Source of the DNA: Agrobacterium vaccinii
Lineage (GTDB): Bacteria > Pseudomonadota > Alphaproteobacteria > Rhizobiales > Rhizobiaceae
Length of the DNA: 64,000 bases
NCBI RefSeq assembly: GCF_021310995.1
Contig: NZ_CP054150.1
Span: 62,001 to 126,000 of the forward strand
Direction of reading: 5' to 3'
The translations under genes were made by a program, and so were the position numbers. Positions 1 through 64,000 of the stretch are shown here, one piece after another (within the stretch, counting starts at the first letter, position 1; each line of letters begins with the position of its first letter). Below the pieces are notes generated by a model, which was not told where the DNA came from, searched no databases, and saw only the letters and a program-made list of their open reading frames with translations.

Positions 1-578
1 TGCTGAAGCAACTCGACGAAAGCGGTGCCCGCTGTCTCCAGCGCGCCGCTGTTGTCGATCGTGACGACATCGAAATCACCACGGACATCGAGTGAACTGC
101 GTTGCAGCCTGCGAAGAATGTCGTCACGGCTTTCTCTACCGCGACCCTCAAGCCGCGCGGCCAAAACATCAGGGGTGGCGACGACATTGACGACTGTCAA
201 GTTGGGAAAAACAGCCTTGAAATGTCCTAGCGCGGAGCGTGAACCGTTGGCGATGACGATGTTGCCTGCGGCAAGCTTGTTCTGCACCGATGCCGGAATA
301 CCGTAACTGAGACCATGAGCCTGCCACGACACGCAGAGTTCGCCCTCCGCGAGACGACGCGCAAACGTCTCATCGCTGACAGCGTCATGATTTTCCCCTC
401 CCGCATCGCTGTCCCGGGTGATGACGCGGCGCACGAAATGGACATCGTCGCGATCGCGAAACCGGCCTGCGGCGAAGTCCATAATCGTATCTTTCCCCGC
501 GCCGCTTGGTCCCACGACCACGATCATCACGCCGGAGCGCGGAGAAAGACGAGTGGAAGTCGGGGCAGGGTCACTCAT
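1..578 (-). CDS. phnN: Ribose 1,5-bisphosphate phosphokinase PhnN, 3' end cut by the window edge
   Basis: PhnN phosphorylates ribose 1,5-bisphosphate to PRPP, the step that returns the ribose left over from C-P lyase phosphonate breakdown to nucleotide metabolism; it is cytoplasmic. Reading the minus strand from the ATG at 578 gives 192 codons with no stop before the edge, close to the family's usual 185-200 residues, so only a few C-terminal residues are missing. Near residue 20 there is a P-loop, VVVGPSGAGKDT, as in guanylate-kinase-like kinases. A later VRRVITR stretch and an SWQAHGLSYG stretch also fit PhnN. The start overlaps the phnM stop by four bases (ATGA), so the two are translationally coupled. 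Confidence 0.88.
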   Translation of the reverse strand, partial: MSDPAPTSTRLSPRSGVMIVVVGPSGAGKDTIMDFAAGRFRDRDDVHFVRRVITRDSDAGGENHDAVSDETFARRLAEGELCVSWQAHGLSYGIPASVQNKLAAGNIVIANGSRSALGHFKAVFPNLTVVNVVATPDVLAARLEGRGRESRDDILRRLQRSSLDVRGDFDVVTIDNSGALETAGTAFVELLQ

Positions 579-1711
579 GCCACGCGCCTGCCCTGTCGCC
601 ACACGGAACGAACAACGGGCACGCCATCGTCCCGATGGACGCGCACGAGATCGGCTCGCAGACCGGGGGCGATGCGGCCACGATCGGCAAGCCCCACCGT
701 ACGGGCCGGTGTCGCGGTCACCATGGAAAGCGCCCTTGGAAGGGTCATGCCTTCGACCTGATCCGCCAGAAGGAAAGGTGCATGAAGCAGACTGAATGGG
801 ACATAATCGGACGACAGGACGTCGAGAACACCGATCTCGGCGAGATCTCGCGCGGCGATGTTGCCGGAATGGGATTTGCCCCGGACGATGTTCGGCGCAC
901 CCATCAAAACACTCATGCCTGCACCGTGTGATGCCTTGGCGGCTTCGACGCTGGTGGGAAACTCGGCCAGCTTCACACCGTGACCGATGGCCTCATCGAC
1001 ATGCGCCAGCGTAGCATCGTCGTGACTGGCAATGGTTATGCCGCGTGCCAAGCACTGCGCGGAGAGGTAGTCGCGGTGCTTGGTGGAGTATTTTGTCGAC
1101 GCCGCGACGCGGCGATCCACGAACGCCTTGAAGACCTCGTCGCTGAGGCCACGTTTTTTTTGATAGAAAACGACATACTGATCCATGGTCTGGAATTGCC
1201 GTTGGCCCGGCGAATGGTCCATCAACGAAATCAGCTTGACCTGCGGATCGCTCTCGAAGTCTTCGAAATGATCCAGCACATCGGCAGACGCGACTTCACA
1301 GCGAAGATGCAGAAGATGATCGGCCCGCAGCCGATTTTCGCTCTGGGCCTGCTCTATGGCATCCGCCATGTCGCGCATCTCGCCACGGGCAAAGCCGCCA
1401 TCCTCATCCGAGCCAAGCCGAAGGCAATCGAAGACGGTGGTGATGCCTGACGATGCCACCTGCGCATCATGGGCCTGAATGGCTGCAATCTTGTTCCACG
1501 TCACACCGGGACGGGGAGAATAGTGTTGTTCGAGGTGGTCTGTATGGAGTTCCACCAGTCCGGCGATGAGGTAATCGCCTTCGAAGTCCTCGCCCATACG
1601 TGATGCGCCTTCGCTGATATCGGCAATCACGCCATCACGGATCAAAACCGAGCCTTGGATGATCTCGTCTTCTAGGACGATGCGGGCGTTGGAGAATACC
1701 TGTTCGGTCAT
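575..1711 (-). CDS. phnM: Alpha-D-ribose 1-methylphosphonate 5-triphosphate diphosphatase PhnM
   Basis: PhnM removes pyrophosphate from ribose 1-methylphosphonate 5-triphosphate to make the substrate of the C-P lyase PhnJ. The 378-residue product has the family's usual length and amidohydrolase-fold signatures: the metal-binding VELHTDHLEQHYSPRPG near residue 52, then HLRCE, LMDHSPGQRQF, ASHDDAT and DVLSSDYVP in the expected order. It overlaps the upstream DUF1045 gene by four bases (1708-1711) and phnN by four bases (575-578), so the three form one transcription unit. The C-P lyase core genes (phnGHIJKL) are not in the window. Confidence 0.93.
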   Translation of the reverse strand: MTEQVFSNARIVLEDEIIQGSVLIRDGVIADISEGASRMGEDFEGDYLIAGLVELHTDHLEQHYSPRPGVTWNKIAAIQAHDAQVASSGITTVFDCLRLGSDEDGGFARGEMRDMADAIEQAQSENRLRADHLLHLRCEVASADVLDHFEDFESDPQVKLISLMDHSPGQRQFQTMDQYVVFYQKKRGLSDEVFKAFVDRRVAASTKYSTKHRDYLSAQCLARGITIASHDDATLAHVDEAIGHGVKLAEFPTSVEAAKASHGAGMSVLMGAPNIVRGKSHSGNIAARDLAEIGVLDVLSSDYVPFSLLHAPFLLADQVEGMTLPRALSMVTATPARTVGLADRGRIAPGLRADLVRVHRDDGVPVVRSVWRQGRRVA

Positions 1712-2406
1712 GCTGTCGCTTCTTTCGTATCATCTGCGTTCGGCGCGGCAAGTGGCAACCACGTGTGAGCGATGAAGGGCTCGCCACGCGCCTTTTCAAT
1801 GAATAGACCAAGCCCGGAAATGGTGAGTGGACGATCTGTAAACTCGGAAAAAGTCATCGTCAGAACCGTCGACATATGGTCGCGCTCGACCTCATCCACC
1901 GGCCCGGTCAGCGTCATATGGAAACGAAAATCATCCATGACATGCGGATAGCCCCAGAGAGAGAGGTTCTGCCGCTGGCTTTCCGTGAGGTTTTGCGGCC
2001 TGCGGCGCGCGATGTCGCTGTCGGACAATGGCGCACGGAAAGGATCGAAGTAATCCACGACGTCAGCTGCAAAATCCTGAAGCGGCTGGTAGGGCGCTTG
2101 CGGCACCAGCGCGAAGAACGGCCCCAGAGAACCAACCACCAGTGTAGGAATGTCTAGGGTATGCCGTGTCGCGGCAAAAGCGTGAAGGGCGGCCAGAAGA
2201 TCGGCTTCGCGGCGCTTTTCGGAAAGCTCGAAGGGTGCTTTCAGCGTGGCGTGGAAACCGTACCGACGTGGCTCGGCGGTGATATCCGCATAGGCCTCGT
2301 GTTCATTATGGGTCACACCGGAAAACGCGTTGCGCCCCAGCCATCGAGATGCCTTTTCGGTGAGGGCATCATGTTCGGCGGGTGTAAAATAGATGGCGTA
2401 GCGCAC
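1708..2406 (-). CDS. DUF1045 phosphonate-operon protein, 2H phosphoesterase family
   Basis: This 232-residue protein has the two His-x-Thr motifs that define 2H phosphoesterases: FHATLKAPF near residue 50 and FHMTLTGPV near residue 160. Together with its place directly in front of phnM-phnN, this identifies the DUF1045 family of phn operons. 2H enzymes usually open or close cyclic phosphodiesters, and C-P lyase produces a 5-phosphoribosyl 1,2-cyclic phosphate. A role on that cyclic product, in place of PhnP, is therefore an inference rather than established. The start is a GTG at 2406 with a weak ribosome binding site. A Pho-box-like sequence lies about 95-110 bases upstream. Confidence 0.8.
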   Translation of the reverse strand: MRYAIYFTPAEHDALTEKASRWLGRNAFSGVTHNEHEAYADITAEPRRYGFHATLKAPFELSEKRREADLLAALHAFAATRHTLDIPTLVVGSLGPFFALVPQAPYQPLQDFAADVVDYFDPFRAPLSDSDIARRRPQNLTESQRQNLSLWGYPHVMDDFRFHMTLTGPVDEVERDHMSTVLTMTFSEFTDRPLTISGLGLFIEKARGEPFIAHTWLPLAAPNADDTKEATA

Positions 2407-2499
2407 GTTGGTCGCACTTTCGGTATCAAGGATCAGGATAGTATCTGGAATGACTCGCCCTGGCGAAGCAAGGCCGCAAGAGCGAATTAGAGCCTCTAC

Positions 2500-2517
2500 G
2501 TGACGGAATGATGATAG
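2500..2517 (-). promoter_or_regulatory. Candidate Pho box upstream of the phosphonate genes
   Basis: Read on the minus strand this is CTATCAT, four spacer bases, then CCGTCAC. The PhoB box consensus is two CTGTCAT heptamers four bases apart, so 6 of 7 and 5 of 7 positions match with the right spacing. It lies 94-111 bases before the DUF1045 start, a reasonable activator position. Control of phn genes by PhoB under phosphate limitation is well known; that this site is used is inferred. Confidence 0.5.
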
Positions 2518-2657
2518 AGCCGAAAAACTCCGCGTGGCGGATGCGTTTTAGGGTGAGGTGGCCAGCTTGCTGGATGGTCTCCGAAATCGAGATGAAACTT
2601 CTTCAAACATTGTGCGTTAGTCTTGCAAGTATTCACGGATGCAAGGAGCACAGGCTC

Positions 2658-2753
2658 ATGGAAATCGGAATTCTCGTCGCACTGTTCTTTACAGTATTTG
2701 CCGCATCAAGCGTAGGTTGCGCCTATTGGTTCGGCGAACATCGTAATTTTTAA
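2658..2753 (+). CDS. Candidate 31-residue single-span membrane peptide
   Basis: An AAGGAG ribosome binding site lies about nine bases before the ATG at 2658. The reading frame encodes 31 residues: a short polar start, one hydrophobic stretch of about 20 residues (ILVALFFTVFAASSVGCAYW) and a charged tail ending GEHRNF. A strong stem-loop followed by a T-run at 2821-2856 would end its transcript. Shine-Dalgarno, membrane segment and terminator together make a small-protein gene plausible. I do not recognise a family and cannot propose a function. Confidence 0.4.
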   Translation: MEIGILVALFFTVFAASSVGCAYWFGEHRNF

Positions 2754-2820
2754 AGTCAGTCACAGCGCAATATTTTTTATTGTGCTTAATCGTTCCGACT
2801 ATATTGCCTATAAAATAACG

Positions 2821-2856
2821 AAAGCGCCGCAAGCTTTAAATTGCAGCGCTTTTTTG
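2821..2856. terminator. Intrinsic terminator, probably bidirectional, after gpmA
   Basis: AAAGCGC at 2821-2827 pairs with GCGCTTT at 2846-2852, with an inner GCAA/TTGC pairing and a TTTTT run on the plus strand. It lies 14 bases beyond the gpmA stop and also behind the small plus-strand frame. On the minus strand the stem is followed by the less perfect TTTCGTTATTTT. Confidence 0.75.
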
Positions 2857-2869
2857 TTTCTGCGCAATA

Positions 2870-3505
2870 TCAATGCGCGGCGGACATATCGCCCAGCACT
2901 TCCTTTGAAGCAACGGTGGAATCCTCATTCAGCTTGTAGACCATGGGAACACCCGTCGCGAGGTTGAGCTTGAGGATTTCTTCCTTGCTCAACTTATCCA
3001 GCACCATGACCAGCGAGCGCAGCGAATTGCCGTGGGCGGCAACCAGAACCTTTTCGCCACGCAGCACGCGCGGCAGGATTTCCGTCAGGTAATAGGGCCA
3101 GACGCGGGCACCGGTGTCGCGCAGGCTTTCGCCGCCTGGAGGTGGAATATCGTAGGAACGGCGCCAGATATGAACCTGGTCTTCGCCCCATTTTTCACGC
3201 GCATCATCCTTGTTCAGACCGGACAGATCGCCGTAGTCGCGTTCGTTCAGCGCCTCGTCCCTAATGGTCTGGAGGTCAGGCTGGCCGACATTGTCGAGCA
3301 CCATCTGGCAGGTTCTCTGGGCGCGGATGAGCGACGAGGTGTAGGCGATATCGAACTTGATGCCGTAATCGGCAAGTGCCTTGCCGCCTGCATTGGCCTC
3401 CTCAACGCCAAGCTCCGTTAGATCGGGGTCGCGCCAGCCGGTGAAGAGGTTCTTGAGGTTCCAGTCACTTTGACCGTGACGAACGAGGACGAGGGTTCCG
3501 CTCAT
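2870..3505 (-). CDS. gpmA: 2,3-bisphosphoglycerate-dependent phosphoglycerate mutase
   Basis: This enzyme interconverts 3- and 2-phosphoglycerate in glycolysis and gluconeogenesis. The 211-residue product opens with [12 protein letters not shown], whose His10 is the phosphohistidine. It also carries [23 protein letters not shown] and [10 protein letters not shown], with the second catalytic histidine in AAHGN. At 211 residues it is shorter than the E. coli enzyme (about 250), as is common in alphaproteobacteria. A GGAGAG ribosome binding site precedes the ATG at 3505. It is the last gene of the minus-strand run mgsA-glk-ABC-dapB-gpmA, 21 bases after dapB, and is followed by a terminator. Confidence 0.95.
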
Positions 3506-3526
3506 ATCGATTGCTCTCCGAGTTGA

Positions 3527-4354
3527 TTATTGGTCTTTCGCCAGACCGAGAACGTCCAGCATGGAATATAGGCCGGGCTTTTGCCCATGCGCCCAGACGG
3601 CAGCAGCGATGGCGCCGCGCCCGAAAATCGTGCGGTCTGCCGCGTGGTGGGTGAGCGTGACCTGCTCTCCCTCTGCGGCAAAAATAACCGAGTGGTCGCC
3701 GACGACCGACCCGCCGCGCAATGTCGCAAAGCCGATCGTCCCGCTTTCACGAGGGCCTGTGTGGCCATCACGCACGCGCACGGAATTGGATGCGAGGTCG
3801 ATATCCCTGCCTTTCGCAGCCGCCTGGCCCAAAAGCAGGGCAGTGCCAGAGGGGGCATCGACCTTGTGCTTGTGGTGCATTTCGAGAATTTCGATATCCC
3901 AGCCATTGGCGTCCAGCGCTTTTGCCGCCTGCCGCGTGAGAACGCTGAGCAGGTTGACGCCGAGGCTCATATTGCCGGATTTGACGACGCGGGCGTGGCG
4001 GGCCGCCGCTTCGAACTTCTCCTCATCCGCCACCGAGCATCCCGTGGTGCCGATCACATGGACGATGCGGGCCTGCGCGGCAAGACCCGCGAAAGCAACG
4101 CTGCCAGCGGGCGAGGTGAAATCGATGACCCCCTCGGCATGAACGAAAGCCTCGAGCGCATCGCTTGTTATTGCAACGTCGATAGGACCAAGACCGGAAA
4201 TCTCACCGGCATCACGACCGATAAAGGGTGAGCCTTCGCGCTCGACGGCGGCATGAAGCTGGACACCCGGCGTTTCGTGGATCAGACGGATCAGGGTTTG
4301 ACCCATCCGTCCAGCCGCGCCGACCACCACCAGTTTCATGCCATTGCCGCTCAT
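3527..4354 (-). CDS. dapB: 4-hydroxy-tetrahydrodipicolinate reductase
   Basis: DapB makes tetrahydrodipicolinate in the diaminopimelate/lysine pathway, supplying lysine and the meso-DAP of peptidoglycan. The 275-residue sequence has the nucleotide-binding [12 protein letters not shown] near residues 9-20, the IGTTG loop near residue 101, and the family signature [15 protein letters not shown] with the catalytic His160/His161 and Lys164. The C-terminal stretch [13 protein letters not shown] is also typical. It starts 23 bases after the ABC exporter gene and ends 21 bases before gpmA, consistent with one operon. Confidence 0.96.
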
Positions 4355-4377
4355 ACTGCCCTACCTGTAGGTTTCGT

Positions 4378-6135
4378 TCAAAGACCGCGAACGCCCGTCG
4401 CCTGAAGATTGTTTAGGCGAGCGTAAAGACCATCTTCCTGCCGCGCAAGCGTCTCGTGAACGCCTTCTTCCACCACCAGTCCTTCGTTCATCACCACGAT
4501 CTTGTCAGCCTTGACCACGGTCGACAGACGGTGCGCAATCACAATGACCGTGCGACCCGTCATTGCGGTATCGAGTGCTTTTTGCACCACGGCCTCCGAC
4601 TCCGTATCCAGCGCTGATGTCGCTTCGTCCAGTAGCAGGATCGGTGCATTGCGGACCAGAGCGCGGGCGATGGACAGGCGCTGGCGTTGACCGCCGGAGA
4701 GCGTCATGCCGTTTTCGCCGACCGCCGTTTCGTACCCTTGTGGCTGGGCAAGGATAAAGTCATGCGCAAAGGCCAGCCGTGCTGCCTCTTCGATCTCCGC
4801 ATCTGTTGCCTCGGGCCTGCCATAGCGGATGTTATCGCGGATCGTTCCTTCGAAGAGATAGGGCTGCTGCGAGACATAAGCGAGGTTCTGGCGGACGGAC
4901 ATGGTCGTGACATCGGCGATATCTTGGCCATCGATCAGAATCGTACCGGCGCTTGGATCGTAAAAGCGCGGAATGAGATTGATGATCGTTGATTTTCCGG
5001 CACCGGATGGACCCACGAGAGCGGTCGTCTTACCGCCCTCTGCAATGAAACTCACGCCACGCAGGATCGGGCCGCCGTCTTTGTACGAGAAGACCACGTC
5101 ACGCAATTCCACCGTCGCATTCGAAATCTTCAACGGTTGCGCATCGGGCTTCTGGCGTTGCACCGGCTCCATATCGAGAATGTCGTAGATCATCTGTGCG
5201 TTGACGACAGCGCGTTCCAGCGAAATCTGAACGCGTGCAAGACGGCGTGCAGGATCATAGGCAAGAAGAAGCGCCGTTACGAAGGCAAAGAAAGCGCCCG
5301 GAGGGACATTGTCATAGATCGCACGATATGCGGCATAGGCAAGAACACCTGACACCGCGAGACCAGCAAGGGTTTCGGTCAAGGGCGCGCTTTTTTCGGT
5401 CAGCCGTGCGATGCGGTTGGCACGCGATTCGGCGGAATCGATCACCGCATCGACACGGGTTTCCAGCTGCTTTTCCATCGTGAAGGCTTTGACGATGGCA
5501 ATGCCCTGTAGCGTTTCCTGCATGGCACCCAAAACGCGGCTGTTGAGGATAACGGCATCGCGCGTTGCGCTACGAAGTCGCTTGGAGATGTAGCGTAGTC
5601 CCAGCACGAGCGGCGGGGCGATGAAGACAATGACGATGGAAAGGATGGGATCTTTTATGATCATCACGCAGACCAGCGCGATGAAGGTGAGCAGATCGCG
5701 CGCAACCGTCGTCACTGTCAGATTCATGACATCGCGAATGCCGCCGATATTTTGACTGACCTGGGCTGCCAAGTGCGCGGAACGAGACTCGCTCAGATAT
5801 CCAACCGACAATGTCATCAGGTGGGAATAGAGCCGCTTCTGATAGCGCGCGACAATATTGTTGCCGATCTTTGAGAGGGCTACGGACTGGCCGTAAGTCG
5901 CTATTCCGCGGATGAAAAATGCGGCAAAGATGGATGCGCAGATGATCCAGACAAGATCGGCCCGTCGGTTGACGAAGGCCTCATTGATGATGGAATCCAT
6001 GATCCACGCTGTGAACGCGGTTGTACCAGCGACGGCCAGTAGGCAGAAAATCGCAAAGGCATAGCCGCGCATATGATCACGGGCATTTTCGGCAAAAATG
6101 CGTTTCAGGACTGACGTGATGGTATCGGTATCCAT
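4378..6135 (-). CDS. MsbA-type ABC exporter with fused membrane and ATPase domains
   Basis: This is a half-transporter of about 585 residues: roughly 300 residues of six-helix exporter membrane domain, then an ATPase with Walker A (VGPSGAGKSTI), Q-loop (YVSQQPYLFEGT), signature (LSGGQRQR), Walker B (ILLLDEATSALD) and switch histidine (AHRLST). Proteins of this kind dimerise in the inner membrane and export lipids or hydrophobic compounds; the substrate cannot be read from sequence. I chose the ATG at 6135. A GTG at 6174 would add 13 polar residues, and neither start has a clear ribosome binding site. It sits between glk and dapB without an evident functional link to either. Confidence 0.87.
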   Translation of the reverse strand: MDTDTITSVLKRIFAENARDHMRGYAFAIFCLLAVAGTTAFTAWIMDSIINEAFVNRRADLVWIICASIFAAFFIRGIATYGQSVALSKIGNNIVARYQKRLYSHLMTLSVGYLSESRSAHLAAQVSQNIGGIRDVMNLTVTTVARDLLTFIALVCVMIIKDPILSIVIVFIAPPLVLGLRYISKRLRSATRDAVILNSRVLGAMQETLQGIAIVKAFTMEKQLETRVDAVIDSAESRANRIARLTEKSAPLTETLAGLAVSGVLAYAAYRAIYDNVPPGAFFAFVTALLLAYDPARRLARVQISLERAVVNAQMIYDILDMEPVQRQKPDAQPLKISNATVELRDVVFSYKDGGPILRGVSFIAEGGKTTALVGPSGAGKSTIINLIPRFYDPSAGTILIDGQDIADVTTMSVRQNLAYVSQQPYLFEGTIRDNIRYGRPEATDAEIEEAARLAFAHDFILAQPQGYETAVGENGMTLSGGQRQRLSIARALVRNAPILLLDEATSALDTESEAVVQKALDTAMTGRTVIVIAHRLSTVVKADKIVVMNEGLVVEEGVHETLARQEDGLYARLNNLQATGVRGL

Positions 6136-6253
6136 AGGATGCCGTTTTTTGGCGGTCTTCAAGCGTTCATCCACCTTGTGCGGTTGCGGCGGACATGCCG
6201 CCCATTCAAGCGGCGTCTATATCCACTCGGGCCGGATTTGACCAGTCCTGACT

Positions 6254-7276
6254 TTACCCTGGGTGCTGCCAGCGCCGCCCATCCAGCGTCAGGCCGAAAT
6301 CCGAAGGTGTACGGGCATAGGTCGAAAGACCCGCCAGCGCCGCCTGGGGGTGGGTGACCACATGAGTGGGGATGGCGCGCATGAGGACCTTGTGCGGCGC
6401 CTTGTCTTCGAACGCGGCGCGGAACTCCGGCAGTCGCAAGGCGGGAATGATTTTCTGCGATATGCCACCCGCCAGATAAACGCCGCCACGCGCCATGAAG
6501 ATCAACGCCATGTCGCCCGCGATGCGGCCGAGATAGGTGCTGAACAACGACAGGGTTTCCTTGGCTTCCCGGTTTTCGGCGCTCAGGCCCTTGGCCGTTA
6601 CGTCTGCGGGATCGGAAAAGACGGGCGTTATGCCGTCGGCCTTACAAATGGCGCGGTAGAGATTGACGAGCCCGCGTCCACAAAGGATTTGCTCGCCTGC
6701 GATACGCCCTTCAATGGCGTCGAGATGCGGAAACACCTGATAGTCGCGTGCGCTGCGCGGGCCGATATCGACATGGCCGCCTTCACCGGGAACCGGAAAC
6801 CACATGTTGCGGGCGTAAACCAGGCCTGCGACGCCAAGCCCGGTACCGGGTCCAAGCACGACACGCGACGCCGTCATATCCGGATTATGGGGGCCGATGG
6901 TTTCTCTGTTGTCGCCATCAAGCGACGCAATGGCCAGAGCCTGCGCTTCGAAGTCGTTGATGACGATCACGTCCTTGAGGCCGAGATTGACGAGCATTTC
7001 CTTCGGCTTGACGACCCAGTGGCAGTTCGTCAGCGGTATCTCGTCGGTCTCGATCGGACCGGCGACAGCAAGGATCGTGGACACCGGCAGCAAGGCGGTG
7101 TGGTTCAGAACCGCATTCTGGATCGCATCATCGATCGATGCGTAATCGGCGGTCTTGACGCTGGTCAGCTGGGTGGGTTCGGCGTTCGCATCCGGCAGAA
7201 TGCAGAAGCGCGCATTGGTGCCGCCGATATCTCCGATGAGAATCGGAAAGGAAAGTGTGTCGTTCTGCTTGGTCAT
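6254..7276 (-). CDS. glk: Glucokinase
   Basis: Glucokinase phosphorylates glucose with ATP to glucose 6-phosphate. The 340-residue protein matches the bacterial Glk family in length and in motifs: phosphate-binding [12 protein letters not shown] at residues 13-24, sugar-binding [11 protein letters not shown] near residue 105, [11 protein letters not shown] near 140 and [11 protein letters not shown] near 160, then the adenosine-contact region YLAGGIS. An AGGAGC ribosome binding site lies before the ATG at 7276. It starts 24 bases after mgsA and probably shares its transcript, so entry of glucose into metabolism is coupled to a gene of the methylglyoxal bypass. Confidence 0.95.
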
Positions 7277-7300
7277 CGCTGCTCCTGGATGGCCCTGAAA

Positions 7301-7684
7301 TCAATGTGTCGAATGAAAATCGGTCAGCTGTTCGGCCGTGGCGCGGTTCAAGGCCATGGGGATGTCATAGACGGTCGCAAGGCGTGTCAAAGCCTTGACA
7401 TCGACGTCGTGGGGTAGGGAAGACAAGGGATCGATGAAGAAGATCAGCATGTCCACATCGCCCGTCGCGATCATCGCGCCGATCTGCTGATCACCGCCCA
7501 GCGGGCCGCTTTTCAGGCGCACGACGTTCAGACCCGGGCAGGCATCCTGCACCCGCCCGCCGGTGGTGCCGGTGGCAACGATCCTGAATTGCGAGAGAGC
7601 GGCCTGATGCCGACGGGCGAAATCCGCCATGTCGTCTTTTTTCTGGTCATGCGCGATCAATGCGATACAGCGTTGCCCTGTCAT
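7301..7684 (-). CDS. mgsA: Methylglyoxal synthase
   Basis: MgsA converts dihydroxyacetone phosphate to methylglyoxal and phosphate, a bypass of lower glycolysis used when phosphate is short or sugar phosphates build up. The 127-residue sequence has the family length and signatures: [10 protein letters not shown] at the N-terminus, ATGTTGGR near residue 37, [13 protein letters not shown] near residue 60, and [18 protein letters not shown], with the conserved aspartates and histidine. It is the first gene of the minus-strand operon with glk, so its promoter should lie between 7685 and the mepA end at 7781. Confidence 0.94.
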
Positions 7685-7780
7685 ATGGTATCTGCGCCCC
7701 AGCCTTGTTCAGATCGCATTTTCTAAATCGATTTGAAGCCTTCTAGCGCAATTTCACACCGTTTGGAAAGCCGGGCTACC

Positions 7781-8839
7781 TTAATTCGACGAAGGGCGGG
7801 ACGATGGTCGCGGCACATCCGCAGGCGGCATGGGCACGCTTGATCTGGACGATTGCGGCACGATGTCCTGTGCTTGGGACGACGGCGCAGACGGCGCGTA
7901 GGAATTTTGAGCCGCGACACTTGCCCTGCCTGCCGAGGGAGCCGCTGCGATCGCCGCACAGGCTTTCGGCAAATCGGACACCATCATTGGACGCGGCGGC
8001 TTTGGTGGCTTGGCATTCGGGTCTTTCTTCGGTGTCGCCCAAGGCTCCTTGGTAAACCACCATGCCAGCGACTTGTCGCAGCCATCGCCCGCGCCCACGG
8101 GTGCCTGCGGCTTGCAGTTCGTTGCGCCGGGCGGGCATTCCAGACGCACATGGAAGTGCTCGTCGTGCCCGTAGATCGGCCTGATCTTGCCCATATAGGT
8201 ACGGTCGCCGGTCCATGTCTGGCAGAGCTTCTGCTTGATGGCCGGATTGACGAAGATGCGCTCCACCTGCGGATAGCTCGCTGCCATCATCACCAGCTTG
8301 GCATTGAGCGGCGACCATTTGCGATCATCCACCGTCAGGAACTTGCTTTTGTCGAGCATGGAGATGAACGGCGTGCTTTCGCGCTGTTCTGCGCTCATGA
8401 TGCGATCCGGCATGGGACGCCACCAGATGTCGGCATCGAGACCGATCTGGTGCGAGGCATGACCCGTCAGCATCGGGCCGCCACGCGGCTGCGAGATATC
8501 ACCAATCAGAAGGCCGGGCCAGCCGATCTTTTGGGCATCCTGCGCAAAGCGCTCGATGAAGGAAATCATCTGTGGCTGGCCCCAGCGACGATTGCGAGAA
8601 AGGCGCATTGCCTGAAAACCCTGGCCTTCGGTGGGAAGCGCCACGGCACCCGACTGGCAACCCTTGGCATAGGAACCGTAAGAAGCGGAGGGACCAGCGG
8701 AGGGAAGGGCGATATTGCCGAAAACCTGTTTTGCCGGACCATCCTGCGCAAAGGCTGAAACGCTATCCATGGCCAGCATGGACATCATCGAAAGTGCCAG
8801 GAATGATGCCTTGCCCACGCCTCTTGCCATTTTTTCCAT
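7781..8839 (-). CDS. mepA: Penicillin-insensitive murein endopeptidase MepA
   Basis: MepA is a periplasmic zinc metallopeptidase that cuts the D-Ala-meso-DAP crosslinks of peptidoglycan. From the ATG at 8839 the protein (about 352 residues) starts with a signal peptide ending in an SAFAQ-type cleavage site. It has the LAS-family metal motifs: HASHQIGLDADIWW, with the His and Asp ligands, and GHDEHFHVRLECPP, with the His-x-His. A proline/serine-rich tail of about 70 residues follows the catalytic domain. Longer starts up to 8914 only add an unlikely polar leader. It is divergent from yejA, sharing the 183-base region 8840-9022, which links crosslink cleavage with import of the products. Confidence 0.93.
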   Translation of the reverse strand: MEKMARGVGKASFLALSMMSMLAMDSVSAFAQDGPAKQVFGNIALPSAGPSASYGSYAKGCQSGAVALPTEGQGFQAMRLSRNRRWGQPQMISFIERFAQDAQKIGWPGLLIGDISQPRGGPMLTGHASHQIGLDADIWWRPMPDRIMSAEQRESTPFISMLDKSKFLTVDDRKWSPLNAKLVMMAASYPQVERIFVNPAIKQKLCQTWTGDRTYMGKIRPIYGHDEHFHVRLECPPGATNCKPQAPVGAGDGCDKSLAWWFTKEPWATPKKDPNAKPPKPPRPMMVSDLPKACAAIAAAPSAGRASVAAQNSYAPSAPSSQAQDIVPQSSRSSVPMPPADVPRPSSRPSSN

Positions 8840-9022
8840 ATCGTCCGCCGCCTGCGATGCTTGAAATGATTCTGTCGGAAATATTACGCTGGAACCGGAA
8901 TTTGGTGAAAGCATGTTTGGCCGATTTTCGCGGCGTAAACGGCTTGTGACCCAAATCCCCTATATTTTGCCAATGTTTGTCTTATGGTGCACGGCAATGA
9001 AAACGAAAAGGACTGTCGCTTT

Positions 9023-10867
9023 ATGGCATTGGCAAAGTTGAAATCCGGTGTGTTCGCTCTGGCTGCTCTATCATGTGTTATGACGCCGATAGCGGCACGG
9101 GCTCAAGACAGCGAAAACTGGCGCAGCGGGATTTCGACAATTGGCGAACTGAAGCACCCTAATGGGTTTGAACGATTTGATTACGTAAACCCGAATGCGC
9201 CCAAGGGTGGAACGCTACGCCTATCGACCGCTGGCACCTTCGATACGGTCAATCCGCTTCTGGCAAAAGGCGAACTTGCGACGGGGCTTGGCGCTGTTTT
9301 CGATACGTTGATGAAATCCTCAGAAGAGGAACTATCCTCATCGTATGGCCTTCTGGCCGAGGCGGTCAGCTTTCCAGACGATATTTCCAAGGCCAGTTTC
9401 CGGCTGCGAAAAGAAGCGAAGTGGTCCGATGGTCAGCCGGTGACGCCCGAAGATGTCGTTTTCAGTTTCGAAAAGGCGAAGGATTTAAGCCCGCAACTGG
9501 CAACTTATTACACCCATGTCACTAAGGCCGAAAAGACCGGTGAACGTGAAGTCACTTTCACCTTCGATGAAAAGAATAATAAGGAACTTCCTCAGATCGT
9601 CGGCCAGATCATGGTCGTTCCGAAACACTGGTGGGAAGCCAATGGTGCCGACGGAAAGCTGCGCGACATTTCCCGTGGCACGCTGGAGCCCGTCATGGGG
9701 TCTGGCCCATATAAGATCGCGTTCATCGCACCGGGTTCGACCATTACCTATGAGCGGCGCGACGATTATTGGGGTAAGGACGTCAACATTAATGTTGGGA
9801 TGAACAACTTCAAGACGATCACTTACACCTTCTATACAGACCGCGATGTCGAGTTTCAGGCGTTCAAGGCCGGGAATACGGATTTCTGGCAGGAGAATTC
9901 CGCAGGGCGCTGGGCAACGGGTTATGATTTTCCGGCCGTGAAAGACGGTCGTATCAAGAAAGAAGAGTTGCCCAACATCTATCGTTCCGTTGGCATAATG
10001 CAGGCACTCGTGCCGAATGGACGACGCGACAAATTCAACGACCCAAAAGTCCGGCTGGCCTTGAACTACGCCTTCGACTTCGAAGAAATGAACCGCACGC
10101 TGTTCTATAACCAGTATCAACGCATCGGCAGTTTCTTCATGGGTAGCGACTTAGCATCGTCTGGCCTTCCTCAAGGAAAAGAGCTGGAAATTCTGAACGA
10201 AGTCAAAGATCAGATTCCCGCCGACATTTTTACAAAGGAATATACGAACCCGGTAGGCGGCGATCCCTCAAAACAGCGCGACAATCTTCGTGAAGCCGTA
10301 AAGCTCATGAAGGAAGCCGGTTATGAGCTTCGTGGCAACCGAATGGTCAACGCGTCCACGGGCCAGCCTTTTGAGTTCGAAATCCTCGTTGATTCCGCAG
10401 CGATGGAGCGCGTAGTGGTCACTTACGCGCAAAATCTAAGAAAGATCGGAATCAACGCCACAGTCAGAGTGGTGGATACGTCGCAATACACAAATCGTAC
10501 CCGGTCTTTTGATTTTGACATGATCGTCAATCTCTGGGCTCAGAGCGCGAACCCAGGAAATGAGCAGGCAGATTATTGGGGCTCGAAGGCGGTCGATCGC
10601 CAAGGTTCCAAAAACTATGCGGGCATCAGCAACCCAGCTGTCGATGCAATCGTTCGCAAGATTATCTTTGCCGCAAACCGCGATGACCAAGTCGCAGCCG
10701 TCAAGGCGCTGGACCGCGTGCTTCTTGCTGGAAACTACGTGATCCCGCAATTTTATCGCGGTGAAATGACGCTGGCCTACTGGAATACGCTGGTACAACC
10801 CCAGACACTGCCCCGATACGGGATCGGTTTCCCCGATGCTTGGTGGTCTGCAAACGCCGCAAAATAA
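9023..10867 (+). CDS. yejA: Periplasmic peptide-binding protein, YejA-like, of an ABC importer
   Basis: This family-5 extracellular solute-binding protein captures oligopeptides for the downstream YejBEF translocator. From the ATG at 9023 (AAAGGA ribosome binding site) it is 614 residues with a signal peptide ending ARAQ. It then shows PNAPKGGTLRLS, the typical cluster KWSDGQPVTPEDVVFSF, and GSGPYKI. An in-frame ATG at 8984 would put a charged leader before the signal peptide and is unlikely. In E. coli this system takes up microcin C. In A. tumefaciens, YejBEF with a YejA-type protein has been linked to muropeptide recycling; I recall that from the literature. It is 145 bases upstream of yejB. 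Confidence 0.9.
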   Translation: MALAKLKSGVFALAALSCVMTPIAARAQDSENWRSGISTIGELKHPNGFERFDYVNPNAPKGGTLRLSTAGTFDTVNPLLAKGELATGLGAVFDTLMKSSEEELSSSYGLLAEAVSFPDDISKASFRLRKEAKWSDGQPVTPEDVVFSFEKAKDLSPQLATYYTHVTKAEKTGEREVTFTFDEKNNKELPQIVGQIMVVPKHWWEANGADGKLRDISRGTLEPVMGSGPYKIAFIAPGSTITYERRDDYWGKDVNINVGMNNFKTITYTFYTDRDVEFQAFKAGNTDFWQENSAGRWATGYDFPAVKDGRIKKEELPNIYRSVGIMQALVPNGRRDKFNDPKVRLALNYAFDFEEMNRTLFYNQYQRIGSFFMGSDLASSGLPQGKELEILNEVKDQIPADIFTKEYTNPVGGDPSKQRDNLREAVKLMKEAGYELRGNRMVNASTGQPFEFEILVDSAAMERVVVTYAQNLRKIGINATVRVVDTSQYTNRTRSFDFDMIVNLWAQSANPGNEQADYWGSKAVDRQGSKNYAGISNPAVDAIVRKIIFAANRDDQVAAVKALDRVLLAGNYVIPQFYRGEMTLAYWNTLVQPQTLPRYGIGFPDAWWSANAAK

Positions 10868-10925
10868 CGTGGGCCTTGCTTTATAAGGCAAGCCTTGATT
10901 CACATGAGCGATTACGAATCACGAC

Positions 10926-10947
10926 GCCTGCGGTCCTTACCGCAGGC
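10926..10947 (+). other. Perfect 8-bp hairpin in the yejA-yejB gap
   Basis: GCCTGCGG at 10926-10933 pairs exactly with CCGCAGGC at 10940-10947 around a six-base loop, with no T-run behind it. It lies in the 145-base gap after the binding-protein gene. Such hairpins often protect the upstream mRNA and let the binding protein be made in excess over the membrane parts; that role is inferred. Confidence 0.55.
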
Positions 10948-11012
10948 CCGAAAGGAAACGGTTTGACGAAGCCGATGACAACCGAGCCTCTTGCCATGCT
11001 GGGACGCGCCTG

Positions 11013-12101
11013 ATGGGAGCCTATATTCTGCGGCGTCTGGCCCTGATGATACCAACCATCATCGGCATCATGGGCATTTCCTTTCTCGTCATTCAGTTTG
11101 CACCCGGTGGTCCGGTCGAGCAGGTCGTCGCTCAGCTTTCCGGCTCAGGTGACAGCGCGTCTGACCGCCTGTCTGGTGGTGGTGACCTCATGGGTGGAGG
11201 GATGGATGAAAGCGGCTCGAAATATCGCGGCGCGCAGGGTCTCGATCCGGACCTGATTGCCAAGCTGGAAAAGCAGTTCGGTTTCGACAAGCCGCCGCTC
11301 ACCCGCTTTCTTGAGATGATGTGGAATTACATCCGCTTCGATTTCGGCGACAGTTTCTTCCGCAATTCCTCCGTCATCGACCTCATCATCGACAAGCTAC
11401 CGGTGTCGATCTCGCTCGGCTTCTGGATATTGATCATCTCCTATGCCATTTCGATCCCGCTCGGCATCAAGAAGGCCGTTTCGGATGGCTCGAAATTCGA
11501 TGTCTGGACATCGGGAATCGTCATCGTCGGCTATGCGGTGCCGAGCTTCCTGTTCGGCATTTTGCTGATCGTGGTGTTTGCGGGCGGTTCGTTCTTCGAC
11601 TGGTTCCCCTTGCGAGGGCTGACATCGGATAACTTTGCCGAACTGACATGGTGGCAGAAGATCATCGACTATTTCTGGCACCTGGCGCTGCCGCTCACCG
11701 CGCTCGTCCTTTCGGCTTTCGCCACCACAACGCTGCTGACAAAGAATTCCTTCATCGATGAAATCAAGAAGCAATATGTGGTCACGGCCCGCGCCAAGGG
11801 TCTGTCGGAACGAAAGGTTCTCTACGGCCACGTCTTCCGCAACGCTATGTTGATCGTCATTGCCGGTTTCCCGGGCGCCTTCATCTCGGCTTTCTTCACC
11901 GGGTCGCTGTTGATCGAAAACATCTTCTCGTTGGATGGCCTTGGACGGCTCGGTTATCTCTCGGTCGTCAACCGCGACTATCCGATCGTGTTCGGCACCC
12001 TGTTCATCTTCTCGCTGATGGGTCTCGTCGTCAGCCTCATCTCCGACATGATCTACACCTGGATCGATCCGCGCATCGACTTCGAGCGGAGGGACGTGTG
12101 A
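11013..12101 (+). CDS. yejB: Peptide ABC transporter permease, YejB-like
   Basis: This 362-residue inner-membrane permease is half of the channel fed by YejA. It begins with the typical [21 protein letters not shown] first helix, carries a glycine-rich periplasmic insert (residues about 45-75, including [14 protein letters not shown]) as known in YejB, and has the permease coupling loop with [18 protein letters not shown] near residue 265. Its TGA overlaps the yejE start by one base (TGATG), so yejB and yejE are coupled. Confidence 0.93.
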
Positions 12102-13239
12102 TGACCATGACAACGAGTCTCGTAACCGATGCTCCGCCTCAAAAGCGTCCGTTCTTCTCGCCGACAAGCGTGCGGCGCTGGCAGAATTTCAAGGCCAACC
12201 GCCGTGGTTACTGGTCCTTCTGGCTGTTCCTCGTGATCTTCGGTCTCAGCCTGTTTGCCGAGTTTCTGGCCAATGACAAGCCGATCATCGCCTCCTACAA
12301 GGGCGAGATTCTGGTGCCTGTGATGGTGGATTACCCGGAAGAGAAATTCGGCGGCTTTCTGGCCCAGACGGATTACAAATCCTCCTTCATTCAGGATGAA
12401 ATCAACGCCAATGGCTGGATGATCTGGCCACCGATCCGCTATTCCTATCAAACGGTCAATTCCAACATTCCGCATTCGGCACCCACAGCACCCTTCTGGC
12501 TGATGGATGAGCAGGAGCGTTGTTCCGGTTATCCGCAAGGCGCGGCTGATCCAGGCTGCACGCTCGGTAATCTCAATTGGCTGGGCACGGACAATCAGGC
12601 GCGCGACGTGGCTGCCCGTGTCATCTATGGCTTCCGTATCTCCGTGCTGTTCGGTCTGGCGCTTACCATTGCTTCTGCCATCGTCGGTGTCAGCGCCGGT
12701 GCGGTGCAGGGCTATTTCGGCGGTTGGACGGACCTTCTGATGCAGCGTTTCATCGAAATATGGTCGTCCATGCCGGTGCTCTATATCCTGCTCATCATCG
12801 CCGCTATCCTGCCGCCCGGCTTCTTCGTGCTGCTGGGTATCATGCTGTTGTTTTCCTGGGTGGGCTTTGTCGGCATCGTGCGTGCCGAGTTTCTGCGCGC
12901 CCGCAACTTTGAATATGTTAACGCCGCCCGCGCGCTGGGCGTCGGCAACGGCACCATCATGTACCGCCACCTGCTGCCCAATGCCATGGTCGCGACACTG
13001 ACCTTCCTGCCGTTTATCCTCTCAGGCTCGATCACGACACTCACCTCGCTCGACTTCCTTGGCTTCGGCATGCCGCCCGGCTCGCCATCGCTGGGCGAAC
13101 TGATCGCGCAGGGCAAGAACAACCTTCAGGCCCCCTGGTTGGGGCTCACGGCCTTCTTCACCATGTCCATCATGCTGTCGCTGCTGATTTTCGTCGGTGA
13201 AGCGGTGCGAGATGCCTTCGATCCGAGAAAGACATTCCG

Positions 13240-13243
<4 letters not shown>
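12101..13243 (+). CDS. yejE: Peptide ABC transporter permease, YejE-like
   Basis: This second permease of the importer has 380 residues from the ATG at 12101; a GTG at 12098 would add one residue. After a cytoplasmic start the first helix is YWSFWLFLVIFGLSLFAEFLA. A long periplasmic segment follows, containing NWLGTDNQARDVAARVIYG, and the coupling loop reads NAARALGVGNGTIMYRHLLPNA. The C-terminus has the DALDPR-like ending VRDAFDPRKTFR found in DppC-type permeases. Its last four bases overlap yejF (ATGA at 13240-13243). Confidence 0.94.
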
Positions 13244-14889
<1,646 letters not shown>

Positions 14890-14905
14890 GCGTTTTCAAG
14901 AACAT

Positions 14906-14925
14906 GCTGGCCTTCTTGGGCCAGC
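14906..14925 (+). terminator. Hairpin after yejF, possible weak terminator
   Basis: GCTGGCC at 14906-14912 pairs perfectly with GGCCAGC at 14919-14925 around a six-base loop, 16 bases after the yejF stop. There is no T-run, so it may stabilise the 3' end rather than terminate by itself. Confidence 0.4.
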
Positions 14926-15064
14926 CCACGTACGATGCAACGAGAACGTGGAAAACAATGAGGCGTGATGTCATCATGACGGCGCGAGATATACTTTATC
15001 AGCTTGTGGATGCTTTCCGTTAGCGACTCTGCCGCGAACCGAAGATGAAACAACCTGCTGGTGA

Positions 15065-16426
15065 ATGATGGTCGATATTGATTACGCAAAAAGATTTTTC
15101 GAAGAAAACCCCGATATTGAAATTCTTGAAGCCTTTGTCATTGACGTAAATGGTGTGCCGCGCGGCAAGTGGATACCGCGTGAACGGGCCATCGATGTGC
15201 TGGAAAAAGGCATGGCCGTGCCGCGCTCCGTCTACGCGCTGGACATCTGGGGCCGCGATGTCAACGCAGCCGGTCTTGCCGAAGGCACCGGCGACCCCGA
15301 TGGTCTATGCTTTGCCGTACCTGAAACGCTGTCACGCGTGACATGGCTGGGGCGTCCCACGGCGCAGGTTCTGCTGGCCATGAAAGACCCTGACGGCAAC
15401 GGTTTTTACGGCGATCCGCGCAATGTGCTGGCGCAGGTTCTAGCAGGGTTTACCCGACGCGGACTGACGCCGGTCGTGGCTACCGAACTCGAATTTTATC
15501 TGATCGATCCTGTTCGCTCCGCGCTAGACCCCGTGCGCCCGCCGCGCAGCCGCGAGGGACGCTGGCATACGGGCCAGACGCAGGTTCTTTCCATCTCGGA
15601 ATTGCAGGATTTCGAGGGTGTCTTCCACGATATCTCGACGGCGTGTCGCGCGCAGAATGTCGGGGCTGACACGACGTTGCGCGAAAACGGTCCTGGCCAG
15701 TATGAAATCAACCTCAACCATGTGCCGGATGCCCTGCGGGCAGCGGATGATGCCGTCTTCCTGAAGCGCATCGTTAAGGGCGTGGCCCGCAAGCACGATC
15801 TCGATGCCACCTTCATGGCCAAGCCTTACGGCATGCAGGCGGGCAATGGCATGCATGTGCATTTTTCCATGCTGGATAGAGACGGCAACAATATCTATGC
15901 GGGCGAAAACGGACCCTCCGAAGCGCTGATGCATTCGGTCGGCGGCCTCCTAGAGAATATGGGAGAGAGCATGGCGGTGTTTGCACCGCACGCCAACTCC
16001 TACCGCCGCCTGCGCCCCAGCGAACACGCGCCGACCTATGCCTCCTGGGGTATCGATAACCGATCTGCCGCCGTGCGTGTCATCGTCGCCAGCAAGCCTG
16101 CGACCCGCATTGAACACCGTGTGGCCGGTGCCGACACCAACCCCTATCTGGTGCTGGCCATGATCCTGAGTGCCGCCCTTGCCGGCATGAAGGAAAAGCG
16201 CCAGCCTGGTGGCGCGATCTCGGGCGACAGCCACGCCATCAACCATGAGCCGCTGCCGACCAACTGGGATTATGCGCTTCAGCGTTTCACCCGTTCCAGC
16301 TTTGCCTACGCAACCTTCGGGCAGAAATATCGCACGCTATACTCGGCCTGCAAACAGCAGGAACTCTCCGAATTTTCTCTACGCGTAACCGACGTCGAAT
16401 ACGACGCATATATCAGGACGGTTTGA
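15065..16426 (+). CDS. Glutamine synthetase family protein, probable gamma-glutamyl-amine (putrescine) ligase
   Basis: This 453-residue member of the glutamine synthetase fold resembles PuuA, which joins glutamate to putrescine with ATP. It has the ATELEFYLID metal-binding strand near residue 140, AGNGMHVHFSM near 258, the ATP-binding and active-site FAPHANSYRRLRP near 305, and a late active-site arginine cluster, RIEHRVAGADTNPYLVLA. It lacks the biosynthetic GlnA adenylylation loop. The next gene, one base away, encodes a PuuB-like oxidase, which supports amine catabolism over ammonia assimilation; the amine itself is not certain. ATGs at 15065 and 15068 are both possible starts. A small palindrome, GTCATcATGAC, lies upstream at 14969-14979. 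Confidence 0.82.
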   Translation: MMVDIDYAKRFFEENPDIEILEAFVIDVNGVPRGKWIPRERAIDVLEKGMAVPRSVYALDIWGRDVNAAGLAEGTGDPDGLCFAVPETLSRVTWLGRPTAQVLLAMKDPDGNGFYGDPRNVLAQVLAGFTRRGLTPVVATELEFYLIDPVRSALDPVRPPRSREGRWHTGQTQVLSISELQDFEGVFHDISTACRAQNVGADTTLRENGPGQYEINLNHVPDALRAADDAVFLKRIVKGVARKHDLDATFMAKPYGMQAGNGMHVHFSMLDRDGNNIYAGENGPSEALMHSVGGLLENMGESMAVFAPHANSYRRLRPSEHAPTYASWGIDNRSAAVRVIVASKPATRIEHRVAGADTNPYLVLAMILSAALAGMKEKRQPGGAISGDSHAINHEPLPTNWDYALQRFTRSSFAYATFGQKYRTLYSACKQQELSEFSLRVTDVEYDAYIRTV

Positions 16427-16427
16427 G

Positions 16428-17729
16428 ATGGCGAAAGTGACTGACACTCCAAATCCCGGCCACACCACGTCATGGTACGCGGCGTCCGCCAACACCAAGA
16501 CCGTCCGCACAGCGCTTCAGGGCGATCAGGATGCTGATGTCTGCATTATAGGTGCAGGTTTTACCGGCCTGTCGGCTGCGTTGGAACTGGCGCAAAAGGG
16601 TTTCTCCGTCATCGTTCTGGAAGGTGAGCGGGTTGGTTTTGGCGCGTCCGGGCGCAACGGCGGCCAGATCGTCAACGGCTACAGCCGCGATCTTTATACG
16701 ATTGCCCGACGTTATGGCGCGCAGAAGGCGGCGCAGTTAGGCGCGATGTCGCTCGAGGGCGGGCAGATTATCCGCGAGCGGGTGGCGAAATACGGGATCG
16801 ATTGCGATCTGGTCGATGGCGGCTTCTTCGCGGCGTTCACACCAAAGCAGATCACCGAGATGGCGGACAATAAGGCCAATTGGGAAAAGCACGGCCATAC
16901 CGGGCTTGAAATGGTCTCCAAGGCCGAGGTCGGTAAATACGTGAAGTCGGATCGCTATGCGGGCGGCATGATCGACCGCTTCGGCGGGCATATCCATCCG
17001 TTGAACTACGTTCTGGGCGAAGCAGCAGCGATCGAAAGCCTCGGCGGGCGCATCTTCGAAAACTCGCGCGTGATTGCGGTCGAGCAGGGCACGAACCCGG
17101 TGGTGCGGACGGCGCAGGGCAAGGTTGCTGCGAAATATGTGCTGGTCTGTGGCAATGCCTATCTCGGCGGACTGCTGCCGGAAATCGGTGAGCGGATGAT
17201 GCCGGTGTCGAGTCAGGTGATGGCGACGGAGCCGCTGGATGCGGCTCTGATCGAAGATCTCCTGCCTGCCAATTACTGCGTTGAAGATGCCAATTACATC
17301 CTCGATTATTACCGCCGCACCTCCGACAACCGCCTGCTCTATGGCGGCGGTATCGGTTATGGCGGCAGCGATCCCGCTGACCTCACCAGCGTCATCCGCC
17401 CCAATATGCTGAGAACTTTCCCGCAATTGAAAGATACCAAGATCGATTTTGCATGGAGCGGCAACTTTGCGCTGACGCTGACGCGTATTCCGCATATCGG
17501 GCGGCTGTCATCCAACGTCTATTTTTCGCACGGCGATAGCGGCCATGGCGTGACGACCACGCAACTTCTGGGCAAGATTTTGGGTGAAGCGGTTGCGGGG
17601 CATGCGGAACGCTTTGATGTCTGGTCGTCGCTGCCGAACTATCCGTTCCCCGGCGGCAAGACATTCCGCGTGCCGCTGACCATGCTCGGCGCATGGTGGT
17701 ACGGCCTTCGCGACAAGCTGGGTGTTTAG
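16428..17729 (+). CDS. FAD-dependent amine oxidoreductase, PuuB-like
   Basis: This 433-residue flavoprotein of the DAO family resembles gamma-glutamylputrescine oxidoreductase, which oxidises the gamma-glutamylated amine made by PuuA-type ligases to an aldehyde with release of H2O2 and ammonia. The N-terminal dinucleotide-binding motif VCIIGAGFTGLSAALELAQ spans about residues 38-56, followed by GFGASGRNGGQIVNGYS and, near the C-terminus, FSHGDSGHGVTTTQLLGK, the usual FAD-contact region. It starts one base after the ligase gene, so the two are co-translated. The rest of a Puu pathway (PuuC dehydrogenase, PuuD hydrolase, PuuR) is not in the window. Confidence 0.85.
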   Translation: MAKVTDTPNPGHTTSWYAASANTKTVRTALQGDQDADVCIIGAGFTGLSAALELAQKGFSVIVLEGERVGFGASGRNGGQIVNGYSRDLYTIARRYGAQKAAQLGAMSLEGGQIIRERVAKYGIDCDLVDGGFFAAFTPKQITEMADNKANWEKHGHTGLEMVSKAEVGKYVKSDRYAGGMIDRFGGHIHPLNYVLGEAAAIESLGGRIFENSRVIAVEQGTNPVVRTAQGKVAAKYVLVCGNAYLGGLLPEIGERMMPVSSQVMATEPLDAALIEDLLPANYCVEDANYILDYYRRTSDNRLLYGGGIGYGGSDPADLTSVIRPNMLRTFPQLKDTKIDFAWSGNFALTLTRIPHIGRLSSNVYFSHGDSGHGVTTTQLLGKILGEAVAGHAERFDVWSSLPNYPFPGGKTFRVPLTMLGAWWYGLRDKLGV

Positions 17730-17782
17730 AGTAATTCAAGCAAAAGTATGAAGCGGCTTTGTGTCCGGAATTGCGTGAAAAC

Positions 17783-18286
17783 CTATAACGCGGATAAGCC
17801 CTTCAAGGCGTTGTCGGTGATCTCGTCTGGCGTGGCGTCGATACTGACCGTGACAACGCCGGGTTCTCCGGTTGGCACTTCCAGCGTGGCGAGCTGCGTC
17901 TTCAAGAGCGAAAGCGGCATGAAGTGGCCGGTGCGCGCCCCCATGCGTTCGGTCAGAAGCGCTTCGCTGCCTTCGAGATAGACAAAGGCCAAGGGGCCGC
18001 CGCAGGCGCCACGCAGGCGGTCGCGATAGGTCCTCTTGAGGGCAGAGCAAGAAACGACGATGCCACCTGCTTCAAATCCTTTGCGCAGTTCAGCCCCGAC
18101 GAGATCAAGCCATGGCCAGCGGTCATCATCGGTGAGCGGCGTCCCGGCAGCCATTTTCTCGACATTGGAGGCCGGGTGAAGCTTGTCACCCTCCATAAAG
18201 GGAATGCCCAACCGTTCTGCCAGCTCTTCGCCAACGGTAGACTTGCCGCAACCGCTGACGCCCATGACGATGATTGCCTGTTTCAC
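17783..18286 (-). CDS. gntK: Gluconokinase
   Basis: GntK phosphorylates gluconate to 6-phosphogluconate for the Entner-Doudoroff or pentose phosphate route. The 167-residue protein has the thermoresistant-gluconokinase length, a P-loop VMGVSGCGKSTVGEELA at residues 7-23, FMEGDKLHPASNVEKM near residue 31, PLTDDDRWPWL near 52 and VVSCSALKRTYRDRLR near 78. The start is a GTG at 18286 with an AGAGG ribosome binding site. It lies 80 bases downstream of the yehW-like permease on the same strand, with no gluconate transporter or regulator beside it. Confidence 0.94.
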   Translation of the reverse strand: MKQAIIVMGVSGCGKSTVGEELAERLGIPFMEGDKLHPASNVEKMAAGTPLTDDDRWPWLDLVGAELRKGFEAGGIVVSCSALKRTYRDRLRGACGGPLAFVYLEGSEALLTERMGARTGHFMPLSLLKTQLATLEVPTGEPGVVTVSIDATPDEITDNALKGLSAL

Positions 18287-18366
18287 GATGACCTCTGCAT
18301 TTCAAATTCGATCTTCATCCGCTTACAGCATGAGGCTATCGGGCGGACATCTTTTCTCTTCACAAA

Positions 18367-19107
18367 TCAGTAGCCCGCACGCCGGGCCGCCTTTGCCTCC
18401 AGCATGGATAGCCCGCTATGGATCAGCACGGCAAGGGCTGCGACGATCATACCGCCCTGAAGAATGAAAGCGAGATTGTTGGATTGCAGCCCGGCAATGA
18501 TGACTTCGCCCAGCGTGCGTGCCGCAACCGTCGAGCCAATGGTGGCGGTGGACAGACTGATGACGGCAGACAGGCGGATACCTGCTAGGATGGCGGGAAG
18601 CGCGAGCGGCAGCTCGATCCGCCACAGGCGCTGGAAGCCGGTCATGCCAGACCCACGCGCCGCTTCGACAATAGCGGGGGGAAGGGTGGTGAGGCCGGTG
18701 ATCGTGTTTTCGAAGATCGGCAGCAGGGCATAGAGAAACAGCGCCATCAGCGTCGGCTTCTCGCCAAAGCCCATGATCGGCACGGCAAGCGCCAGCACCG
18801 CGACGGGCGGAAAGGTCTGGCCGATATTGACGATACTGCGTGACAGCGGCAGGAATTCCCGCCCGAATGGCCGGGTGACGAGAATGGCCAACGTCCCGGC
18901 GATGATGATGGCCGCACCCGTAGCAATCGCGACCGTCGTCAGATGAGACAGCGTTAGCGAGAGAAGATTGGCCTGTATGTAGATGGCCGGAGCATTGGTC
19001 TGAACAAGAGGCTTGAACACGGGTTCGAAAAGCTCTGGCTTCACGAGGAAGGTTATGAGCAAGAGGCTGAGTGCGGCCAGCAGAAAGGGACCAAGCCGCT
19101 TTGTCAT
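18367..19107 (-). CDS. yehW: Osmolyte-type ABC transporter permease, YehW-like
   Basis: This 246-residue permease of the OpuC/ProW family is the last gene of a four-gene importer whose order (binding protein, large permease, ATPase, small permease) is that of E. coli osmF-yehYXW. It has about six hydrophobic segments and the coupling-loop region IVEAARGSGMTGFQRLWRIELPLALP, a conserved feature of glycine-betaine-type permeases. Its ATG overlaps the ATPase stop by four bases (19104-19107). The substrate is an osmolyte-like quaternary amine by family, not shown by the sequence. Confidence 0.9.
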   Translation of the reverse strand: MTKRLGPFLLAALSLLLITFLVKPELFEPVFKPLVQTNAPAIYIQANLLSLTLSHLTTVAIATGAAIIIAGTLAILVTRPFGREFLPLSRSIVNIGQTFPPVAVLALAVPIMGFGEKPTLMALFLYALLPIFENTITGLTTLPPAIVEAARGSGMTGFQRLWRIELPLALPAILAGIRLSAVISLSTATIGSTVAARTLGEVIIAGLQSNNLAFILQGGMIVAALAVLIHSGLSMLEAKAARRAGY

Positions 19108-20042
19108 GCAGACCCCGCCGCATTGTGCAGCAAGACCTCGCGGCGAATGCGCCCTGCCGCCTGTCCATCCGGTCCGGTTACGGGAAGCATGTCACGTCCG
19201 GTCCACAGCATGGCCGACAGCGCATCGCGTTGGCTGGTCGCTGCAGGCAAAGGCTCACCTTCGGCCTCTCCCGGCTCCACGATCTCGCCGACGGTTGCGA
19301 CCGATAGCAGCCGCAGCGGTCTCTCCCTCTCACCGATCATGGTGCGCACGAAATCCGTCGCCGGTTTGCGCACCAGTTCGGCGGGTTTGCCGTATTGAAC
19401 GATTTTGCCCTTGTCCATGACGGCGATGCGGTCTGCCAGATGAAAGGCCTCGTCCATATCATGGGTCACGAGCACGATGGTAACGCCAAGCTTTTTCTGG
19501 ATCGCCAGCAAATCGTCCTGCGCCTTGGCGCGGATGATTGGGTCCAGCGCGCCGAAGGGCTCGTCCATCAGGAGAATATTCGGCTCTGCCGCCAGCGCGC
19601 GGGCCACACCGACGCGCTGCTGCTGGCCGCCAGAGAGCTCGTTGGGAAAGCGGTTTGCGTAAAGGGCCGGGTCGAGCTGAAAAAGCTCCAGAAGTTCGGT
19701 CACTTTGGCATCGATCCGGGAACGGTCCCAGCCGATCAGTTCGGGAACGGTGGCAATGTTCTGCGCCACGGTGCGGTGCGGGAAAAGCCCATGACCCTGA
19801 ATGGCGTAGCCGATGCTGCGGCGAAGCTGATAGCCGGGCATATCCAGAATATTCTGCCCATCGATGCGGATGATGCCGGATGTTGGCTCGACCAGACGGT
19901 TGATCATGCGCAGAAGCGTCGTCTTGCCGGAACCCGAGGTGCCGACGATGACGGTGATGCTACGGGCATCAATCGTTAGTGAAACATTATCGACAACGGT
20001 CGCGCCGTCATAGTCCTTGGTCAGATTTTCGACCTCGATCAT
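19104..20042 (-). CDS. yehX: Osmolyte-type ABC transporter ATPase, YehX-like
   Basis: From the ATG at 20042 this is a 312-residue ATPase with Walker A VGTSGSGKTTLLRMINRL, signature ELSGGQQQRVG, Walker B ILLMDEPFGALDP and the switch histidine VTHDMDEA, all within about 240 residues. A C-terminal regulatory region of about 70 residues corresponds to the CBS-type tail of OpuCA/ProV proteins, but is short. The GKTTLLRMINRL and DEPFGALDP wordings are typical of betaine-type ATPases. A longer reading frame upstream of 20042 runs over the permease gene in another frame and is not real. The ATG overlaps the upstream permease stop by four bases. Confidence 0.94.
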   Translation of the reverse strand: MIEVENLTKDYDGATVVDNVSLTIDARSITVIVGTSGSGKTTLLRMINRLVEPTSGIIRIDGQNILDMPGYQLRRSIGYAIQGHGLFPHRTVAQNIATVPELIGWDRSRIDAKVTELLELFQLDPALYANRFPNELSGGQQQRVGVARALAAEPNILLMDEPFGALDPIIRAKAQDDLLAIQKKLGVTIVLVTHDMDEAFHLADRIAVMDKGKIVQYGKPAELVRKPATDFVRTMIGERERPLRLLSVATVGEIVEPGEAEGEPLPAATSQRDALSAMLWTGRDMLPVTGPDGQAAGRIRREVLLHNAAGSA

Positions 20043-21229
20043 GCGTTGCTCCCGCGCCTGAAAAGATTGCTGTCGATCAGCGCATCCAGCAGGATGGCGG
20101 CTGTGAAACCGAGAATGACTGTGGGGATTGTGCCCAGCAGAACGAGATCCATAGCCGTCTGGCCGATGCCCTGAAACACGAACACACCGAACCCGCCGCC
20201 GCCGATGAGGGCTGCGATGGTGGCAAGGCCGATATTTTGGACGAGAACGATGCGAATTCCGGTGAGAATGATCGGCAGCGCCAGCGGGAGATCCACTTTG
20301 ATCAGCCGCTGCGCGCTCGTCATGCCAAGACCACATGCCGCTTCGCGCACGGAATTCGACACGCCATCCAGACCGACGACAGTGTTGGAGACGACCGGCA
20401 GCAGTGAATACAAGAACAGCGCAACGAACGCTGGCGCCATGCCGATGCCGCGAATACCGAGGTCGGATGCGCCGGGGACATTGGCGGCAATCCAACCGAG
20501 CGGCGCGATCAGAAGGCCAAACAGCGCGATAGAGGGAATGGTCTGGACGATGTTGAGGCTGTTCAGCACACCGGCGCGGAGCTTCCGCACCTTGTAGCAG
20601 AGAACGCCGAGCGGAATTCCAACTAGAACGGCGGCGACAAGTGAGCCGATGGCGAGCTGGACGTGCCGGAAGGCTTCCGTCCAGAAAATATCGGCGCGGC
20701 TTTGATATTCCTTCAACAGGGAAAGATCGTTCCATTGCCCGGAGGCGAGCATGGTGCCGACAAGGGCGAGCGCGATGACAAGTAGCAGCACGCGAATGGC
20801 GGGTTTGGGATCGAGCCGTGCAATCGCGTCCGTCGCCATAACGATCAAACCCGCCATCAACAACCAGAAGCCGCTGGCCGGGGAAACGCGGGCGTACGTG
20901 TTTTCAGCGGGGGTAAGATGGGAGGCGGCAAGGCCAATTACGAATGCGAGGGTGGCAAGGCCAATCAGTGCCGAAACGAGCCTGAGTTTCGTTTCACTAC
21001 AAAAAAACGCCATCGCCGCTGCGGCTATGACGATCGCGATGAGGCCATATCCGGCAAGGGGCGGCAGCGCATCGAGAATGCCGCGCGTCTCGCCCTGGAT
21101 GATGCGGTTGGCGCGAAATGTTGCGAAAGGCAAAGCTACCAGAGCATAGATCAGCAATGCAGCGATCAGCGCCCCCACCTTGTCGGGCTTAAACGTCAGA
21201 CGTTCAGGGGCAGGGAGGGCGCGCTGCAA
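20039..21229 (-). CDS. yehY: Osmolyte-type ABC transporter permease, YehY-like (long form)
   Basis: At 396 residues this permease is much longer than a standard ProW domain because of an N-terminal block of extra membrane helices (residues 1-160), as in E. coli YehY. The C-terminal half holds the transporter domain, with VREAACGLGMTSAQRLIKVDLPLALPIILTG as coupling loop. It starts nine bases after the binding-protein stop and overlaps the ATPase by four bases. Together with its neighbours it forms an inner-membrane importer of the OsmF type, which in enterobacteria has low affinity for betaine and is stationary-phase induced; the same role here is inferred. Confidence 0.9.
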   Translation of the reverse strand: MQRALPAPERLTFKPDKVGALIAALLIYALVALPFATFRANRIIQGETRGILDALPPLAGYGLIAIVIAAAAMAFFCSETKLRLVSALIGLATLAFVIGLAASHLTPAENTYARVSPASGFWLLMAGLIVMATDAIARLDPKPAIRVLLLVIALALVGTMLASGQWNDLSLLKEYQSRADIFWTEAFRHVQLAIGSLVAAVLVGIPLGVLCYKVRKLRAGVLNSLNIVQTIPSIALFGLLIAPLGWIAANVPGASDLGIRGIGMAPAFVALFLYSLLPVVSNTVVGLDGVSNSVREAACGLGMTSAQRLIKVDLPLALPIILTGIRIVLVQNIGLATIAALIGGGGFGVFVFQGIGQTAMDLVLLGTIPTVILGFTAAILLDALIDSNLFRRGSNA

Positions 21230-21238
21230 AGTCGCCTC

Positions 21239-22156
21239 TTATTGTATGAGGCCGTTCTTCGTCAAAAAGTCCAGCGCCACGTTTTTCGCCTGTTCACCAC
21301 CGACCTGTACGCGACCGTTCAGTTCCTGAAGGGTCTTGAGATCGAGTTTTTCGAACACCGGCTTCAGCAGCTGCTCGATATTGGGATGTTCTTTTAGAAC
21401 CGCTTCGCGAATGATCGGTGCGGGCTGGTAGACCGGCTGGACATTCTTGTCGTCTTCCAGCACCACGAGACCGGACGGGGCAATGCCGCCATCCGTACCA
21501 TAGACCATCGCCGCATTGGCGTTGTTGGTCTGGTTGGCGGCTGCAGCAATAGTTGCTGCCGTATCACCGCCAGAGAGGGTGATGAGCTGATCGGACTTCA
21601 GCGTGAAGCCGTAGGTTTTCTGGAAAGCTGGCAGCGCGGCTGCGGAATTGACGAATTCCGACGACGCGGCAAGAACCATCTGGCCGCCACCAGAGACGTA
21701 TTTTCCGAGGTCGCTCAGCGTCTTCAGATTGTTCTTATCGGCAATATCCTTGCGGATGGCGATGCCCCAGGTGTTGTTGGCAGGCGAAGGTGCCAGCCAG
21801 ACGATCTTGTTGGCGTCGTAATCCAACGTCTTGGCCTCTTCATAGGCTTTCGCGGAGTCCTTCCAGAGCGGATCGTCGGCCTTTTCGAAGAAGAAGGCGG
21901 CATTGCCGGTGTATTCTGGATAGATATCGACCTCACCCGCTGTGATCGCCTTGCGAACGACTGGCGTTGCACCAAGCTGGATGCGGTCTGTCGTTTCGAT
22001 GTTGTTTTTGTTGAGAACAGTCAGAATGATGTTGCCGAGAACGCTGCCTTCGGTGTCGATTTTGGACGATACGACGACCTGGGCCTGTGCAATCGATGCA
22101 TAGAGGGCGAGCGCCAGTCCGGCGCCAGTCAGCTTCATCAAACGCTTCATCAACAA
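21239..22156 (-). CDS. osmF: Periplasmic osmolyte-binding protein, OsmF/YehZ-like
   Basis: This 305-residue OpuAC-type binding protein has a signal peptide (positive start MKRLMKL, hydrophobic core, AQAQ cleavage site). It continues with SKIDTEGSVLGNIILTVL, which aligns with the start of mature OsmF/OpuCC proteins, and has IYPEYTGNAAFFF and GGDTAATIAAAANQTNNANAAMVYGTDG. The start at 22156 or the ATG six bases later at 22150 would both work. It is the first gene of the importer, so the promoter is expected in 22157-22297. Confidence 0.9.
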   Translation of the reverse strand: MLMKRLMKLTGAGLALALYASIAQAQVVVSSKIDTEGSVLGNIILTVLNKNNIETTDRIQLGATPVVRKAITAGEVDIYPEYTGNAAFFFEKADDPLWKDSAKAYEEAKTLDYDANKIVWLAPSPANNTWGIAIRKDIADKNNLKTLSDLGKYVSGGGQMVLAASSEFVNSAAALPAFQKTYGFTLKSDQLITLSGGDTAATIAAAANQTNNANAAMVYGTDGGIAPSGLVVLEDDKNVQPVYQPAPIIREAVLKEHPNIEQLLKPVFEKLDLKTLQELNGRVQVGGEQAKNVALDFLTKNGLIQ

Positions 22157-22297
22157 TCTCCATGGAAACGGGTGCGGGCCGAGGGGAACGCGCTATGTCG
22201 ATGAAATCCATGTTCCCCAATTCAGTAGGCGGTAACGAAACCGAGAGCCAAATGGTTCCATGCGAATTTTAATTTATGCGTAGAGGCTAATTTGACT

Positions 22298-23335
22298 TCA
22301 GTCTGGTTTCCGGCGCGCATCTTTTCCCATGACAAGCGGCATCAACACAGAGAGGAAAAGCAGCCGCAGCACGTGGTGGGAACCGACATAGGCGGTGTCA
22401 GCATGCATCATGACAGCCATGGCGGCCATGGTTTCCAGACCGCCCGGTGAAAACGCAATCATGACCGTGTTGAGCGGCACGCCAGTCAGTCTCGACACGA
22501 ACACTGCAATCACAGAAGCGAGCAGCATAACGACAACCGTTACGACGCCGCCTGCGACGAAGGCCTTGCGCATGTCGCGCAGTGACGCACGGGAAAAGCG
22601 TGTGCCAATGAGGCTGCCGAGAACAATATAGGTGGGCTGGCTGAGCCAGTTCGGCACACCACCGCTGGTCAGGCCGGTAATATGGATGCCGATCGATACG
22701 GCGACACCACCTAGCAACAGCGCTGCCGGAAAGCGCCAGCGCATGAACAACCAGCCGACGGCCAAGGATGCCAGAATGGTAAGGCCCAGAACGACCGGAT
22801 GCATTGGTGCAGCCAGGATAGGTGGTTCAATGCTGATGAGATCGAGATATTCAACGATTAGGGGCACGGCGAGGGTGAGGGCCAGCACCCGTACGCTCTG
22901 GATGACGCTGACGGTTGCCAGATCGCTCTTGGTCTCCGCCGTCAGGCTGATGATGTAACTGAGGTGGCCAGGAGAGGCGCCCAGCATGGCCGTGGTGCGG
23001 TCGTAGCCAAAACCGCGCAAGACCCAGTAGGCGACATAAAGAAGAATGACGACGGTGACGAGAACAGCCAAGAAGCTGAGCGGCCATGCTTTCGCGGCAT
23101 CAATCACCTCCGGGGTTACGCTCGTGCCCATGGAAATGCCGACGATGACGAATGTAGCGTTGCGCAGCAGATTGGGCACCGAGAGCCGCAAACCCGCAAG
23201 TCCTGCAAGCGTGACAGCCAGTGCAGGGCCGCAGAGAAACGGAGCCGGAAAGTTGAGGGCGAACGCAACCAGAGCGCCGATGCTGCCGATTATGGCAGTG
23301 AGGATAAAACTCTGGAGGTCTGGCTTGATGATCAT
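22298..23335 (-). CDS. AbrB-family membrane protein (COG3180)
   Basis: This 345-residue protein is almost entirely hydrophobic, with about ten membrane segments. It has two similar halves, each with a short SPG motif between helices: GASPGHLSYI near residue 130 and AFSPGGLETMAAM near residue 295. This duplicated pattern is that of the AbrB-named membrane family, sometimes mislabelled ammonia monooxygenase. Its function is not established; it is not the DNA-binding AbrB. It lies 141 bases upstream of osmF on the same strand, so co-transcription is possible but not shown. Confidence 0.8.
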   Translation of the reverse strand: MIIKPDLQSFILTAIIGSIGALVAFALNFPAPFLCGPALAVTLAGLAGLRLSVPNLLRNATFVIVGISMGTSVTPEVIDAAKAWPLSFLAVLVTVVILLYVAYWVLRGFGYDRTTAMLGASPGHLSYIISLTAETKSDLATVSVIQSVRVLALTLAVPLIVEYLDLISIEPPILAAPMHPVVLGLTILASLAVGWLFMRWRFPAALLLGGVAVSIGIHITGLTSGGVPNWLSQPTYIVLGSLIGTRFSRASLRDMRKAFVAGGVVTVVVMLLASVIAVFVSRLTGVPLNTVMIAFSPGGLETMAAMAVMMHADTAYVGSHHVLRLLFLSVLMPLVMGKDARRKPD

Positions 23336-23419
23336 TGCAAATACTAAAGGAATCGAAGAGGCGAATTTCGGTTTCCAGTTGCACCTTTTGGGCCGCCACC
23401 GTCAACCTTCAAGCCGTGG

Positions 23420-23452
23420 AAAAAAGAAAACCCGCGAACGAGGTCCGCGGGT
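23420..23452 (-). terminator. Intrinsic terminator of rirA
   Basis: On the minus strand ACCCGCG pairs with CGCGGGT around a nine-base loop, followed by a TTTTCTTTTTT run. It starts 25 bases after the rirA stop and separates rirA from the AbrB-family gene. Confidence 0.85.
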
Positions 23453-23476
23453 CGAAAAATATCGCTGTTGTCTCGT

Positions 23477-23962
23477 TCAGGCTGCGGGCGCTGCCACCAC
23501 TGCGGCGGGACGGCGCTTGGCCATCGTGTCTTCCAGACCCAGCAGGAAGCTGATCTGTGGGCGTGCCTTGACGAGATCGTCAATGGAATATTGCGTCAGG
23601 ACATCGAAGAATGCGTTCAGCGCCTTGCGAAGTGCGGAGTTGAGGCCGCAGCTATCGACCAGTGGACACTCGACTGCACCATCTTCGAAGCACTCGGCCA
23701 TGGCAAAGCTGTCTTCGGTAACCTTGACGACGTCGAACAGGCTGATCTTGTCCGCCGCACGACCAAGCCTGACGCCGCCATTGCGACCACGAACGGTTTC
23801 GACCAGGCCAGCCTTGTTCAGCGGCTGAAGAATCTTGAACAGGAAGAGTTCCGAAACGCCGTAAGCCTTGGCGATCTCTGGAATGCGGCTGAGGTGGCCA
23901 TCGTTGGCAGCGCAGTACATCAACATGCGGACGGCGTAATTGGTCTGTTTGGTCAAACGCAT
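23477..23962 (-). CDS. rirA: Rrf2-family iron-responsive regulator RirA
   Basis: RirA is the iron-sulphur-sensing repressor of iron uptake genes in rhizobia, binding TGA-N9-TCA (IRO) sites when iron is sufficient. The 161-residue protein has the Rrf2 start MRLTKQTNYAVRML, the helix-turn-helix with AKAYGVSELFLFKILQ, and GLVETVRGRNGGVRL as wing. Three cysteines at residues 91, 99 and 105 are the conserved cluster ligands. A near-consensus Irr box lies 50-66 bases upstream, in line with reported repression of rirA by Irr in A. tumefaciens at low iron. It is divergent from the iron-binding protein gene. Confidence 0.94.
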   Translation of the reverse strand: MRLTKQTNYAVRMLMYCAANDGHLSRIPEIAKAYGVSELFLFKILQPLNKAGLVETVRGRNGGVRLGRAADKISLFDVVKVTEDSFAMAECFEDGAVECPLVDSCGLNSALRKALNAFFDVLTQYSIDDLVKARPQISFLLGLEDTMAKRRPAAVVAAPAA

Positions 23963-24011
23963 GCTGGTCTCCTAACTCCTGTAATGTGGAGTTATATAGT
24001 CGCTTTTACAG

Positions 24012-24028
24012 TTTAGAACAATTCCAGA
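24012..24028. promoter_or_regulatory. ICE-like Irr operator in the rirA promoter region
   Basis: TTTAGAA, three spacer bases, then TTCCAGA. The ICE consensus is TTTAGAA-N3-TTCTAAA, so 12 of the 14 fixed positions match and the left half is exact. It lies 50-66 bases before the rirA start. Irr binding here would repress rirA during iron limitation. Confidence 0.65.
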
Positions 24029-24093
24029 AATTAAAAATTCTCTAACGGAATTTTCAAACTCAAAATTGCCCCGTTGACCGCCCATTCGATTCA

Positions 24094-24108
24094 TGAACAA
24101 ACAACTCA
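24094..24108. promoter_or_regulatory. IRO-like RirA operator before the iron-binding protein gene
   Basis: An exact TGA-N9-TCA, the IRO-box core reported for rhizobial RirA targets, lies 29-43 bases before the ATG at 24137. A six-base core match has about a 4% chance of occurring somewhere in a gap this size, so position and gene context carry the weight. RirA binding here would repress the iron-binding protein when iron is sufficient. Confidence 0.5.
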
Positions 24109-24136
24109 AGAATCCAACTTATCGGAGGCATTCCCC

Positions 24137-25186
24137 ATGGCAAGGACGAAATCCATCATTTGTGCGATTGCGGCGACGGCATCGGTTGTTAGTTGCGGAA
24201 TGTCCACAGCTTTTGCGGGTGGGGAGGTCAACGTCTACTCCTATCGCCAGCCGGAGTTGATCCAGCCGTTGCTGGATGCCTTCACTAAGGAAACCGGTAT
24301 CGAGACCAATGTGCTGTTTCTGGACAAGGGACTGGTCGAGCGCATTCAGGCCGAGGGCGTCAATTCGCCCGCCGATATTCTGCTGACCGTCGATATCGCC
24401 CGTCTGGTCGAGGCAAAGGAAGGCAAGGTTACACAGCCCGTCTTGAATGATCCGGTCATCGAAAAGGACATTCCCGCTAATTTGCGTGATCCAGAAGGCG
24501 AGTGGTTCGGACTGACGACCCGCGGGCGTGTGGTCTATGCCTCCAAGGAGCGCGTTACGCAGAAAGACATCACCTACGAGGAGCTTGCCGACCCGAAGTG
24601 GAAGGGCAAAATCTGCATTCGTGATGGCCAGCACTCTTATAACATCGCGCTGTTTGCATCCATGATCGCTCATCATGGTGTGGATTACACACGCACATGG
24701 TTGACCGCGCTCAAGAACAATCTGGCCCGCAAGCCCGATGGGACGGATCGCAGCCAGGCGAAATCGATCTATTCCGGTGAATGCGATATCGCTCTCGGCA
24801 ACACCTATTACGTCGGGCTCATGCTGACCAACGAGCAGGAGCCGGAGGAAAAGGTCTGGGGTAATGCTGTTCGCGTTATTTTCCCGAATGCGCAGGATCG
24901 TGGCACACACGTCAATATTTCCGGTGTGGCAATGACCAAATATGCGCCCAACAAGGACAATGCCCTGAAGCTGATGGAATTCCTTGCATCCGGTGAAGCG
25001 CAGGAAATCTATGCCAAGCAGGTGTTTGAGTATCCCGTTTTGCCTGGCGCTCAGCCCTCAGACGTCGTGAAGAACTTCGGACCGATCAAGCCCGATACAT
25101 TGTCGCTGACGGAAATTGCCGCTCACCGTAAGGAAGCATCCGAACTGGTGGACGAAGTTGGCTTTAATGATGGTCCGTCGAACTAG
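24137..25186 (+). CDS. Periplasmic ferric-iron-binding protein of an ABC importer (FbpA/FutA type)
   Basis: This 349-residue protein (start ATG 24137, TCGGAGG ribosome binding site) has a signal peptide ending TAFA-GG and the family-1 binding-protein fold, beginning VNVYSYRQPELIQPLLDAF. It keeps the paired tyrosines in ALGNTYYVGLM that bind Fe3+ in FbpA/FutA proteins. The divergent rirA gene and the IRO-like site upstream support an iron-uptake role. No permease or ATPase gene follows: the next gene, irr, is convergent. The membrane partners must be encoded elsewhere. Confidence 0.88.
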   Translation: MARTKSIICAIAATASVVSCGMSTAFAGGEVNVYSYRQPELIQPLLDAFTKETGIETNVLFLDKGLVERIQAEGVNSPADILLTVDIARLVEAKEGKVTQPVLNDPVIEKDIPANLRDPEGEWFGLTTRGRVVYASKERVTQKDITYEELADPKWKGKICIRDGQHSYNIALFASMIAHHGVDYTRTWLTALKNNLARKPDGTDRSQAKSIYSGECDIALGNTYYVGLMLTNEQEPEEKVWGNAVRVIFPNAQDRGTHVNISGVAMTKYAPNKDNALKLMEFLASGEAQEIYAKQVFEYPVLPGAQPSDVVKNFGPIKPDTLSLTEIAAHRKEASELVDEVGFNDGPSN

Positions 25187-25206
25187 CGAGCAGCAAAGCA
25201 GCTGGG

Positions 25207-25231
25207 GAGTGCCGTTTTCAAAGCGGCACTC
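25207..25231. terminator. Hairpin between the convergent iron-binding protein gene and irr
   Basis: GAGTGCCG at 25207-25214 pairs exactly with CGGCACTC at 25224-25231 around a nine-base loop, centred between the two stop codons. The T-run is missing, so efficiency is uncertain. Confidence 0.55.
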
Positions 25232-25243
25232 GACGTGAAGTGA

Positions 25244-25663
25244 TCAGCGGCGCTTGCGGCGCAGGCGAATGACCACGTCCACATGGGCAATTTCCATGCC
25301 TTCAGGCGGCTCCGGCAGATTGCCGATTTGCAGATTGTTGACCGGAATATCGAGCACTTCGTTTTCACCTTCGACAAAGAAGTGATGGTGATCCGAAACA
25401 TTGGTGTCGAAATAGGTTTTTGCACCCTCGACCGCCAGAACGCGAATGAGACCTGCCTCGGTGAACTGGTGCAGCGTGTTGTAAACCGTCGCAAGCGAGA
25501 TGGGGACACCAGCAGTCACTGCCTCATCATGCAATTCCTCGACGGTCAGGTGACGGTCACCCTTGGCAAACAGAAGGTCGCCCAGCGCGACGCGTTGGCG
25601 CGTCGGGCGCAGGCCGAAACGGCGCAACCGTGTTCCAATGTCCAATGTGGCGTCAAATGCCAT
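25244..25663 (-). CDS. irr: Fur-family iron response regulator Irr
   Basis: Irr is a haem-status-sensing regulator that acts at low iron, binding ICE boxes and repressing iron-storage and iron-consuming genes. From the ATG at 25663 (GGGGCAG ribosome binding site) it is 139 residues: a DNA-binding region with GLRPTRQRVALGDLL and SLATVYNTLHQFTEAGL, then the HHH motif at residues 92-94 that binds haem in rhizobial Irr. The cysteine-proline haem motif of Bradyrhizobium Irr is absent, as is normal in this family group. A longer frame to 25771 lacks similarity and is unlikely. The 300-base gap to fabA (25664-25963) must hold both divergent promoters; I could not place them. Confidence 0.93.
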   Translation of the reverse strand: MAFDATLDIGTRLRRFGLRPTRQRVALGDLLFAKGDRHLTVEELHDEAVTAGVPISLATVYNTLHQFTEAGLIRVLAVEGAKTYFDTNVSDHHHFFVEGENEVLDIPVNNLQIGNLPEPPEGMEIAHVDVVIRLRRKRR

Positions 25664-25963
25664 ACAATGCTGCCCCAAGCGGTAAATAAAACCCAATCGA
25701 AGTAGCATATAACTTTTACGCGCAGTCCTTTCAATAGTTTCCGGTGTGGCGGGCGCGGCAATTGGCTGCAAACCGGTGCTTTTTGCAATTTTCCTCTGGT
25801 TCCTGTCTTACGCTTCCTGTATGCGGGCGCCATATTGAGGCAAGGCTTCGACGGAAGACATGAAGGTTTCCAAATGCAAGTTGCCCTTGTGGCGCTTCAT
25901 TTTAAACCTAACTTGATCTACAGAAGTCGTGCAACGAACAGTCAACGGGGAAACGGAAGCGAT

Positions 25964-26479
25964 ATGGCAACGAGGCAATCCAGCTATAACTATGAGGAAA
26001 TTCTCGCATGCGGACGTGGCGAGTTGTTCGGCCCGGGCAATGCACAGCTTCCTCTGCCTCCTATGCTTATGGTTCACCGCATCACTGAAATTTCCGAAAC
26101 CGGCGGCGCCCACGACAAGGGCTTCATCCGCGCGGAATACGACGTCTCGCCGGATGACTGGTATTTCCCATGCCACTTTCAGGGCAACCCTATCATGCCA
26201 GGCTGCCTCGGTCTCGACGGCATGTGGCAGTTGACGGGCTTCTTCCTCGGCTGGCTGGGTGAAGAAGGTCGCGGCATGGCGCTGTCCACCGGCGAAGTGA
26301 AGTTCAAGGGCATGGTTCGCCCTGAAACCAAGCTCTTGCAATACGGCATCGATTTCAAGCGCGTCATGCGCGGTCGCCTTGTGCTCGGCACCGCCGATGG
26401 CTGGCTGAAGGCCGATGGCGAAACCATTTATCAAGCGTCTGACCTGCGTGTCGGCCTGTCGAAAGAAAAGACCGCCTGA
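25964..26479 (+). CDS. fabA: 3-hydroxydecanoyl-ACP dehydratase/isomerase FabA
   Basis: FabA dehydrates 3-hydroxydecanoyl-ACP and isomerises the trans-2 product to cis-3-decenoyl-ACP, the branch point for unsaturated fatty acids. The 171-residue protein from the ATG at 25964 has the family length and the catalytic pair His71 (in [14 protein letters not shown]) and Asp85 (in GLDGMWQL), one residue off E. coli numbering. A longer frame to 25835 is not needed. It is followed by fabB and fabI, the classical anaerobic unsaturated fatty acid set. Confidence 0.97.
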
Positions 26480-26508
26480 TCCCTGACGTTTGAAACGGGC
26501 GGTTTTTT
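26471..26508 (+). terminator. Stem-loop with T-run after fabA, terminator or attenuator before fabB
   Basis: ACCGCC at 26471-26476, overlapping the last fabA codons, can pair with GGCGGT at 26498-26503, followed by five more T. A smaller hairpin GGGCG/CGCCC overlaps it at 26497-26513. It would reduce read-through into fabB, so fabB may also have its own promoter. Confidence 0.55.
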
Positions 26509-26556
26509 CGCCCAAAACAGACACGTCAGTCGGCAAACACAGAAAAGGTCAACTTT

Positions 26557-27780
26557 ATGAGAAGAGTTGTAGTCACCGGCCTCGGTATTGTTTCATCCAT
26601 CGGCAGCGATGCCGCAGAGGTTACGGCGTCCTTGAGAGATGCAAAGTCGGGAATTTCGTTCTCGCCGGATTTTGCCGAGCATGGCTTCAAATGCCAGGTC
26701 TGGGGCAAGCCGTCTCTCGACCCGACCGATCTGGTTGACCGTCGCGCCATGCGCTTCCTGTCCCAGGGCGGTGCGTGGAACCATGTGGCCATGAAGCAGG
26801 CGATTGCAGACTCCGGTCTGGAAGAGAGCGTCATCAGCGGCAACGAGCGCACCGGCATCATCATGGGCTCGGGCGGTCCGTCCACCCGCACCATCGTTGA
26901 AGCCTCCGACATCACGCTGAAGAACAACAGCCCCAAGCGCATCGGCCCGTTTGCCGTGCCGAAGGCCATGTCGTCCACAGCATCCGCGACGCTTGCCACC
27001 TGGTTCAAGATTCACGGCGTCAACTATTCCATCTCCTCGGCCTGCTCGACATCGGCGCACTGCATCGGCAATGCCGCTGAAATGATCCAGTGGGGCAAGC
27101 AGGACGTGATGTTTGCTGGCGGACACGAAGACCTCGACTGGTCCATGTCGAACCTGTTCGATGCCATGGGTGCCATGTCGTCCAAGTATAACGACACGCC
27201 ATCGGTCGCCTCTCGCGCCTATGACGTCAACCGCGATGGCTTCGTCATCGCTGGCGGTGCCGGCGTTCTGGTTCTGGAAGAACTGGAACATGCCAAGGCA
27301 CGCGGCGCCAAGATTTACGCAGAAATCGTCGGTTACGGGGCAACATCGGATGGTTACGACATGGTCGCGCCATCGGGCGAAGGCGCCATCCGCTGCATGC
27401 GTCAGGCGCTGGCAACGGTGAAGGGCGATGTCGATTACATCAACACCCACGGCACATCCACACCCGTTGGCGACAGCAAGGAAGTCGGCGCGATCCGCGA
27501 AGTGTTCGGCGACAAAATCCCGCATGTGCAGTCGACCAAGTCGCTCACCGGCCACTCGCTGGGTGCCGCAGGCGTTCAGGAATCCATCTACGGTCTTTTG
27601 ATGATGCAGGAACGTTTCATCGGCAAAAGCGCCCATATCGAAACGCTCGATCCGGAATTCGAAGGCGTGCCAATCGTTCGCGAACGCATCGACAATGCCA
27701 AGATCGATACGGTTCTGTCGAACTCCTTTGGCTTCGGCGGCACCAACGCCACGCTCGTCTTCCAGCGCTACAACGGATAA
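26557..27780 (+). CDS. fabB: 3-oxoacyl-ACP synthase I FabB
   Basis: FabB elongates acyl-ACPs, including the cis-3-decenoyl-ACP made by FabA, with malonyl-ACP. The 407-residue thiolase-fold protein has the KAS I triad: Cys163 in [11 protein letters not shown], His298 in [11 protein letters not shown] and His333 in [12 protein letters not shown], with Lys328 just before it. The C-terminal [15 protein letters not shown] is also conserved. It starts 77 bases after fabA and ends six bases before fabI. Confidence 0.97.
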
Positions 27781-27786
27781 TTGCCC

Positions 27787-28593
27787 ATGAACGGCATCAT
27801 GCAGGGAAAGCGCGGCCTCATCATGGGTGTCGCAAACAATCACTCTATCGCCTGGGGCATCGCCAAGGCGGTGGCTGCTCAGGGCGCAGAACTGGCCTTC
27901 ACCTATCAGGGCGAAGCGCTGGGCAAGCGTGTGAAGCCGCTTGCGGCGGAAGTCGGCTCTGACTTCATCGTACCCTGCGACGTGGAAGACATCGCCTCGG
28001 TGGATGCCCTGTTCGAAACTGTGCGTGAACGCTGGGGTTCCATAGATTTCGTGGTCCATGCTATCGGCTTTTCCGACAAAAACGAATTGAAGGGGCTTTA
28101 CGCCAACACCACGCGCGAAAACTTCAGCCGCACGATGGTCATCTCCTGCTTCTCGTTCACTGAAATCGCCAAGCGTGCCGCCGAACTGATGACCGATGGC
28201 GGCTCGATGTTGACGCTGACCTATAATGGTTCGCAGCGTGTGATCCCAAACTACAACGTCATGGGGGTGGCAAAGGCGGCTCTCGAAGCGTCCGTGCGTT
28301 ATCTGGCTGCCGACTATGGCCCGAAGGGCATCCGCGTCAACGCCATCTCCGCAGGTCCGGTTCGCACGCTTGCCGGTGCCGGTATTTCGGATGCGCGCGC
28401 CATATTCTCGTGGAACCAGAAGAACGCACCGATGCGTCGTACGCCTGATATTGATGATATCGGCGGTTCCGCGCTGTATCTCCTGTCGAACCTGTCACGT
28501 GGTGTCACCGGTGAGTGCCACTATGTCGACGGCGGTTTCAACATCACCTCGATCCCGACGCTCGAAGTGCTCTACAACGCTGACAGCGAGTAA
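27787..28593 (+). CDS. fabI: Enoyl-ACP reductase FabI (NADH)
   Basis: FabI completes each elongation cycle by reducing enoyl-ACP; it is the triclosan and diazaborine target. From the ATG at 27787 it is 268 residues, with the nucleotide-binding GVANNHSIAWGIAKA characteristic of FabI rather than ordinary short-chain dehydrogenases. The catalytic residues are Tyr146, Tyr156 and Lys163, the same numbers as in E. coli. The C-terminal GGFNITSI is also typical. A TTG at 27781 is a less likely start. Rhizobia often encode more than one FabI; only this copy is in the window. Confidence 0.95.
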   Translation: MNGIMQGKRGLIMGVANNHSIAWGIAKAVAAQGAELAFTYQGEALGKRVKPLAAEVGSDFIVPCDVEDIASVDALFETVRERWGSIDFVVHAIGFSDKNELKGLYANTTRENFSRTMVISCFSFTEIAKRAAELMTDGGSMLTLTYNGSQRVIPNYNVMGVAKAALEASVRYLAADYGPKGIRVNAISAGPVRTLAGAGISDARAIFSWNQKNAPMRRTPDIDDIGGSALYLLSNLSRGVTGECHYVDGGFNITSIPTLEVLYNADSE

Positions 28594-28604
28594 GGCCCGT
28601 CATA

Positions 28605-28723
28605 CTCCGTCATCCCGCACGTGATGCGGGATCCAGTGTGATCAAGTCCTTGATCACAGAAAGACTCTTTCGCACAGCAGACGCGGTGCTGCTGGATTCC
28701 GGCTCGAGGCCGGAATGACGGAG
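28605..28723. repeat. Rhizobial intergenic palindromic repeat with several hairpins
   Basis: The element is bounded by an inverted repeat, CTCCGTCAT (28605-28613) and ATGACGGAG (28715-28723). Inside are perfect hairpins: CCCGCA/TGCGGG (28614-28630), GTGATCAAG/CTTGATCAC (28638-28657) and ATTCCGGC/GCCGGAAT (28696-28716). This layout of GTCATCCCG and CCGGAATGAC ends with internal stems is that of the dispersed intergenic mosaic or RIME-type elements of Rhizobiaceae. It lies between fabI and the convergent lactone isomerase gene. Confidence 0.75.
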
Positions 28724-28752
28724 AGTGTAAACGGGTCATTTGCATTTTCGCA

Positions 28753-29619
28753 TTAGACCGTGCCGAAACCAAACAACTCTTCCGGGTTGGTCACCAGCGC
28801 CTTTCGGCGGGCCTCGTCCGAAGGCAACCACGACAATACGGTATCCATGAGATCGGCATCGTCAGGATACTCTTCCTTCGTCTTGGCATTGTTGTGCGGC
28901 CAATTGGTGCCCCAGATGATGCGATCCGGTGCATAGGTGGCGATGTCATGGGCAACGGCTGCGATGTCTTCGAAGTCAGGCCCACCGGAATGGCTGGACT
29001 CGTAGCAGCCAGCAAATTTGAACCAGCAATTGCCTTTGTCGATCAACCGCTTCAGCGCTGCGATCTGCGGGCTGTCCGGCGTCACGCCTGCGAAGAACTT
29101 GCCGTGATGGTCCAGTATCCAGCGGCTTTTGATGGCGCCGAGACGTGTCTCGTGGTCGAGAATGTTGGAGCCGTCGAGCTGAACTGCGATGCACCAGCCG
29201 AGTTCCTGCGCAAGACTATCGACCTCTTCCAGATGGCTGAGATCGACAGCACCACCCGGCAGATCCATGATCCGTGCTCCAACGACACCCACATCGCAAA
29301 GCTCCTGCAGTTCGTCGAGGGGTGTATCACGCGTAATGACGGCAACGCCGCGCGCCATAGTGCCCATGGCCCGCAGACAGGCGATGAGATTGCCGTTATC
29401 GCGTTGATGAGCATTGCCCTGCGTGATGACGACACGATCGATGCCGAGCCAGTTCATCAGACGGCGGTACTCATCCGGCCCCGGCGTGCCCTCGGGAACA
29501 GGTGGACCACCTGCCTGCTGGGGAAAGCCCGGCAAATACATGTGCATCTGCGTATCGATCGTGCCCCTCGGCACGGTCACGCGTGGCGACCGACCTTCGA
29601 ATGTTCTGGTGATGGTCAT
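28753..29619 (-). CDS. Amidohydrolase-2 family lactonase, probable D-galactarolactone isomerase
   Basis: This 288-residue member of the amidohydrolase superfamily closely resembles, from memory, the A. tumefaciens GLI enzyme, which converts D-galactaro-1,5-lactone to the 1,4-lactone in galacturonate oxidation. Shared features are the start RGTIDTQMHMYLPGFP, YRRLMNWLGIDRVVITQGNAHQRDNGN, VGARIMDLPGGAV, WILDHHGKFF and IIWGTNWPHN. An ideal ribosome binding site, GGAGGAG, precedes the ATG at 29619. The other galactarate or galacturonate genes (Udh, Gci) are not adjacent, so the in vivo substrate could differ. A GntR regulator lies upstream on the same strand. Confidence 0.75.
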   Translation of the reverse strand: MTITRTFEGRSPRVTVPRGTIDTQMHMYLPGFPQQAGGPPVPEGTPGPDEYRRLMNWLGIDRVVITQGNAHQRDNGNLIACLRAMGTMARGVAVITRDTPLDELQELCDVGVVGARIMDLPGGAVDLSHLEEVDSLAQELGWCIAVQLDGSNILDHETRLGAIKSRWILDHHGKFFAGVTPDSPQIAALKRLIDKGNCWFKFAGCYESSHSGGPDFEDIAAVAHDIATYAPDRIIWGTNWPHNNAKTKEEYPDDADLMDTVLSWLPSDEARRKALVTNPEELFGFGTV

Positions 29620-29709
29620 GATTCTCCTCCGGGCGAAAACGCCCCCTCGATTTGGCGCGACGGGCGCGTGCCCTCCACGGACGCCACCGCGCTCACCTTC
29701 CTTACTTGA

Positions 29710-30519
29710 TTAGCGGTCCGTCTGCCGCAGCATGGCACGATAGCGCTGCTGGCTGCCCTTCAGATGCTGGCGCATGGCTTCCCGGGCGGCAGCTGCGTCT
29801 CCATCCGAGATGGCGTTGACGATGACCTCATGCTCCTTTTGAAGCTGCTGAAGGTAGGACGCGGCTGTTTTCTCGGACTGTGACGAGCGCAGGGCTGCGC
29901 GCGGAATGACGTTCTGGCCCATCACTTCCAGGAACTCACGGAAGCGCGGATTGTTGGTGGCGTCGGCAATAGCGAGATGCAGCTTGAAATCCGCCTCCGA
30001 TGTCGGCTCGCTGTTTTCGATGCAAGTCTGCACGGCCGACAGACAGCGCATGATCGCTTCTTCCTGGGCGGGCGAGCGGCGAACGGCAGCAAGTTCGGCG
30101 GCTTCGGTTTCGACGGCTGCGCGCAGTTCAAGCAATTCGATGATCGATGAAATGCGGTCGTGATCCACATCCTGAAAAGGCTGGGGTTGCTGCGTCGGCA
30201 GCGTCAATACGAATATGCCTGCGCCGTGGCGGGCTTCCACCAGCTTGTCTGCACGCAATGCTGCGACAGCTTCACGCACGACGGTCCTGCTGACCTTGTA
30301 GAGTTCCGTCAGGCCCGCCTCGCTGGGCAGCTTGTCTCCCGGCTTGTATTCTCCAGACAAGATGGCGTGCCGCAGCGCATCTGCCGTCTGGCTGACGAGC
30401 GAGCCACCGGAACGACCGATTGAGGATTGTTCTTTCACGCCGCTTTCGGCGGTTTCATGGACGCTGGCCAAAATGAACTCCGGGCAATTCGAGACATCGC
30501 TGACGCGCGTCGTCTCCAT
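29710..30519 (-). CDS. GntR/FadR-type transcriptional regulator with FCD domain
   Basis: This 269-residue protein has the winged-helix GntR domain at residues about 40-105 (GEYKPGDKLPSEAGLTELYKV, then SRTVVREAVAALRADKLVE and RHGAGIFV). A helical FCD ligand-binding domain follows, with the metal-ligand pattern around FKLHLAIADATNNPRF. The FCD subgroup commonly senses sugar acids. The adjacent GLI-like gene begins 90 bases downstream on the same strand, so the regulator probably controls or is co-transcribed with it. The N-terminal 35 residues are not conserved and the true start may be later. Confidence 0.85.
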   Translation of the reverse strand: METTRVSDVSNCPEFILASVHETAESGVKEQSSIGRSGGSLVSQTADALRHAILSGEYKPGDKLPSEAGLTELYKVSRTVVREAVAALRADKLVEARHGAGIFVLTLPTQQPQPFQDVDHDRISSIIELLELRAAVETEAAELAAVRRSPAQEEAIMRCLSAVQTCIENSEPTSEADFKLHLAIADATNNPRFREFLEVMGQNVIPRAALRSSQSEKTAASYLQQLQKEHEVIVNAISDGDAAAAREAMRQHLKGSQQRYRAMLRQTDR

Positions 30520-30754
30520 TATTGATTAAGATTTCTGCAAATATCCCGTAAATGCGGGGAATTGGCAATATTTATATTATTTCCAGCATCCATTGATATG
30601 ATCTCCGGCTGCTGGCTCTGAACGCCAAATCACACTGATACTGGAAATGCAAAGTTTTCAGGAAAGACAATTTAAACGAAGCCGCGCTACAGTTCTATCG
30701 CATAAAAGCTTTGCGGCAGACATGCTTTCCCGTCATGAAGATAGAAAAAGCTCT

Positions 30755-31339
30755 ATGCGATCACTGTTTTCCAAAGCAAAATTGGCTCGGAAATTTGCAC
30801 GCTCGCGCGATGGCGCAGCGGCTATCGAGTTCGCTATTCTTGCCATTCCCTATTTTCTCATCGTTTTTGCCACGATCGAAACCTTTCTGGCCATGATGGG
30901 CGAGCAGCTTGTGTCCAATGCCACCGACACGATGGCGCGCAGATTGCGCACCGGGCAGATTGCCAGCACGATCACAAGGGACGAGTTCAGGAAGCAATTC
31001 TGCGCGGAAGTGTCTATCCTCATTACCTGCTCGACGGATGAGATCAGGACGCCGAAAAAACTCTACATCGATCTTAGAAAGTTCTCGACCTTTGCCGATA
31101 TTCCAAAGACGGTTCCGTTGATGCTGAACGGTCAGTTCTACGATCTAGACGAATCGGCGTTCGGGTTTTCGCCGGGTGGGCCCAAAACGATCAACATGCT
31201 GAGGGTCTATTACCGCTGGCAGGTAACCACGGATCTGGTCCGCCCATTCCTCACCAGAATTCGCCCTAAAGATGGCTCCATGCCCTCGCATTTTCTGATC
31301 GTCGCGACGGACGCCTACCTCAATGAGGCCTATCAGTGA
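30755..31339 (+). CDS. TadE-like pilus assembly protein, first of a pair
   Basis: This 194-residue protein (start taken as the ATG at 30755; ATGs at 30722 and 30647 would lengthen it by 11 or 36 residues, all with weak ribosome binding sites) has the TadE/TadF pseudopilin layout. A basic N-terminus is followed by DGAAAIEFAILAIPYFLIVF, with the conserved glutamate inside the membrane helix, then a periplasmic domain with two cysteines near residue 90 (QFCAEVSILITCST). TadE-type minor pseudopilins work with the Flp/Tad pilus machinery. The core tad genes tadABC are about 30 kb away at the window end. Confidence 0.75.
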   Translation: MRSLFSKAKLARKFARSRDGAAAIEFAILAIPYFLIVFATIETFLAMMGEQLVSNATDTMARRLRTGQIASTITRDEFRKQFCAEVSILITCSTDEIRTPKKLYIDLRKFSTFADIPKTVPLMLNGQFYDLDESAFGFSPGGPKTINMLRVYYRWQVTTDLVRPFLTRIRPKDGSMPSHFLIVATDAYLNEAYQ

Positions 31340-31349
31340 GGGCGCGGAT

Positions 31350-31931
31350 ATGAAAAGCGGGATATCTTCCATTCTTCGCAAATTTATAGAGACACTGACG
31401 CGCCTCAAACGTGACCGCCGGGGCGTCGGCGCGGTGGAGTTTGCGATTGTCTTCCCGCTTCTCGTTGCCCTCTACATCACGGCCTTCGAGCTGACGATCG
31501 GCTTTAGCATCTACAAGCGCGCCACGCGCGCTGCCGGTGCCATCGCCGATCTGGTATCCCAGCCTCAGACGGTCAACAAGGCCTATCTCGGCACGATGAG
31601 AGATGTGGCCGGTGCCATATTCGTGCCCTATAAAACGACGGGAATGAAGTTGAAGATCACCGGCATACAGGTCGATGCCAACAAGGTGGCGAAAGTCAGT
31701 TGGTCATGGGATGAGAGCGACCGAAAGCCCTATCCTGTCAATTCCATCGTCAACATTCCCGCCAACCTGAGACAGGCCAATGCCTTTCTCATCCACGCGG
31801 AACTGACCGTGCCACACACATTGCTCATGGTGATGTCGACACTGTCGTCGAAACTGACACCGATCACCATCGGGCGCGACTATTACTTCGCCAAGCGTGA
31901 AGCTGACCCGATTACCTGCTCAGACTGCTGA
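31350..31931 (+). CDS. TadE-like pilus assembly protein, second of a pair
   Basis: This 193-residue protein from the ATG at 31350 (GAGGG ribosome binding site) begins ten bases after its partner's stop. It has the TadE helix RRGVGAVEFAIVFPLLVALYITAFELTIGFSIYKRA, with the glutamate after the GVGAVE processing-like site, then a short periplasmic domain ending in a C-terminal cysteine pair (TCSDC). TadE-TadE or TadE-TadF pairs in tandem are common, so these two likely form a heteromer in the pilus assembly complex. A strong terminator follows at 31960-31997. Confidence 0.75.
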   Translation: MKSGISSILRKFIETLTRLKRDRRGVGAVEFAIVFPLLVALYITAFELTIGFSIYKRATRAAGAIADLVSQPQTVNKAYLGTMRDVAGAIFVPYKTTGMKLKITGIQVDANKVAKVSWSWDESDRKPYPVNSIVNIPANLRQANAFLIHAELTVPHTLLMVMSTLSSKLTPITIGRDYYFAKREADPITCSDC

Positions 31932-31959
31932 GCGTATGTGAAGCACGTTCGTAGATGAT

Positions 31960-31997
31960 AAAAAGCCGCGACCACTTTTCAGCAGTCGCGGCTTTTT
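31960..31997. terminator. Strong bidirectional terminator between the TadE pair and the MHS transporter
   Basis: AAAAAGCCGCGAC (31960-31972) pairs perfectly with GTCGCGGCTTTTT (31985-31997) around a 12-base loop, giving 13 bp and A/T-runs on both sides. It separates two convergent genes. Confidence 0.93.
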
Positions 31998-32017
31998 CAT
32001 TCATATAGTTCTGCCAC

Positions 32018-33340
32018 TTAGTCCGCCGGCATGTCCAGTGTTCGGCTGAAGTAGAGCGCGACGATGGTGCAGAGCGCGCCGGACAGAAGATAGATGCCCA
32101 CCGCAAACAGGCCGAACTTGGACGAGAAGCCGAGCGCCACGAGCGGTGCAAATCCTGCACCGATCAGCCACGAAATATCAGACGTCAGTGACGCGCCGGT
32201 ATAGCGGTACTCGCGGCTGAACCTGGAGGCGAGGGCTCCACCCGACTGTCCGAAGGAAAGACCAAGCAGAGCAAAGCCGATAAGGACGAAGAGATAACGG
32301 CCGATATCGCCAGATGACAACAGAACCGGCGCTATGAAGCTGAAAACCGCGATAAGACAGGCCGCGATACCGATCAGCTTGCGACGACCGATTTTATCCG
32401 AGAGCACGCCGGAAACGACAATCATGCCGCCAGCGATAATGGCGCTGACGAACTGCACGAACAGAAAGTCTGATACCCTCTGGTTCGTGTTGAGCGATAC
32501 CCAGCTAAGCGGAAACACCGTGACGAGGTGGAAGAGTGCAAAGCTTGCCAGCGGCACGAAGGCACCTGTCAGAACCACGCGTGATTGGTTGCGCAGCATC
32601 TCGAACATCGGCTTCGGCTCCAACTCATGCTGTTGCAGCATGGTCTGGAACTCTGGCGTCACGATCATGCGCAGCCGGGCAAACAGTGCCAGAACGTTGA
32701 GCGCGAGTGCGACGAAGAACGGGAAGCGCCAGCCCCAGGCGAGGAACTCCGGGTTGGACAGCTGCGTGGTGAAGATGATGAAGAAGGCGCTTGCCAAGCC
32801 AAAGCCCATGGCTGCACCCAATTGCGGCATCATCGCATACCAGCCGCGCTGCTTCTCCGGCGCATTCATGGCAAGCAACGATACCAAGCCATCCCACGCG
32901 CCACCCAGGCCAATGCCCTGGCCGATACGGAACAAAGCCAGAAGAAGAGGCGCGAGCATGCCTGCATCCGCATAGGAGGGCAGGAAGCTGATGGCCATGG
33001 TGGAGCCACAGAGAGTGAAGAGCGCGAGTGTCAGTTTGACGGCGCGGCCGAATTTGCGGTCAACCTGAAGGAAAAGCAGGGAACCGATGGGCCGTGCAAT
33101 GAACGCAAGCGAGAAGACGGCGAAGGAATAAAGTGTTGCGGTCAGCGGATCGACGAAGGAGAAGAAGACGTGAGGGAAGACCAGCGCAGATGCGATGGCA
33201 TAGACGAAAAAGTCGAAGAATTCCGTCATTCTGGCGAGAATAACCGCGATCGTAATGCGATCCGGGTCTACAGCCACCGGCGTTGTCGGTTGGCCTTTGC
33301 GCCCATTGTGGTCCGTATAGGACGTATCGGTGTAGCTCAT
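32018..33340 (-). CDS. MFS transporter, metabolite:H+ symporter (MHS) family
   Basis: This 440-residue protein from the ATG at 33340 (excellent AGGAGGG ribosome binding site) has twelve membrane segments. It carries MHS-family signatures: an opening EFFDFFVYAIASALVFP in helix 1, FARPIGSLLFLQVDRKFGRA in the helix 2-3 loop, and RIGQGIGLGGAWDGL in helix 4. MHS members carry small carboxylates, betaine or shikimate; the substrate here is not identifiable. It is divergent from cyoA. Confidence 0.85.
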   Translation of the reverse strand: MSYTDTSYTDHNGRKGQPTTPVAVDPDRITIAVILARMTEFFDFFVYAIASALVFPHVFFSFVDPLTATLYSFAVFSLAFIARPIGSLLFLQVDRKFGRAVKLTLALFTLCGSTMAISFLPSYADAGMLAPLLLALFRIGQGIGLGGAWDGLVSLLAMNAPEKQRGWYAMMPQLGAAMGFGLASAFFIIFTTQLSNPEFLAWGWRFPFFVALALNVLALFARLRMIVTPEFQTMLQQHELEPKPMFEMLRNQSRVVLTGAFVPLASFALFHLVTVFPLSWVSLNTNQRVSDFLFVQFVSAIIAGGMIVVSGVLSDKIGRRKLIGIAACLIAVFSFIAPVLLSSGDIGRYLFVLIGFALLGLSFGQSGGALASRFSREYRYTGASLTSDISWLIGAGFAPLVALGFSSKFGLFAVGIYLLSGALCTIVALYFSRTLDMPAD

Positions 33341-33653
33341 AAATTCCCTCCTGCGTATGGGCATGCCATGACCATAACGACCGACGCTCCTCTATCGCCG
33401 ACGTTATGCGACGGATTGTCACACAGGGGTTCAAGGGCGTCAAATGAAGATTACAGATGAGGGGTTGCTCGCACGCTATCCTATGAGATAATGGCTCATT
33501 CTCTGCGTTCCGGTGCCCCTCCGAGCGCCGCAATGATTGCGGTTCGAAAACTTATGTTGCACCGCGACAAACTACCTCATGTCATTTATGACGTTTGATA
33601 AGTATACGCCACAATACCAAAAACAGTACGAGTACCAGAACGTGCGCACGCTC
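33341..33653. other. Intergenic region between the MHS transporter and cyoA
   Basis: These 313 bases hold no convincing gene. Two weak inverted repeats are visible: ATGAG/CTCAT with a seven-base gap (33483-33499) and GTCAT/ATGAC with a two-base gap (33581-33592). They could be operator sites for the divergent transporter and cyo promoters. I could not assign FNR, RegA or other boxes with confidence. Confidence 0.3.
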
Positions 33654-34742
33654 ATGAAAATTCCATCTGCCCTCCTGGCCATTTCGTCTCTGCTGCTGTT
33701 AAGCGGCTGCGATCTCGTTGTGATGAATCCTTCGGGTGATATCGCCGTCCAGCAGCGCGACCTCATCATCACCTCCACCGTGTTGATGCTCCTCATCATC
33801 GTTCCGGTCCTTGCTCTCACGCTGTTCTTTGCGTGGAAGTACCGCGCATCCGCCAAGGCGGAGGATTACGATCCGGAATGGCACCACTCCACGCGTCTCG
33901 AAATGGTCATCTGGTCTGCGCCGGTCGCGATCATTCTGATGCTCGGCACCGTGACGTGGATTTCCACGCACCGTCTCGATCCTTACCGCCCGATCGAACG
34001 CATCGATCAGGACCGTCAGGTCACCGCCGACATGAAGCCGATCACGGTCGAAGTCGTGGCGATGGACTGGAAGTGGCTGTTCTTCTACCCGGAACTGGGC
34101 ATTGGCAGCGTCAATGAATTTGCAGCGCCCGTCGATGTTCCCATCAACTTCAAGATCACCGGCACCACGGCGATGAACTCGTTCTTCGTGCCAGCGCTTG
34201 CCGGTCAGATCTACGCCATGGGCGGCATGCAGACCAAGCTTCACGCTGTGATCAACAAGGAAGGCGTCTATGACGGCTTCTCGGCCAACTTCTCCGGTCC
34301 CGGTTTCTCGCACATGCGCTTCAAGTTCCATGGCATGAGCCAGCAGGGCTTCGACCAGTGGGTTGCCAAGGCGAAGGATGGCGGCAAGGGCTTCGGTCGC
34401 ATGGAGTATCTCGAATTCGCAAAGCCGAGCGAGCGCGAGCCCGTGCAGTATTTCGCCAATGTCGATCCAGAGCTTTACGACGCCATCCTCAACCGCTGCG
34501 TCGAGCCCAACAAGCTGTGCATGCGTGACATGATGCACATCGACGCCAATGGCGGCGGCGGCAAGGAAGGCATCGATATCGCAAAGGCGCTGAACTCCGT
34601 GGTCTGCACGCCGCTTTCGCCTTACGGCGTCGCGTCCGGCCCACAGTCTGTACCGGCGGCCATCGAAGGCCAGACATTCGAACCGGCAGCTCTGCCCGAT
34701 ACGAAGGCAGCACTGCCGTCCGCAGGCAAAAGCGCGGGCTGA
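33654..34742 (+). CDS. cyoA: Ubiquinol oxidase (cytochrome bo type) subunit II, CyoA
   Basis: CyoA is the lipid-anchored subunit II of the proton-pumping bo-type quinol oxidase. From the ATG at 33654 it is 362 residues with a lipoprotein signal ending LLSGC (Cys19). Two membrane helices (TSTVLMLLIIVPVLALTLFF; VIWSAPVAIILMLGTVTW) follow, then a periplasmic cupredoxin domain with FFYPELGIGSVNEFAAPVDVP and SFFVPALAGQIYAMGGM. The copper-A cysteines of cytochrome oxidases are missing from that domain, as expected for a quinol oxidase. It is followed by cyoB after 138 bases. Confidence 0.95.
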   Translation: MKIPSALLAISSLLLLSGCDLVVMNPSGDIAVQQRDLIITSTVLMLLIIVPVLALTLFFAWKYRASAKAEDYDPEWHHSTRLEMVIWSAPVAIILMLGTVTWISTHRLDPYRPIERIDQDRQVTADMKPITVEVVAMDWKWLFFYPELGIGSVNEFAAPVDVPINFKITGTTAMNSFFVPALAGQIYAMGGMQTKLHAVINKEGVYDGFSANFSGPGFSHMRFKFHGMSQQGFDQWVAKAKDGGKGFGRMEYLEFAKPSEREPVQYFANVDPELYDAILNRCVEPNKLCMRDMMHIDANGGGGKEGIDIAKALNSVVCTPLSPYGVASGPQSVPAAIEGQTFEPAALPDTKAALPSAGKSAG

Positions 34743-34880
34743 GTGATGAATTGCATGGGGGCCGCGCGAAGTTCGCGCAGCTCTGGGCGTCCCGGTTCGT
34801 CGGGAACGTAGATTCAATGATGTGGGTGCTGCTGTTCGCCAAGTGGACGAACGGCGCCCCGAAAATCGCAAGAGGCTAAA

Positions 34881-36884
34881 ATGGTCGTCAATACCGATCA
34901 AACGTCGTTCCTTTTCGGGAAGCTGACGTGGGAATCCATCCCTTTCCATGAGCCCATTCTGATCGTGACCTTCGCGGTCGTGGCGCTCGGTGGCGCAGCC
35001 GTTCTTGGCGCGCTCACCTACTTCCGGCTCTGGGGCTATCTCTGGAAGGAATGGTTTACATCTATCGATCACAAGAAGATCGGTATCATGTACATCATTC
35101 TGGCCCTCGTCATGCTGCTGCGTGGCTTTGCCGACGCCATCATGATGCGCCTCCAGCAGGCCATCGCCTCTGGCGGTTCCGAAGGTTATCTCAACCCGCA
35201 TCACTACGACCAGATTTTCACCGCCCACGGCGTGATCATGATCTTCTTCATGGCGATGCCGATGATCACCGGTCTGATGAACTATATCATTCCGTTGCAG
35301 ATCGGTGCGCGTGACGTTTCCTTCCCGTTCCTAAACAACTTCTCCTTCTGGATGACCACGGCTGGTGCCGTCATCACCATGATCTCACTGTTCATCGGTG
35401 AATATGCGCAGACCGGTTGGCTGGCCTATCCGCCGCTGTCTGGTATTCAGGGAAGTCCGAGTGTGGGCGTCGACTATTATATCTGGGGCTTGCAGATCGC
35501 TGGTGTGGGAACGACGCTGTCGGGTATCAACCTGATCGTCACCATCATCAAGATGCGCGCGCCGGGCATGACGCTGATGCGCCTGCCTATCTTCGTCTGG
35601 ACATCGCTGTGTTCGAACATCCTGATCGTGGCGTCCTTCCCGATCCTGACCGGCACACTCGCTCTGCTCACGCTCGACCGTTATGTTGGTACGAACTTCT
35701 TCACCAACGATCTCGGTGGCAACCCGATGATGTATGTCAACCTCATCTGGATCTGGGGTCACCCGGAAGTTTACATTCTCGTGCTGCCAGCCTTCGGCAT
35801 CTTCTCCGAGATCGTGTCGACCTTCTCCAACAAGCGCCTGTTCGGTTATGCCTCGATGGTCTATGCGACGGTGGTTATTACCATTCTCGCTTACGTCGTG
35901 TGGCTGCACCACTTCTTCACCATGGGTTCGGGTGCCAGCGTCAATGCCTTCTTCGGCATCACGACGATGATCATCTCGATCCCGACGGGTGCGAAGATCT
36001 TCAACTGGCTGTTCACGATGTACAAGGGTCGCATCACCTTCGATGTGCCGATGCTGTGGGCCATGGGCTTCATGATCACCTTCGTCATCGGCGGCATGAC
36101 GGGCGTTCTGCTCGCTGTTCCTCCTGCTGACTTCGTGCTGCACAACTCGCTGTTCCTGATCGCCCACTTCCACAACACGATCATTGGCGGCGTGGTCTTC
36201 GGTGTTCTGGCTGGTATCGCTTACTGGTATCCGAAGGCTTTTGGTTACCGTCTCGATCCTTTCTGGGGCAAGCTGTCCTTCTGGTTCTGGTTCGTCGGCT
36301 TCTACTTCGCCTTTATGCCGCTCTACGTGCTCGGCCTGATGGGTGTCACTCGCCGCCTCAGCCAGTTCGAAGACACGTCGCTTCAAATCTGGTTCATCGT
36401 TGCCGCCTTCGGTGCATTCCTCATCGCACTCGGTATCGCCTCCTTCCTCATCCAGCTCGTCGTCAGCTTCCTGCGACGCGAAGAGCTGCGTGATGTGACC
36501 GGCGATCCCTACGGTGGTCGTACGCTGGAATGGTCCACGTCTTCGCCGCCGCCTGCCTACAACTTCGCTTTCACGCCGGTCGTGCATGAAATCGATGCCT
36601 GGGCGCACATGAAGAAGCACAATGCGGAGCGTCCGGTCGATGGTTTCATCCCCATCCACATGCCGAAGAACACCGGCACAGGCGTCATCATCAGCGCGAT
36701 CAGCGTCGTTCTCGGCTTTGCCCTGGTGTGGCACATCTGGTGGCTGGCAATCGTATCCTTGGTTGCGATCATCGCGGTCTCCATCGCCCACACCTTCAAC
36801 TACAATCGCGACTATTACATCCCGGTTTCGGATGTGACGGAAGTCGAAGCAGAACGTACGAAGCTGCTGGCAACTCAGGCGTAA
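34881..36884 (+). CDS. cyoB: Ubiquinol oxidase subunit I, CyoB
   Basis: CyoB carries haem b, haem o and copper B and reduces oxygen to water while pumping protons. The 667-residue protein matches the E. coli subunit in length. It shows the low-spin haem histidine in [15 protein letters not shown], the CuB and cross-linked His-Tyr site [27 protein letters not shown], and the haem pair in HFHNTIIGG. The K-channel lysine lies in the [11 protein letters not shown] region. It starts 138 bases after cyoA and four bases before cyoC. Confidence 0.97.
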
Positions 36885-36888
36885 CAGA

Positions 36889-37515
36889 ATGTCTCAAGCA
36901 CCTGCCCAGAGCGCCAATGGCGCGGAAAAGCCGGTCTTCTACCTGAAGGAAGACCACCACCCGGAAAACGGTACATCCATCGGTTTCTGGCTGTATCTGA
37001 TGAGCGACTGCCTGATCTTCGCAACGCTCTTTGCAACCTATGCCGTCGTCGGTCGCAGCTATGCGGCTGGCCCATCGGGCGCTGATCTGTTCGATCTGAA
37101 ACTGGTAGCGATCAACACCGGTTTCCTTCTCTTCTCATCCATCACCTATGGCTTTGCCATGCTGGAGGCACAGAAGAAGAAGATCAACACGACGCTGATC
37201 TGGCTCGCCATTACCGGCCTGTTCGGTCTCGCCTTCCTCGGGCTGGAACTTTACGAGTTCTACCACCTGATCCACGAGGGTGCGACACCGCAGCGTTCGG
37301 CGTTCCTGTCCGCCTTCTTCGCATTGGTCGGTACGCACGGTCTGCACGTCACTTTTGGCGTCATCTGGCTGGTGACGCTCATGGTGCAGGTCAAGAAGTT
37401 CGGTCTGCATCCTGAAAACATGCGCCGCCTGACGTGCCTGTCCATGTTCTGGCACTTCCTCGACGTGATCTGGATCGGCGTCTTTTCCTTTGTCTATCTG
37501 GTTGGAGTTCTGTGA
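36889..37515 (+). CDS. cyoC: Ubiquinol oxidase subunit III, CyoC
   Basis: This 208-residue protein with five membrane helices stabilises the bo oxidase core. It begins with a short soluble region including EDHHPENGTSIGFWLYLMSD and continues with the conserved FLSAFFALVGTHGLHVTFG and LSMFWHFLDVIWIGVFSFVYL segments. It starts four bases after cyoB, and its stop overlaps the cyoD start by one base. Confidence 0.96.
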   Translation: MSQAPAQSANGAEKPVFYLKEDHHPENGTSIGFWLYLMSDCLIFATLFATYAVVGRSYAAGPSGADLFDLKLVAINTGFLLFSSITYGFAMLEAQKKKINTTLIWLAITGLFGLAFLGLELYEFYHLIHEGATPQRSAFLSAFFALVGTHGLHVTFGVIWLVTLMVQVKKFGLHPENMRRLTCLSMFWHFLDVIWIGVFSFVYLVGVL

Positions 37516-37931
37516 TGAGTGCAAACACACACGACCATAGCCACGATCACGGTCATGCACACACACATGGCGACGATCACCACCACGATAGCGGCGAAGA
37601 TCACGGCTCCTTCAAGAGCTACATGATCGGCTTCATCCTCTCGGTCATCCTGACGGCGATTCCGTTCTGGCTGGTCATGGGCGATGTTCTCGAAAGCCGT
37701 ACCACCACTGTCATCGTCATCATGATCTTCGGCGTGATTCAGGTGTTCGTGCACATGATCTACTTCCTGCACATGAACACCAAGTCGCAGGGCGGCTGGA
37801 CCTTCATGTCGCTGCTGTTCACGCTTGTTGTGGTAATGATCACGCTCGTCGGCTCGCTCTGGGTCATGTACAACATGAACAAGAACATGATGCCGACCAT
37901 GACCATGGAGCAGATGCGCAACATGCCGTAA
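37515..37931 (+). CDS. cyoD: Ubiquinol oxidase subunit IV, CyoD, with histidine-rich N-terminus
   Basis: CyoD is the smallest subunit and assists CuB binding and assembly. From the ATG at 37515 (coupled to cyoC as TGATG) it is 138 residues with three membrane helices, as in E. coli CyoD (about 109 residues). The extra length is a polar N-terminus in which 11 of the first 30 residues are histidine, mixed with aspartate, as in metal-chaperone tails. The core has SYMIGFILSVILTAIPFWLV and FGVIQVFVHMIYFLHMN. A role of the tail in delivering copper to the oxidase is inferred. Confidence 0.93.
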   Translation: MSANTHDHSHDHGHAHTHGDDHHHDSGEDHGSFKSYMIGFILSVILTAIPFWLVMGDVLESRTTTVIVIMIFGVIQVFVHMIYFLHMNTKSQGGWTFMSLLFTLVVVMITLVGSLWVMYNMNKNMMPTMTMEQMRNMP

Positions 37932-37992
37932 CCGGTACCGTTGCAACAATATGGTGGCCCGCTCGAAAAGCGGGCCGCTCTTCTCCGAGAGA

Positions 37993-38036
37993 CAGAAAAC
38001 CCCATGAATCGGAGAGCGGATTCATGGGGTTTTCTG
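37993..38036 (+). terminator. Perfect 18-bp hairpin between cyoD and surf1, probable terminator
   Basis: CAGAAAACCCCATGAATC (37993-38010) pairs without mismatch with GATTCATGGGGTTTTCTG (38019-38036) around an eight-base loop. The T-run lies inside the stem end (TTTTCTG), so it can act as a strong terminator or as an mRNA boundary between the oxidase subunits and the assembly gene. It begins 62 bases after the cyoD stop. Confidence 0.75.
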
Positions 38037-38054
38037 TTGAGCGGGAAAGCTCCG

Positions 38055-38846
38055 ATGACCATTCAAAATGAAACAGCGTCCCGCAAGGGGATCCGCCCTG
38101 CGGCCATCGTCGTCATCTTCATGACAATTGTCCTGACCGGCTGCCTGCTGGCGCTCGGCACATGGCAGGTGAACCGCTTGGCGTGGAAACGCGATCTGAT
38201 CGCCCATGTGGAAGAGCGTGCCCATGCCGCCCCCGTGGAAGCGCCTGTGGCCAGCGAGTGGCCCACTCTGACCGACCCGTCGCGATACGAATATCGCCGC
38301 GTTCATCTGTCTGGCACCTTCCGCCATCAGGATGAGGTTCAGATCTATACGGTCTCCGATCTCGGCCCCGGCTACTGGGTGCTGACCCCACTGCAACGCG
38401 ACGATGGCTCCTCTGTCATCGTCAACCGCGGCTTCGTCCCCACCGACAAGCGTGAGCCTTCCGCACGCCCGCAAGGCGAGGTCGAAGGCCGCGTCGATGT
38501 CGTGGGCTTGATGCGTGCGCCAGAGACGGGCGGGCTGTTCCTGCGCACCAACGATCCGAAGAACGATCGCTGGTATTCGCGCAATATTGCCCAGATTACC
38601 GAGACCAAGCAGATCGCAAATGCCGCGCCCTTTTACGTCGATGCGGATGCGACACCTAATCCGGGCGGCTTCCCCATCGGTGGCAAGACCATGCTTACCT
38701 TTCCCAACAACCACCTGTCCTACGCCATCACTTGGTACATTCTGGCGGGCATGGTGGTGGCTGCGGGATGGTATGTCACGCGCAACCTCAATGCGCCGAA
38801 GACAGCCAGCAAGGACGACCCCACGGGCGTTCAAGAGAGTGCTTAA
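38055..38846 (+). CDS. SURF1-family oxidase assembly protein
   Basis: SURF1 proteins help insert haem into oxidase subunit I. The 263-residue protein from the ATG at 38055 (GGGAAAG ribosome binding site) has the typical two-helix hairpin: an N-terminal helix ending GCLLALGTWQVNRLAWKRDLI, a periplasmic domain with YRRVHLSGTFRHQDEVQIYT and GYWVLTPLQRDDGSSVIVNRG, and a C-terminal helix (LSYAITWYILAGMVVAAGWY). Its position behind cyoABCD indicates a dedicated function for the quinol oxidase. Confidence 0.92.
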   Translation: MTIQNETASRKGIRPAAIVVIFMTIVLTGCLLALGTWQVNRLAWKRDLIAHVEERAHAAPVEAPVASEWPTLTDPSRYEYRRVHLSGTFRHQDEVQIYTVSDLGPGYWVLTPLQRDDGSSVIVNRGFVPTDKREPSARPQGEVEGRVDVVGLMRAPETGGLFLRTNDPKNDRWYSRNIAQITETKQIANAAPFYVDADATPNPGGFPIGGKTMLTFPNNHLSYAITWYILAGMVVAAGWYVTRNLNAPKTASKDDPTGVQESA

Positions 38847-38932
38847 AGAAAGCGTTTCACCTTTTCTCTCGCGGTGATTATATCACTCGTTTGTTATCGC
38901 GGCCCTTTGCGCCGCGCTTTTTGTGGTGACGT

Positions 38933-40153
38933 ATGGCACGGGCTTTTCTCCTCGTTCTGGATTCCTTCGGTGTCGGTGGCGCGCCGGATGCCGAGCAATA
39001 TGGCGATCTCGGCTCCAATACGCTGGGCCACATCGCCGAGTTCTGCGCCGCTGGTGCTGCGGATCGCGCGGGCCTGCGCTCCGGGCCGCTGAAATTGCCG
39101 AACATGTCGGCGCTCGGCCTTTTGAACATCGCCCAGCTTTCCAGCAGTGAGGCGCCAGCGGGCATGGAGCCGCCCGAACGCATCTATGGCATCCACGGCT
39201 GCGCCAACGAGGTCTCGAAGGGCAAGGACACGCCATCTGGCCATTGGGAAATTGCAGGCACGCCGGTGCGTTTCGATTGGGGTTATTTCCCGACGGAAGG
39301 CGAGGCCTTTTCGCCCGAACTGGTTGCTGCCATTTGCGAAGAGGGTCATGTCCCCGGCATTTTCGGCAACTGCCACGCATCCGGCACGGACATCATCGCC
39401 CGGTTTGGTGCAGAGCATATCAGGACCGGAAAGCCGATTTGCTATACCTCATCGGATTCCGTGTTGCAGATTGCAGCGCACGAGACGCATTTCGGGCTGG
39501 AACGATTGATCGCCCTTTGCCAGACCGTCCGAAAGATAGTCGATCCGCTTAATATTGGCCGCGTCATTGCCCGGCCCTTTGTCGGTGAAACCGCCGCGAC
39601 CTTTGAGCGGACCGGCAACCGCCGCGATTTTTCCGTTCTGCCACCGGAGCCGACTTTGCTCGACCGCCTGGTAGAGAGGGACCGCAAGGTGCTCGCCATC
39701 GGCAAGATCGGCGATATCTACGCCCATCAGGGCGTTACCCGCGTCATCAAGGCCAATGGCAATGACGCGCTGATGGATGCGACATTGCAGGCGATGGAAG
39801 AGGCCGAAGACGGCGATCTCGTCTTTACCAATTTCGTCGATTTCGACATGATCTACGGCCACCGCCGCGATGTGGCGGGTTATGCGGCAGCTCTCGAAGC
39901 CTTCGATGCGCGTCTGCCGGAAATTCACCGCAAGATGCAGCCCGGAGATATGGCCATCCTCACCGCCGACCATGGTTGCGACCCGACATGGCGCGGCACC
40001 GACCACACCCGAGAGCGCGTGCCGATCATGGCCTTCGGTCCCGGCATTCGAGAACGCAATATCGGGATCCGCTCATCCTTTGCCGATATCGGCGAAAGCA
40101 TCGCGTCCCATCTCAGCATACCCACGGGCCGCCACGGCAGGAGTTTCATGTGA
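38933..40153 (+). CDS. deoB: Phosphopentomutase
   Basis: DeoB interconverts (deoxy)ribose 1-phosphate and 5-phosphate in nucleoside breakdown. The 406-residue alkaline-phosphatase-fold protein has the family length and metal motifs: [21 protein letters not shown] at the N-terminus, [15 protein letters not shown] near residue 92, [14 protein letters not shown] near 300 and [20 protein letters not shown] near 343. Its TGA overlaps the GTG start of add (GTGA at 40150-40153), and upp follows, forming a nucleoside-salvage cluster. Confidence 0.96.
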
Positions 40154-41139
40154 CGTCGCATTTGTTGAAAGCAGAGATACATTGCCATCTGGAGGGTGCC
40201 GCCCCGCCTGTGCTGGTGGCACGGCAGGCAAAGAAATACGGCATAGACAGCAGCGGATTCCTGCGCGATGGCGCCTACATCTGGACGGATTTTGCCGAAT
40301 TCATCCGCTGCTACGATGCCGTGGCCCAGGTCTTCAAGACCGAGGAAGATTACGCGCTTCTGGCGGAAACCTATCTGAACGAACTCGCCGGCGAAAACAC
40401 CATCTACAGCGAACTCATCATTTCGCCCGATCACGGCGACCGTATCGGCCTGGGCGCGGATGCCTATCTCTCTGGGATCGCGGCAGGCATTGCGGCGGCG
40501 AAGGAAAAGACCGGCATCGAAGCGCGCATCATCGTGACAGGCGAGCGTCACTTCGGCCCCGAAAGCGTGATTGCCGCTGCCGAATACGCAGCGCGTGTCA
40601 GGCACCCGTTGATCACCGGCTTTAACATGGCAGGTGAAGAACGTATGGGCTGCGTGGCGGATTATGCCCGCGCCTTCGATATTGCCCGCGATGCCGGGCT
40701 TGGGCTCACCATCCATGCGGGCGAAGTCTGCGGCGCGTTCAGCGTGGCGGATGCCCTCGATCTCGTCAAACCGCAGCGGATCGGCCACGGCGTGCGCGCC
40801 ATCGAGGACGATGCACTGGTTGCGCGGCTGGTGGACCTCGGCACGGTGCTGGAGGTTTGCCCCGGCTCCAATATTGCACTCAACGTCTACCCGGATTTTG
40901 AAAGCCACCCCTTGAAGCGCCTTCGCGATGCGGGCGTGCGTGTCTGCATCAGCTCCGACGATCCACCGTTTTTCCACACGTCGCTGGCGCAGGAATATGA
41001 GATCGCCCGCCATGCTTTCGGCTTCAGCGATGCGGAGATCAATGCCATGACCCGTACATCGCTGGAGGCCGCTTTCGTGGATGAGGACACACGCGCGACG
41101 CTGCTTGCCACGCTGTATGCGCAGTCTGAAGCAGCATAA
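40150..41139 (+). CDS. add: Adenosine deaminase
   Basis: Add converts adenosine and deoxyadenosine to inosine and deoxyinosine. The frame starts at a GTG at 40150 that overlaps the deoB stop, giving 329 residues, near the usual length of bacterial adenosine deaminases. Metal and catalytic motifs are [11 protein letters not shown] near the start, [13 protein letters not shown] (His and Glu), [22 protein letters not shown] and [10 protein letters not shown]. The extension upstream of 40150 lies inside deoB in another frame and is not translated as part of this gene. Confidence 0.93.
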
Positions 41140-41240
41140 ATCGAGCGGGACCGGAGGTGCAAAATGTGCTTCCGGTCTTGCGAAAACCGCTCATTCGGTG
41201 AAATACAGAGACATCATAGATAAAAGAAAAGGCCAGCTTC

Positions 41241-41870
41241 ATGGACGGCGTCACCGTTATCGCTCATCCCCTCGTGCAGCACAAACTCACCATCATGCGC
41301 AAGAAGGAAACCTCGACCGCCGGTTTCCGCCGTCTGCTGCGGGAAATCTCGACGCTGCTGTGTTACGAGGTCACGCGCGATCTGGAAATGACGATGGAGA
41401 CCATCGAAACGCCGATGCAGACCATCGACGCGCCGGTTCTGGAAGGCAAGAAGCTAGTCTTCGCCTCCATCCTGCGCGCTGGTAACGGCCTGCTGGAAGG
41501 CATGCTGGAGCTCGTGCCATCTGCCCGCGTCTCGCATATCGGTGTGTACCGTGATCACGATACGCTGGAAGCGGTGGAATATTTCTTCAAGGCACCCGAT
41601 AATCTCGATGCACGCCTGATCATCGTTGTCGATCCGATGCTGGCAACCGGCAACTCCTCCATCGCTGCCGTGGACAAATTGAAGGAACGCGGCGCAAAGA
41701 ACATGCGCTTCCTCTGCCTGCTCGCCGCTCCCGAAGGCATCAAGAATTTCCGTGAAGCGCACCCTGACGTGCCGATCTTCACGGCCTCGATCGACAGCCA
41801 TTTGAACGAACAGGGCTACATCATGCCCGGTCTCGGTGACGCGGGTGACCGCATGTACGGCACGAAATAA
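41241..41870 (+). CDS. upp: Uracil phosphoribosyltransferase
   Basis: Upp makes UMP from uracil and PRPP. The 209-residue product is the standard length. It has [21 protein letters not shown] at the start, [17 protein letters not shown], the PRPP-binding [18 protein letters not shown] and the uracil-binding C-terminus [18 protein letters not shown]. It follows add by 101 bases and ends next to a hairpin shared with mmsA. Confidence 0.97.
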
Positions 41871-41879
41871 ACAATAAAA

Positions 41880-41907
41880 AAGCGCCCTCAACGAATTGAG
41901 GGCGCTT
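41880..41907 (-). terminator. Intrinsic terminator of mmsA, between the convergent upp and mmsA
   Basis: AAGCGCCCTCAA (41880-41891) pairs exactly with TTGAGGGCGCTT (41896-41907) around a CGAA tetraloop. On the minus strand the stem is followed by TTTTTATTG, giving the T-run. On the plus strand the following bases are GG, so upp termination is weaker. Confidence 0.88.
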
Positions 41908-41923
41908 GGTATCTCGGTCGGCG

Positions 41924-43420
41924 TTACTTCATCGTCGGCATGACGAATTCAGCACCGCTCTTGATGCCCGAAGGCCAGCGTGCCGTGACCGTCTTGGTCT
42001 TCGTCCAGAACTTGATCGAATCTGTGCCGTGCTGGTTGAGATCGCCGAAGCTCGAAGCCTTCCAGCCGCCGAAGGAGTGGTAGGCCAGCGGAACCGGGAT
42101 CGGAACGTTGATACCGATCATGCCGATATTAATGCGGCTGGCAAAATCGCGGGCCGCATCACCATCGCGGGTGAAGATCGCAACGCCGTTGCCGTATTCA
42201 TGCTTCATCGGCAGATCGAGCGCGTCCTCATAGTTCTTGGCACGAACGACCGAGAGAACGGGTCCAAAGATTTCCTGCTTGTAGATGTCCATGTCGGTGG
42301 TGACGTGGTCGAACAGGCAGCCGCCGACGAAATAGCCGTCTTCATAGCCCTGAAGCTTGAAGTTGCGGCCATCGACAAGAAGCTTCGCACCCTGTTCCAC
42401 ACCGCTATCGATCAAGCCTTGAACGCGGGTCTGAGCTTCCTTGGTGATCAACGGGCCCATATCAGCCTTGTCATCGGTATAAGGGCCGATTTTCAGTGCT
42501 TCGATCTGTGGAATAAGCTTTTCCACCAGACGGTTAGCTGTCTCGTCGCCCACGGGAACAGCAACGGACACCGCCATGCAGCGCTCGCCAGCGGAACCGT
42601 AACCGGCACCCATCAGGGCACTGACGGCCTGATCGAGATCGGCATCCGGCATGATGATCATGTGGTTCTTCGCGCCACCGAAGCACTGAGCGCGCTTGCC
42701 GTTCATCGCTGCCGTGCCATAAACATAGCGGGCGATCGGTGTGGAGCCGACAAACGAGATCGCGCCAATATCCGGGTTGGTCAGAATGCCGTCAACCGCG
42801 CTTTTGTCGCCATTGATGACATTGAGGATGCCAGCGGGAAGACCAGCTTCTATCATCAGTTCTGCAAGACGGATCGGGAGCGATGGATCGCGCTCGGAAG
42901 GCTTTAGGATGAAGGCGTTGCCGCAGGCAATGGCTGGCGCAAACATCCACATCGGGATCATGCCGGGGAAGTTGAACGGCGTAATGCCAGCGCCGATGCC
43001 AACCGGCTGGCGGATGGAATACATATCGATGGCAGGGCCAGCACCTTCGCTGAACTCACCTTTGGAGAGATGCGGAATGCCACAGACGAATTCGCAGACT
43101 TCAAGACCGCGAATGATATCGCCCTTTGAATCTTCCACCGTCTTGCCGTGTTCGCTGGAGAGCAGCGTGGCCAGCTCATCCATGTTCTGGTTCAGCAGCT
43201 CAACAAATTTGAAGAACACGCGCGCACGGCGCTGCGGATTGGTCGCTGCCCATTTCGGCTGGGCGGCCTTGGCGCTCTCGACGGCGGCCAGAATTTCCGC
43301 ATCGCTAGCCAGAGAAAGCGTCGCCTGCACTTCGCCCGTTGCCGGATTGTAGACATTGGATGTGCGGCCGCTGGTGCCAGCAACATGCTTGCCGTCGATG
43401 AAATGGCCGATCTGCTTCAT
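41924..43420 (-). CDS. mmsA: Methylmalonate-semialdehyde dehydrogenase (CoA-acylating)
   Basis: MmsA oxidises methylmalonate or malonate semialdehyde with NAD and CoA to propionyl- or acetyl-CoA, serving valine, inositol and related catabolism. From the ATG at 43420 (AGGAGGAAC ribosome binding site) it is 498 residues, as usual. It has FIDGKHVAGTSGR, PFNFPGMIPMWMFAPAIACGN, the MmsA-specific FGGAKNHMIIMPDAD, and the catalytic cysteine in SAGERCMAVSVA. The C-terminal SFGDLNQHGTDSIKFWTKTKTVTARW is characteristic of CoA-dependent members. It is divergent from a monooxygenase-LysR pair. Confidence 0.94.
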   Translation of the reverse strand: MKQIGHFIDGKHVAGTSGRTSNVYNPATGEVQATLSLASDAEILAAVESAKAAQPKWAATNPQRRARVFFKFVELLNQNMDELATLLSSEHGKTVEDSKGDIIRGLEVCEFVCGIPHLSKGEFSEGAGPAIDMYSIRQPVGIGAGITPFNFPGMIPMWMFAPAIACGNAFILKPSERDPSLPIRLAELMIEAGLPAGILNVINGDKSAVDGILTNPDIGAISFVGSTPIARYVYGTAAMNGKRAQCFGGAKNHMIIMPDADLDQAVSALMGAGYGSAGERCMAVSVAVPVGDETANRLVEKLIPQIEALKIGPYTDDKADMGPLITKEAQTRVQGLIDSGVEQGAKLLVDGRNFKLQGYEDGYFVGGCLFDHVTTDMDIYKQEIFGPVLSVVRAKNYEDALDLPMKHEYGNGVAIFTRDGDAARDFASRINIGMIGINVPIPVPLAYHSFGGWKASSFGDLNQHGTDSIKFWTKTKTVTARWPSGIKSGAEFVMPTMK

Positions 43421-43517
43421 GGGTGTTCCTCCTGATTTTTTGATGGTCCCACCTTTGCGCTTTGAATTGCACAAATCAATAACCTCGCATAATCATCCGT
43501 TGTGCGTAAATTAAAGC

Positions 43518-43527
43518 GTGACGTCAC
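43518..43527. promoter_or_regulatory. Perfect 10-bp palindrome in the mmsA / monooxygenase divergent region
   Basis: GTGACGTCAC is self-complementary and lies in the 156-base region that separates the divergent starts at 43420 and 43577. It could be an operator for the LysR regulator at 43888 or for another regulator of mmsA. LysR sites usually contain T-N11-A, which this core alone does not show. Confidence 0.35.
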
Positions 43528-43576
43528 TTGAGATAAAAGATGTACCTCAATTTTTGCAAACCGGAGAAGCAGTTCA

Positions 43577-43891
43577 ATGGCGGACAATCGAGGTGTCAGG
43601 ATGGCCGAGATCGAAATAGACCCATCTTATCTGGAAGACTATCGACGCCAGTTGGCGGAGGAAATTGAAGCATCCGTCAGGATCGAGGATGGTGTGCTGG
43701 CGTTAAACGCTGTCGCCATTAAAGGCAGCCCCGAGAAAATTCGGGTTCTCGAAATCTACCGGGACGTCGCGGCATATGAGGCACATCTTCAGACGCCTCA
43801 CTTTCTGACATACAAGAACGGCACCGCTGGCATGGTCACGAAGCTCACGCTTTTCGAGGTCGATGCTATCATGATGTGCAGCAAATCATGA
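43577..43891 (+). CDS. Antibiotic-biosynthesis-monooxygenase (ABM) domain protein
   Basis: This 104-residue protein is a single ABM (dimeric alpha/beta barrel) domain resembling YgiN/LsrG-type quinol monooxygenases. The central strand EIYRDVAAYEAHLQTPHFLTYK is typical, and EIEASVRIEDGVLALNAVA fits the first half. ABM proteins act on quinols or other small aromatic or keto substrates without a cofactor; the substrate here is unknown. Its stop overlaps the LysR start by four bases (ATGA), so the two are co-translated and probably share regulation. Confidence 0.75.
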   Translation: MADNRGVRMAEIEIDPSYLEDYRRQLAEEIEASVRIEDGVLALNAVAIKGSPEKIRVLEIYRDVAAYEAHLQTPHFLTYKNGTAGMVTKLTLFEVDAIMMCSKS

Positions 43892-44769
43892 ACTGGGATG
43901 ATGTCCGCATCTTTCTGGCCGTTGCGCGCACGGGGCAGATCCTGGCTGCGTCCCGGCGTCTCGGGCTCAATCACGCGACCCTGTCCCGGCGGCTGACCTC
44001 TCTGGAAGAGGCGTTGAAGACGCGGCTCTTCATTCGCGGTACCACTGGCTGCGAGCTGACCGAGGAGGGCGGGCGCTTTCTTGTCTCCGCCGAGCGGATG
44101 GAGGCAGAAATGCTGGACGTTCAGGCGAGCCTTGGGCGGGGCGATGCGGCAGTCAGCGGTACGGTGCGGATCGGCGCACCGGATGGTTTCGGCGTCTCTT
44201 TTCTGGCGCCGCGGCTGGGGCAACTGACGGCTCGTCACCCGGAACTGAAGATCGAACTCGTGCCGGTACCGCGCTCCTTTTCGCTTTCACAACGCGAGGC
44301 GGATATCGCCATCACCATCGAAAGGCCGGAGCAGGGGCGGCTGGTCTTTTCGAAGCTCACCGATTATTCGCTCGGCCTCTATGCCTCAAGGGCTTATGTC
44401 GAAAAACATGGGCGCCCGGAAGATATCGATGCGCTAAAGCAGCATCGCCGCATCGGTTATGTAGAAGATCTGATCTTCTCCCCATCCTTGAATTTCACCG
44501 GCGAGATCATGCGGGATTGGGATGCAAGCTTTGCCATATCGAGCGCCATCGGCCAGACCGAGGCGGTGCGGTCAGGGGCAGGCGTCGGCATACTGCATGA
44601 CTATATAGCACGGGGAGAGGCAGAACTTGTGCGCCTTTTGCCCGGCATTTCCATCCGCCGTTCCTACTGGACAGCCTTTCACGAAAACGCGCGACAACTC
44701 GCCCGCGTCAAGACGGTCGTAGAATTTCTGCAAGAATGCATTGCCGGGGAAAGGCGGATGTTCCTGTAA
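43888..44769 (+). CDS. LysR-family transcriptional regulator
   Basis: This 293-residue protein from the ATG at 43888 has the LysR winged helix-turn-helix at residues 3-60 (WDDVRIFLAVARTGQILAASRRL, then HATLSRRLTSLEEALKTRLFIR). A periplasmic-binding-like effector domain follows, with SGTVRIGAPDGFGVSFLAPRL and QREADIAITIERP. It is translationally coupled to the ABM monooxygenase, so its targets likely include that gene and perhaps the divergent mmsA. Only 22 bases separate its stop from the convergent hutD. Confidence 0.9.
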   Translation: MNWDDVRIFLAVARTGQILAASRRLGLNHATLSRRLTSLEEALKTRLFIRGTTGCELTEEGGRFLVSAERMEAEMLDVQASLGRGDAAVSGTVRIGAPDGFGVSFLAPRLGQLTARHPELKIELVPVPRSFSLSQREADIAITIERPEQGRLVFSKLTDYSLGLYASRAYVEKHGRPEDIDALKQHRRIGYVEDLIFSPSLNFTGEIMRDWDASFAISSAIGQTEAVRSGAGVGILHDYIARGEAELVRLLPGISIRRSYWTAFHENARQLARVKTVVEFLQECIAGERRMFL

Positions 44770-44791
44770 CTGGTCTTTCGGCAGCGTCCTG

Positions 44792-45355
44792 TCAGACGGC
44801 CCGCAAAGAGATCAGATGGAAAGCCGCATGTCCGGTGATGATCTGAGCTTGCCTATCGATCAATGCGGCATCCAGAGCATCGAGAACGACGACCTGACCC
44901 TCCGTTTTCAAGGAAATTTGACCCGTTGCGAGGATAAAAATCGTGTCGCCGATTGGTGAGGGATCGATGAGGACGTCCGAGGACTTCCGTTCCACCCGAT
45001 GCGAAAACCTGCCGCGACGGGTCATGACATTGAGATCGGTAATGGGTCCATCGACAAGGACAGCATCGACCGGAACATCGGCAGTAAAGCTGAGAGGTTC
45101 GCTGGTTTCGGTCAGCACGATCGGCACGGCCCCATTTATTGACAGCGACATGCCGCTTCCGTCCAAAATGGATAGCGTTCGATCAATACCGGGAAAAATC
45201 GAAAATGGCCCGTCACTGGCAACCATCGCCATGCTGATGCGCCAGTCGAAATCATCGACTGAGGCATCTGGCGGAAAGACGGCGATCTCCACCGTCTCCC
45301 CGCCACCGTTCTTCCAAGGCATGCGCTTGTATTCACTTGCGCGGTAGAGCTTCAT
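44792..45355 (-). CDS. hutD: HutD family protein
   Basis: HutD is a small cupin-fold protein found in hut operons, proposed to limit histidine catabolism by binding formylglutamate; its exact action is unsettled. The 187-residue protein has YKRMPWKNGGGETVEIAVFP at the start, DDFDWRISMAMVASDGPFSIFPGIDRTLSILDG and FILATGQISL, as in Pseudomonas HutD. It is the last gene of the minus-strand hut operon, starting five bases after hutU. Confidence 0.9.
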   Translation of the reverse strand: MKLYRASEYKRMPWKNGGGETVEIAVFPPDASVDDFDWRISMAMVASDGPFSIFPGIDRTLSILDGSGMSLSINGAVPIVLTETSEPLSFTADVPVDAVLVDGPITDLNVMTRRGRFSHRVERKSSDVLIDPSPIGDTIFILATGQISLKTEGQVVVLDALDAALIDRQAQIITGHAAFHLISLRAV

Positions 45356-45360
45356 GGCGT

Positions 45361-47034
45361 TCAGTTACCGAGAATACCTGGCAGACGAAGTCCCTTTTCC
45401 CGGGCGCAGTCCAACGCAATTTCATAGCCTGCATCGGCATGACGCATCACGCCGGTGGCCGGGTCGTTCCACAACACTCGATCCAGACGCCGTGCCGCAT
45501 CTTCCGACCCATCGGCGCAGATGACGACGCCGGAATGCTGCGAAAAGCCCATGCCCACGCCGCCGCCATGGTGCAGGGAAACCCAGGTTGCACCCGATGC
45601 GGTATTCAGCAGCGCGTTCAACAGCGGCCAGTCGGAAACGGCATCTGATCCGTCCTTCATTGCTTCCGTTTCACGGTTGGGTGAGGCAACGGAACCGCTG
45701 TCGAGATGGTCGCGGCCGATGACGACGGGGGCTTTCAGCTCGCCGCTTTTGACCATGTCGTTGAAGGCGAGCGCCAGACGGTGACGATCACCCAGGCCCA
45801 CCCAGCAGATGCGGGCAGGCAGGCCCTGAAAGGATATGCGCTCGCGCGCCATATCAAGCCAGTTGTGCAGATGCGTGTTGCCGGGGGTGAGTTCCTTCAC
45901 CTTGGCATCGGTCTTGTAGATATCTTCGGGATCACCCGAAAGCGCTGCCCAGCGGAACGGGCCGATGCCCCGGCAAAACAGTGGGCGGATATAGGCAGGC
46001 ACGAAACCGGGGAAGGCGAAGGCATTTTCGAGGCCTTCTTCCTTGGCGACCTGGCGGATATTGTTGCCGTAATCGAGTGTCGGAACGCCTGCATTCCAGA
46101 AATCGACCATGGCCTGAACCTGAAGCTTCATGGAAGCGCGCGCCGCAGCTTCTACTGCTTTCGGGTCGCTCTCCTGTTTGGCGCGCCACTCCGCGACGGT
46201 CCAACCGATAGGCAGATAGCCGTGAACAGGATCATGTGCCGAGGTCTGGTCGGTGACGATATCAGGGCGAATGCCGCGCTTGACCAGTTCGGGGAAAATC
46301 TCCGCCGCATTGCCAATGAGGCCAACGGATTTCGCCTCACCTGCCGCCGTCCATTGGTCGATCAGCGCCAAGGCCTCATTCAGCGTATGGGCTTTGGCAT
46401 CGACGTAGCGGGTGCGCAGACGAAAATCCACGCGTGTCTCATCGCATTCCACCGCAAGGCAGCAGGCCCCGGCCATGACGGCAGCCAGCGGCTGTGCGCC
46501 GCCCATGCCGCCCAGCCCGCCGGTCAGGATCCATTTGCCCTTGAGATTGCCGTCATAATGCTGGCGACCGGCTTCCACGAAGGTTTCGTAGGTGCCCTGC
46601 ACGATGCCCTGCGTTCCGATGTAAATCCACGAACCGGCGGTCATCTGGCCATACATGGCCAGTCCCTTTTTATCGAGTTCGTTGAAATGCTCCCACGTTG
46701 CCCAATGCGGCACGAGGTTGGAGTTGGCAATCAGCACGCGCGGCGCATCCGTGTGAGTGCGAAACACGCCCACGGGCTTGCCGGATTGGACCAGCAACGT
46801 CTCGTCCTCGTTGAGGTCCTTCAGCGTTGCGACGATGCGGTCGAAATCCTCCCAGGTGCGGGCGGCCCGGCCAATGCCGCCATAGACGACCAGTTCATGC
46901 GGTCGCTCCGCCACGGCAGGGTCGAGATTGTTCATCAGCATGCGCAACGGCGCTTCGGTCATCCAGCTTTTGGCGTTGAGCTCGGAGCCTCGGGGACTGC
47001 GAACTTCCCGTTCGTTGTGGCGCGGATTGGTCAT
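45361..47034 (-). CDS. hutU: Urocanate hydratase
   Basis: HutU converts urocanate to imidazolonepropionate with tightly bound NAD. The 557-residue sequence has the family length and motifs: [24 protein letters not shown], the NAD-binding [13 protein letters not shown], and [20 protein letters not shown] with the active-site cysteine near residue 410. The ATG overlaps the HutG stop by four bases. It works between HutH and HutI in the pathway. Confidence 0.97.
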
Positions 47035-47846
47035 GATGGTCTCCCCATATCGTTGGCGTGCAGCGCAAAGTCTTCCATGCGGGTCAGAATGTCTTTGAGG
47101 TGAATGCGAAGCTTTCCAGCCTTTTCAGCATCATAGGCAAAGGGCGGTGCTTCCGTTGCCAGATGCGTGGATTGCGCCAGTTCCATCTGAATGGCGTGAA
47201 CCCCGCTTTCCGGCTTCCCATACTGCCGCGTCGTCCAGCCACCCTTGAAGCGACCATTGAGCACAGACGTGTAGCCTTGTGCATGCGCTGTCACATCGAC
47301 GGCGATGGCTTCGATAACGGGGTCGCAGGTGCGGCCCATATCCGTGCCGATATTGAAATCCGGCAAGGCACCGTCGAACAGGAAGGGAATATGCGAGCGG
47401 ATGGAGTGGCAATCATAGAGAATGGCGATGCCATGGATGGCTTTTACTCGCGCAATTTCCGCGGCAAGGGCTGCGTGATAGGGCGCGTGGAATGTCGCCA
47501 GACGTTGGGCGATATCCGCTTGCGTCGGCTCTTGCCCCTCTTTCCAGATCGGCTTGCCATCGAAATCGGTTGTCGGAACCAGACCGGTCGTGTTCTGGCC
47601 CGGGTAGAGGCTGGAGCCCTGCGGATCACGATTGGCGTCGATGACATAGCGGTGGAAGGTCGCGGGCACGGTGGTCGCATCATCCAGCAACCCGGCATAG
47701 AGATCGTGAATGTGCCAGTCGGTATCGGCAAGAATTTTTCCGTTGTCGTTCAGACGGTCCCAGATATCCGGGGGCACATCGGTTCCCGTGTGCGGCAGGC
47801 CGAGAATGACCGGCGAGGAGCCATGGTGCGTTTCGAAAACAGGCAT
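47031..47846 (-). CDS. hutG: N-formylglutamate deformylase
   Basis: HutG releases formate from N-formylglutamate, the last step of the five-step histidine route. The 271-residue protein from the ATG at 47846 (GAGG ribosome binding site) has [42 protein letters not shown] and [27 protein letters not shown], the metal-binding regions of the zinc deformylase family. A GTG at 47852 overlapping the hutH stop is an alternative start. Together with HutF in the window this shows the formylglutamate rather than formamide branch. Confidence 0.94.
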
Positions 47847-47848
47847 CC

Positions 47849-49384
47849 TCACGCCTCAAGCTTCGGCAGAATGCCCTGGGAGATGACGGACACCAGCGCA
47901 CCGGACGCGATCAACTCCGAGGCTGCTTTCAGGTCGGGGGCCATGTAGCGGTCGTCATCCAGCGACGGGATGACAGCGCGCAACACGGCCATCGCCTTTT
48001 GTAGCTCCGGGCTCGTCTTCAGCGGGCCGCGCAGTTCCACGCCCTGAACGGCAGACAGCGCCTCGATGCCGATGATAGCAAACAGGTTGTCCGTCATCGC
48101 CAGCAGGCGACGCGCGCCGTGGCAGGCCATGGACACATGGTCTTCCTGATTGGCGGATGTGGGCGTGGAATCGACGGATGCCGGGTGCGACATCTGCTTG
48201 TTTTCGCTCATCAGGGCCGCAGACGTGACCTCGGCAATCATCAGGCCGGAGTTCAGCCCCGGCTTTTTCGACAGGAAGGCGGGCAGTCCGTAGGACAAGG
48301 CGGGATCGACCAGCAACGCGATGCGACGCTGGGCAATCGCACCGATTTCGCAGATGGCGAGCGCCGTCTGGTCAGCAGCGAACGCCACAGGTTCGGCGTG
48401 GAAGTTGCCGCCTGAGACGACAGAATTGTCCGAGAGAACCAGCGGGTTGTCGGTGACGGCATTGGCTTCGATTTGCAATGTGTGAGCGACCTGACGCAGC
48501 AGATCGAGGCAGGCACCATCCACCTGTGGCTGACATCTGATGCAATAGGGGTCCTGCACCCGCTCGTCGCCTTCGATGTGGCTCACGCGGATTTCAGAGC
48601 CTTCCAGCAGATTGCGAAGTGCTGCACCTGCATCGATCTGGCCCTTGTGGCCACGAAGCGTGTGGATATCAGGATGGAACGGCGCGGATGAGCCCATGGC
48701 CGCATCGGTGGACAGCGCGCCGGTAATCAGCGCTGCCTGCGCGGCGCGATGGGTGCGGAAAAGGCCTGCCAGCGCCAATGCAGTTGAGGTCTGCGTGCCG
48801 TTGATCAGCGCCAGACCCTCTTTGGCGGCCAGCACCACCGGCGTGAGTCCCGCGTTGGAAAGCGCGTCGGCTGCTGGCATGAGCATGCCGCCATAAAAGG
48901 CTTCGCCTTCACCCATCATCACCGCGGCCATGTGCGCCAAGGGTGCAAGATCACCAGACGCCCCGACCGAACCCTTTTCCGGGATGGACGGGATCACGCC
49001 CTTTTCCAGCATGCCCTCGATCAGCCGCACCAGTTCCAACCGCACGCCAGATGCACCGCGACCCAGTGAAATCAGCTTCAACGCCATAATCAGGCGCACG
49101 ACATTTTCGGGCAGTGCTGAACCCACGCCGCAGCAATGCGACAGGATGAGATTGCGCTGAAGGGTAGCCACATCGGCTGAATCGATCTTGATGGAGGCGA
49201 GTTTGCCGAAGCCGGTGTTGATGCCATAGACAGGGGCGTTGCCTGCCGCGATTTCAGCGATGCGTTTCGCTGCGCGCTCAATGCCTGCATCGAAGGATGG
49301 GTCGAGCTTAGCCGAACCATTGTTCCAGTAGATATCGGCAAGATCGGCCAGCTGTACGGAGCCGGGATGAAGCGTGATGGTCAT
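47849..49384 (-). CDS. hutH: Histidine ammonia-lyase
   Basis: HutH removes ammonia from histidine to form urocanate. The 511-residue protein (ATG at 49384) contains the Ala142-Ser143-Gly144 tripeptide that cyclises to the MIO electrophile, in [17 protein letters not shown]. It has the catalytic tyrosine region [13 protein letters not shown] at residues 52-64 and the conserved [15 protein letters not shown] near the C-terminus. The longer frame reaching 49567 overlaps hutI in a different frame and is spurious. The start overlaps the hutI stop by four bases. Confidence 0.97.
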
Positions 49385-50637
49385 GATGTGATCTGTCCCT
49401 TGAAAATACGGGCATGAAGCGGATTGAAACCGATGCGGTAGACGAGCTCGGCGGGACGCTGGATATCCCAGATCGCGAAGTCGGCGGATTTCCCGACCTC
49501 CAGCGTTCCGGTCTCTGACAGCAGACCCAGTGCTTTGGCGGCATTGCGCGAGGTGGCAACAAGGCATTCCTCGACCGTCAGGCGGAACAGGGTGGCACCC
49601 ATATTCATGGTCAACAGCAGCGAGGTCAGCGGCGATGTGCCTGGGTTGCAGTCTGTGGCGAGCGCGATATCCGCGCCCGCATCGCGAAGAGCCTGCACCG
49701 GTGGCACCTGCGTCTCGCGAAGCGCATAGAACGCGCCGGGCAGCAGCACCGCAACCGTTCCGGTCTTGCCAAGCGCTTCGGCACCCGCCTTATCCAGATA
49801 TTCGAGATGATCGGCAGACAATGCCCCGTAGGTGGCTGCAAGTTGTGAGCCGCCGAGATTGGAGAGCTGCTCCGCATGCAGCTTCACCGGCAGACAAAGC
49901 GATTTGGCTTTGTCGAAAACCATGCGCATCTCTTCAACGGAAAAAGCGATTCCTTCGCAAAAGCCGTCGACCGCATCGATGAGACCCTCGGCATGGCCGC
50001 GTTCCATTCCCGGCAGTACGACGTCCGCTATGTATTCGGCATTGCGGCCTTTGTATTCGGCGGGTGTGGCATGGGCCGCCAGATAACTGGTCAAGATTCG
50101 AACGGACCGCACTGTGGCCAACCGGCGCGCCACACGCAGCATTTTCAGCTCTGTCTCGATATCCAGCCCATAGCCGGATTTGATTTCGATGGTGGAAACG
50201 CCTTCCGCCAGCAGCGTATCCAGTCGCGGCAGAGCCTGCGCAAGCAACTCGTCTTCTGACAACGCCCGCGTATCGCGAACCGACGACACGATGCCGCCTC
50301 CTGCCCTGGCGATGTCTTCATAGTTCGCGCCCTCCAGCCGCATCTCGAATTCCATGGCGCGGTTGCCGCCGAAGACGAGGTGGGTGTGGCAATCGATCAG
50401 GGCAGGGGTAATCCAGCGTCCCTCGCAGTCGAAGCTCTCGGTTGCCCGCTTGAACTCGGCGGGCAAATTCGCCTCCGGGCCAGCAAAAACGATCCGCCCA
50501 TCCTGGACGGCAAGCGCGCCTTTTTCGACAAATCCAAGGCCCGGCATCGAAGGATCGAGTGTCGCAAGCCGCGCGTTTCGCCACAGCGAAACAGCTGTTC
50601 CGCGTTCGCTATTTTCTGGAATGGAGTTGCCGTTCAT
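49381..50637 (-). CDS. hutI: Imidazolonepropionase
   Basis: HutI opens the imidazolone ring to N-formimidoyl-L-glutamate. The 418-residue amidohydrolase has metal and active-site motifs [16 protein letters not shown] near residue 78, [13 protein letters not shown] near 150, [14 protein letters not shown] near 250 and [20 protein letters not shown] near 325. It is the first gene of the hutIHGUD operon; the promoter must lie in the 89-base region shared with the divergent hutF. Confidence 0.96.
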
Positions 50638-50666
50638 GCTGAGTTTTCCCTTCCCTTATGTTTTAA

Positions 50667-50680
50667 TATGTATATACATA
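50667..50680. promoter_or_regulatory. Candidate Hut regulator operator: perfect 14-bp palindrome
   Basis: TATGTATATACATA is fully self-complementary and lies between the divergent starts of hutI (50637) and hutF (50727). Its TGTATATACA core resembles the operators described for HutC, the GntR-family repressor of hut genes. No hutC gene is in the window, so a regulator encoded elsewhere is assumed. Confidence 0.6.
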
Positions 50681-50726
50681 ATGGATGGAGAGGCAAGAGC
50701 CGTGATGTAAAAATTGGGGAGCCGAA

Positions 50727-52070
50727 ATGATCCTTCATGCTGAAGCCGCTTTGTTGTCAGATGGTTGGGCGGATAATGTCCGGGTGAAAATTGCCGATGG
50801 CAAAATCGTTTCGCTCGACATCGGCGCACCGGCGCAAGGTACTGACGAACGGGCAAAGGTCATCCTCCCCGCAATGCCGAACCTGCACAGCCACGCTTTT
50901 CAACGGGCCATGGCAGGCATGGTGGAAAGGCGCGGCAGCACCGCAGACAGTTTCTGGAGCTGGCGCACCCTGATGTACCGCTTCGCGCTGACCATGACGC
51001 CGGACCAGATGGAGGCGGTGGCTGCGCAGCTTTACATGGAAATGCTGGAGGCCGGTTTCGGTCGTGTCGGCGAGTTTCATTACCTTCATCATGACAAGGG
51101 CGGCGGTCATTACGCGAACATCGCGGAACTCTCAGAGCGCATAGCGTCGGCAGCGTCCCAAACGGGTATCGCGCTGACACTCCTTCCGGTCCTCTACGCT
51201 CACTCCGGCTTCGGCGGGCTCGAACCGTCGGAGGGGCAGCGACGATTCATCAATTCGACGGAGAGCTTTGCGCGTGTTCTTGAGGGCGCTGCGAAGACCG
51301 TTTCCTCGTTGCCTGAAAGCGTCGTCGGCGTTGCGCCGCACAGCCTGCGCGCAGTGACCCCGCACGAGTTGACTATCGCATCGCAGCTTGCCCCATCAGC
51401 ACCGCTTCATATCCACATATCCGAACAGGTGAAGGAAGTCGAAGATTGCATTGCGTGGTCCGGCAAACGACCGGTGGAATGGTTGCTGGACAATGCCGAT
51501 GTCACCGATCGCTGGTGTCTGATCCACGCCACCCATATGACCTCAGAAGAGACGGTAGCCGTGGCCCGAAGCGGTGCAATCGCAGGCCTATGCCCCATGA
51601 CCGAGGCCAATCTGGGGGATGGTACATTCCCGGCCCGGGAGTTTCTGGCATCAGGCGGCGCTTTCGGCATTGGCTCAGACAGCAATGTGCTGATCGGTGT
51701 TTCCGATGAGCTTCGGCAACTGGAATATTCCCAACGGCTTCTGCATCGCGCCCGCAATGTGGTGGCACCCGCAAATGGCTCCACCGGCAGGACGCTTTTC
51801 GATGCTGCCTTAAAGGGTGGCGCTCGTGCATTGGGAGCCAAAGCGGGTATCGCAGTAGGGCATGCCGCCGATTTCGTTTCGCTGAACACAGCAAATGCGC
51901 CGTATCTTGAGTGCGACAATCTGCTCGACGGCTGGATATTCGGTGGCTTGGTAAAGCCGGAAACGGTGTGGATCAACGGCAAGGCTGTCGTTCGCGATGG
52001 CCTCCATGTAAGGCGTGAAGCGATCTCAGCGCGTTTCCGTGAGACGATGAAAGAACTTTTGTCGCAATAG
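50727..52070 (+). CDS. hutF: N-formimidoyl-L-glutamate deiminase
   Basis: HutF hydrolyses formimidoylglutamate to formylglutamate and ammonia, feeding HutG. The 447-residue amidohydrolase has NLHSHAFQRAMAGMVERRG near residue 52, the HutF-specific SFWSWRTLMYRF, GEFHYLHHDKGG, PLHIHISEQVKEVEDC, WCLIHATHMTSEE and GSDSNVLIG. It is the only hut gene on the plus strand and shares its promoter region and the palindrome with hutI. Confidence 0.96.
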   Translation: MILHAEAALLSDGWADNVRVKIADGKIVSLDIGAPAQGTDERAKVILPAMPNLHSHAFQRAMAGMVERRGSTADSFWSWRTLMYRFALTMTPDQMEAVAAQLYMEMLEAGFGRVGEFHYLHHDKGGGHYANIAELSERIASAASQTGIALTLLPVLYAHSGFGGLEPSEGQRRFINSTESFARVLEGAAKTVSSLPESVVGVAPHSLRAVTPHELTIASQLAPSAPLHIHISEQVKEVEDCIAWSGKRPVEWLLDNADVTDRWCLIHATHMTSEETVAVARSGAIAGLCPMTEANLGDGTFPAREFLASGGAFGIGSDSNVLIGVSDELRQLEYSQRLLHRARNVVAPANGSTGRTLFDAALKGGARALGAKAGIAVGHAADFVSLNTANAPYLECDNLLDGWIFGGLVKPETVWINGKAVVRDGLHVRREAISARFRETMKELLSQ

Positions 52071-52162
52071 ATAACTCTAATGTACGCATGGAAGCGTCCT
52101 TGGGCTTGACTTGGAAAAGGACCTCGCGGAGATCATTGTGATCTAGGGAGTCCGGAGGCAAA

Positions 52163-53092
52163 ATGCCCAATTTCATTCGTCAGCTTTCTCCCACGGGTCT
52201 CGGGGTGGCTGTCATGCTGCTCGGCATGCTTCTTTTTGCGTTGAATGACGCCATGGGCAAATGGCTGGTATCGACCTACAGCCTGGGGCAAGTCGTTCTG
52301 GTGCGCAGCGCTGCTGCCATTATCGTGCTGATTCCCATCCTGTCGCGAGCGGGTTTAAGCAATGTCATCCGCGTCGAGCGTCCGACCTTGCAGGCCGCCC
52401 GCGTGTTCTTTTCCACAGCTGAACTCTTCTGTTTCTATTTCGCCGTCAAAGCGCTTCCCTTGGCGGATGTCATGACCTATTGGCTGGCGGCCCCCATTTA
52501 TGTTGCAGCGCTGTCGCCGTTTCTGTTGGGGGAGAAGGTTGGCTGGCGGCGCTGGACGGCGATTGCGATTGGCTTTTTCGGCGTAGTAATCGCGCTGCAA
52601 CCAAGCTCGGCATCCCTGACGTCGGCGGCGCTCTTTTCCATTCTCGGCAGTGCGGCTTTTGCTTTCATGATGCTGTCTGGTCGTCAGTTGCGCAACACGC
52701 CGGATACGGTGCTGGCCTTCTGGCAGATCGTCGGGGCAGCGGTTGCCGGTGTTGTCGCCATTGCCATCACGCCTTCGGGTTGGGTGCCGCTGAAATCCGG
52801 CTTTGACCTGTCCCTGCTGGCTCTGCTGGGCATCGTTGCCATGACGGCGCATGTGCTGGTCAACCGCGCGCTAAAGCTGGCCGATGCCGCAACGGTGGCG
52901 CCCTTGCAATATACGCTGCTGCTCTGGGCCGTGGTGTTCGGATGGCTGATCTTTGGCGATGTGCCGCAGTCCAGCATCGTCATCGGCGCTGGACTGATCG
53001 TGCTGGCGGGCCTTTATATCTTCTTTCGGGAGAACACACTCAAACGCAGGCAGGCGAAGTCCGCCAGCCCGCCTCTGGATGACCTAGTCTAG
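52163..53092 (+). CDS. EamA/DMT-family membrane transporter
   Basis: This 309-residue protein has ten membrane segments in two EamA repeats (helices 1-5 and 6-10), typical of drug/metabolite exporters. It starts PTGLGVAVMLLGMLLFALNDAMGKWLV and has VLVRSAAAIIVLIPI and PLADVMTYWLAAPIYVAALSPFLLGEKVGWRRW, with the conserved end of repeat one. Ribosome binding site GGAGG. The substrate is unknown. It ends nine bases before the convergent SDR gene. Confidence 0.85.
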   Translation: MPNFIRQLSPTGLGVAVMLLGMLLFALNDAMGKWLVSTYSLGQVVLVRSAAAIIVLIPILSRAGLSNVIRVERPTLQAARVFFSTAELFCFYFAVKALPLADVMTYWLAAPIYVAALSPFLLGEKVGWRRWTAIAIGFFGVVIALQPSSASLTSAALFSILGSAAFAFMMLSGRQLRNTPDTVLAFWQIVGAAVAGVVAIAITPSGWVPLKSGFDLSLLALLGIVAMTAHVLVNRALKLADAATVAPLQYTLLLWAVVFGWLIFGDVPQSSIVIGAGLIVLAGLYIFFRENTLKRRQAKSASPPLDDLV

Positions 53093-53101
53093 GCTTTCAG
53101 A

Positions 53102-53860
53102 TCAACGCGCCAGCCAGCCGCCATCGACCGGCAGAACCGTGCCGTGAATATAGTCCGCAGCGCTGGAGGCGAGGAACACGGCGGCGCCGCCAAGCTCTTC
53201 CGGCTTGCCCCAATGGCCAGCGGGAATGCGCGCCAGGATCGCCGCATTGCGATCCGGGTCGTTGCGCAGGGCTTCCGTGTTGTTGGTGTCGAAATAGCCA
53301 GGCGCGATGGCATTGACGTTGATGCCCTTGGCCGCCCATTCACAGGCCAGAAGGCGGGTCAGACCCGCGAGCCCGCTTTTGGATGCGGTGTAAGATGGAA
53401 TGCGGATACCGCCCTGAAACGACAGAAGCGAGGCGATGTTGATGATCTTACCCGGCTTGTTTTCCGCAACAAGGTGGCGGGCGAAAGCCTGGCTGAGGAA
53501 GAAAACCGTCTTCAGGTTCACATCCATCACCGCGTCCCAATCGGCTTCGGTGAAATCCAGCGAATCGGCGCGCTTGATGATGCCCGCATTGTTCACGAGA
53601 ATATCGGCGCCGCCAGCAAGGCGCACAGTCTCGCTGATGACCTCTCCAACAGGCGCGATGGATGACAAATCCGCCTTGATGCTGTGGCTCTTGCCGCCAA
53701 TGGCTGCAATTGCCTCTTCCGTCTCCGTCATGGAGGACCGTCCGACCAGCGCCACCGTTGCGCCCGCGCCAGCCAGCGCCGTGGCGATGCCCTGTCCAAG
53801 CCCGGTATTGGCACCCGTGACAATCGCTGTCTTGCCGGTCAGGTCGAAGGAAATCGTCAT
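53102..53860 (-). CDS. kduD: Short-chain dehydrogenase, probable 2-deoxy-D-gluconate 3-dehydrogenase (KduD-like)
   Basis: This 252-residue classical SDR has the NAD site TGANTGLGQGIATALAGAGA, NNAGIIKRADSL, and the catalytic Ser-Tyr-Lys in INIASLLSFQGGIRIPSYTASKSGL. The NNAGIIKRADSLDFTEADWDAVMDVN and LARIPAGHWGKPEELGG segments match the KduD subgroup, which acts on 2-keto-3-deoxy-gluconate-type sugars in uronate breakdown. No kduI or other uronate gene is beside it, though a GLI-like enzyme lies elsewhere in the window. The KduD assignment is by subfamily similarity. Confidence 0.72.
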   Translation of the reverse strand: MTISFDLTGKTAIVTGANTGLGQGIATALAGAGATVALVGRSSMTETEEAIAAIGGKSHSIKADLSSIAPVGEVISETVRLAGGADILVNNAGIIKRADSLDFTEADWDAVMDVNLKTVFFLSQAFARHLVAENKPGKIINIASLLSFQGGIRIPSYTASKSGLAGLTRLLACEWAAKGINVNAIAPGYFDTNNTEALRNDPDRNAAILARIPAGHWGKPEELGGAAVFLASSAADYIHGTVLPVDGGWLAR

Positions 53861-54084
53861 TGCGCTGCTCCATGCATCATGAATTCGTTGGCTTACCCGT
53901 ATTTATCGCAAGCAGATTAGGTGAGCAAGAAACAAATAGTATCTCTTTTTAAAATGATACTACAACATGACGTCCCGCAACTTTTGTTTGTAAAACAGGC
54001 TTGGAAAAACTTGAAACAGTGGGATTACGTCGAAAAAACAACTTTTATCTTGACGAAATCACGAAGTTGCGAGACTAACAAAGG

Positions 54085-54200
54085 CATTCCCAATCCCCTG
54101 ACATCGGGATTTGGGAACCGAACTTTGGTGCCGGGCCCCTCTGGCGAGAGTTTTACGGCGCTCTCGCGATGTCGGTACCGCCTGCTTATGACGCCGGCGG
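54085..54200 (+). ncRNA. Candidate structured 5' leader upstream of DUF475
   Basis: Several strong stems follow each other upstream of DUF475. TTCCCAATCCC (54087-54097) pairs with GGGATTTGGGAA (54106-54117) with one bulge. GCGAGAG (54144-54150) pairs with CTCTCGC (54161-54167) inside an outer GGTGCC/GGTACC pairing (54127-54132, 54174-54179). CCGCC (54178-54182) pairs with GGCGG (54196-54200), competing by two bases with the previous stem. The gap 53861-54302 is otherwise free of genes. A weak TTGACG with a GACTAA 17 bases further lies just before it. TerC-like genes are often riboswitch-controlled, but the GGGGAGUAG motif of the manganese riboswitch is absent, so this is only a candidate. Confidence 0.4.
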
Positions 54201-54302
54201 ATTTAAACCCATGAAAAATCTGACCATGCATTCCATGCGTGCGCTTTGTGCCATGCCTGCTCCACGTTTTCCCGTTCGCCCAGCCAGCACGGGAGCCCTG
54301 TG

Positions 54303-55409
54303 ATGACACCGACAACCAAATCCTCACTCACCTATTTCAAATGGGCCTTCATCGTCACGGTCGTCGGCCTTCTGCTGGGCGGTTGGCTCGGCTGGGAAAT
54401 GACGGGCACCGTCAGCGGTACGGCCACGATTTTCTTCATCTGCGCGGTTCTGGCGGTTCTTGAGATATCGCTGTCCTTCGATAACGCCATCGTCAACGCC
54501 AACAAGTTGAAAGACATGACGCCTGAGTGGCAGCATCGCTTTTTGACCTGGGGTATTCTCATTGCCGTTTTCGGCATGCGTATCGTCTTCCCGCTGCTCA
54601 TCGTCGTTATCGCGGCCAATGTCGGTCCGTGGACGGCCATGGTCATGGCGGCGACCGAACCGGAACGTTATGCGCAGATCATGAAGGACGCACATCTGCC
54701 GATCGCGGCCTTTGGCGGCACCTTCCTGATGATGGTGGGTCTCAGCTTCTTCTTCGATCATGAGAAGGACGTGCATTGGGTGCGCTGGTTCGAAGAGAAG
54801 ATCGCGACCTATTCGTCGATCAAGGGCATCGAGATCGCTTTCGTGCTGATCGTCATGCTGGTCTTTTCGCGCATCATCGCCAATAGCGCTGATCCAGCGC
54901 TGGGTCCTGAAGCAGCTACTCTCTTCTTCAGTTCGGCGGTCTGGGGTCTGTTGACCTTCCTTCTGGTCGAAGTTCTCGGCGGCATTCTGGACCGTAGCCA
55001 GCAGGTGCTGGAAGGCGCGGCAAAGGGCGGCTTCGGCGCGTTCCTTTACCTTGAAGTGCTGGATGCCAGCTTCTCCTTTGATGGCGTCATCGGCGCTTTT
55101 GCGCTCACCTCAAACCTCTTCATAATCGCCATCGGTCTTGGCATCGGTGCCATGTATGTGCGCTCTATGACCATTATGCTGGTCGAAAAAGGAACGCTGG
55201 CGGAATACCGCTATCTCGAGCATGGCGCGTTCTATGCCATCCTCATCCTCTCGGTCATCATGTATGTGCAAAGCCTCGTCCATATTCCAGAAGTCATCAC
55301 CGGTCTGGGTGGCGCAACGCTCATCGGTATCTCGCTGTGGTCTTCCATTCGCTACAACAAGCAGGAAAAAGCACGGGAAGTCGAAGGCGCGCAGGGTGCC
55401 GAGATTTAA
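54303..55409 (+). CDS. DUF475 integral membrane protein, TerC-like
   Basis: This 368-residue protein has about nine membrane helices. Its DUF475 hallmarks are two acidic in-membrane motifs: LEISLSFDNAIVNANKL near residue 59 and EVLDASFSFDGVIGAFALTSN near residue 258. They recall the FDN motif of TerC family transporters, some of which export manganese to metallate secreted enzymes; the ion handled by DUF475 is not known to me. The start ATG at 54303 has a GGGAGC ribosome binding site. A long, hairpin-rich region lies upstream and a strong terminator follows at 55484. Confidence 0.85.
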   Translation: MTPTTKSSLTYFKWAFIVTVVGLLLGGWLGWEMTGTVSGTATIFFICAVLAVLEISLSFDNAIVNANKLKDMTPEWQHRFLTWGILIAVFGMRIVFPLLIVVIAANVGPWTAMVMAATEPERYAQIMKDAHLPIAAFGGTFLMMVGLSFFFDHEKDVHWVRWFEEKIATYSSIKGIEIAFVLIVMLVFSRIIANSADPALGPEAATLFFSSAVWGLLTFLLVEVLGGILDRSQQVLEGAAKGGFGAFLYLEVLDASFSFDGVIGAFALTSNLFIIAIGLGIGAMYVRSMTIMLVEKGTLAEYRYLEHGAFYAILILSVIMYVQSLVHIPEVITGLGGATLIGISLWSSIRYNKQEKAREVEGAQGAEI

Positions 55410-55483
55410 CGCTATTAACGCCGCTTAACTCTTCGAGTGAACGGCGCGGAATTGTGCGATTGAAGAATATCGCTTAAAATATG

Positions 55484-55515
55484 AGCTTCGGCGGTGCCTC
55501 CGCCGAAGCTTTTTG
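55484..55515 (+). terminator. Intrinsic terminator of the DUF475 gene
   Basis: AGCTTCGGCGG (55484-55494) pairs perfectly with CCGCCGAAGCT (55500-55510) around a five-base loop, then TTTTTGTTTG. It lies 75 bases after the DUF475 stop, so the segment 55516-55750 is not simply its 3' end. Confidence 0.9.
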
Positions 55516-55559
55516 TTTGTAAGGGCAGGATTAGCGGGCATTTCTGCTGCAAAACCTAA

Positions 55560-55576
55560 CTGGCACGCTTGATGCG
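55560..55576 (+). promoter_or_regulatory. Candidate sigma-54 (-24/-12) promoter
   Basis: CTGGCACG, four bases, then ATGCG: the GG at 55562-55563 and GC at 55574-55575 are separated by exactly ten bases, as sigma-54 promoters require. The left half is a full match to the consensus CTGGCAC. The right half has ATGC instead of TTGC. Initiation would be expected near 55587, just before the first hairpin of the small-RNA candidate. Confidence 0.5.
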
Positions 55577-55586
55577 TGTATCTCTT

Positions 55587-55683
55587 CAAGTCCAGAGGGG
55601 ACGCTAGCTCGAAAACGAGCGCAAGAGCCGCCGCCACATCGATGCGCACGTCAGTGCAGACACGGTGGGCGGCGGTTTTGTTT
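55587..55683 (+). ncRNA. Candidate small RNA (about 95 nt) with three hairpins and a terminator
   Basis: From the predicted sigma-54 start there are three stems in order. GTCC/GGAC (55590-55593 with 55599-55602) is the first, and GCTCG/CGAGC with an AAAA loop (55607-55620) is the second. The last is an 8-bp GC stem CCGCCGCC/GGCGGCGG (55628-55635 with 55668-55675), with an inner GCAC/GTGC hairpin, followed by TTTTGTTTTG. It lies between two complete terminators and contains no credible coding frame. Rhizobial trans-acting RNAs such as the nitrogen-controlled MmgR family have this three-stem form; membership is not established. It could instead be an attenuated leader of the following MarR-like gene. 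Confidence 0.5.
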
Positions 55684-55750
55684 TGTTCATTGATTTGCGC
55701 CAAAATCCGCTGGTGACTTTTTGGGATTGCAAACGTACGGAGTTGGATAC

Positions 55751-56095
55751 GTGTCTGTCGAACTGTCGCCAAGTCAGGCGCTGAACCTCTGGCACCGGGT
55801 GGTGCTGGCGCAGGTCGAGGAAGATGCCCCGGATCTGACAGCCCGGCAGATGGCGATCCTGCTGCATATCTACCTCGTGCCACCGCCGCATACCGTCAGA
55901 GGGCTGGCCTCGGTCCTGGGCGTCACCAAGCCCGTCATCACCCGCGCACTGGACAGCATGGGTGCGTTAGGGCTTGTAGACCGCGCGCGCGATGAACGCG
56001 ATCGCCGCAATGTCGTCATCAAACGCACAGTGGCCGGTGCGCTTTATCTGGAAAAATTCGGCGATCTGATCATCGAGCATGCCCGCAGGGCTTAG
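55751..56095 (+). CDS. Small MarR-like winged-helix regulator
   Basis: This 114-residue protein (GTG start at 55751 with GGAG about ten bases upstream) is a compact winged-helix domain of MarR type. DLTARQMAILLHIYL is the pre-recognition helix, VRGLASVLGVTKPVITRALDSMGALGLV the helix-turn-helix, and RARDERDRRNVVIKRTVAG the wing. It is shorter than usual MarR proteins (about 140-150) because the terminal dimerisation helices are reduced. It lies 68 bases upstream of the NlpC/P60 gene and may regulate it. Confidence 0.75.
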   Translation: MSVELSPSQALNLWHRVVLAQVEEDAPDLTARQMAILLHIYLVPPPHTVRGLASVLGVTKPVITRALDSMGALGLVDRARDERDRRNVVIKRTVAGALYLEKFGDLIIEHARRA

Positions 56096-56163
56096 CGTGC
56101 CGCTTCAAAAAGGTGTATGCCGGTGAGAGAATACGCAAATGACGGCGAGCAGGACGCATCGAT

Positions 56164-57024
56164 ATGACACCCACGGAAACCACACTCGACCGCCGCCTCA
56201 ACATCTTCCGCTCCGATCTAGCCGATGAGGCACTCAAGGGTCAGGTGGAGGCGGAACGGTTTGTCAGCGGTACTCCATCGCAGATCACGGTTCCGGTCAT
56301 CGGTCTCCGTCCAAAGCCGGATTTGACTGCCGGCATCGATACGGAATTGCTGCTGGGTGAAACCATCAGGGTGTTTGAAAAAGCCAATGGCTGGGCCTGG
56401 GTTCAGGCGGATGCAGATGGCTATGCTGGCTATCTGCCGGAAACCGCATTCGGTGAGACGGTTGCACCCACCCACCGCATCATCGCGCCCCGCACCTTTC
56501 TTTACCCCGCTGCTGAACTCAGAAAGCCACCGATTGCGGCACTGTCTATGGGCAGCCAGCTACACTTTGTCGGAGAAGCCGAAACACGCGGCACACGGTA
56601 TCTGATGACCGAAAACGGGGAGGGAGTCATTGCTGCCCATTGCATTAGCGTCGAGCAGGTGCTGGCGGAAGACTATGTGTCCATAGCCCTGCGCTTTGTG
56701 GAAACGCCCTACCTCTGGGGCGGGCGGTCAGGCTTTGGTATCGATTGCTCCGGTCTGGTCCAGTTTTCGATGGCCATGGCGGGCAAATCGGTTCTGCGAG
56801 ATACGGATATGCAGGTCCGCTCCCTCGGCACCGAGATCACCCGCGAAGAACTGCGGCGTGGCGATCTTGTGTTCTGGAAGGGCCATGTCGGCATCATGGA
56901 AGACGAGGAGACGCTTCTCCACGCCAATGGCCGCACCATGACTGTCTCGCGGGAGAATCTCGATGAGGCGATCAAGCGTATCGGCTGGCTCTACGAGATG
57001 CCGACGGCCTACCGCCGCCCTTGA
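56164..57024 (+). CDS. NlpC/P60-family cysteine peptidase with N-terminal SH3-like domains
   Basis: This 286-residue protein has an SH3-like region (residues about 40-165, with GETIRVFEKANGWAWVQADADGYAGYLPE) and a C-terminal NlpC/P60 domain. The catalytic Cys195 is in GIDCSGLVQ; His241 is in GHVGIMED and a third polar residue, His253, in LLHANGR. Such enzymes cleave D-Glu to diaminopimelate bonds of peptidoglycan peptides. There is no signal peptide, so it may act on cytoplasmic recycled peptides, as suggested for the rhizobial gene pair with leucyl aminopeptidase, which here lies about 2 kb further on. Confidence 0.88.
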   Translation: MTPTETTLDRRLNIFRSDLADEALKGQVEAERFVSGTPSQITVPVIGLRPKPDLTAGIDTELLLGETIRVFEKANGWAWVQADADGYAGYLPETAFGETVAPTHRIIAPRTFLYPAAELRKPPIAALSMGSQLHFVGEAETRGTRYLMTENGEGVIAAHCISVEQVLAEDYVSIALRFVETPYLWGGRSGFGIDCSGLVQFSMAMAGKSVLRDTDMQVRSLGTEITREELRRGDLVFWKGHVGIMEDEETLLHANGRTMTVSRENLDEAIKRIGWLYEMPTAYRRP

Positions 57025-57114
57025 GTTTTCACGAAAACGTTTGCATCCATCCGCTGGCTTGGCGCGGTGACCGTTCTATATAACAGGGATAGAACATTCG
57101 GCAGGACCATTCCT

Positions 57115-57474
57115 ATGGCACGACCAGCACTCCGCATCGCGGCTTTTCTTTTCGCCAGTTTCTCACTTGCTTCGAGCGGTCAGGCGCAGACCGTTTATGA
57201 AAATGGTTACCTGCCAGCGCCGGATGCCTACGCCAATCTGCCGGGTGTGAAAGACCCTAAGACGCTGCAGCCGAAGGAGCGCTACAACTGCCACTCCGCC
57301 CCTGTGATTTCGAGCTATTCGGATGGCCCTTACCGCGATGTCTTCGGCAATCGTGGTCTGGCAGTGCAGGGCTACCGTTGCACCGGTTCCGCCGGCGTGA
57401 CTGCGACAGGCAACCGCGTGCCGACATCGAAGGACTGGTATCCCGGCATCAATCCGCCTGCGGTGGATTTCTAA
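57115..57474 (+). CDS. Small secreted protein of unknown function
   Basis: From the ATG at 57115 this 119-residue product begins with a clear signal peptide (MARPALRIAAFLFASFSLA, cleavage after GQAQ). The mature part of about 94 residues is rich in tyrosine, glycine and proline and contains two cysteines (RYNCHSAP and GYRCTGSA) about 30 residues apart that could form a disulphide. I do not recognise a family. It is a monocistronic-looking gene between the NlpC/P60 gene and pncB. Confidence 0.65.
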   Translation: MARPALRIAAFLFASFSLASSGQAQTVYENGYLPAPDAYANLPGVKDPKTLQPKERYNCHSAPVISSYSDGPYRDVFGNRGLAVQGYRCTGSAGVTATGNRVPTSKDWYPGINPPAVDF

Positions 57475-57647
57475 CGGTCAGCGAGAACCGTCTTTGCTGA
57501 AACCGGTCTGGACTTGCCGCTGTTTTATCAGATAAGTCTTTTTCTCGGGAGCAGATCAGGCTCCTGAAGGCTTAAAGCCTTTCGAAATGCGCGGCGACAT
57601 CGGCCCTTCTTAATTTATGGAGCCCGGTGCGGGGGATAGCAGCAGCA

Positions 57648-58952
57648 ATGACGAAGACAGACATAGCGACCCGTGTTCACAACCACACCTGGAAGCTGGA
57701 CCCCATCGTCCGCAGCCTCATCGATACCGACTTCTACAAGCTATTGATGTTGCAGATGATCTGGAAGCTCTATCCAGAGGTGAACGCGACATTCTCGCTC
57801 ATCAACCGCACCAAGACAGTCAAGCTTGCCGATGAAATCGACGAGATGGAACTGCGTGAGCAACTTGATCATGCCCGGAGCCTGCGTCTTTCCAAAAAGG
57901 AAAGCATCTGGCTGGCGGGTAACACGTTCTATGGCCGTTCGCAGATTTTCGAGCCAGAGTTTCTCTCGTGGCTGGATAGCTACCAGCTGCCGGAATACGA
58001 ACTGTTCAAACGCGATGGGCAGTACGAACTGAATTTCCATGGGCGCTGGATGGACACCACACTGTGGGAAATTCCCGCCCTTGCTATCATCAATGAGCTT
58101 CGCTCGCGCAGCGCCATGCGGTCGCTCGGCTATTTCACGCTTGATGTTCTCTATGCGCGCGCAAAGGCCAAGATGTGGGCAAAGGTGGAGCGTCTGCGCG
58201 AACTTCCCGGCCTTCGTATTTCCGATTTCGGCACTCGCCGTCGCCATAGCTTCCTGTGGCAGCGCTGGTGCGTGGAAGCGTTGAAGGAAGGCATCGGCCC
58301 GGCATTTACCGGCACGAGCAACGTTTTGCTGGCGATGGATTCCGACCTAGAAGCCGTCGGCACCAATGCGCATGAGCTGCCGATGGTTGTCGCTGCCCTC
58401 GCACAGAACGACGAAGCTCTGGCCGCAGCGCCCTATCAGGTCATGAAGGACTGGAACCGGCTTTATGGCGGCAACCTTCTGATCGTGCTGCCGGATGCTT
58501 TCGGCACTGCTGCGTTTTTGCGCAATGCGCCGGAATGGGTGGCGGACTGGACGGGTTTTCGCCCCGATAGTGCACCGCCGATCGAAGGTGGCGAGAAGAT
58601 CATCGACTGGTGGCAGAAGATGGATCGCGACCCGAAGAAGAAGCTGCTGATCTTTTCGGACGGTTTGGATGTGGATGCCATTATCGACACCTATAAGCAT
58701 TTCGAGGGACGCGTCCGAATGAGTTTCGGTTGGGGCACCAATCTGACCAATGATTTTGCCGGATGCGCGCCCAACACGATTGAAAGCCTGAAGCCGATTT
58801 CCATCGTCTGCAAGGTTATCGACGCCAACGGACGCCCCGCCGTCAAGCTTTCCGATAACCCGCAAAAGGCGACCGGAGAACCTGAGGAGGTTCAGCGTTA
58901 CCTGAAATTCTTCGGTCAGGAAGACCGTAAGGAGCAGGACGTGCACGTCTGA
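57648..58952 (+). CDS. pncB: Nicotinate phosphoribosyltransferase
   Basis: PncB makes nicotinate mononucleotide from nicotinate, PRPP and ATP in NAD salvage. The 434-residue protein from the ATG at 57648 matches the proteobacterial enzyme, with [20 protein letters not shown] at the start, [17 protein letters not shown], the phosphorylated histidine motif [11 protein letters not shown], and [34 protein letters not shown]. It is flanked by a hairpin shared with the convergent pepA. Confidence 0.96.
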
Positions 58953-58955
58953 GCA

Positions 58956-58975
58956 GGGAGCGGTTTGCCGCTCCC
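58956..58975. terminator. Hairpin between convergent pncB and pepA
   Basis: GGGAGCGG (58956-58963) pairs perfectly with CCGCTCCC (58968-58975) around a TTTG loop, just four bases after the pncB stop and eight before the pepA stop. A T-run is lacking on both strands. Confidence 0.6.
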
Positions 58976-58982
58976 TTGCCAG

Positions 58983-60380
58983 TTACTTCTTCGCGAAATT
59001 GCGTGAGATATATTGAAACAGCGCGCGAATGGCCTGCGCTTCTCCGCCGATGGAGGAATGTGGACGCTCGCTGAGCGACCACCCGTAAATATCGAAATGC
59101 GCCCATTTCTTCGTCTGCGTTACGAAACGCTTGAGGAAAAGCGCTGCCGTGATCGAACCGGCCATGCCTCCTGCTGGCGCATTGGTGATATCGGCTGCAC
59201 GGGAGCGGATATCCTTGTCGTAGCCCATGTAGAGCGGCAGGCGCCACAAGGGATCATCCACATCCATGCTAGCATCGCTGATGCTGTGTGCGAGATCTTC
59301 ATCATCCGTGAAGAACGGTGGCACATCGGGGCCGAGCGCCACGCGGGCGGCACCTGTCAGCGTCGCCATGTCGATGATGAGATCCGGCGCATCCTCGTCG
59401 GCATAGGCAAGCGCATCCGCCAGCACGAGACGGCCTTCCGCATCGGTATTGTCGATCTGAACGGTCAGGCCTTTACGGCTCTGATAGATATCGCCGGGGC
59501 GGAAGGCGTTGGCCGAAATGGAGTTTTCCACGGCAGGCACGAGAACGCGCAAATCGATCGGCAGGCGGGCGTCCATGATCATGAGCGCCAGACCAAGCAC
59601 ATTGGCCGCCCCACCCATGTCCTTCTTCATCAACGCCATCGAAGACGATGGCTTGATGTCGAGGCCGCCGGTGTCGAAGCATACGCCCTTGCCCACCAGC
59701 GTCAGGCGCGGATTGCCCTTTTTGCCCCAAGTCATCTCCAGCAGGCGCGGCGCGCTTTCGCTGGCACGACCGACCGCATGGATCAGCGGAAAGTTTTCTT
59801 TCAGCAGGTCTTCGCCTGCCACAACCGAAACCTGCGCCTTGTAGTGGGCAGCCAGACTGCGGAATGCGATCTCAAGCTGGTCCGGCCCCATGTCGTTGGC
59901 AGGCACGTTGATGAGGTCACGGGCCAGATAAACACCCGCCAGAATCCGCTTGATCTCCGCATCTTCTGCGTCGCGGGGGATTAACAGCTTCGCGCCGTTG
60001 CTCTTTGACGTGCGGTATTTATCGAAACGATAGGCGCCAAGGCCAAAGCCCAACATCAGACGGTTGACCGTCAGCGGGGCGGTCTCGATGTGCCAGTCGC
60101 CTTCGGGCAGCTCCCGCGCCAGCTTGCCGGTAATGAAAGGAAGCTCCGACGGGTTGGTGCCGAGCCCTAGAAGTGCGCCGCCGAGGGCACCTTCTGCGGA
60201 TGGAATGAGCAGAATTGCGCCTGCATCTGCCTTGAAGCCCGCTTTACGCGCCCAATCGAGAGCAATCGGATCAATCGCGCCCTGTTCGATGTGAGCGGGT
60301 GTCACTGCAAAGACAGGCAGTGTTTTTCCCGCTTTGGAACTGAAAGGCGTAGTGCGATCGATAAATTGATAAGGAGGCAT
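58983..60380 (-). CDS. Leucyl aminopeptidase (M17, cytosol aminopeptidase)
   Basis: This 465-residue M17 peptidase removes N-terminal residues from peptides with two metal ions. It has VGKGVCFDTGGLDIKPSSSM, MKKDMGGAANVLG, and the signature NTDAEGRLVLADAL with the metal-binding Asp and Glu. The N-terminal 150 residues form the variable regulatory domain. In rhizobia this gene is often near an NlpC/P60 gene, as here, suggesting joint breakdown of cell-wall peptides. It is divergent from tadD. Confidence 0.93.
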   Translation of the reverse strand: MPPYQFIDRTTPFSSKAGKTLPVFAVTPAHIEQGAIDPIALDWARKAGFKADAGAILLIPSAEGALGGALLGLGTNPSELPFITGKLARELPEGDWHIETAPLTVNRLMLGFGLGAYRFDKYRTSKSNGAKLLIPRDAEDAEIKRILAGVYLARDLINVPANDMGPDQLEIAFRSLAAHYKAQVSVVAGEDLLKENFPLIHAVGRASESAPRLLEMTWGKKGNPRLTLVGKGVCFDTGGLDIKPSSSMALMKKDMGGAANVLGLALMIMDARLPIDLRVLVPAVENSISANAFRPGDIYQSRKGLTVQIDNTDAEGRLVLADALAYADEDAPDLIIDMATLTGAARVALGPDVPPFFTDDEDLAHSISDASMDVDDPLWRLPLYMGYDKDIRSRAADITNAPAGGMAGSITAALFLKRFVTQTKKWAHFDIYGWSLSERPHSSIGGEAQAIRALFQYISRNFAKK

Positions 60381-60413
60381 TCGACTGCTTTCGTAAAGGT
60401 CTGAATCGGCAAA

Positions 60414-60438
60414 TTAACATTCTGTTAGGGTTAACAGA
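60414..60438. promoter_or_regulatory. CtrA-like half-sites and palindrome between pepA and tadD
   Basis: TTAA-N7-TTAG (60414-60428) differs by one base from the CtrA consensus TTAA-N7-TTAA. Overlapping it is the inverted repeat TCTGTTA-GGGT-TAACAGA (60421-60438). In Caulobacter CtrA controls the Flp/Tad pilus genes, so a site before tadD is plausible. Confidence 0.4.
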
Positions 60439-60521
60439 TTATTGCTGGAGCGAGGGTTGCGTCGAGCGAAATCGCTTCGTGTCACCCGTTTCGATCATAA
60501 CCGAGAGCCGGGGGCAATGTC

Positions 60522-61346
60522 GTGATTGCTGTTTCTTCCCTTCCAGAGCGCCCAAACGTGCTGTTGCGCGGCGTCTGCGCGGCCGTGCTTGCCCTGTCTC
60601 TTGCGGGATGTTCCACCAACAAGCCAGACCGTATGTCGACCGGCTCGGTGGCGCCGGTATCCCGTTCCTACGACCAGATGAACATGGAGCAGTTACGGCA
60701 GGCGGAAGCATCCACCGGCAAGGCCTATGAGCATAATCCAAGGGATCGCAACACGGGCCTCAACTACGCCAATCTGCTGATGATGACGGGGAAGAACACG
60801 CAGGCCCTTGCTGTCATGCAGCAGGTCGCCATCGCTTATCCGACAGATCGTGACGTTCTTTCTTCCTACGGCAAGGCACAGGCCGCTGCCGGTCAGCTGG
60901 AACAGGCACTCAACACCATCAACAGGGCGCAGACACCGGATCGCCCGGACTGGCGTCTTTATTCGGCAGAAGGCGCTGTGCTGGATCAGCTTGGCCGCTC
61001 ATCCGAAGCGCGGGCAAAGTACCGGCAGGCGCTCGATCTGAAACCGAACGATCCGAGCATTCTCTCCAATCTGGGAATGTCTTACGTGCTTCAAAGCGAT
61101 CCGCGCACGGCTGAGACCTATATGCGCTCCGCCGCGTCCCAGCCCGGAGCCGACAGCCGTATCCGCCAGAATCTTGCACTGGTCGTCGGGCTTCAGGGAC
61201 GCTTCGAAGAGGCGGAACGCATTGCGATGCAGGAACTGTCCGCCCAACAGGCGCAGGCCAACCTGACCTATTTGCGCGGCATGCTATCCCAGCAGAATGC
61301 ATGGTCGCAGCTTTCCGACAAGAACAAGAGAACGGCAACGAATTAA
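60522..61346 (+). CDS. tadD: Tad pilus assembly lipoprotein with TPR repeats (TadD-like)
   Basis: This 274-residue protein starts at a GTG (60522, with GGGGG upstream). It has a lipoprotein signal ending LSLAGC, and then four to five tetratricopeptide repeats (NYANLLMMTGKNTQALAVMQQ, LSSYGKAQAAAGQLEQALNTI, AEGAVLDQLGRSSEARAKYRQ and others). TadD is an outer-membrane-associated assembly factor of the Flp/Tad system. It lies convergent to tadC and divergent from pepA. Confidence 0.8.
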   Translation: MIAVSSLPERPNVLLRGVCAAVLALSLAGCSTNKPDRMSTGSVAPVSRSYDQMNMEQLRQAEASTGKAYEHNPRDRNTGLNYANLLMMTGKNTQALAVMQQVAIAYPTDRDVLSSYGKAQAAAGQLEQALNTINRAQTPDRPDWRLYSAEGAVLDQLGRSSEARAKYRQALDLKPNDPSILSNLGMSYVLQSDPRTAETYMRSAASQPGADSRIRQNLALVVGLQGRFEEAERIAMQELSAQQAQANLTYLRGMLSQQNAWSQLSDKNKRTATN

Positions 61347-61366
61347 GTTTGTTGCCATGGTCCTCA

Positions 61367-61393
61367 AAAGGCGGTCTGCGGGCCGCCTTTTTG
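61367..61393. terminator. Bidirectional terminator between tadD and tadC
   Basis: AAAAGGCGG (61367-61375) pairs with CCGCCTTTT (61384-61392) around an eight-base loop, with a T-run after the stem on either strand. It separates the convergent genes. Confidence 0.88.
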
Positions 61394-61409
61394 CTGCGCG
61401 CAGACCGGT

Positions 61410-62396
61410 TCAGAACGTATCCGAAATACGAATTCCAGCAGGGCCGAGAATGACGGCGATCAGCACCGGCAGGAAAAACAGGATCATCGGCACGGTGAGT
61501 TTGGGCGGCAGAGCGGAGGCTTTCTTCTCGGCTTCGTTCATGCGCTCGTCGCGGCCTTCCTGTGCAAGAACGCGCAGCGCCTGCGCCAGGGGCGTGCCGT
61601 AACGCTCTGCCTGGATCAACGCCTGCACCACGCTTTTTACGCCATCCAGCTGCGTGCGAAGTCCCAGGTTTTCGAGTGCGGTACGCCGATCCTGAAGGAA
61701 GGACAGCTCTGCCGTGGTCAGCACCATTTCCTCGGCAAGTTCAGGCGACTGCTCCGCTAGTTCTTCGGCCACACGCCGCATCGCCGCTTCCATTGATACG
61801 CCCGATTCCACACAGATCAACATCAGGTCCAGCGCATCCGGCCATGCGCGTTTGATCGATTTCTGGCGCTTGGACATTTGATTGGAAACGAAGATGTTGG
61901 GTGCATAAAAGCCCAGATAGCCAAAGCCCAGCACCGCCATCAGCCGAATTCCGAACGGCCTGCCGTCGAGATTTCCCATGACGAAGACCCAGAGAAAAGC
62001 CAGCACGAGGAACACGAAGGGCAGAATGAAGCGGGCGGCCAGAAAAGTGTTCAAGGCGTTTTGGGATCGGTAGCCCGCGGCCCGCAGCTTGTTGACCGTA
62101 TTGGCGTCAACAAGCGCTTCGCGCAGATTGAAGCGTTCGACGATCCGGCGAGCGGATTTGTTGTTGTTCGACCGTAACGAGGCCTTTTCGCCTTTGGCTG
62201 CCTCGCTCATCCGGTTGCGTTCCCGGCTTCGGATCAGGTCGCGTTCCGTGGACACGGCTTTCATGCGTTTGCCCAGATCGCCCTTCTCGAAATAGGGAAT
62301 GGCAAGCGTGTAGAAGGTTGCAAAAACAGCGACGGCAACGAGGACGGCCACGATGAGATGCGGGTTGGTGAGGCTGGATGCGAGTTGCTGGAACAT
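61410..62396 (-). CDS. tadC: Tad pilus inner-membrane protein TadC
   Basis: TadC, with TadB, forms the inner-membrane platform of the Flp/Tad secretion machine. The 328-residue protein has an N-terminal helix, a soluble region with a basic linker, and a type II secretion F domain containing WPDALDLMLICVESGVSMEAAMRRVAEEL, ELSFLQDRRTALENLGLRTQLDGVKSVVQALIQAERYGTPLAQAL and a C-terminal pair of helices (LPPKLTVPMILFFLPVLIAV). It starts 12 bases after tadB. Confidence 0.92.
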   Translation of the reverse strand: MFQQLASSLTNPHLIVAVLVAVAVFATFYTLAIPYFEKGDLGKRMKAVSTERDLIRSRERNRMSEAAKGEKASLRSNNNKSARRIVERFNLREALVDANTVNKLRAAGYRSQNALNTFLAARFILPFVFLVLAFLWVFVMGNLDGRPFGIRLMAVLGFGYLGFYAPNIFVSNQMSKRQKSIKRAWPDALDLMLICVESGVSMEAAMRRVAEELAEQSPELAEEMVLTTAELSFLQDRRTALENLGLRTQLDGVKSVVQALIQAERYGTPLAQALRVLAQEGRDERMNEAEKKASALPPKLTVPMILFFLPVLIAVILGPAGIRISDTF

Positions 62397-62408
62397 AGTG
62401 CTACCGCC

Positions 62409-63413
62409 TCAAATATCGAAGTTGATCATCTGGCGCATGACGATGATGCCGATGGACATCCAGATCGCCGACGCGCCGAGAATGAGATGACCGCGCGGAT
62501 CGGTGAACAGCACCATGATGTAATCCGGCGATGTCAGATAGACGAGCAGCGCCACGATAAAGGGAAGGGCGCCGATGATGACGGCGGATGCCTTGGCCTC
62601 CATCGAGAGCGCGGAGACCTTGGCCCTCATCTTGCGTCGTTCACGCAGCACTTTGGACAGGTTGGCCAGCGCTTCGGAGAGATTGCCACCCGCCTGTGCC
62701 TGAATGGTGATGACGGTGCCGAAGAAGTTGACCTCGGGCAGTGGCATTGTCAGCATCATGCGGTTGATGCCTTCGGGAATGGTCATGCCCACCTGCTGCG
62801 CTTCCACCACGCGCTGGAACTCGGTTTTGACCGGCTCCTGCCCGTCCGAAGCGATCAGCCGTACGGAATCGTTGAGCGGCAGGCCGGATTTGATGGAGCG
62901 GTACATCACATCGAGTGCATTCGGAAACTCTTCCAGAAACCTGTTCTGTCGGCGCTTGACCAGAAAACCGAGGATCCAGCGAGGAAGGCCAAGCGCGCCG
63001 ACAAAGCCGCCACCGAGTGCTAGATAGATGGGCGCACCGTAAAGCAGGGCGACGAGGAAGACGGCGATCCCAAGACCACATCCCAGGACATAGAATTTGC
63101 GCACCGAAATCGACAGTCCGGCCTGAACCAGCCTGCCGCGCACACTCGTGTCCCGCCGATCCTTGGTTTTCTCGTTCTGCTTCTTTTCAAGATCCTTGAG
63201 GGTGTCCTGCACGGATTTGCGACGCTTGCTCAGTTCCTGAACACGGTCACGTGCGGCCTTGATCTTGGTATGGTCGGTTTCTGCGGCCTTGACCCGGCTC
63301 ACGCGGCTTGCGGTTTTCTTTTCAACTTCGATCTGCGGGAAAAGGAAGACATAGGCCATCGCTCCTGCCGATATGGCGACCAGGATCACGAGCAACACCA
63401 CCGTCATATTCAT
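62409..63413 (-). CDS. tadB: Tad pilus inner-membrane protein TadB
   Basis: This 334-residue protein has one N-terminal helix and two further membrane pairs flanking a type II secretion F domain with FPNALDVMYRSIKSGLPLNDSVRLIASDG and IPEGINRMMLTMPLPEVNFFGTVITIQAQAGGNLSEALANL. A basic coiled-coil-like segment (about residues 50-90) precedes the second helix. It lies between tadA and tadC on the same strand and follows tadA by 24 bases. Confidence 0.92.
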   Translation of the reverse strand: MNMTVVLLVILVAISAGAMAYVFLFPQIEVEKKTASRVSRVKAAETDHTKIKAARDRVQELSKRRKSVQDTLKDLEKKQNEKTKDRRDTSVRGRLVQAGLSISVRKFYVLGCGLGIAVFLVALLYGAPIYLALGGGFVGALGLPRWILGFLVKRRQNRFLEEFPNALDVMYRSIKSGLPLNDSVRLIASDGQEPVKTEFQRVVEAQQVGMTIPEGINRMMLTMPLPEVNFFGTVITIQAQAGGNLSEALANLSKVLRERRKMRAKVSALSMEAKASAVIIGALPFIVALLVYLTSPDYIMVLFTDPRGHLILGASAIWMSIGIIVMRQMINFDI

Positions 63414-63437
63414 TCTACAGTTCCGTTCTGATCCTGC

Positions 63438-64000
63438 TTATTGAGACTGGCTTTCCATTTCATCGAGGGCGGCGGCCAGGCGCTTTTCCTCGTTGAAATA
63501 GCGTGCCCGATCCCAGAAATGCGGTTTGCTGATGCCGGTCGAAACATGGCGGCCGATCAGACGTCCGCTCGCATCTTCGCCATCCATCTCGTAGCGCATC
63601 AGATCCTGAGTGATGATCACGTCGCCTTCCATGCCCAGCACCTCGGTGACCTGCGTGATGCGGCGCGAACCGTCGCGCAGACGCGCAGCCTGAATGATGA
63701 CATCGACGGAGGAGGAGATGATTTCGCGGACGGTCTTTGCCGGAAGACTGAAGCCACCCATGGCGATCATCGATTCCATACGGCTTAGGCATTCGCGCGG
63801 GGTGTTGGCGTGGATCGTTCCCATGGAGCCGTCATGGCCCGTGTTCATCGCCTGTAACAGGTCGAAGACTTCGGGCCCACGCACTTCACCGACGATGATG
63901 CGCTCAGGGCGCATACGCAGGCAGTTCTTGACGAGATCACGCATGGTGATTTCACCTTCGCCCTCAATGTTGGGCGGACGGGTTTCAAGCCTTACCACGT
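63438..64000 (-). CDS. tadA: Tad pilus ATPase TadA/CpaF, C-terminal part only (5' end beyond the window)
   Basis: This is the C-terminal 187 residues or so of the secretion ATPase that powers Tad pilus assembly. It retains Walker B and neighbours ([45 protein letters not shown]) and the arginine-rich PPN-EGEGE segment typical of CpaF. The N-terminal domain and the Walker A motif lie beyond the right edge. The GTG near 63998 is an internal valine and not a start. It is followed by tadB and tadC. Confidence 0.93.

Follow-up and report, generated by a model that had tools for sequence, protein, structure and literature searches.

The RNA gene and its predicted promoter

Between a DUF475 gene and a MarR gene, the window (the whole 64,000-nucleotide stretch of Agrobacterium vaccinii DNA that was analysed) contains a free-standing RNA gene at 55561-55685, composed of a -24/-12 element, a predicted start near 55587, three hairpins and a terminator. 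What the original prediction saw in the sequence here, a promoter match followed by a segment of hairpins, is confirmed. The predicted sigma-54 promoter, TGGCACGCTTGATGCG (55561-55576, + strand), has the exact 10-base GG-GC spacing that had been claimed for it and lies, as GG-N10-GC within the genus-wide pattern TGGCAY-N6-TGC, 11-13 nt before the start. It departs from TGGCACGN4TTGCW at two positions, with A in place of T in the -12 half and G in place of A/T as the last base, where only one mismatch, in the -12 half, had first been reported. The bare motif is not significant in the window, where 11 sites with at most two mismatches compare with 14.58 expected from shuffles; with the promoter alone at chance level, it is conservation that decides.

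The RNA would span about 99 nt (55587-55685, + strand), its start being placed 12 nt past the promoter GC and its 3' end at the T run. This segment folds at -50 kcal/mol (z -5.84, with 0 of 200 shuffles equally stable) into three hairpins in the order foreseen. The 5' element AAGTCCAGAGGGGAC (55588-55602, + strand) begins 12 bases past the GC and encloses hairpin 1, GUCC(AGAGG)GGAC (55590-55602, + strand), which is followed by hairpin 2, GCUCG(AAAA)CGAGC (55607-55620, + strand). In the terminator hairpin (55628-55685, + strand), backed by fold and conservation, the stem is formed by CCGCCGCC and GGCGGCGG, and TTTTGTTTTG comes after it. A simple terminator scan of the window does not list this structure because of its long loop. 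The scan does list the terminator of the DUF475 gene (55483-55511, + strand; fold z -6.38), which separates DUF475 from the RNA gene and bears out the earlier view that the segment is isolated on that side.

Searched against Rfam, the RNA has no match at the gathering threshold, and up to an E value of 10 only chance-level hits to MIR7510, FsrA and SNORD66 appear. The suggested kinship with MmgR, which we take to belong to the Rfam suhB/ar8 family, therefore finds no backing. The sole gathering-level Rfam match within the window is a terC RNA (RF03067, 64.7 bits) at 54123-54184, upstream of the DUF475 gene.

Conservation in the genus and family

A BLAST search with a 181-base query against 41 genomes matched 23, among them 22 of the 25 genomes of the genus (that of the window included); three genus genomes gave no match. 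The exact 15-mer AAGTCCAGAGGGGAC and TGGCAY-N6-TGC are present at all 22 matched genus loci, separated by 12 nt in 20 of them and by 13 nt in the other two. The core is missing from a match in another family and from a second match in the window's own genome. That genome holds one exact copy of AAGTCCAGAGGGGAC; allowing two mismatches yields three matches, compared with 11 for a reversed control pattern, and no nitrate genes were seen beside these three.

A covariance model built from the RNA without its promoter, and run on 297 family genomes, matched 23. Outside the genus it marked 18 places, of which 12 contain the exact 13-base core, every one of them preceded by the promoter. Another keeps 12 of the 13 core bases and has no promoter, and the other five, without the core, look false. 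The combined pattern of promoter and core was found in 104 of 394 family genomes and its reversed control in none of the 394. Removal of one non-canonical match leaves 103 genomes, each with a single copy save one (G268) with two, and the RNA is present across 26 genera. A scan of named genomes recovered at least 119 stretches with the RNA; among the matches listed, the titles include Agrobacterium, Rhizobium, Neorhizobium, Sinorhizobium/Ensifer, Shinella, Ciceribacter and Nitratireductor, while two MAG titles outside this group (Arenimonas and Bradyrhizobium) may be mislabelled.

A lack of compensatory changes in the stems had been named in advance as an argument against the RNA, and it fails, since hairpin 2 changes on both sides of its stem. 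Across 26 Agrobacterium-type loci, 24 fit the stem pattern and two do not. Within the 24, the third pair is U-A in 12, C-G in eight and U-G in four, and the first is G-C in 13, G-U in nine and A-U in two; six have lost the inner, fifth pair. Whereas hairpin 2 covaries, the letters of the 5' hairpin are invariant in the 22 genus loci. In other genera this invariance is partly selected, the exact core having been part of the search pattern, except at the 12 covariance-model places. The 5' hairpin appears to be fixed in stem and loop alike, beyond the demands of structure alone.

Neighbouring genes

The company that the RNA keeps is variable. Among the matches listed (119 named loci, with neighbours from crude ORF calling), 36 have a luxR-like gene before the RNA and mrp/apbC after it, 25 have the luxR-like gene only, 19 mrp/apbC only, and 39 neither; DUF475 is a neighbour in five and NlpC in six. 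All of these counts are low because of strand mis-calls. Beyond the Agrobacterium group this RNA sits at other loci, so the part in MarR/NlpC regulation that had been proposed for it is not supported. The mrp locus of the window's own genome reads luxR, NasS-like gene, mrp, and the RNA is absent there. The NasS-like gene of this locus (L244 5773-6954) is without nasT, and such a gene also adjoins the RNA, on its upstream side, in A. vitis and Ciceribacter.

Upstream sites and probable nitrogen control

A degenerate enhancer-like site, GAATTGTGCGATTGAAGAATA (55448-55468, + strand), lies about 91 bp before the promoter; its score of 8.1 is below the null 95% value of 8.66, and neither strict TGC-N3-GCA nor strict TGC-N11-GCA occurs upstream of the RNA in the window. 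The family as a whole has an upstream motif, TTTTGTGC-N3-GCACAAAA, mostly 59-124 bp before the promoter, which exceeds the null 99% value in 55 of 136 RNA upstream regions, most regions falling short. TGC-N3-GCA was found in 52 of the 136 (7.3 in shuffles) and in 29 of 49 nitrate-operon upstream regions (1.8), and TGC-N11-GCA in 43 (7.2) and 32 (1.6), respectively, with shuffles that keep single-base content only and species that are related. These two spacings are the most enriched ones upstream of RNA and nitrate operons alike. A motif trained only on the RNA upstream regions exceeds the null 99% value in 22 of the 49 nitrate-operon regions. Enhancer site and sigma-54 pattern together occur in 54 of 394 genomes, as against two of 394 for the reversed pattern, and the matches fetched include nitrate and hydantoin/N-scavenging operons. 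One operon with the same enhancer-like site and sigma-54 promoter (L234-L239) encodes a PotA-like ABC transporter and a hydantoin-racemase-like protein, with a divergent GntR-type gene.

TGC-N11-GCA is given as the NtrC motif in the available part of PMC10746234. The enrichment of the N3 and N11 spacings, together with the nitrogen-scavenging targets, points to NtrC as the likely activator, and the nitrogen control envisaged in the original prediction draws its support from relatives of the RNA. For the window copy it is less certain, because its own site is degenerate and the strict spacings are absent. DctD was considered as an activator and set aside, the dctA sites of the same genome (TGTGTGGATTTCCGCACA and CGCGGAAATCCGCACA) being differently spaced. 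Helical phasing of the enhancer site was not significant at 10.5 bp; the value of 0.037 at 12.5 bp is the only nominal one, from one among several periods tried.

Probable relationship to nitrate-assimilation leaders

The single ANTAR protein of the window's genome is NasT. Behind its gene lie nasS and a sigma-54 element and then, ahead of nrtABC-nirB-nasA, the leader hairpin CUCGGUC(AAUGGC)GAUCGAG and a terminator. Some copies of the RNA family occupy a comparable setting. Among the 119 matches listed, a NasS-type gene precedes the RNA in six, and, with genes named from sequence, one locus reads nasS, RNA, nrtA, ATPase, nirB (L162), another nasT, nasS, RNA, putative narK, and a third has nirB downstream of the RNA. 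The alternative once entertained, that the hairpin segment is a leader, divides: for the window a simple leader is improbable, but in some relatives the hairpin is the leader of a nitrate-assimilation operon.

From 53 regions taken behind nasT, 48 have a sigma-54 element and a usable leader. The core GTCCAGAGGGGAC is present, with the same promoter, in eight of the 48 (eight genomes) and absent from 40. The eight were picked because core and nasT had already been placed close together in those genomes, and the 40 come from 39 genomes with the core elsewhere and one (G231) without a core match; since the core is single-copy, its presence in the leader and elsewhere is mutually exclusive by construction, and no probability is attached to the division. 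Searches of the literature for NasT, sRNA, Rhizobium and nitrate assimilation returned nothing, and the link between RNA and nitrate leader was not found in the literature searched; that the free-standing RNA and the nitrate leader of eight genomes have a 5' hairpin and a promoter in common appears to be new.

The mark of an ANTAR target, as described in the accessible parts of PMC3369931 and PMC8164766, is hexaloop hairpins with A1 and G4. Such hairpins occur in all 40 core-less leaders (2.84 in shuffles) and in all eight core leaders; of the 131 free-standing RNAs, 19 have one, where shuffles give 10.2. A few free-standing copies still show AACGAA or AATGAA in the loop, with the closing pair broken. 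The window RNA does not have the two A1/G4 hexaloop stem-loops of an ANTAR target: the loop of hairpin 2 is AAAA, and that of hairpin 1, AGAGG, does have A1 and G4 but is five bases long.

Nitrate-operon leaders in other family genomes, here labelled the Mesorhizobium type (L240 5275-5475 and L241 5015-5215), have a sigma-54 promoter, a GGCC(GAAA)GGCC hairpin and a GGCGUCC(AAGGAC)GGGCGCC hexaloop hairpin, and share CUCCCGGAUG(U/G)ACGGAC with the Sinorhizobium sRNA copies. Near the beginning of nrtA, RNA-like leader sequence can still be made out (L240 from 5286, L162 from 105), so that leader and free-standing copies could be aligned for a tree.

Proposed function and alternatives

Sequence and conservation between them establish a predicted promoter, start region, three hairpins and terminator, present in single copy among changing neighbours. 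The conservation of promoter and core, and the fold, support the original proposal of an independent small RNA, driven by sigma-54 and closed by a terminator of its own, an interpretation that is, as a whole, partly supported. The reading favoured here, at a probability of roughly 0.68, is that of a sigma-54-dependent sRNA gene that is induced by NtrC, acts in trans via its 5' hairpin and is kin to the NasT leader. An enhancer-binding protein, most likely NtrC, would switch the RNA on under nitrogen shortage, and the RNA would act in trans through the invariant hairpin GUCC(AGAGG)GGAC, which a partner RNA or protein would read by sequence. Perfect 11-base targets (the complement being GTCCCCTCTGG) number none besides the RNA itself in its own genome and only eight non-self sites in 14 genomes. 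The RNA and the leader of NasT-controlled nitrate-assimilation operons may well have a common ancestry, copies like that of the window having presumably lost the hairpin recognized by NasT and kept promoter, 5' hairpin and terminator.

A broader scheme, put forward tentatively and with the odds somewhat against it, has a single nitrogen promoter driving a single 5' RNA module, which is present in one copy either in the terminated leader of the nitrate operon or as a separate sRNA gene. The leader, short and terminated, would then serve in trans as an sRNA as well; in Agrobacterium and most Rhizobium this job would have split off into its own gene, one that persists where NasT and nitrate assimilation have been lost.

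One rival holds that the RNA is a decoy (sponge) for NasT, made under nitrogen limitation to delay nitrate assimilation. It draws on the promoter, enhancer spacing and 5' core common to RNA and NasT leaders, on NasT being the only ANTAR protein of the genome, on the precedent of EutX/Rli55 for EutV (in the part of PMC7602753 available) and on co-occurrence in the family, where 87 genomes have both, 16 the RNA only, 126 NasT only and 165 neither (odds ratio 7.1); these counts are conservative, the best eight NasT candidates per genome having been scored and the exact core demanded of the RNA. Within the 26 RNA-bearing genera, however, 16 of 25 genomes lacking NasT keep the RNA, as do 87 of 102 with NasT (stratified odds ratio 2.4), and 10 of the 16 RNA-keeping genomes without NasT have no ANTAR domain at all; the hexaloop, moreover, is mostly lost from free-standing copies. 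An obligatory NasT partner or decoy is accordingly not supported, and with co-occurrence weak within genera the decoy stays a rival, though an unlikely one.

The remaining explanations carry less weight. The AGAGGGG of the RNA resembles a Shine-Dalgarno sequence, and its GAGG is complementary to the CCUC of CCUCCUCCC loops (available portion of PMC3927594), so it might soak up by base-pairing sRNAs with anti-SD loops such as NfeR1/AbcR; this is a resemblance only, the complementarity is short and unspecific, and the idea is quite improbable. That the segment serves the MarR/NlpC genes as 5' leader or attenuator is more doubtful still: the next frame begins on the same strand some 35-70 bases past the terminator, but that terminator closes the RNA, and promoter and RNA stay while neighbours change. 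A chance pattern without function would suit the chance-level promoter motif of the window but can be given hardly any credence against conservation across 26 genera, a promoter at 12 of 12 core places and a pattern count set against zero for its reverse.

If the favoured reading is right, an orphan rhizobial sRNA family becomes tied both to the nitrogen regulon and to the leaders of nitrate operons, and leader RNA and free-standing sRNA, with one module in common, offer a case that can be traced. The 13-base core is offered as a candidate functional element for mutation, and the search for the RNA's partner becomes directly testable.

Comparison with known systems

Like MmgR and NfeR1 (PMC7143759 and PMC10746234, as far as their available parts go), the RNA would be a nitrogen-linked rhizobial sRNA, but NfeR1 is described in the same part of PMC10746234 as having a sigma-70 promoter. 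As a stand-alone RNA akin to an ANTAR leader it recalls the ANTAR-sequestering EutX and Rli55 (PMC7602753, in part); it differs in having no riboswitch, in the loss of the ANTAR signature and in being kept without NasT. The resemblance to the NasT leaders, as portrayed in excerpts of PMC3369931, PMC8164766 and PMC3795266, extends to sigma-54 promoter, enhancer spacing, hairpin order and terminator, with the same 5' core in eight genomes, whereas the window RNA is without the A1/G4 hexaloop and without a downstream nitrate gene.

The RNA probably belongs to the SmelC165 family. The available parts of PMC3927594 and PMC7143759 describe SmelC165 as a trans-encoded S. meliloti sRNA of 116 nt, single-copy and with a predicted RpoN promoter, located at 910182-910297 in strain 1021 (PMC7143759). 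Its family is given there as one of Rhizobiaceae, with Sinorhizobium and Rhizobium members in complete microsynteny and without relatives in A. tumefaciens and A. radiobacter (PMC3927594). No function for SmelC165 was found in the literature searched, supplementary tables aside, and the core sequence turned up only in unrelated papers. The window RNA differs from these partial accounts in its DUF475/MarR flanks, which would break the microsynteny, and in that what is probably the same family is found here in the A. tumefaciens/A. radiobacter group, at another locus and with a shorter body. It agrees with them in its single chromosomal copy with an RpoN promoter. Among the matches listed, luxR-like and mrp genes, which we infer to be the flanks of SmelC165, enclose the RNA in 36 of the 119 named loci, and the Sinorhizobium RNAs whose length could be measured, five of nine, are 112-115 nt long, counted as far as the first T at their end. 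The SmelC165 family would thereby be extended to Agrobacterium.
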